Part shown: positions 1-5,426 of the stretch, one piece after another | How the letters are laid out: each line of letters opens with the position of its first letter | Numbering within the stretch: the first letter of the stretch is position 1 | DNA from: an uncultured Eubacteriales bacterium | Lineage (GTDB): Bacteria; Bacillota_A; Clostridia; Christensenellales; Aristaeellaceae | NCBI GenBank assembly: GCA_944333375.1 | Contig: CALVKX010000143.1 | Coordinates: 1 to 5,426 of the forward strand | DNA length: 5,426 nt | Reading direction: 5' to 3' | Program-made: the position numbers and the translations under genes | The notes under the pieces: model-generated | Database searches by the model: none | The model's input: only the letters and a program-made list of their open reading frames with translations | What the model was told of the DNA's origin: nothing

Positions 1-305
1 ATCTGCGGCGAGTGGTTCGAGGCGGGCAACGTGTTTCGCAATCACCAGTGCGTCACCTACCCCGGCGAGGATTACGCAGCCGCCGAAAGCAGCCCCGAAA
101 TGGTTCAGTGCGAAATCTGCGGCGAGTGGTTCGAGGCGGGCAACGTGTTTCGCAATCACCAGTGCGTCACCTACCCCGGCGAGGATTACGCAGCCGCCGA
201 AAGCAGCCCCGAAATGGTTCAGTGCGAAATCTGCGGCGAGTGGTTCGAGGCGGGCAACGTGTTTCGCAATCACCAGTGCGTCACCTACCCCGGCGAGGAT
301 TACGC
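1..305 (+). repeat. Perfect 114-bp tandem repeat, 2.7 copies
   Basis: Copies lie at 1-114, 115-228 and 229-305 (partial). By eye they are identical at every base, including third codon positions. The unit is 38 codons, so gain or loss of units keeps the frame. The array continues off the left edge, so the true copy number is unknown. Such identity implies very recent amplification or ongoing homogenisation, and copy number in an assembly may be collapsed or wrong. Confidence 0.97.
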
Positions 306-312
306 CATGTGA
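1..312 (+). CDS. C-terminal part of a tandem-repeat protein with zinc-finger-like modules (5' end outside window)
   Basis: The frame is open from base 1 to a TGA at 310-312 and gives 103 residues, so the start lies upstream of the window. The protein is a 38-residue unit repeated 2.7 times without a single change. Each unit holds CEICGEWFEAGNVFRNHQC, which is C-x2-C-x3-F-x5-F-x2-H-x-C. This matches the skeleton of a classical C2H2 finger (two Cys, Phe, second hydrophobic residue, His) except that the last ligand is a Cys only one residue after the His. An acidic linker follows (VTYPGEDYAAAESSPEMVQ). The last unit stops at GEDYAM. Zn binding and a role in nucleic-acid or protein binding are inferences from the ligand pattern; I do not recognise the family. 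No signal peptide or membrane segment is visible in this part. The gene converges on rho. The reading frame is chosen over the other open frame because the Cys/His pattern is coherent only here. Confidence 0.72.
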   Translation: MCGEWFEAGNVFRNHQCVTYPGEDYAAAESSPEMVQCEICGEWFEAGNVFRNHQCVTYPGEDYAAAESSPEMVQCEICGEWFEAGNVFRNHQCVTYPGEDYAM

Positions 313-389
313 TCTCTTTTTCGATGCCGGTTTGAGGCTGCGGAAACAGGCTTAGAATGTGGTTCTATAGCGTCTTGTCAGCGTTTTTG

Positions 390-744
390 GCCATGTCGGC
401 ATGGCTCGGACCGTTGAAAAACCCCTGATGTTGGGGAAAGCCGCGTTTCATGCGTCCTTCGGACGCTCGCAACGCTCGCAGAAAATTCTGCGGCATAAGG
501 GCTTGGCGCACCGGAGGGAAGCGTCAGCCCGGTGGGCTGTTGCCGCCAAAGGCGGCAAAGCGACCCGCAGGCGTGAGCAAATACAAGGGCTGCGCGCGGC
601 CAGTGCGCAGAACGCCGATATTTGCGAAAGTCAGGGAAGCGCGAATGATTGAGCGACCGGGGCAGCCCCTGCACCCCGCGCTTTATCAGCAAACTGAGCC
701 GTGTCGGCATATGCCGGCATGGCTTTTTATCGTTAAAAAGCCTG
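390..744. repeat. Hairpin-rich non-coding block, probable interspersed repeat element
   Basis: The gap 313-824 contains no frame with a plausible ribosome site and recognisable protein. The block from about 390 to 744 is dense in inverted repeats: GCCATG/CATGGC (390-405), GCGTCC/GGACGC (452-466), CGCAGAA/TTCTGCG (477-492), CAGCCC/GGGCTG (525-539), TTGCCGCC/GGCGGCAA (540-558), CTGCGC/GCGCAG (590-610), GGGG/CCCC (659-669), the palindromes CGGCATATGCCG (705-716) and ATGCCGGCAT (711-720), and a 9-bp stem at 721-742. A 9-bp direct repeat ACGCTCGCA occurs twice in tandem at 463-480. The two ends resemble each other: CGGCATGGCT at 397-406 recurs at 715-724, and both are followed by CGTT, a run of A and CC. 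No transposase is encoded. I infer an intergenic repeat of the kind present in many copies per genome, but the window alone cannot prove the copy number. Exact ends are uncertain. Confidence 0.5.
721..742. other. AT-rich perfect hairpin at the right end of the structured block
   Basis: The arms GGCTTTTTA and TAAAAAGCC pair fully over 9 bp around the loop TCGT. The palindromes at 705-720 sit directly to its left. It may act as a weak terminator in either direction, since the stem itself carries a run of T on each strand, or it may simply be the end structure of the repeat element. No T run follows it outside the stem, so it is not a typical intrinsic terminator. Confidence 0.4.
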
Positions 745-824
745 GACTGGTGAAGCAAGAGAAGGACACCGCACAGCGAATGAAGGTTCGTTAATACTCT
801 GCACGAGGACAGTCAAGCGACCTG

Positions 825-867
825 CCAAAAAGGCTAAAAGCGCCCCGCCGCAAAAGACTGGCGGGGC
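825..867 (-). terminator. Intrinsic terminator of rho
   Basis: On the minus strand, 20 bases after the rho stop codon, GCCCCGCC and GGCGGGGC (860-867 and 842-849) form an 8-bp GC stem with a 10-base loop. A T-rich tail CTTTTAGCCTTTTT follows (827-840). This closes the methyltransferase-rho unit and shields it from the convergent repeat-protein gene. Confidence 0.85.
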
Positions 868-887
868 CGCGTAAAAACGGACCGTAT

Positions 888-2915
888 TCAGCGCTTCAGA
901 TATCCGCTCTTTTCCCACAGGGCAATCCAATCCTGCAGACGATTGAGCAGATCCGCGTTGCAGCGGGTTTTCTGCATCATGTCAATCAGCTGCACCACGG
1001 CTTCGCCGTTGGTGGTGGAGGCCAGGACCTTTCGAATCGTCCGCAGGCCTTCCTTCTGCTCGTCGCTCAGGAGCATATCGTCCTTTTTGGTGCCGCTGAG
1101 CTGCAAATCAATCATCGGATAGACCGGATCGCTGGCCTGATGTCGGCACAGGAACAGCTCCATATTGGCCGTACCCTTGAATTCTTCGAAGATGATATCG
1201 TCCACGCGCGAGCCGGTTTCCACCGCGATGGTGGCGACCACTGTCAGACTTCCAGCGTCACGGGTATTGCGTGCCGCGCCAAAGAAGCGCTTGGGGCGCA
1301 CCAGCGCCGCAGGGGTTACGGTGTTGGTCATGGGGCGTCCGCCCTGCACCAGCGCCGCCTGATAGGCGCGCGTCAGCTTGGTGAGGCTGTCCAGCAGGAT
1401 GACCACATTCCTGCCGTCCTCCACCAGTCGCTGAGCGCGCTCCAGCATGGTTTCGCTCACGCGCGTCTGCGTTTCGGGCGCGTCGGCGAAGGTGGAGGCG
1501 AATACTTCTGCGTCTACCGATTCACGGATTTCCGTCACTTCTTCCGGAGCGATGTCAATCAGCAGCATCAGCACTTCGGCGTCGGCGTCGTTTCGCTTGA
1601 TCGCGCGGCAGATATCCCGGAGCATCAATAGCCGTCCGCTGTCGGGCGGAGCGACGATCATCGCACGCTGACCAAAGCCGATGGGCGCGATCAGGTCCAC
1701 GAGACGGATGGCCATGTCCTCGTGGTCCTGTTCGCTTTCCAGCACGATGCGCCGGTTGGGATACACAGGCACCAGCTCGTCAAAGGAAAGCCGGTCCGGA
1801 TTCTCCACCGGCTCATGGCCGTTGAGACGATCTACTGTCAGCAACGCGGCAAATTTGTCGCTGTCTCGCTGTGCACGTGCCGTACCTTCCACGGAGTCGC
1901 CTGTGCGCAGGCCAAAGCGACGGATCTGGGCCATAGAAACATAGATATCTTTTTTCCCGGGCAGCAGCGTATGGCCGCGCAAAAAACCGTAACCGTCCGG
2001 GAGGATCTCCAGAATGCCGCTGGCGGGCTCCCCTTCCTGCACCTTCAGCAGATCGGGAATCTGGCCTTCCTCGGCCTGAGCGGCAAATTGCGGATCGCGC
2101 GCCATGCGATAAAGCGCGTCGTTGCAATGTCCTTCCGAGACGGGAGGCTGATAGCCGCTGCGCTGCTGCTGGTATCCAAAGTTGCCAGCAGGCCTGTAGC
2201 CGCTTTGCTGATATCCACCGCGCTGCTGATATCCGCCATAGCCCTGCTCACGAGCGCCATACTCGCCGCGGTTCTGATAGGGTGTGCGCTGCGGCGCAGC
2301 GCGGTAGCCCAGCCGATATCCATCCAGCTTGGGCACGTTTTCCTGAACCGGCGGACGCGAATACTCCGACGCCTGTCTGCGCGGCTCCTGGGCTTCCTCC
2401 TGCTTCACGGGCGCCGGGCGTACAGGCGGCCCGAAGCGGTTGACCGTGCTCCCGGCGCGCTGCTGCCAGGCAGGCGTCTGCGCGTTATCGCGCGACGTGC
2501 TGCGTGCCTGCCAAGCCTGTCGATAAACCGGGCGGAAGCCGCTCTGTTCCTGCGGGTTGTTCCAGGGCCGAAATCCCAAGCCGCCAGGCGAGACAGCGGT
2601 TACATCCGCGGAAAGAGCCGCCTCCTGCAGCTTTTCCTGCGTCTCAGCGGGCTTTTCATCCGTTTTTATCGGGTCGGGTTCCAGCACCGGCACCGCTTCA
2701 CGAGCCGTTTCCGTCAGTTCCGGCGCAGCCGGCTCCACCAGCGCCTCAACCGGCTGCGGCGCCGCCGATTGATTGGACGGCTCATCGGCCAGCACCTCCG
2801 AGAGGCGAGCCACGATTCCGGACTTGTCAATTCCCGCGCTCAACTTCACGCCGTTTTCCTTTGCAAGCTTTCGCAGCTGAACAACCGTCATCGCTTGCAG
2901 CTGTGCGTTCTGCAA
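888..2915 (-). CDS. rho: Rho-family transcription termination factor with degenerate ATPase site
   Basis: 675 residues, much longer than E. coli Rho (419). Order: Rho_N SAP-like helices (about 9-43); acidic/Pro-rich stretch (about 44-115); disordered region with a Tyr/Gly/Gln/Arg-rich core (198-256); cold-shock-like RNA-binding domain (about 298-370, PDGYGFLR at 306-313, QIRRFGLRTGD); RecA-like hexamer ATPase (about 380-675) with APPDSGRLL (422-430), LLIDIAPEEVTE (451-462), ILLDSLTKLTRAY (506-518), RPKRFFGAARN (540-550) and EEFKGTANMEL (577-587). Family role: hexameric RNA-dependent helicase that ends transcription in the cytoplasm. Oddity: Walker A GKT is GRL (R428, L429), the catalytic Glu and next Arg are I455 and A456, the arginine finger is K610, and a second conserved Arg is P597; Walker B D509 remains. 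Motor activity is therefore doubtful although the fold seems intact. The start is TTG, set by AAGGAGGG six bases upstream; ATG codon 9 is too far from it. It lies 50 bp after the methyltransferase, probably in one transcript. Family sure, activity uncertain. Confidence 0.93.
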   Translation of the reverse strand: MQNAQLQAMTVVQLRKLAKENGVKLSAGIDKSGIVARLSEVLADEPSNQSAAPQPVEALVEPAAPELTETAREAVPVLEPDPIKTDEKPAETQEKLQEAALSADVTAVSPGGLGFRPWNNPQEQSGFRPVYRQAWQARSTSRDNAQTPAWQQRAGSTVNRFGPPVRPAPVKQEEAQEPRRQASEYSRPPVQENVPKLDGYRLGYRAAPQRTPYQNRGEYGAREQGYGGYQQRGGYQQSGYRPAGNFGYQQQRSGYQPPVSEGHCNDALYRMARDPQFAAQAEEGQIPDLLKVQEGEPASGILEILPDGYGFLRGHTLLPGKKDIYVSMAQIRRFGLRTGDSVEGTARAQRDSDKFAALLTVDRLNGHEPVENPDRLSFDELVPVYPNRRIVLESEQDHEDMAIRLVDLIAPIGFGQRAMIVAPPDSGRLLMLRDICRAIKRNDADAEVLMLLIDIAPEEVTEIRESVDAEVFASTFADAPETQTRVSETMLERAQRLVEDGRNVVILLDSLTKLTRAYQAALVQGGRPMTNTVTPAALVRPKRFFGAARNTRDAGSLTVVATIAVETGSRVDDIIFEEFKGTANMELFLCRHQASDPVYPMIDLQLSGTKKDDMLLSDEQKEGLRTIRKVLASTTNGEAVVQLIDMMQKTRCNADLLNRLQDWIALWEKSGYLKR

Positions 2916-2921
2916 TTTGAA

Positions 2922-2929
2922 CCCTCCTT
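2922..2929 (-). promoter_or_regulatory. Strong ribosome binding site fixing a TTG start for rho
   Basis: AAGGAGGG on the minus strand ends six bases before the TTG at 2915-2913. The first in-frame ATG (2891-2889) would be about 30 bases from it. The site therefore favours the TTG start, which also adds eight residues ahead of the Rho_N helix. Confidence 0.8.
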
Positions 2930-2965
2930 ACCCAATCAACAAAAAGCCCGCATCACTTCCGGCGG

Positions 2966-3982
2966 TCATACCTTTCGTGCAATCACCACGTCCCGGTCAA
3001 CCGCCTGTTCTACCCAGTGGGAAAAGTCATCATACGGCGGATGACTCATGACCTCCAGCCCCGCCCTCTCCATTTGCGCGGAAACCTCGGAACGGCGCAA
3101 GGTGTTGAGATTAAACGCAAACGCCACGGCTCCGCCCTTTTTGAGCGCGTGTACGCAACCGGGCAAAACGCGCTCGACAAGCCTGCTCAGCGAGGAAACC
3201 GTGCCGCCTTCCCTGGGCGCGTGCTGCACGCCATAAGGCAGGTCGCATATCGCCAAGTGACAGCTTTGGGGACGGACCAGCGCCGCCAGTCCGCCCGCGT
3301 CCCCATGAATCAGGCGAAGGGAAAGCGGGCTTGCGCGCATGGTTTGAGCGTCCGGCGCAAGCGCGTACTCGCTCCACCTGGCGCTTCCTCCCCATGGCAG
3401 AGTCAGCGCACCCGATGTGCGGCGATGCTTGACGCGATGCAGTTTCAGCGACCTCGCCAGGTAATCTTCCGCTTCCCGAAGCGCCTTCGCGTCCATATCA
3501 ACGCCGATTGCATTGTAGTTTTCGCACAAAGCGCACATCAGCGTCGTGCCCTTCCCGCACATGGGGTCCAGCACGCTCAGCGAGCCCGGCTCACGCGCAA
3601 ACGCAGACGCCGACCTGGCGCAGTGCAACATCAGATACGTGAAGTCCGCGTTGGTTTTCCCTTTATATTTGAGCACATGGGGCAGATCCTCCGGCATCCA
3701 GCCGGGGGGGTTGCGGCGCAACGGCTGCAGCGTTCCGTCCTCCCGAAGCCTCGCAGCCAAACAGATGGCCGAATGTCCTGAGACTGCCTCCCAAGCTGCC
3801 GCTTCCAGCTCCTGCGCGTCAAATACGATAAAAGGCTCGTTCGCCAGATATTCCACCCTTGGCCGTTCGCAGGCAACATTCCAGGCATCAAGGATGCATT
3901 CCAGTTCGATCAATGCCAGCTTTTGCAGGGATTGGCGATAACGAACGTTTGGATGCGGCTTCAAAAGCATCGCGTAGCGCAC
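2966..3982 (-). CDS. SAM-dependent methyltransferase, UPF0020/TRM11-like, probably acting on RNA
   Basis: 338 residues. The C-terminal two thirds is a Rossmann-type methyltransferase: motif I VLDPMCGKGTTL (137-148), the acidic residue after strand 2 in GVDMD (160-164), an acidic HGD at 227-229, and a motif IV-like DLPYG (247-251) in place of the usual (N/D)PPY. These match the group that includes tRNA guanine-N2 methyltransferases (TRM11/Trm14) and the UPF0020 proteins. The N-terminal 100 or so residues are not a THUMP domain that I can recognise, so target RNA (or DNA) is open. A late HPPYDD (314-319) resembles a substrate-site loop but its role is unknown. The start is GTG, with AGAGG five bases upstream; the in-frame ATG at codon 5 would have a 17-base spacing. 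It is the first gene after the promoter at 4051-4079 and lies 50 bp ahead of rho. No membrane segment or signal peptide is seen. Confidence 0.8.
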   Translation of the reverse strand: MRYAMLLKPHPNVRYRQSLQKLALIELECILDAWNVACERPRVEYLANEPFIVFDAQELEAAAWEAVSGHSAICLAARLREDGTLQPLRRNPPGWMPEDLPHVLKYKGKTNADFTYLMLHCARSASAFAREPGSLSVLDPMCGKGTTLMCALCENYNAIGVDMDAKALREAEDYLARSLKLHRVKHRRTSGALTLPWGGSARWSEYALAPDAQTMRASPLSLRLIHGDAGGLAALVRPQSCHLAICDLPYGVQHAPREGGTVSSLSRLVERVLPGCVHALKKGGAVAFAFNLNTLRRSEVSAQMERAGLEVMSHPPYDDFSHWVEQAVDRDVVIARKV

Positions 3983-4027
3983 ATGAACCTCTTTTCACGC
4001 AGGCGGATTTGGACAGCTTAGAAAGAC

Positions 4028-4042
4028 CTGATTGACCATCAG
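4028..4042. promoter_or_regulatory. Small inverted repeat at the expected transcription start (possible operator or leader hairpin)
   Basis: CTGAT and ATCAG are 5 bp arms separated by 5 bases. They lie just downstream of the -10 box, from about 2 to 16 bases into the predicted transcript. The position suits a repressor site or a short 5' leader hairpin, but a 5-bp repeat can arise by chance. Confidence 0.25.
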
Positions 4043-4050
4043 TTGTCGGT

Positions 4051-4079
4051 ATTATATCACAGACTGTAAGGATTTGCAA
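4051..4079 (-). promoter_or_regulatory. Sigma-A type promoter for the methyltransferase-rho unit
   Basis: On the minus strand the -35 box TTGCAA (4079-4074) and a perfect -10 box TATAAT (4056-4051) are 17 bases apart. The bases above the -35 box (about 4080-4095) are A/T-rich, as in an UP element. Transcription would begin near 4044 and leave a leader of about 60 bases before the GTG start. It lies directly after the upstream gene's terminator, so a fresh start is needed here. Confidence 0.85.
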
Positions 4080-4111
4080 TCTTTTTCCTAAAAAGGGCGG
4101 CGATTGCGCAC

Positions 4112-4143
4112 AAAAAAAACCCCGCACGCCGCGGCGTGCGGGG
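4112..4143 (-). terminator. Intrinsic terminator of the ispH-S1 gene
   Basis: CCCCGCACGCC and GGCGTGCGGGG form an 11-bp stem (a 24-bp perfect palindrome at 4120-4143). On the minus strand eight T follow (4119-4112). It begins 11 bases after the TAA stop codon. There is no T run on the plus-strand side, so it acts in one direction. Confidence 0.95.
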
Positions 4144-4154
4144 GAAATACCCAT

Positions 4155-5426
4155 TTACTCGTTGGTCTCGTTCTGAGCAGCCTCGGCTTCCAGAGCCGCG
4201 CCAACAGCCTCGATGTCCACCGGCACGGCTTCCGCGCCGTCATCCTCGTAAACAGGCTGGGGCGCTTCCTCCACGGGAGCGGGTTCGGGCTCCAGCAATG
4301 CGCGGATGCTCAGGCTGATGCGCTTGGCTTCAGGATCGATGTTGAGCACCTTGACATTGACCACATCACCCACATTGACCGCATCCTCCACCTTGTTGAT
4401 GCGGGTCGCTGCGCACTGGCTGATGTGCACCAGGCCGTCGATGCCGGGCTCAAGCTCCACAAAGGCGCCGAACGTGGTGATGCGGACCACCTTGCCCGTA
4501 ACCACAGCCCCGGCGGGATACTTTTCGGGAGCCATATCCCAGGGCTTGGGCTGAAGCTGCTTGAGGCCAAGCTGGATGCGCTCGCGCTCCGGATCGAGGC
4601 TGAGGATCTTCACGTCCACTTCCTGGTCGGGGGAGACGATCTCGGAAGGATGCTTGACATGCGCCCAGCTCAGATCGGTCACATGAATCAGGCCGTCTAC
4701 GCCGCCCAGGTCCACGAAAGCGCCGAAGTCGGTCAGACGGCGCACGATGCCGTGCACGACCTCGCCCTCCTGGAGACGGGCCCAGGCCTCGGCCTTCTTT
4801 GCGGCGGCTTCCTCACGCACCACCGCGCGGCGGCTGGCTACGATGCGGCGCTTCTGCTCATCCATCTCGATGATCTTGAGCTTGAGGGTCTGGCCCACGA
4901 AGTCGCCGATCTTCTCAACGTAGCGGTTGGAGAGCTGCGACGCAGGCACGAACGCGCGAATGCCGTTGACCGTGCAGATCAGGCCGCCCTTGACGACCTC
5001 CTTGCCCACGCCCTCGACATACTCGTTGTTCTCGTGCTTTTGGACAAGCTCCGCGAAGGCCTTGCGGTTCAAGATGTTGCGCTGCGACAGCAAAACGTTG
5101 CCTTCGCCGTCGTTGACCTTGACGACCTCCACTTCGATTTCGTCGCCCAGTTTGACATCCTCCGTCACCAGGTCCTCGCGCTTGATCAGCCCGTCGCTCT
5201 TGAAACCGATGTTGACACAGACTTCGTCGTCGGTGATCTGCACCACGGTTCCCTTCACGGTCTGCCCGGGCCTGATCTTGACCAGAGTCGCTTCCACATC
5301 AGCCATAAAGCTGTCCTTTTCCGCCTCCTCGGTGGAAACCTGCCGGTCCAATTGTTCCTTGTCAGTCATGCGTGTGACAACCTCCTTAAGTGACCAATCC
5401 GGCGTGCTCGCGCCGGCGGTAATTCC
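4155..5426 (-). CDS. rpsA: IspH-ribosomal protein S1 fusion (5' end outside window; S1 part complete)
   Basis: The S1 part starts at an ATG at 5369 and has 404 residues, but the same frame is open to the window edge. Its 19 upstream codons read [19 protein letters not shown], the conserved C-terminal end of IspH (HMBPP reductase, last step of the MEP isoprenoid pathway); the Ser of GAS corresponds to a substrate-binding Ser in E. coli IspH (S269 by my count). The gene is therefore most likely the Clostridia-type bifunctional IspH-S1 fusion. Counting from the internal Met, four S1 domains lie at about 35-97, 118-183, 201-270 and 285-356; the last two carry the typical FGAFV and GLIHV/GLVHIS strands, the second is most divergent. 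A 44-residue acidic tail follows. S1 proteins bind mRNA single strands at the ribosome; Firmicutes forms have four domains rather than six. The Fe-S Cys residues of IspH are outside the window. The fusion is seen as an open frame plus motif; independent production of S1 is inference. Confidence 0.9.
5381..5387 (-). promoter_or_regulatory. Possible internal ribosome binding site between IspH and S1
   Basis: AAGGAGG on the minus strand lies inside the codons for the IspH end (LKEVV) and 11 bases before the ATG that begins the S1 part. The spacing is longer than the usual 5-9, so it could give a modest internal start. Because K-E-V is a natural IspH ending, the match may also be chance. Confidence 0.4.

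Follow-up and report, generated by a model that had tools for sequence, protein, structure and literature searches.

Rho is the textbook ATP-driven RNA motor that stops transcription, and the locus described here raises the question of what a Rho does once the residues of its motor are gone. The window, meaning the whole stretch of 5,426 nucleotides that was analyzed, carries three genes, all on the minus strand. These are a ribosomal protein S1 gene (4155-5369) and a methyltransferase-like gene directly upstream of rho (2966..3982), both assigned by profile matches, and a rho homologue of 675 amino acids with a TTG start and a lost catalytic site (888..2915), identified from the ORF list, profile matches, and alignment. 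An intrinsic-terminator-like hairpin of 10 pairs with a T-run, seen in the sequence after S1 (4120-4143, minus strand), precedes a promoter-like site, TTGCAA-17-TATAAT with an extended -10 (4051..4079, minus strand), which was found by consensus match only and lies ahead of the methyltransferase-like gene and rho. These two genes possibly belong to the same operon. At 11 of 26 loci, with intact and degenerate Rhos alike, rho was immediately preceded by the methyltransferase gene; at the other loci, antisense frames were picked or the gene was not seen. Its family matches were weak in Pfam and NCBIfam, and its best PADLOC match was mad2 (E 4.5e-14). At the window's end (1-305), a 114-base unit is present in 2.7 perfect copies and encodes CEICGEWFEAGNVFRNHQC-type repeats. 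In locus L001, a public MAG contig (CALVNG010000015.1, "uncultured Eubacteriales bacterium") that carries the same rho, the repeat region lies at the C-terminus of a protein of 316 aa (8604-9554) that has two copies, so the repeat copy number differs.

Homology searches matched the product to Rho. The Rho RNA-binding domain (PF07497; residues 299-369; 1809..2021, minus strand, Pfam match) scored 98 bits against a cut-off of 27, and the RecA/ATP-synthase-like ATPase domain (PF00006) scored 61.5 bits against 29.5. The best solved structural relative by sequence was 3l0o (E 9e-102). The protein passed the cut-off of NF006886 (458.3 vs 315) and remained under the curated cut-off of the Rho equivalog model TIGR00767 (454.6 vs 509.45 bits). 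A Rho_N/SAP-like N-terminal segment (2844..2903, minus strand) was matched weakly, below cut-off (E 0.0099). The PADLOC search gave no match for Rho, the PHROGs search gave one weak match (24 bits), and the plasmid search matched 150 records, none covering 80% of the query and the top-ranked one with 48.9% identity.

The protein was aligned with E. coli Rho via the 1pv4 sequence, and E. coli residue numbers are used for the catalytic site. As read from this alignment, the window Rho carries K181D, K184R, T185L, E211I, R212A, R269K, R353P, and R366K. The former Walker A motif (P-loop) is APPDSGRLL (residues 422-430; 1626..1652, minus strand), with K181, K184, and T185 lost, and the former catalytic Glu motif is LLIDIAPEEVTE (residues 451-462; 1530..1565, minus strand), with E211 and R212 lost. 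P597 (1125..1127, minus strand) replaces Arg353, which we take to be the "Arg valve", and K610 (1086..1088, minus strand) replaces Arg366, presumably the arginine finger. The Walker B Asp265 is retained as D509, and K513 is the equivalent of R269 (1377..1391, minus strand). All the residue substitutions listed in an earlier note on this DNA were thus found in the translation and the alignment. Each of the eight changed columns is at least 95% conserved among 114 intact Rhos, so the changes are not due to chance. On these residues, the window Rho would be expected to have lost its ATPase activity.

Errors in reads or frame were considered and rejected. L001, an independent MAG locus, differs from the window Rho at 1 of 675 residues (264), and the cluster representative P0002 differs at three, none of them catalytic. 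P597 and K610 were invariant across 51 aligned clade proteins, and K184 and E211 were gone in 15 of 15 clade rows. A456 was nearly invariant in the same 51 proteins. The next relative after L001 was from Candidatus Limiplasma pullicola (86% identity). Eleven loci with 58-100% identity to the window Rho all lacked the catalytic site, and the former P-loop was variable among them (APPDSGRLL, CPPESGRLQ, TPDGTDSSA, TPEGADGLS, and others). In the 15 full-length rows of the window group, some replacements were themselves conserved, namely P353 and K366 in 15/15 and A212 in 13/15. Among the 114 intact Rhos, 123 columns reach a conservation of at least 95%; the window group keeps 87 of these (in at least 14 of 15 rows) and loses 28. 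The dN/dS ratio was 0.02-0.15 for ten pairs in the degenerate groups; three pairs of intact Rhos gave 0.02-0.06, and synonymous sites were partly saturated. As judged from these codon comparisons, the rest of the window Rho is under purifying selection with its motor residues gone. This bears out the selection proposed in the earlier note, and a pseudogene was rejected on the same ratios.

Rho was also read across the window's family, in which 269 of 308 genomes contain a Rho RNA-binding domain. The reading gave 181 rows from 177 of the 269 genomes, of which 175 were counted and 170 were full-length (ATPase domain coverage of 85% or more) after five fragments (L171, L091, L078, L145, and L187) were dropped. 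G260, G262, and G264 (of G258-G265) were left out of the family rows, and L363-L367 (ATPase coverage 63-71%) and the fragment L368 were read later and stand outside the 170. K184 or E211 was lost in 75 of the 170 rows and both were lost in 20; for single residues, K184 was lost in 37, E211 in 58, and R366 in 80. The complete set of seven catalytic residues was kept in 68 rows. Among the 67 loci read in the order outside the family, all seven were kept in 63/63 full-length rows, and K184 or E211 was lost in 0 of 63, a count that omits four loci (the fragment L207, and L260, L261, and L262). L261 showed an ATPase match of 33 bits and no catalytic residues, and no Rho ATPase was found in L260 and L262; all three have a weak Rho RNA-binding-domain match in frames of about 370-400 aa. 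A reverse pattern was seen in the order outside the family (L193-L259), where the 63 full-length motors are intact and the full primary RNA-site set is present in 19/63.

The altered family Rhos were of several types: the window group; DVN rows, in which K184 is present and a hydrophobic residue stands instead of Glu211; rows without K184 that keep Glu211; and eroded single rows. In L363-L367, the ATPase domain is barely recognizable: it scored 54-84 bits and lacks both the P-loop and the Glu motif. The intermediates L164, L165, L168, and L349 keep GKT or GKS and DER and already contain K269, P353, K366, and an altered Q-loop. Since these intermediates and the window group form one clade (support 100/100), the K269, P353, K366, and Q-loop changes came first by parsimony.

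To place the losses, Rho trees were built without the catalytic columns. In a 212-row tree, which omits seven fragments (the five above, L207, and L261) and two duplicates, all 78 rows missing any of five key residues and all 65 rows with K184 or E211 lost fell inside one 97-row clade; no row outside the clade lacked K184 or E211. A 102-row tree, which also omits ten long-branch rows and includes some of the DVN and intact rows, supported the clade at 100/99. The least numbers of changes on this tree were 6 for K184, 11 for T185, 6 for E211, 7 for R353, 7 for R366, and 2 for D265, and on the 212-row tree 9 for K184 and 9 for E211, counts in which loss is not separable from regain. As a point against leaning on this clustering, the clade makes up 55% of the tree length, so that by a crude reckoning the chance that six losses all fall inside it is about 0.03 per residue. 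These results suggest that motor residues were lost several separate times within one clade. An rpoB tree of 51 genomes contained the same clade (29 genomes, SH-aLRT 99), indicating that Rho was inherited with the genome. One genome, G105, whose Rho (L155) carries E211A and R212P, grouped with the intermediates in the rpoB tree (98) and with the window group in the Rho tree (99/89); if the rpoB placement is right, the site in L155 was lost independently.

The members of this clade share short motifs in the N-terminal region. RFGP (residues 160-163 of the window Rho; 2427..2438, minus strand; motif counts) lies 59-194 residues ahead of the RNA-binding domain, in a region predicted from its composition to be disordered. 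It was present in 74 of 75 motor-dead family rows, the exception being L176, which has no N-terminus on its contig. It was also found in 26/27 partly changed and 12/68 fully intact family rows and in 0/63 order rows outside the family, against a shuffling expectation of at most 0.15 rows per group. On the 102-row tree, 82 of the 83 rows inside the clade carry RFGP, against none of the 19 rows beyond it. The clade row without RFGP, L113, is intact, lies inside the clade, and has neither RFGP nor AWHNP. AWHN was found in 15/16 intact clade rows (basal, 6/7; other, 9/9) and in 50/65 degenerate rows (DVN, 15/24; DEN, 6/7; P-loop-less, 9/10; other degenerate, 20/24), and was absent from 88/88 outside rows with an N-terminus. 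AWHNP was remodelled or lost in the window and intermediate groups (WHN in 0/18), with W-N-N in 6/15 window rows. Because intact basal clade members carry RFGP and AWHNP and the motifs are absent outside the clade, the motifs predate motor loss. The likely order in the window lineage is thus the motifs, then the R353, R366, R269, and Q-loop changes, and then loss of the P-loop Lys and Glu211.

Further N-terminal features were seen in single groups. By alignment, LDGYRLGYRAAPQR (residues 197-210; 2286..2327, minus strand) is almost invariant in the window clade, and its DGYRL core was found in 15/15 window-group rows, 3/3 intermediate rows, and 0 of the other 172 grouped rows. It overlaps a Tyr/Gln/Arg/Gly-rich, prion-like tract defined by composition (residues 200-260; 2136..2318, minus strand). 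In the N-terminal region, the 60-residue stretch richest in Q/N/Y/G/S had on average 72% of these residues in the window group, compared with 37% in the DVN group and 41% and 36% in the intact groups, indicating that the prion-like tract is a feature of the window group. Conserved in L363-L367 are the AWHNP motif, the stretch SSKAPAF, and a helix-like segment at the N-terminus.

We consider it probable that Rho was recruited in this clade as a motor-free RNA-binding scaffold and that its motor then decayed repeatedly. RFGP and AWHNP would have been gained first, in clade ancestors that were still intact, and the motor would have been lost repeatedly within the motif-bearing clade. The protein, assumed still to form a ring, would bind single-stranded RNA statically via its RNA-binding domain. 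The N-terminal motifs may hold a partner, for which RNA polymerase, an elongation factor, a ribonuclease, and the ribosome are candidates, and in the window group the Tyr/Arg/Gln-rich tract could promote clustering. Rho would then act as an RNA-binding scaffold, not as a translocase. The earlier note's proposal of a dismantled site in a selected protein with a non-motor role is supported by the clade conservation, the low dN/dS, and the repeated losses, which together suggest that Rho can do a job needing no motor.

The set of residues that we take to form the RNA site was complete in 66/75 motor-dead family rows, compared with 66/68 intact ones, and lacked members in L363-L367, the five rows with the heaviest erosion. 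RNA binding may therefore not be the kept function everywhere, and the scaffold reading was weighted lower on account of these five rows. When identity to the intact consensus was expressed as the ratio of the RNA-binding domain to the ATPase domain, the values were 1.16 for the window group, 1.06 for the intermediates, 1.39 for DVN, 1.45 for DEN, and 1.60 for the P-loop-less group, and 1.24 for basal intact, 0.98 for other intact family, and 0.75 for order rows. The shift toward a better-conserved RNA-binding domain is thus weak in the window group, below the value of the intact basal rows.

An unlikely alternative is that these proteins are motor-free terminators, in which an RNA-bound ring tethered by RFGP and AWHNP traps the elongation complex and pauses or ends transcription by binding alone, without translocation. 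In its favor, the window group has kept its RNA-binding domain together with much of the protein framework, and such a mode was once proposed for Mycobacterium tuberculosis Rho; however, that Rho is reported in the same paper to need a competent ATPase site for termination (PMC4499133). If motor-free termination were true, the ATP-driven step would be dispensable for one of Rho's ancestral functions. Loss of Rho-dependent termination was looked for in purine content, since Bacilli without rho are reported to show a weaker purine bias (PMC13323073). The purine fraction at fourfold sites of rpoB was 0.266 in the window group (n = 14), 0.371 in DVN (n = 6), 0.428 in intermediates (n = 3), 0.328 in basal intact (n = 6), and 0.377 in other intact genomes (n = 22). 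The window and DVN groups differed from both intact groups at fourfold sites (P = 0.004) and not in overall purine (P = 0.14), with rows that are not independent. In rho itself, again with non-independent rows, the purine content of the window group (0.408) was similar to that of the family-intact rows (0.419, P = 0.74) and differed from that of the intermediates (P = 0.004). Across rpoB and rho, this test gave a mixed outcome, which weighs against the scaffold reading.

It is improbable that the ring is a locked, nucleotide-sensing one, with DVN proteins binding nucleotide without hydrolysis as a structural switch and the window group having lost even that. DVN rows do keep GK, often with T or S, and with the P-loop Lys they may still bind ATP; E. 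coli Rho E211A was reported to bind ATP without hydrolyzing it (PMC4499133). This account leaves the rows without any P-loop, including the window, unexplained.

Slightly less probable still is an altered but working motor that hydrolyzes ATP with other residues. The Walker B Asp is D in 15/15 window-group rows, the R-loop basic residue (acidic in the P-loop-less group) is kept there as R570, and the DVN group retains the P-loop Lys. Against such a motor, the P-loop columns of the window group vary freely (mean 80th percentile of entropy), position 184 is R, G, or S, with Gly or Ser in 6/15 rows, and position 211 is I, V, or A in 15/15.

We regard as very improbable the reading that all of the retained function lies in the N-terminal motifs, as a tether or condensate former, with the RNA-binding domain being lost as well. 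The five rows L363-L367 fit it, keeping AWHNP in 5/5 and RFGP in 3/5 with both ATPase and RNA-site residues changed, but the RNA-site set is retained in most motor-dead full-length rows, as given above. Slow decay of a dispensable Rho drifting to loss is more improbable again. It would accommodate these five rows and the 39 of 308 family genomes in which no Rho RNA-binding domain was found, a figure from which genome incompleteness is not separated; it conflicts with the low dN/dS and with the lack of internal stops in any listed RNA-binding-domain frame.

The number of Rho copies per genome was determined by profile searches. TIGR00767 found one Rho above 390 bits in 11/11 genomes and in 15/15 further ones (26/26), three of which (G014, G034, and G045) have one contig that is nearly genome-long. 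All remaining matches were below 40 bits and, judged by score and frame length, are taken to be ATP synthases. PF07497 gave one match in 11/11 genomes, and no second intact Rho was found in the 26 genomes. Five family genomes had two PF07497 matches. In G250, both copies lack E211; in G209, both keep K184 and E211 with R212, R353, and R366 changed; in G111, both are intact, one being cut; G188 has two fragments; and one of the two copies in G158 was read. The earlier note's suggestion of a partner for a second Rho, taken here as a subunit or regulator acting on an intact copy within one cell, is thus hardly credible, given a single Rho in all 26 genomes and no full catalytic set in either copy of the two-copy clade genomes G209 and G250.

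Taken together, the window gene is best explained as an ordinary single-copy rho, passed on by vertical descent, that encodes a protein no longer working as a motor. Key Rho residues are reported to be mostly conserved across more than 1200 species (PMC4499133), and among the matches listed in a search of open-licence literature, Aristaeella included, we found no paper on a naturally motor-dead Rho. Here, gut-bacterium lineages in nature possess no Rho apart from a motor-dead one; the losses occurred independently several times, and close sister lineages are still intact, which makes the motor-free question directly testable. The N-terminal motifs provide a concrete handle for a partner search. 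For genome surveys, the presence of rho need not mean that Rho-dependent termination is present.

Among known systems, the short-form Rho paralogue of NF041509 is comparable as a Rho-family profile for a named class of exceptions, but the window Rho falls below its cut-off (366.6 vs 628 bits), and it is single-copy and so not a paralogue. Bacteroides thetaiotaomicron Rho, with its phase-separating disordered region, resembles the window Rho in having a long N-terminal region with short conserved motifs, of which the available part of the report names neither RFGP nor AWHNP; condensation is reported to raise its termination activity (PMC13269538), whereas the motor is lost in the window Rho. 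M. tuberculosis Rho shares a long N-terminal insertion and the same motor-free question, a motor-free mode having been proposed and the protein then reported to be a motor; unlike the window Rho, whose site is gone, it keeps the catalytic Glu386 and is reported to hydrolyze ATP (PMC4499133). Compared with the Rhos of E. coli and Thermotoga maritima (TIGR00767, PF07497, and PF00006), the window Rho lacks the P-loop Lys and Thr, the catalytic Glu, Arg212, Arg353, and Arg366, but shares with them the gene, the domain order, the RNA-binding domain, and the Walker B Asp.
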